DNA from: an uncultured Kangiella sp. | GTDB lineage: Bacteria; Pseudomonadota; Gammaproteobacteria; Enterobacterales; DSM-103792 | Direction of reading: 5' to 3' | NCBI GenBank assembly: GCA_946480585.1 | Contig: CAMLKQ010000057.1 | Coordinates: 1-10,491 of the forward strand | DNA length: 10,491 bases | Part shown: positions 1 to 10,491 of the stretch, piece by piece | How the letters are laid out: the number at the start of each line of letters is the position of its first letter | Numbering within the stretch: position 1 is the stretch's first letter | Notes under the pieces: generated by a model | Told to the model about the DNA's origin: nothing | The model's input: the letters and a program-made list of their open reading frames with translations, nothing else | Databases searched by the model: none | Program-made: the position numbers and the translations under genes

Positions 1-90
1 GTCGCGCAAGGCCACCACCTCGACCTCGCCGGCCTGATAGACCTTGCGCACGCCCTGCATGCGCAGCACCGGTTGCCGGTCTTCGTCCAT
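1..90 (-). CDS. ABC transporter ATP-binding protein, N-terminal fragment (cut by window edge)
   Basis: Only the first 30 codons are present; the gene runs off the left edge. The translation reads like the beginning of a LolD/MacB/YknY-type ABC ATPase: residues 8-14 (VLRMQGV) and 15-22 (RKVYQAGE), then VEVVALRD. This fits the family pattern of a first beta-strand, a K-x-Y-x-x-G turn, and 'V-x-A-L-x-D' before the Walker A region, which lies outside the window. The ATG at 90 is preceded by GAGGGG at good spacing on the minus strand, which supports this start. By family, such proteins energise lipoprotein or macrolide/peptide export with an FtsX-like permease, but no partner gene is visible. It lies downstream of the AraC gene on the same strand after a 131-bp gap, so co-transcription is possible but not shown. 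Confidence 0.72.
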   Translation of the reverse strand, partial: MDEDRQPVLRMQGVRKVYQAGEVEVVALRD

Positions 91-177
91 GCCATCCCCT
101 CGCCGCCACTGCGAAAGCCAATCATGGCACAAAGGTTCGGGATTGAATTTGATCCGGGTCGATTAGCGCGGCGGTGT

Positions 178-209
178 TCCGGCCGCAGTCTCCGGCCGCT
201 GCTTCCGGC
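178..209. repeat. Short degenerate 13-bp periodic GC-rich repeat
   Basis: TCCGGC recurs at 178, 191 and 204, exactly 13 bp apart; the first two copies share TCCGGCCGC. Each of those two contains the self-complementary hexamer CGGCCG, so they could pair into a small hairpin. It sits just past the stop codon of the AraC gene. There is no T-run, so it is not a convincing intrinsic terminator. The rest of the 91-221 gap shows only the ribosome-binding site of the ABC gene. Confidence 0.4.
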
Positions 210-221
210 TGGAAGCTCAGC

Positions 222-1253
222 TCAGCCCAGCTGGGGCAGGTAGTGGCGCAAGGTGCTGGGCAGTTGTCCGGTCCAACGCTTGAACGAACGGCGGAAGTTG
301 GTGCGGTCCTGAAAGCCGAGATGATCCGCCACCGCTTCGCTGTCATAGCCACGGCCCCAGTAAAGATAGAGCGCCACATGCTTGCGCACGGCATCATGCA
401 AGGCCTGAAAGCACCAGCCATGAGCCTTCAGCCTGCGCTTGCAGGTGGCCGGGCTGATACCGAGGCTGGTAGAGACAGTTTCAAGACTGCAACCCGTCCG
501 CACCGATTGCAGCATCTGCGCAAATACCTGCTCGACAAAGCTGCTACCGGCAAACATCGGCTGCTGCGCGAGCCGCTGCCGCGCCAATGCCGCCACCGTC
601 TGCGAAGCCCGCGGCCATGGCGCGAGAAACAGCGCGCGCGGCAGCACCATCGCATCGACCTGACAGTCGAAGTGCAAAGACTCGCCCAAGTGGGCTTGGT
701 ACTGCTCGCAGTAGGCAGGTGCGCGGTGGCTAAACAGAAATTGCCACGGCCAACGTTCACCGCTTTGCCAACGGCACATTGCCGTGACTGCCGTCATGCT
801 GGCTTCCACCAGCTGCGGACGCAAACTACCCGCACCGCAGACATCGAGCCAGTACAAACAAACATACCGCTCGTCCAGATGCAGCCGCGGTGCCAGCAAC
901 GGACTCAAGCGGCTGCGCTGCTGCAAAAGCAAATCGAGCGCGTCGGCAAAATGGCCGGCATGCGCCAACGCCGTACTGAGTTCACCATAATGGCCGGGCA
1001 ACAACCGGTGCCCGAGCTGAAAGCTGGTGTCGTTCGCGCCAAGCAGTTCTACTGCATTGCCGAACAAGCGCAGATACTGCTGCGGGCTGATCATCCGCTC
1101 GCTATCCAGCTGTTCCAGAAACAGGCCGGTACCACGCAGCAAGCGGTGGCTGTCGACATCCCGGGTCAATGCCAAATCGATCAGACAGGCCGGTTGCTCA
1201 TGCACCGGAATGACGCGGTCATCGCGTTCATAGCAGGCGACCAGCGCTGACAT
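222..1253 (-). CDS. AraC-family transcriptional regulator (OruR/ArgR-like)
   Basis: This is a predicted cytoplasmic DNA-binding regulator of 343 aa. The C-terminal part has the two helix-turn-helix units of the AraC family. The first is at about 255-278 (LGISPATCKRRL). The second is at about 303-336, with the family signature LGFQDRTNFRRSFKRWTG. The N-terminal ~200 residues fit the arabinose-binding-type domain found in OruR/ArgR/GadX-like regulators, a region that senses an unknown ligand. Total length is typical of that subfamily. The ATG at 1253 lies 21 bp after the stop of the upstream GGDEF gene on the same strand, which suggests an operon. No strong Shine-Dalgarno precedes it, so translational coupling is possible. 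The ligand and target genes cannot be read from the sequence. The adjacent phosphate locus is transcribed divergently from the promoter region of this operon, so it is one candidate target, but only by proximity. Confidence 0.9.
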   Translation of the reverse strand: MSALVACYERDDRVIPVHEQPACLIDLALTRDVDSHRLLRGTGLFLEQLDSERMISPQQYLRLFGNAVELLGANDTSFQLGHRLLPGHYGELSTALAHAGHFADALDLLLQQRSRLSPLLAPRLHLDERYVCLYWLDVCGAGSLRPQLVEASMTAVTAMCRWQSGERWPWQFLFSHRAPAYCEQYQAHLGESLHFDCQVDAMVLPRALFLAPWPRASQTVAALARQRLAQQPMFAGSSFVEQVFAQMLQSVRTGCSLETVSTSLGISPATCKRRLKAHGWCFQALHDAVRKHVALYLYWGRGYDSEAVADHLGFQDRTNFRRSFKRWTGQLPSTLRHYLPQLG

Positions 1254-1274
1254 GGCTCTGGTTCCGGTTCTGAT

Positions 1275-2228
1275 TCAGGCGAAAACAGCGGTAGCGCGCG
1301 GCGCGCCCGGGAGCGGTACTTGCCCCAACCGGGCAAGCAACTGATCCGCCGAATCGTTTTGCCCCGGCATCACGGTCAGCACTGATGCGCTCAGCTGCAC
1401 GCGCACACCACGCGCCGTGCGATAGGCCAGCGTCGCAACGGCCGCCGCCAGATCGGCCGCGATGTGGTGGGCCGTTTCCATTGAGGTCTCAGGCAGCAAG
1501 GCGACAAAGCGATCACCCGCCAGGCGGCACAACAAATCGCCTTGGCGCAAATTGAGCAACAACAACTGGCTCACCGCCTGCAAAGCGCGATCGCCCTCAG
1601 CAAAACCCTGCTCACGATTGACTGCCGTAAACTGATTCAGATCGAGCGCCACCAAAGCAAAACCGGCGATACCTCCGCGCGGCACGAGCGACAGCTCACG
1701 CTGCAATTGGCGGCGCAGATAGGCGGCGCCCGTCAAAGGCAGCAGTGCGTCAAAATGGCGATGCTCACGAAACAGCCGCTCGCGCTTGTTCATCTGGACA
1801 TTGAGCACCAGTTGTTCCTGATGCCAGTGATAAATACCGAAGGTCAGCACCAGCAAGCCGACTGGCATTGTGGCCGACTCGAGCCAGTGATCCCACTGCG
1901 CGCTATCCGGCAGCCGGAAAAATTCATCCAGCGCATCGGTCCACATGGCGAGAAAGACCAGCGACAACCCCCAGCACAGAAAACGGGTCACCCGACCACC
2001 GGGCCGACTGCGCAGCACCCAGTTGAGCCAGCTGAAAATCAGGATCGCAGTGCCGCCTTCACCCAGGATGTCGAGCCAGACCCATTGCGTACTGGTTTTG
2101 CCGCTACCGTGCCAAGCCATGGCGAACAGGATCAGCAGCGCGGCAAGCACTACCGGCAGCAACCACACCAACGGGCCATAACGGCGCTGATGGTTCAAAC
2201 CCGCGTATGACAAGAACGACCGCAACAT
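1275..2228 (-). CDS. Membrane protein with degenerate GGDEF domain (AGDRF, I-site retained)
   Basis: This is a predicted inner-membrane signalling protein of 317 aa. Four hydrophobic segments lie near residues 20-39, 54-72, 83-98 and 121-135. A charged linker follows (about 137-157), then a GGDEF domain (about 159-303). The active-site loop reads AGDRF (237-241) instead of GG[D/E]EF, so the first Gly and the conserved fourth-position Glu are lost. Other landmarks remain: D196 of the metal-binding strand, N204 and D213 for guanine contact, and an RxxD inhibitory-site motif at R228-D231 in the canonical spacing. This points to a weak or inactive cyclase that may still bind c-di-GMP; that is inference. 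I chose the ATG at 2228, which has AGGTG six bases upstream. An in-frame TTG at 2243 would add five residues but has poor ribosome-binding context. The AraC regulator follows after 21 bp and is probably co-transcribed. Confidence 0.85.
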   Translation of the reverse strand: MLRSFLSYAGLNHQRRYGPLVWLLPVVLAALLILFAMAWHGSGKTSTQWVWLDILGEGGTAILIFSWLNWVLRSRPGGRVTRFLCWGLSLVFLAMWTDALDEFFRLPDSAQWDHWLESATMPVGLLVLTFGIYHWHQEQLVLNVQMNKRERLFREHRHFDALLPLTGAAYLRRQLQRELSLVPRGGIAGFALVALDLNQFTAVNREQGFAEGDRALQAVSQLLLLNLRQGDLLCRLAGDRFVALLPETSMETAHHIAADLAAAVATLAYRTARGVRVQLSASVLTVMPGQNDSADQLLARLGQVPLPGAPRATAVFA

Positions 2229-2315
2229 CGACAACACCTGCAACCTGTTTGTAACAGTCGGCAGTTCAACACGGCCAGATGACGTTGCCGTGTCAGCCCA
2301 TGTCGCTACGGGTCA

Positions 2316-2434
2316 AATCAGCTCAGTGCAAATTGCGTCAGGCGTTGTGATGCCGCCAGTGACGCGGATGAGACACGCCACGCCGGCCGTCGAACGCGGA
2401 CGATGGTCCGTTTTAACCCGGTTCAATCAGCTCA
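2316..2434. repeat. Direct repeat AATCAGCTCA (two copies) in the divergent intergenic region
   Basis: AATCAGCTCA occurs at 2316-2325 and again at 2425-2434, each preceded by GGT and two bases that differ. The two copies are 109 bp apart in the non-coding stretch between the divergent GGDEF/AraC operon and the receptor. They could be binding sites for a local regulator such as the AraC protein, but a 10-bp repeat can also arise by chance. Apart from these and the Pho-box-like element, I see no small ORF or RNA gene in 2229-2586 that I can support. Confidence 0.35.
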
Positions 2435-2488
2435 ATTGGCACGCACACAAGCAGCAAAACACCGGCATTTGATGGTGTGCCAAGACCG

Positions 2489-2522
2489 CTGTCATCGAAC
2501 TGCCATCTGCTGCCCCTAGCGT
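2489..2522 (+). promoter_or_regulatory. Putative Pho box (PhoB site) and weak -10 upstream of the receptor gene
   Basis: CTGTCAT (2489-2495), spacer CGAA, then CTGCCAT (2500-2506) form two 7-bp half-sites at 11-bp periodicity. The known PhoB consensus is CTGTCAT, a 4-base A/T-rich spacer and CTGTCAY. The first half-site matches fully and the second at six of seven positions; the spacer is less A/T-rich than usual. Ten bases downstream is TAGCGT (2517-2522), a poor (3 of 6) -10 element at the distance expected for PhoB-activated promoters, where the Pho box replaces the -35. Transcription would then start near 2529, giving a leader of about 58 nt to the GTG at 2587. Regulation by phosphate starvation fits the phytase and phosphatase genes downstream. 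Confidence 0.6.
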
Positions 2523-2586
2523 GCGCCCCAGTTGCGGCAGCGTCTCCGCCGCTTGCCGTCGTATTTCCAATCGGGAGAGTTGTCAC

Positions 2587-5094
2587 GTGAAGCACCATCA
2601 AGCCGCGCTCGCCGGCCCGCTGTTTCGCCGGAGCATGTTGGCTCTGGCTGTTGCCACCGGTCTGGCCGCACAGGCCGCCGAGCAAGCCCCTGCCCCAACC
2701 CTCGACGCGGATAGCGAAGTGGTCCGCATCGAAGTGATCGGTCAGGCCGCCAGCCTTGAACAATCGCTGCGCGACCAGCGCGCCTCGGACCGCATCGAAA
2801 GCGTGGTCAAGGCGGACGGCATCGGCCAGTTGCCGGATGACAACGCCGCCGAAGCCTTGCAGCGCGTGCCGGGCATTTCGATTGAACGCGATCAGGGCGA
2901 AGGCCGCTTCATTCGCGTCCGTGGCTTGAGCCCGGATCTGAATGCCGTGACCATCAATGGCTCACTGGTGCCAGCACCGGAAAGCGAACGCCGCGCCGTT
3001 GCGCTCGACGTGCTGCCAGCTGAGCTGGTGCAATCGGTGTCGGTGGTCAAGACACTGACGCCAGACATGGACGCGAACTCGCTTGGCGGCACTGTCGAAG
3101 TCGAAAGCCTGTCGGCCTTCGATTACAAAGGCGGCTTCTACAGCCTGAGCGCCGAAAGCAGCTACGACGACAACACCGGCGAATACAGCCCGAAATACGC
3201 CGCCGCGTTCAGCAGCCGACTCGGCACTGACGAGCGCTTCGGCATTGCTGCCGCCATCAATTTTCATGACCGCACCTTTGGTTCTGACAACGTCGAGACC
3301 GGTGGTGACTGGGATTTTGATGACGCCGCCCGGCTCGCCAGTGTCGAGCAACGGGATTACAGCATCGAGCGCGAGCGGATCGGCGCGGCGCTGAACTTCG
3401 ATTATCGCCCGGATGACGACAGCAAATACTGGTTGCGCACGCTGTACAGCCGCTTTGCCGATCAGGAATACCGGCAGCTGCTGAAAGCCGAGTTTGAAGA
3501 CGCGCTGGCCGACGGCGAAACCGGCGCGGTCGAAGTCGAGCGTGAACTGAAAGACCGGGAAGAAACCCAGACCATCTATTCCCTTGTCATCGGCGGCGAC
3601 AAGCAATTCGACCGCTGGCGTGTGGCAGGCCAGCTCGGCTACGGTCGCGCCGGCGAAGACAATCCAGACCAACTCGATCCGGCAGTGTTCACCGCTGACG
3701 GTGGCTCCGGCGGTTTCCGCAATACCCGGCGGCCGCAACTGCAACTCGACGAGGCGTTCTATCAGGCCGAAAACTTCGCGCTGGATGAGGCCGAACTCGC
3801 CGACAGCGAGACCACTGATACCGAACACAACGCCCGGCTCGACTTCAGCCGCGATTACAGCTGGGGCGAAGCCGATGCCACGCTGAAATTCGGCGCCAAG
3901 CTGAGCCGCCGCGAAAAAGACAATGATGTGGACGTGTGGGCATTCGAAGACTTCGGCGATTACGGCATCAGCGATGAGGCACTGAGCCTTACCGCACTCA
4001 GCAGCGGCAGCGTCGATTACGCGTATGGTCAGTTTGGCCCTGCCATCGCCAGTGGCGCGGTGCGAAATCTGTTGGCTCAGCTCGACCGCAGCGAATTTTT
4101 CGATGAGGAAGCCTCACGCATTGAAGACTTCAACATGCAGGAAGACATCGACGCCGGTTACCTGATGCAAACGATGAACTGGGACAACTGGCGCGTGATC
4201 GCCGGCGTCCGGTTCGAAAGCACCCGCTTTGAAGCCGAAGGCACCGGCTTGCGCGATGGCGAATTCGAAGCCGTGACCGCCAAACGCGATGATAAGCACT
4301 GGCTGCCCGGCCTGCACGGCCGCTACCTCCTCGGCGACAACACCCAGATCCGACTGGCGCTGACCCACAGCGTGGTGAGGTCGACCTTTGGTGAACGGGC
4401 ACCGGGCTTTGTCATCGATGGCGATGAAGCCGAGTTCGGCAATCCGAACCTGAAGCCGCTGGAAGCGCGCAATCTGGACGCCGGCATCGAACATTTCTTT
4501 GGCAAGGCCAGCGTGCTGTCGGCGTTTGTCTTCCACAAGGACATCGACAACTTCGTTTACCAGACCGATCTGGCTGGCAGCGGCGACTGGCTGGACTTTG
4601 ATGAAGCGATCAGCTTCGCCAACGGCGACAGCGCCAGCGTCTATGGTCTGGAGCTGGCCTGGTCACAGAAGTTTGCCAATGGTTTCTTGCTGGCCGCCAA
4701 CACCACGCTGACCGACTCTGACGCCGAGATCGAAAACGGCAGCGGCGATGTCCGTGACATCAGCTTGCCAAGCCAATCCGACACCACCGGCAATATCACC
4801 ATCGGCTACGAGAATGAGCGCTGGAGCCTGCGCCTGACCGGCAACTACAAGTCGGAATACCTGTACGAAATCGCCGATGTCAGTGACGAACAATACGATG
4901 TCATCGTCGACAGCCAGACACAGTACGATCTGTCGGCGCGGGTATTCCTGAGCAAAGGCCTGCAACTGTATGTTGAAGCACGCAACCTCGGTGACGAGCC
5001 CTACTATGCTTATACCGGCCGGCGCGCCTACAACCACCAATATGAAAGCTACGGCCCGAGCTACGCCGTCGGCATCAGCTACAGCCAATTCTGA
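2587..5094 (+). CDS. TonB-dependent outer-membrane receptor, probably for phytate or another phosphorylated substrate
   Basis: This 835-aa protein is a TonB-dependent receptor of the large 'TonB-Xanth-Caul' type. The signal peptide covers residues 1-30, with probable cleavage after AQA (A30|A31). A TonB-box-like stretch (EVVRIEVI) lies at about 44-51. The plug domain spans about 66-175, with the hallmark FIRVRGL at 108-114 and SLGGTVEVES at 165-174. A 22-strand-type barrel fills the rest and ends in an aromatic residue (F835), as expected for BamA-dependent insertion. The GTG at 2587 is chosen because GGGAGAG lies at 2573-2579 and the signal peptide starts here; the frame is open back to 2521, but that extension precedes the likely transcription start. 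Receptors of this class are often encoded next to beta-propeller phytases in Gram-negative bacteria. The phytase gene begins 61 bp downstream, so import of phytate or its products is the best guess. The substrate is not readable from the sequence. Confidence 0.93.
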   Translation: MKHHQAALAGPLFRRSMLALAVATGLAAQAAEQAPAPTLDADSEVVRIEVIGQAASLEQSLRDQRASDRIESVVKADGIGQLPDDNAAEALQRVPGISIERDQGEGRFIRVRGLSPDLNAVTINGSLVPAPESERRAVALDVLPAELVQSVSVVKTLTPDMDANSLGGTVEVESLSAFDYKGGFYSLSAESSYDDNTGEYSPKYAAAFSSRLGTDERFGIAAAINFHDRTFGSDNVETGGDWDFDDAARLASVEQRDYSIERERIGAALNFDYRPDDDSKYWLRTLYSRFADQEYRQLLKAEFEDALADGETGAVEVERELKDREETQTIYSLVIGGDKQFDRWRVAGQLGYGRAGEDNPDQLDPAVFTADGGSGGFRNTRRPQLQLDEAFYQAENFALDEAELADSETTDTEHNARLDFSRDYSWGEADATLKFGAKLSRREKDNDVDVWAFEDFGDYGISDEALSLTALSSGSVDYAYGQFGPAIASGAVRNLLAQLDRSEFFDEEASRIEDFNMQEDIDAGYLMQTMNWDNWRVIAGVRFESTRFEAEGTGLRDGEFEAVTAKRDDKHWLPGLHGRYLLGDNTQIRLALTHSVVRSTFGERAPGFVIDGDEAEFGNPNLKPLEARNLDAGIEHFFGKASVLSAFVFHKDIDNFVYQTDLAGSGDWLDFDEAISFANGDSASVYGLELAWSQKFANGFLLAANTTLTDSDAEIENGSGDVRDISLPSQSDTTGNITIGYENERWSLRLTGNYKSEYLYEIADVSDEQYDVIVDSQTQYDLSARVFLSKGLQLYVEARNLGDEPYYAYTGRRAYNHQYESYGPSYAVGISYSQF

Positions 5095-5103
5095 GTCAGG
5101 GTT

Positions 5104-5143
5104 GGTCGCTGCGCTGGTAGCCACTGCACAGCGACCCTTTTTT
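5104..5143 (+). terminator. Intrinsic-terminator-like hairpin between receptor and phytase
   Basis: GGTCGCTG (5104-5111) pairs perfectly with CAGCGACC (5129-5136) across a 17-nt loop. One C follows, then six T residues (5138-5143). The loop contains TGG-TAG-CCA, which could add a small inner stem. The layout is that of a Rho-independent terminator. It sits between the receptor stop (5094) and the phytase start (5156), and the T-run is directly followed by the phytase ribosome-binding site AAGGA (5144-5148). It may be a partial terminator or attenuator within an operon, or it may end the receptor transcript, in which case the phytase would need its own promoter. I see no good promoter in the 61-bp gap. 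Confidence 0.75.
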
Positions 5144-5155
5144 AAGGACCGATTC

Positions 5156-7144
5156 ATGTTTTCGACTTTACCGTCGCGCGCGCCACAACGGCTGCTGCTG
5201 TCGCTGTGCCTTGCCATTGTGATCTCCGGGTGCGAGCAACCGGCACCTGAAAGCAACGAGCAAGCAGCGCCTACCGCAGCGACGACCAACACACCGATCG
5301 CGACACTGAGCTTGCAACCACTGGCAACTGCCCGCGAATGGGCCGTCGATGCCGCACAGCTGTTGCCGGACACGGCTGTATGGCAGGGTATCGAACGCGT
5401 CGTTGCCAGCCCGCGCCAAGGATTGCTGCTGCTGGATGCAAACGGCAACGTTCGCAGCAAGCTTGATGGCCGCTTCGACACGCTCGACAGTCGCGGCCAC
5501 GGCGAAGCGTCACGCTGGCTCGCCAGCTACGACCGCATCCGACATCAGGTTGTGGTGTTGTCGCTGCACGCTAGCGAGCCGCATTTCGGTACCCCACTCT
5601 ATTTGCCGCGCCTGTCATTTGGCGTCGAATCCGTTTGCCTCTATCGCGACCGCGACAACCTTTTGCAGTTGTTCGTTATTGGTGAAGAGGGTCGCGGGGA
5701 ACACTGGTTGCTCGGTACCGATGACAGCTTGCTGCCAGAAGCAAAACCTTTGCGGCAACTGAGCTTGCCGCCGACCGCCAAGTTCTGTGCGGTCGATGAT
5801 GCGGCGGATGCCTTGTACGTCAATGAAGAAGGGGTTGGTGTCTGGCGTTATCCGGCCGCCGCCGAAACCGATCTGAATCGGGAGGTGATTGCTTTGGTGG
5901 AGCCACATGGCCCGCTCGGCAGCGCCGATGGGTTGGCGAGTGCCGCCGGCGACGTCTTGATTGTCGATGGCGAAAACACCAGCTTGCATCGTTATCAGTA
6001 TCGCGAAGCGCGCTGGCAGGCGCTGCCGCCGCTCGCGCTGGCGGGTACCGAACAGCCGGAACAACTCGCGGTGCAACGGCAAGCCGAGCAGCTGCACTTG
6101 TTGCTGCGCGACGACGACAGCGATCAGTTTTTCCGCACCACGCTGACCATCGCTCAGACACCCGACGCGCCCGCCTCGATACCGGCCGTACCGGCCCGGG
6201 TGCAAACCGAGTTTGTGGTAAGCGAAGGCGATGCTGCAGATGATCCGGCGATCTGGCAACACCCGACCGAGCCCGGAAAAAGCCGTGTGCTGGCAACCGA
6301 CAAAAAATTCGGCCTGCTGGTTTACGATCTGAACGGCAAACAGCTGCAAGCTTTGCCGAGTGGAGACATCAACAACATCGATATCCGCACCGGCTTCAGT
6401 TGGCAAGGAAAAACCGTCGATGTGGCCGTGGCCGGCAACCGCAGCTTCAACAGCCTGACCGTTTACAGCATTGCCCGCGACAGCGGCGTTGTGACCGAGC
6501 TCGGCAATTTGCCAGTGGCGATGACGGAGATCTACGGACTCTGCCTGTATTCGCCGCGTGCCGGCGAAATCCACGCCATTCCAAACGACAAGGACGGCCG
6601 TTTCCTGCAATACCGACTGGCCAGCAACAACGGAAAGCTGGCGCTGGAACTGTTGCGCGAATTCAGCCTCGCCAGCCAACCAGAAGGCTGTGTTGCCGAT
6701 GATCGCAACCAGCAACTGTATGTTGGTGAGGAAGACGTCGCGGTCTGGACGCTCGCCGCCAATGCCGACGCAGCGACCACGATGACGGAAGTGATCCGGG
6801 CCGGTGCAGGTATCGAGGCTGACATCGAAGGCATCGGCATCTGGCAGAACGCCGAGCGCAGCTATCTGGTGATTTCCAGTCAAGGCGACGACAGCTATGT
6901 CGTGCTTGACGCGAAACCACCTTTCGCATCGCGCGGTCGTTTCCGTGTAGGCATCAATATCGAGACCGGGATCGACGGCGTTTCCGAAACCGATGGACTG
7001 GAGGTCAGTGCCGGCAATTTCGGCGGTGCCTTCAGCGAGGGTTTGCTGGTGTTGCAGGACGGCCGCAAGCGGCTCCCGCAAGGCAAGCAAAATTTCAAAT
7101 ATGTCGCATGGTCGGACATTCGCAGCAGCTTGAAACTCGACTGA
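5156..7144 (+). CDS. Beta-propeller phytase (3-phytase type), tandem-domain lipoprotein
   Basis: This 662-aa protein is predicted to release phosphate stepwise from phytate in a Ca2+-dependent way, from the outer membrane or periplasm. It has a lipoprotein signal with lipobox ISGC (lipidated C26). The C-terminal domain (about 348-662) carries both signatures of the family: DAADDPAIW (359-367) and NNIDIR (406-411). It also has PEG (509-511), EEDVAVW (525-531), DIEG (556-559), SSQGDDS (574-580) and DGVSETDGLEV (607-617), which match metal- and phosphate-site loops. The N-terminal domain (about 62-345) is a diverged copy: DTAVW (72-76) replaces DDPAIW, TLDSR (109-113) replaces NIDIR, and EEGVGVW (224-230) mirrors EEDVAVW. 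The layout resembles known dual-domain phytases with an incomplete first propeller. The ATG at 5156 is supported by AAGGA at 5144-5148 and by the lipoprotein signal; the frame is open upstream into the receptor gene, but that extension is not credible. Confidence 0.95.
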   Translation: MFSTLPSRAPQRLLLSLCLAIVISGCEQPAPESNEQAAPTAATTNTPIATLSLQPLATAREWAVDAAQLLPDTAVWQGIERVVASPRQGLLLLDANGNVRSKLDGRFDTLDSRGHGEASRWLASYDRIRHQVVVLSLHASEPHFGTPLYLPRLSFGVESVCLYRDRDNLLQLFVIGEEGRGEHWLLGTDDSLLPEAKPLRQLSLPPTAKFCAVDDAADALYVNEEGVGVWRYPAAAETDLNREVIALVEPHGPLGSADGLASAAGDVLIVDGENTSLHRYQYREARWQALPPLALAGTEQPEQLAVQRQAEQLHLLLRDDDSDQFFRTTLTIAQTPDAPASIPAVPARVQTEFVVSEGDAADDPAIWQHPTEPGKSRVLATDKKFGLLVYDLNGKQLQALPSGDINNIDIRTGFSWQGKTVDVAVAGNRSFNSLTVYSIARDSGVVTELGNLPVAMTEIYGLCLYSPRAGEIHAIPNDKDGRFLQYRLASNNGKLALELLREFSLASQPEGCVADDRNQQLYVGEEDVAVWTLAANADAATTMTEVIRAGAGIEADIEGIGIWQNAERSYLVISSQGDDSYVVLDAKPPFASRGRFRVGINIETGIDGVSETDGLEVSAGNFGGAFSEGLLVLQDGRKRLPQGKQNFKYVAWSDIRSSLKLD

Positions 7145-7167
7145 CACCACGCACGTTCAACCAGAAA

Positions 7168-7191
7168 ACGGCATGCCTTCGCGCATGCCGT
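7168..7191 (+). other. Intercistronic perfect hairpin between phytase and phosphatase genes
   Basis: ACGGCATGC (7168-7176) and GCATGCCGT (7183-7191) form a 9-bp perfect stem with a six-base loop CTTCGC. There is no T-run after it on the plus strand, so it is unlikely to terminate the operon. It ends six bases before the ribosome-binding site AAGG (7197-7200) of the phosphatase gene. It may stabilise the upstream mRNA or tune translation. On the minus strand a short TTTTC follows, but no gene there needs a terminator. Confidence 0.55.
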
Positions 7192-7207
7192 CCGTCAAGG
7201 TATTCCC

Positions 7208-8482
7208 ATGTCATTCAAGTATTTGTTTGGCAGCAGCGTGTTGCTGCTGGCCGCCTGCCACAGTGAAACGCCAAAACCGAGTGAGACCATCCACTTTCTC
7301 GCCTTTGGCGACAGTGGCTATCACATGGATTATCTCGAGCCGGAGGAATACAACCCGCCCTATCCAACGCCAGAGGCCTTCATTGCCATGGAGCGCGCCG
7401 AGTGGCTGGAAGACAAAAAGCCCATCGCCGACTTCCGGCCATCACCGATGTATTTCCACCCGAGCCTGAAAAGCTATGTGCCGGCCAGCGGCTTGTTGCC
7501 GGTCTCGCAGGCGATGAAAACCAGCTGCAAGCAGCATGGTTGCGATTTTGCGGTCATGCTCGGCGACAACATCTATCCAGACGGCGCTACCCTGGGTGCT
7601 GATGGCCATGACGATGGCACGCGCTTTCAGAAAGTGTTTGATGCGCCTTACGCCGATCTGGGCTTGGGCAAGCCTGGCTTCAAAACCTATGTCACGCTGG
7701 GCAATCACGACTGGAATACCTCGCGCGAAGGAGCGCTGGCGCAGGTCGACTACCTGAAAGCCCATCCGGCGTTTTATATCGACGGATTTTTCTATCGGGT
7801 GAAGCCGGCAGCGGCGAACGGACTGGTCGAGCTGTTCATTGTCGATACCGAGCTGCTGCTTGGCAGCACCACGGTGTACGACGACAAGCTCGCCGATGAC
7901 GGCAGCGAAATTCGCCATCAAGAATTGGACAAGAACGATCCCTGGGCCATGCCGCAAACGGACGCCGAACACCGGCAGCTGGACTGGTTACGCGAGGCGA
8001 TGCAAAACTCCGACGCGAAATGGAAATTTCTCGTCGCGCATCATCCGGTTTGGGCATCGAGCGGCAGCAAATTTGAACAAGGTCATGCGCTGCGCAAGTT
8101 GTTGATGCCGATCGCCTGCCGCTATGCCGATGCCTGGTTCGCCGGCCATGAGCACACGCTGGAATTGCACGAAGACAGCTGCGCCGGCACCGGCGTCGAC
8201 ACCGCGTTCAAGAACCTGCCGCCGTTACCGCAAATCGTGTCCGGCGCCGCCGCCAAACAACGCGGCGCCAACAAGGCGTTCATGGCGTATCAGAACCGTA
8301 CCTATCCGGAAAAAATCACCCACTACGTTGCCGACATGGTGTGGGGCTTTGCAAGGGTCGAACTCAGCGGTGACAGCATGCAGGTGGTGTACTACACGAC
8401 ACCGAATGATGGCAGTGGCGTACCGATAGAAAGCTATCGACACCGCCTGATCAGACGAAGTGCCGTGCTGGCGAAAAACTGA
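7208..8482 (+). CDS. Purple-acid-phosphatase-like metallophosphoesterase, lipoprotein
   Basis: This 424-aa member of the calcineurin-like phosphoesterase superfamily is predicted to hydrolyse phosphomonoesters outside the cytoplasm. A short signal ends in lipobox LAAC (lipidated C17). The five metal-binding blocks of purple or tartrate-resistant acid phosphatases are all present: DSG (35-37), GDNIY (119-123), GNHD (165-168), VAHH (276-279) and GHEH (313-316). The tyrosine in GDNIY is the position that gives purple acid phosphatases their colour. About 80 residues separate the first two blocks, more than in the small mammalian enzymes, and this stretch is rich in Tyr, Pro and acidic residues. 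The start at 7208 has AAGG at 7197-7200. The gene follows the phytase by 63 bp and probably shares its transcript. It may dephosphorylate lower inositol phosphates that the phytase leaves, which is inference. I see no intrinsic terminator in the 37 bp before the convergent tRNA. Confidence 0.92.
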   Translation: MSFKYLFGSSVLLLAACHSETPKPSETIHFLAFGDSGYHMDYLEPEEYNPPYPTPEAFIAMERAEWLEDKKPIADFRPSPMYFHPSLKSYVPASGLLPVSQAMKTSCKQHGCDFAVMLGDNIYPDGATLGADGHDDGTRFQKVFDAPYADLGLGKPGFKTYVTLGNHDWNTSREGALAQVDYLKAHPAFYIDGFFYRVKPAAANGLVELFIVDTELLLGSTTVYDDKLADDGSEIRHQELDKNDPWAMPQTDAEHRQLDWLREAMQNSDAKWKFLVAHHPVWASSGSKFEQGHALRKLLMPIACRYADAWFAGHEHTLELHEDSCAGTGVDTAFKNLPPLPQIVSGAAAKQRGANKAFMAYQNRTYPEKITHYVADMVWGFARVELSGDSMQVVYYTTPNDGSGVPIESYRHRLIRRSAVLAKN

Positions 8483-8519
8483 GCAGTCGCGGTGATGGTG
8501 AGGAAAACAGCAAGAGAAA

Positions 8520-8596
8520 TGGCGTCCCGGAGACGATTCGAACGTCCGACCTTCCCCTTAGGAGGGGGATGCTCTATCCAGCTGAGCTACCGGGAC
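8520..8596 (-). tRNA. tRNA-Arg (anticodon CCU, reads AGG)
   Basis: The minus strand folds into a complete cloverleaf of 77 nt including an encoded CCA (complement of 8520-8522). The acceptor stem is GTCCCGG with CCGGGAC and discriminator G. The D-arm is GCTC...GAGC. The anticodon stem is TCCCC with GGGGA around loop CTCCTAA, giving anticodon CCT. The T-arm is GGACG-TTCGAAT-CGTCT with one G-T pair. The anticodon reads the rare Arg codon AGG. tRNA-Arg genes of this type can be integration sites for mobile elements, but no integrase or duplicated tRNA 3' end is visible here. It lies downstream of the decarboxylase gene on the same strand, with its own likely promoter. Confidence 0.97.
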
Positions 8597-8600
8597 GCGG

Positions 8601-8636
8601 GCCCGGCATTCTAGCCAACTGCCCCGGTCTTGACCA
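8601..8636 (-). promoter_or_regulatory. Likely sigma-70 promoter of the tRNA-Arg gene
   Basis: On the minus strand, TAGAAT (complement of 8608-8613) is a five-of-six -10 match. TGGTCA (complement of 8631-8636) is a four-of-six -35 match at 17-bp spacing. Between the -10 and the mature tRNA 5' end is the very GC-rich GCCGGGCCCGC. GC-rich discriminators of this kind are typical of stable-RNA promoters under stringent (ppGpp) control. The element fills the 48-bp gap after the decarboxylase stop codon. Confidence 0.6.
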
Positions 8637-8644
8637 TTGCCGGC

Positions 8645-10039
8645 TTAGCCCAGACGCTCCAGCGCCTGCGTCAATGCTGCAACAATGCGGTCAATATCGG
8701 AGTCTTCCGTGCGCCAGTTGCTGAACGCGGCGCGGACGCCCCAGGTGCCCTGATACACCGTCGGTGTAAGAAACACTTCACCGTCATCGCGCAGCAAACG
8801 GACCAGCGCCTGGATGCGTTCCGCCGTCGGTCGGTCGGCCAGGCTGAAGCAAACCACGTTGAGCCGGGTCGGTGCGAGCAACTGCAGACGCGGTTCCTGC
8901 GCCAATTGCCTGCTCAGGGCATCCGCCAACGCGACATTGCGGGCAACGATGTCGGCATGGCCGGCGCGCCCATACGCGAGCAGGCTGAACCACGCCGGCA
9001 AGGCACGAAAGCGGCGAGAATTTTCCGGCGTCAGATGCACGAAATCCGGATCGCCAGTCGGCATACCGAGATAGACCGATGCGTTCTGGAACACCCGGAC
9101 TTGCAAATCTTGACGACGGCTGAATTGCACGGCGCTGTCATAAGGCACGTTGAGCCATTTGTGCAGATCGATGCAGATCGAATCGGCCAGCTCCAGCCCT
9201 TTCAGTTTGTCGGCATGCTCCGGCAGCAGGCGGGCAAAGGCGCCAAATGCCGCATCGACGTGCAACCAGAACGGATAACGCGCACGCAACGCGGCGATCG
9301 CCGTCAGATCATCGAAGTCAACGCTGTTCACCGTGCCGGCATTGGCAACGACGATCACCGGCTGACCGGCCCTCGCCGCCAGCGCCTGCTCCAATGCGGC
9401 GACATCGACCGCTTCACGATCCGGCAGCAACGCAATTGAATGGATCGCCTTGCGCCCGATGCCGAGCATGGCCGCGGCCTTGTAGACACTGGAATGGGTA
9501 GCACCGGACAGAATCTCGATCGTGCCGAGCGCGGCAAGACCATCACTGGCGACGCTGATACCGCGCTGCTCGCCGCACCACTCGCGCGCAATCGCGAGCC
9601 CGACCATGTTGGAAACGGTGGCACCGGAGACAAAGCTGCCGGCGAATGCGGCCGGCAAATCAAACAAGTCGCGCAGCCAGGCCAACGCTTCCCGTTCCAG
9701 CAACTGTCCGGCGCCATCGAGGCTGTTCATCGGGTTCTGATCCAGCGCACTGGTCAGCCAGTCACCGGCGAGCGCGGCCGGTGTCGCGCCACCGGTGATG
9801 AAGCCAAGGTATCGAGGTCCGGCACTGGCGCTGAGCTGTGGCTGCCAACGTTCACTGAACTGATTCAGCGCAGCGGCAAAGCCGACGCCCTCGTTGGGCA
9901 AGGCGTGCGACGCTGGCAGCTCGGCACGCTGCGCTGCCGGCTGATCCGGCAACTGCTGCAAATAGCCGGTGGCGTGACGCATCACAGTTTCCAATACATG
10001 GGAAAGTGTGTCGCGTTCCTGTTGCAAACGGTCGTACAT
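8645..10039 (-). CDS. PLP-dependent group II decarboxylase family protein (substrate unknown)
   Basis: This 464-aa cytoplasmic protein fits the glutamate/DOPA/diaminobutyrate decarboxylase family (fold type I, pyridoxal phosphate). The cofactor lysine is K294 in DLHKWLNVPYD (291-301). D262 in HVDAAFGAF (260-268) should contact the pyridine nitrogen, and H182 in GATHSS (179-184) is the likely ring-stacking histidine. The AGTVNSVDFDDL stretch (234-245) and FVSGATVSNM (136-145) match the phosphate- and cofactor-binding region. Length is normal for bacterial members. The ATG at 10039 is preceded by an AGGCGAG sequence at workable distance. Family members decarboxylate aromatic or acidic amino acids, and some are aldehyde synthases or cysteine-sulfinate enzymes; I cannot choose between these. 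No transporter or partner gene lies next to it, and it appears to be monocistronic, as terminator 10136-10168 precedes its promoter region. Confidence 0.9.
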   Translation of the reverse strand: MYDRLQQERDTLSHVLETVMRHATGYLQQLPDQPAAQRAELPASHALPNEGVGFAAALNQFSERWQPQLSASAGPRYLGFITGGATPAALAGDWLTSALDQNPMNSLDGAGQLLEREALAWLRDLFDLPAAFAGSFVSGATVSNMVGLAIAREWCGEQRGISVASDGLAALGTIEILSGATHSSVYKAAAMLGIGRKAIHSIALLPDREAVDVAALEQALAARAGQPVIVVANAGTVNSVDFDDLTAIAALRARYPFWLHVDAAFGAFARLLPEHADKLKGLELADSICIDLHKWLNVPYDSAVQFSRRQDLQVRVFQNASVYLGMPTGDPDFVHLTPENSRRFRALPAWFSLLAYGRAGHADIVARNVALADALSRQLAQEPRLQLLAPTRLNVVCFSLADRPTAERIQALVRLLRDDGEVFLTPTVYQGTWGVRAAFSNWRTEDSDIDRIVAALTQALERLG

Positions 10040-10058
10040 GGGGTCTCGCCTGACCTGA

Positions 10059-10086
10059 GGTTTCGTGCGGTCAGTGTAGCGAAACC
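10059..10086. promoter_or_regulatory. Inverted repeat, possible operator upstream of the decarboxylase gene
   Basis: GGTTTCG (10059-10065) and CGAAACC (10080-10086) are perfect inverted arms separated by 14 bp; their centres lie 21 bp apart, two helical turns. On the minus strand, a TACACT -10-like element (complement of 10073-10078, four of six) falls in the spacer, 34 bp before the decarboxylase ATG. No good -35 is seen. The geometry fits a dimeric repressor covering the promoter, but the regulator is unknown. A second overlapping dyad, CTGACC (10050-10055) with GGTCAG (10069-10074), shares this region. Confidence 0.4.
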
Positions 10087-10135
10087 GAGGCAGCCGGATC
10101 GGCGCAGATCGGGAAACAGAGCGTTACCCACCGGC

Positions 10136-10168
10136 AAAAGAAAAGCGCAATCCGGAGATTGCGCTCTT
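10136..10168 (-). terminator. Intrinsic terminator of the acyl-CoA dehydrogenase gene
   Basis: On the minus strand, AGCGCAAT and ATTGCGCT (complements of 10158-10165 and 10144-10151) form an 8-bp perfect stem with a six-base loop. The stem can be extended by G-T and A-T pairs. It is followed by TTTTCTTTT. It lies 30 bp after the dehydrogenase stop codon and separates that gene from the decarboxylase. Confidence 0.85.
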
Positions 10169-10198
10169 CAATCAATGGCAAACACCCACCGTCATTGC

Positions 10199-10491
10199 TT
10201 ACACGGCAAAGTAACTCGCCTCCGGCTGCGCCCAGTCGTGTGCCGACCCGACAATCAGCGTGCGCAGGCTGGCCGTGCGCGGCATCAGTTGGCGACGGAA
10301 AAAATCGGCCGTCAGCAGCTTGTGCTGGTAATACGTTTCGCTGTCTTCCGCGCTGGCGGCAATTTGCGCCAGCTGGCACCACAGCCAGCCGTAAATCAGG
10401 TGGCCGGTCAGGTGCAGGAAATGCACAGCATTGGCACCGGCATGGCGGCCGCCGTCGTCGGCGTTTTCGAGGATGGCATCAAGCGCCAGTT
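10199..10491 (-). CDS. Acyl-CoA dehydrogenase, C-terminal fragment (cut by window edge)
   Basis: The gene enters from the right edge; about 97 codons to the TAA at 10199-10201 are present. The visible part reads like the C-terminal extension domain of the larger (about 600-aa) acyl-CoA dehydrogenases. It has GANAVHFLHLTGHLIYGWLW, then YYQHKLLTADFFRRQLMPRT, then a final stretch ending in ASYFAV. The pattern Y-x-x-K-L-x-T-A-x-F-[FY]-x-x-x-L-[ML]-P-[RQ]-T is characteristic of that domain. These flavoenzymes catalyse the first step of fatty-acid beta-oxidation. The catalytic and FAD-binding parts lie outside the window. The true start is beyond the edge; internal GTG or ATG codons are not starts. 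Confidence 0.85.
   Translation of the reverse strand, partial: LALDAILENADDGGRHAGANAVHFLHLTGHLIYGWLWCQLAQIAASAEDSETYYQHKLLTADFFRRQLMPRTASLRTLIVGSAHDWAQPEASYFAV

What the first reader, a model, noticed from the sequence alone, without database searches (positions are those of the whole stretch)
2489..8482. A compact phytate/organic-phosphate locus: receptor, tandem phytase and purple acid phosphatase, all surface or periplasmic
Three consecutive plus-strand genes encode a TonB-dependent receptor, a beta-propeller phytase lipoprotein with intact signature motifs, and a lipoprotein with all five purple-acid-phosphatase metal blocks. Receptor-phytase neighbours are an established association; adding a purple acid phosphatase as a second lipoprotein suggests a division of labour. 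In this reading the phytase removes alternate phosphates, the phosphatase finishes the lower inositol phosphates, and the receptor imports phytate or its products. The adjacency and motifs are seen directly; the pathway is inference.
Basis: partly seen in the sequence, partly recalled or inferred. Interest (0 to 1): 0.7.

Follow-up and report, generated by a model that had tools for sequence, protein, structure and literature searches.

The report
Phytate-scavenging operon with purple acid phosphatase

Summary
The window encodes a TonB-dependent receptor (2587-5094), a two-propeller phytase (5156-7144) and a purple-acid-phosphatase-like protein, PAP (7208-8482). Receptor plus phytase is a known type: of 74 related receptors surveyed, 58 have a phytase directly downstream and 4 have a PAP, then a phytase. 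A PAP of either kind follows only 7 of 74.

The PAP's relatives fit the proposed division of labour. Of 80 PAP loci, 25 have a phytase within 10 kb and 20 have myo-inositol catabolism genes. PAP-fold enzymes seem to have joined the receptor module at least three times.

The locus is larger than reported. Divergent upstream lie an AraC regulator (222-1253) and a membrane GGDEF protein; its catalytic Glu is missing in 61 of 61 homologues. Before the receptor lie two copies of a new 16-bp motif and a Pho box. The motif precedes 55 of 55 receptors with AraC/GGDEF genes and 0 of 19 without (one of the 19 was misfiled). It also precedes unlinked PAP genes in three genomes with the receptor-phytase pair, but not in a fourth.

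Best reading: a phosphate- and probably phytate-controlled regulon in which PAP continues after the phytase. Substrate and inducer are untested.

The parts
222..1253 (-). AraC-family regulator (PF12625 + HTH_18), divergent from the receptor
   Evidence: Pfam E 3.7e-25 and 8.6e-12; homologue plus the GGDEF partner divergent upstream of 49 of 74 related receptors
1275..2243 (-). membrane protein with a degenerate GGDEF domain (AGDRF); probably a non-catalytic regulatory partner (TTG start uncertain; membrane helices judged by eye)
   Evidence: PF00990 E 6.9e-21; 0 of 61 homologues, window included, keep Glu at the fourth position of the motif; divergent upstream of 54 of 74 receptors
2310..2325 (+). 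operator copy 1, GGGTCAAATCAGCTCA
   Evidence: score 26.3 with a matrix whose sites leave the window out (the window was among the 66 regions in which the motif was first found); 0 of score 26 or more in 3 Mb of shuffled window sequence
2419..2434 (+). operator copy 2, CGGTTCAATCAGCTCA, 109 bp from copy 1
   Evidence: score 10.0; weaker copy; 51 hits of 10 or more in 3 Mb shuffled sequence
2489..2506 (+). Pho box CTGTCATCGAACTGCCAT, about 80 nt before the receptor start
   Evidence: 1 mismatch to CTGTCAT-N4-CTGTCAT (consensus recalled); 0.00067 hits of 1 mismatch or fewer per kb in simulated sequence
2587..5094 (+). TonB-dependent receptor, TIGR01782 family
   Evidence: nested among phytase-linked receptors in the tree
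5104..5143 (+). 8-bp hairpin followed by six T between receptor and phytase; possible attenuator or partial terminator
   Evidence: sequence; folding not stronger than shuffles, z -0.88, so weak
5156..7144 (+). two-domain beta-propeller phytase, probable lipoprotein (degenerate N domain about 5294-6157, catalytic domain about 6182-7141)
7168..7191 (+). 9-bp inverted repeat without T run between phytase and PAP
   Evidence: z -1.94
7208..8482 (+). purple-acid-phosphatase-like protein (PAP), probable lipoprotein

Best explanation
This is a phytate-utilisation locus under two controls. Shown by sequence: the genes, motifs, neighbourhoods and operator. Inferred: all biochemistry. A membrane-bound degenerate-GGDEF protein and an AraC regulator probably sense phytate or a product and bind two helically phased sites; PhoB adds control by phosphate starvation. 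Together they switch on receptor-phytase-PAP. The receptor binds or imports phytate or lower inositol phosphates with TonB energy. The phytase removes alternate phosphates, which for this enzyme class ends at Ins(2,4,6)P3 (published). The PAP then takes phosphates from the lower inositol phosphates, so more phosphate (and, where iol genes exist, inositol carbon) is recovered. PAP is an optional addition to a widespread receptor-phytase module.
For: Gene identities. Module conservation: 74 receptors, phytase directly downstream in 58, PAP then phytase in 4, PAP in 3. PAP family: 25 of 80 loci with phytase, 20 of 80 with iol genes, 16 with both; 22, 19 and 15 of 55 after removing PAPs over 75% identical; one representative each of iolD, iolC and iolE scores above its NCBIfam cut-off. 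PAP joins the same receptor module in separate lineages: window clade, Pseudoalteromonas-type group (28 tips, support 1.0), and a TRAP-like PAP between receptor and phytase. Operator: 55 of 55 versus 0 of 19 (41 of the 55 supplied sites to the matrix, and one of the 19, L235, was misfiled); also upstream of unlinked PAPs in L052, L046 and L246. Spacing of the two sites follows 10.5-10.75 bp, 0 of 5000 random sets as strong. Pho box within 2 mismatches: 25 of 70 receptors versus 15 of 2964 random stretches. Literature: BPP ends at InsP3 and some environmental PAPs hydrolyse phytate (PMC12406696, sections 3, 9, 17 and 20 read).
Against: No activity data for this PAP family. The receptor-phytase pair does without PAP in most genomes (67 of 74 have no PAP downstream; P0003-type PAP found in only 3 of 70 of these genomes). 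9 of 80 PAP loci show none of the scored neighbours. iol enrichment of PAP loci over phytase loci without PAP is not significant (20 of 80 versus 2 of 25, p 0.09). In Aliiglaciecola lipolytica, which has the AraC-type module, neither unlinked PAP (L001, L171) has an operator hit of 8 or more. In the three unlinked cases with the motif the site is single and inverted relative to the gene, unlike most receptor sites. Phytase of two Pseudomonas strains showed no sign of PhoBR control (PMC5082522, passages). Hairpins in both intergenic gaps could uncouple expression.
Confidence: 0.67

Rival explanations
1. The PAP is a general phosphomonoesterase of the phosphate-starvation response (nucleotides, sugar phosphates) that happens to sit behind the phytase; no division of labour on phytate.
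For: PAPs are broad enzymes in general (recalled); a Pho box heads the operon; 9 of 80 PAP loci have none of the scored partners, and 38 of 80 follow a TonB receptor directly, some of them receptors of other clades.
Against: PAP loci repeatedly hold phytase and iol genes in separate branches of the PAP tree, and unlinked PAP genes carry the phytase module's operator in three genomes.
Confidence: 0.22
2. The PAP is itself a phytase that can replace the propeller enzyme, so the window holds two redundant phytases.
For: 8 of 8 tested genomes of the Pseudoalteromonas-type group (G013-G020) have receptor then PAP, and 7 of these 8 have no PF02333 match; some environmental PAPs hydrolyse phytate (PMC12406696).
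Against: In the window and in 25 of 80 PAP loci PAP lies near a phytase; identity to the proven PAP phytases was not measured.
Confidence: 0.25
3. The three genes are neighbours without joint expression; the PAP has its own promoter and the hairpins end the upstream transcript.
For: T-tailed hairpin at 5104-5143 and inverted repeat at 7168-7191.
Against: Gaps are only 61 and 63 bases, same strand; the sigma-70-type scan found no site in either gap; neither hairpin is strongly better than shuffles.
Confidence: 0.1

Closest known systems
Receptor-phytase pair of Pseudomonas and Alteromonadales (two-domain 3-phytase, AQX17444 clade of PMC12406696)
   Same: Same receptor clade (56-61% to the named Pseudomonas and related proteins listed), same two-domain phytase (named Pseudomonas proteins up to 52%), same divergent AraC-GGDEF pair in most surveyed loci
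   Different: The window adds a P0003-type PAP behind the phytase; none of the 74 surveyed receptors has that exact order
Flavobacterium johnsoniae phytase Fjoh_1367 / TBDT Fjoh_1368 (PMC8115612, passages read)
   Same: TonB transporter next to a phytase, both induced at low phosphate
   Different: No PAP and no AraC-GGDEF named in the passages read; different phylum
Mammalian and plant purple acid phosphatases, including wheat purple acid phytase (6giz)
   Same: Fold and metal-ligand residues
   Different: About 20% identity to mammalian and 11% to the wheat enzyme; bacterial, probably a lipoprotein; activity unknown
myo-Inositol catabolic clusters (iol; surveyed in PMC9430895)
   Same: PAP relatives sit inside such clusters with iolB/C/D/E
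   Different: No iol genes in the window itself; the word phosphatase does not occur in the main text of PMC9430895

Membership tests
Beta-propeller phytase | PF02333 match and motifs YG, EGxxxD, DxEG, DG | tested here: met
   E 6.8e-79; YG 461, EGCVAD 511, DIEG 557, DG 614 (motif list)
Beta-propeller phytase | Ca-dependent hydrolysis of phytate | not testable with these tools
   needs the protein
Purple acid phosphatase | GDxG, GDxxY, GNH(D/E), GHxH blocks with seven metal ligands | tested here: met
   D35, D120, Y123, N166, H278, H314, H316 invariant in 26 of 26; ligand roles recalled
Purple acid phosphatase | VxxxH block as printed in PMC12406696 | tested here: inconclusive
   window reads LVAHH (V to L); the metal His is kept
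Purple acid phosphatase | PAP fold | tested here: met
   model pLDDT 88.6; best PDB matches are pig and human PAP
Purple acid phosphatase | Fe-Tyr charge-transfer colour and phosphatase activity | not testable with these tools
   Tyr123 present; no protein
TonB-dependent receptor, TIGR01782 | score above curated cut-off, plug plus barrel | tested here: met
   567.9 bits against 310; PF07715 and PF00593
Active diguanylate cyclase | GG(D/E)EF active-site motif | tested here: not met
   AGDRF in the window; no Glu at position 4 in 61 of 61 homologues
Pho regulon promoter | two CTGTCAT repeats 11 bp apart upstream of the operon (consensus recalled) | tested here: met
   13 of 14 positions at 2489-2506; PhoB binding not tested

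The most novel reading that the evidence does not exclude
A previously undescribed inositol-phosphate switch: a membrane pseudo-GGDEF protein and an AraC regulator acting through two helically phased copies of GGGTCANNTNRGCTCA (a DNA loop) control a receptor-phytase regulon across Gammaproteobacteria. A bacterial PAP family belongs to that regulon in cis and in trans, and in a Pseudoalteromonas-type group has replaced the phytase.
Probability: 0.4. Interest if true: 0.75.

Novelty: new variant of a known kind. Interest (0 to 1): 0.62.

Why it matters
Propeller phytases stop at an inositol trisphosphate (PMC12406696), and I found no paper that says how such bacteria take the remaining phosphates and reach inositol (searches listed under Tried and rejected). 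The PAP family gives a concrete candidate, placed by its neighbours between phytase and inositol catabolism. A recent paper still states that purple acid phytases are specific to plants (PMC12838507, passage read). The operator and regulator pair would make a published puzzle testable: phytase of two Pseudomonas strains was seen not to follow PhoBR and was guessed to respond to phytate itself (PMC5082522, passages); the AraC-pseudo-GGDEF pair is a candidate for that response.

Tried and rejected
PAP as a conserved part of the receptor clade: rejected, PAP of either kind follows 7 of 74 receptors (in one more, L230, a PAP gene converges on the receptor).

Window PAP and the Pseudoalteromonas-type receptor-PAP pairs as one inherited unit: rejected by the trees; those PAPs form their own group of 28 tips (support 1.0) and the window receptor nests among receptor-phytase ones (FastTree, midpoint root; receptor tree read by eye without support values).

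iol genes as a mark of PAP loci against other phytase loci: suggestive only, 20 of 80 against 2 of 25, p 0.09.

Intergenic hairpins as terminators: left open, not stronger than shuffles. Placing the organism: not achieved; no whole genome is held and the closest protein relatives listed are unnamed.

Literature: in the listings of the ten searches I saw no paper on receptor-phytase-PAP loci or on an AraC-GGDEF phytase switch; (phytase, TonB-dependent receptor, AraC, diguanylate cyclase) returned 0 papers. The library lacks most subscription journals.

Full report
What is there. The three genes of the finding are real, intact and on one strand: a TonB-dependent receptor at 2587-5094 (GTG start), a phytase at 5156-7144 and a PAP-like protein at 7208-8482. 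Gaps are 61 and 63 bases. A tRNA-Arg on the other strand (8520-8596) follows. The phytase has two propellers: the C-terminal one carries the published motifs and the N-terminal one is a decayed relative of it. The PAP has the purple-acid-phosphatase fold and metal-site residues, invariant in 26 of 26 aligned sequences: the window protein and 25 that I chose from the 120 listed of 948 hits.

The core module. I searched the receptor in two orders: 46 of 293 and 28 of 295 genomes have a match at E 1e-120 or better, and examined all 74 neighbourhoods (70 fetched held already). Directly downstream: phytase 58, PAP then phytase 4, P0003-type PAP 3, UhpC-like gene 1, none of the scored genes 8. Of these 8, L184 ends inside the receptor, L242 has 2.1 kb left, L191 has a phytase that my 400-base rule did not accept, and in L230 a PAP gene converges on the receptor. 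A divergent GGDEF gene lies upstream in 54 of 74, with the AraC gene in 49. Thinned to under 80% identity, 65 receptors remain of the 73 used: phytase 51, PAP2-phytase 3, PAP 3, UhpC 1, none 7 (one receptor with a frame of 600 aa or less was dropped).

The regulator pair. The window's own genes at 222-1253 and 1275-2243 are this AraC and GGDEF pair. In 61 aligned GGDEF homologues, window included, none keeps the Glu of the GGDEF motif; 34 read AGDRF. So this is probably a membrane regulatory partner, not a cyclase.

A new operator. Counting spaced word pairs in 66 intergenic regions (window included) found TGAG-N8-ACCC in 50, where shuffles gave 0.3. The full motif is GGGTCANNTNRGCTCA. A matrix whose sites leave the window out finds two copies in the window, at 2310-2325 (26.3) and 2419-2434 (10.0). 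At score 10 or more within 700 bases, 55 of 55 receptors with an AraC or GGDEF hit have it and 0 of 19 without. Limits: 41 of the 55 supplied sites to the matrix; 2 of the 19 have short upstream sequence; and L235, one of the 19, was misfiled: its receptor frame is split, two AraC pieces lie just under my cut-off, and two motif copies (16.4, 14.2) lie ahead of the first receptor piece. In L222, one of the 55, the site counted is probably chance, but a 25.4 site lies ahead of its first receptor piece. Masked background gives 62 hits in 3.76 Mb. In 28 genomes the exact pattern occurs 13 times; by my comparison of coordinates, 10 of these lie at this locus, in 9 of the 20 genomes that have the AraC/GGDEF-type locus; the reversed control occurs once. 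The two copies lie at distances that follow the DNA helix: 46 regions with two same-strand copies, 25 distinct distances from 60 to 220 bp, period 10.5-10.75 bp, 0 of 5000 random sets as strong. That suggests a DNA loop; the distances come from related genomes.

PAP in the same regulon. Two of 80 PAP genes have the motif (12 or more) upstream: L052 (Thalassolituus alkanivorans, 22.4) and L046 (25.6). Both genomes carry the receptor-phytase pair elsewhere. A third unlinked PAP, in G1027, has it 17 bases upstream of its reading frame (15.6) and that genome has AraC-GGDEF-receptor-phytase at L223. Shuffled L046 and L052 sequence gave no hit of 22 or more in 3 Mb each. In these three cases the site is single and inverted relative to the gene, whereas receptor sites are mostly double and forward (69 of 77 instances forward). 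In Pseudoalteromonas rubra (G020) receptor-PAP with two operators (L067) and AraC-GGDEF-phytase with one (L172) lie on different contigs. Of the 27 receptors of L050-L080 with a strong match to the window's, 26 have two copies and L064 none. Against the regulon: Aliiglaciecola lipolytica has the AraC-type module (L082) but neither of its unlinked PAPs (L001, L171) has a hit of 8 or more upstream.

Phosphate control. A Pho box with one mismatch lies at 2489-2506, where simulated sequence gives 0.00067 per kb. Sites within two mismatches lie near the 5' end of 25 of 70 surveyed receptors against 15 of 2964 random 450-base stretches, and of 10 of 53 close receptors against 0 of 51 other TonB receptors in an earlier set (Fisher p 0.001). 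The two receptor sets share some genomes' relatives, and related genomes are not independent.

PAP and inositol. The scan of GTDB contigs gave 120 PAP relatives; the best 80 were kept and all 80 counted. Within 10 kb: phytase 25, iol genes 20 (iolD, or two of iolB/C/D/E), both 16, UhpC-like transporter 21, inositol-monophosphatase-like 12, sodium-solute symporter 12; a TonB receptor directly upstream in 38; no phytase, iol, TonB-receptor, UhpC, symporter or MmsA hit in 9. Thinned to PAPs under 75% identical, 55 remain: 22, 19, 15, 19, 11, 11, 17 and 9. Some loci end at contig ends, so counts are minima. NCBIfam places single representatives of iolD, iolC, iolE and MMSDH above cut-off; the iolB one is below it. 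As a comparison I took 25 phytase loci in 24 genomes from even class samples (10 of 369 and 15 of 385 genomes have a phytase; G012 left out because already held): TonB receptor 19, PAP 0, iol 2, UhpC 0; the iol difference is not significant (p 0.09). The PAP is rare: 1 of 274 genomes of the class, the query's own, and 3 of 70 receptor genomes.

Repeated recruitment. In the PAP tree the window group (window plus P0004-P0008, support 0.998) is apart from the Pseudoalteromonas-type receptor-PAP group (28 tips, 1.0). In the receptor tree the window and P0245-P0248 are next to L176 and P0249 inside phytase-linked receptors; L176 has no PAP. A different PAP sits between receptor and phytase in L082, L192, L193, L197 and L200; the L082 one matches human PAP/TRAP at E 4.4e-41. 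This suggests at least three separate entries of a PAP-fold enzyme into the module; rooting is by midpoint and the number is by inspection.

Mechanism. Published: propeller phytases end at Ins(2,4,6)P3, acid phytases at Ins(2)P (PMC12406696, sections 3, 9, 17 and 20 read). Inferred: PAP continues from the trisphosphate; where UhpC-like and monophosphatase genes are present, a monophosphate may be imported and finished inside. The TonB receptor's cargo is unknown. PMC5082522 (passages) saw no sign of PhoBR control of phytase in two Pseudomonas strains and guessed at induction by phytate. PMC2803797 (passages) reports a phytase gene (PSPPH_2990) and an AraC gene (PSPPH_2994) induced by bean leaf extract; that they belong to this module is my guess from the close locus numbers.

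Verdict. The regulator pair and operator are the newest part. PMC3400609, PMC8115612, PMC9430895, PMC9414882, PMC5082522, PMC2803797 and PMC12838507 were seen as passages only; Lim et al. 2007, cited in some of them, was not seen.

Noticed in passing
L006:7715-9079, L012:7592-8998 and 19 more of the 80 PAP loci: A UhpC/GlpT-type transporter lies in 21 of 80 PAP loci; all 12 loci with an inositol-monophosphatase-like gene also have it, hinting at import of an inositol monophosphate.
   Followed up: partly
L049:7833-9795 (Luteimonas wenzhouensis): A sugar-type ABC permease and ATPase lie between the phytase and the PAP, as in inositol importers (the likeness is recalled).
   Followed up: partly
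L155 (G654, drawn from the class of Kordiimonas): AraC-GGDEF-receptor-phytase module whose receptor nests among those of the Pseudomonas-type sample; looks horizontally acquired.
   Followed up: no
L012 and L013:1384-7574 (Steroidobacteraceae): Two different phytase genes end to end, one behind a TonB receptor and one about 700 aa long.
   Followed up: no
L012, L013, L006, L015, L017 before the PAP: A PfkB-family kinase sits before the PAP; the L013 one had no NCBIfam match at 1e-20 and a PfkB Pfam match. An inositol kinase is possible.
   Followed up: no
window 8645-10039, minus strand: Pyridoxal-dependent decarboxylase downstream of the tRNA-Arg gene; seems unrelated.
   Followed up: no
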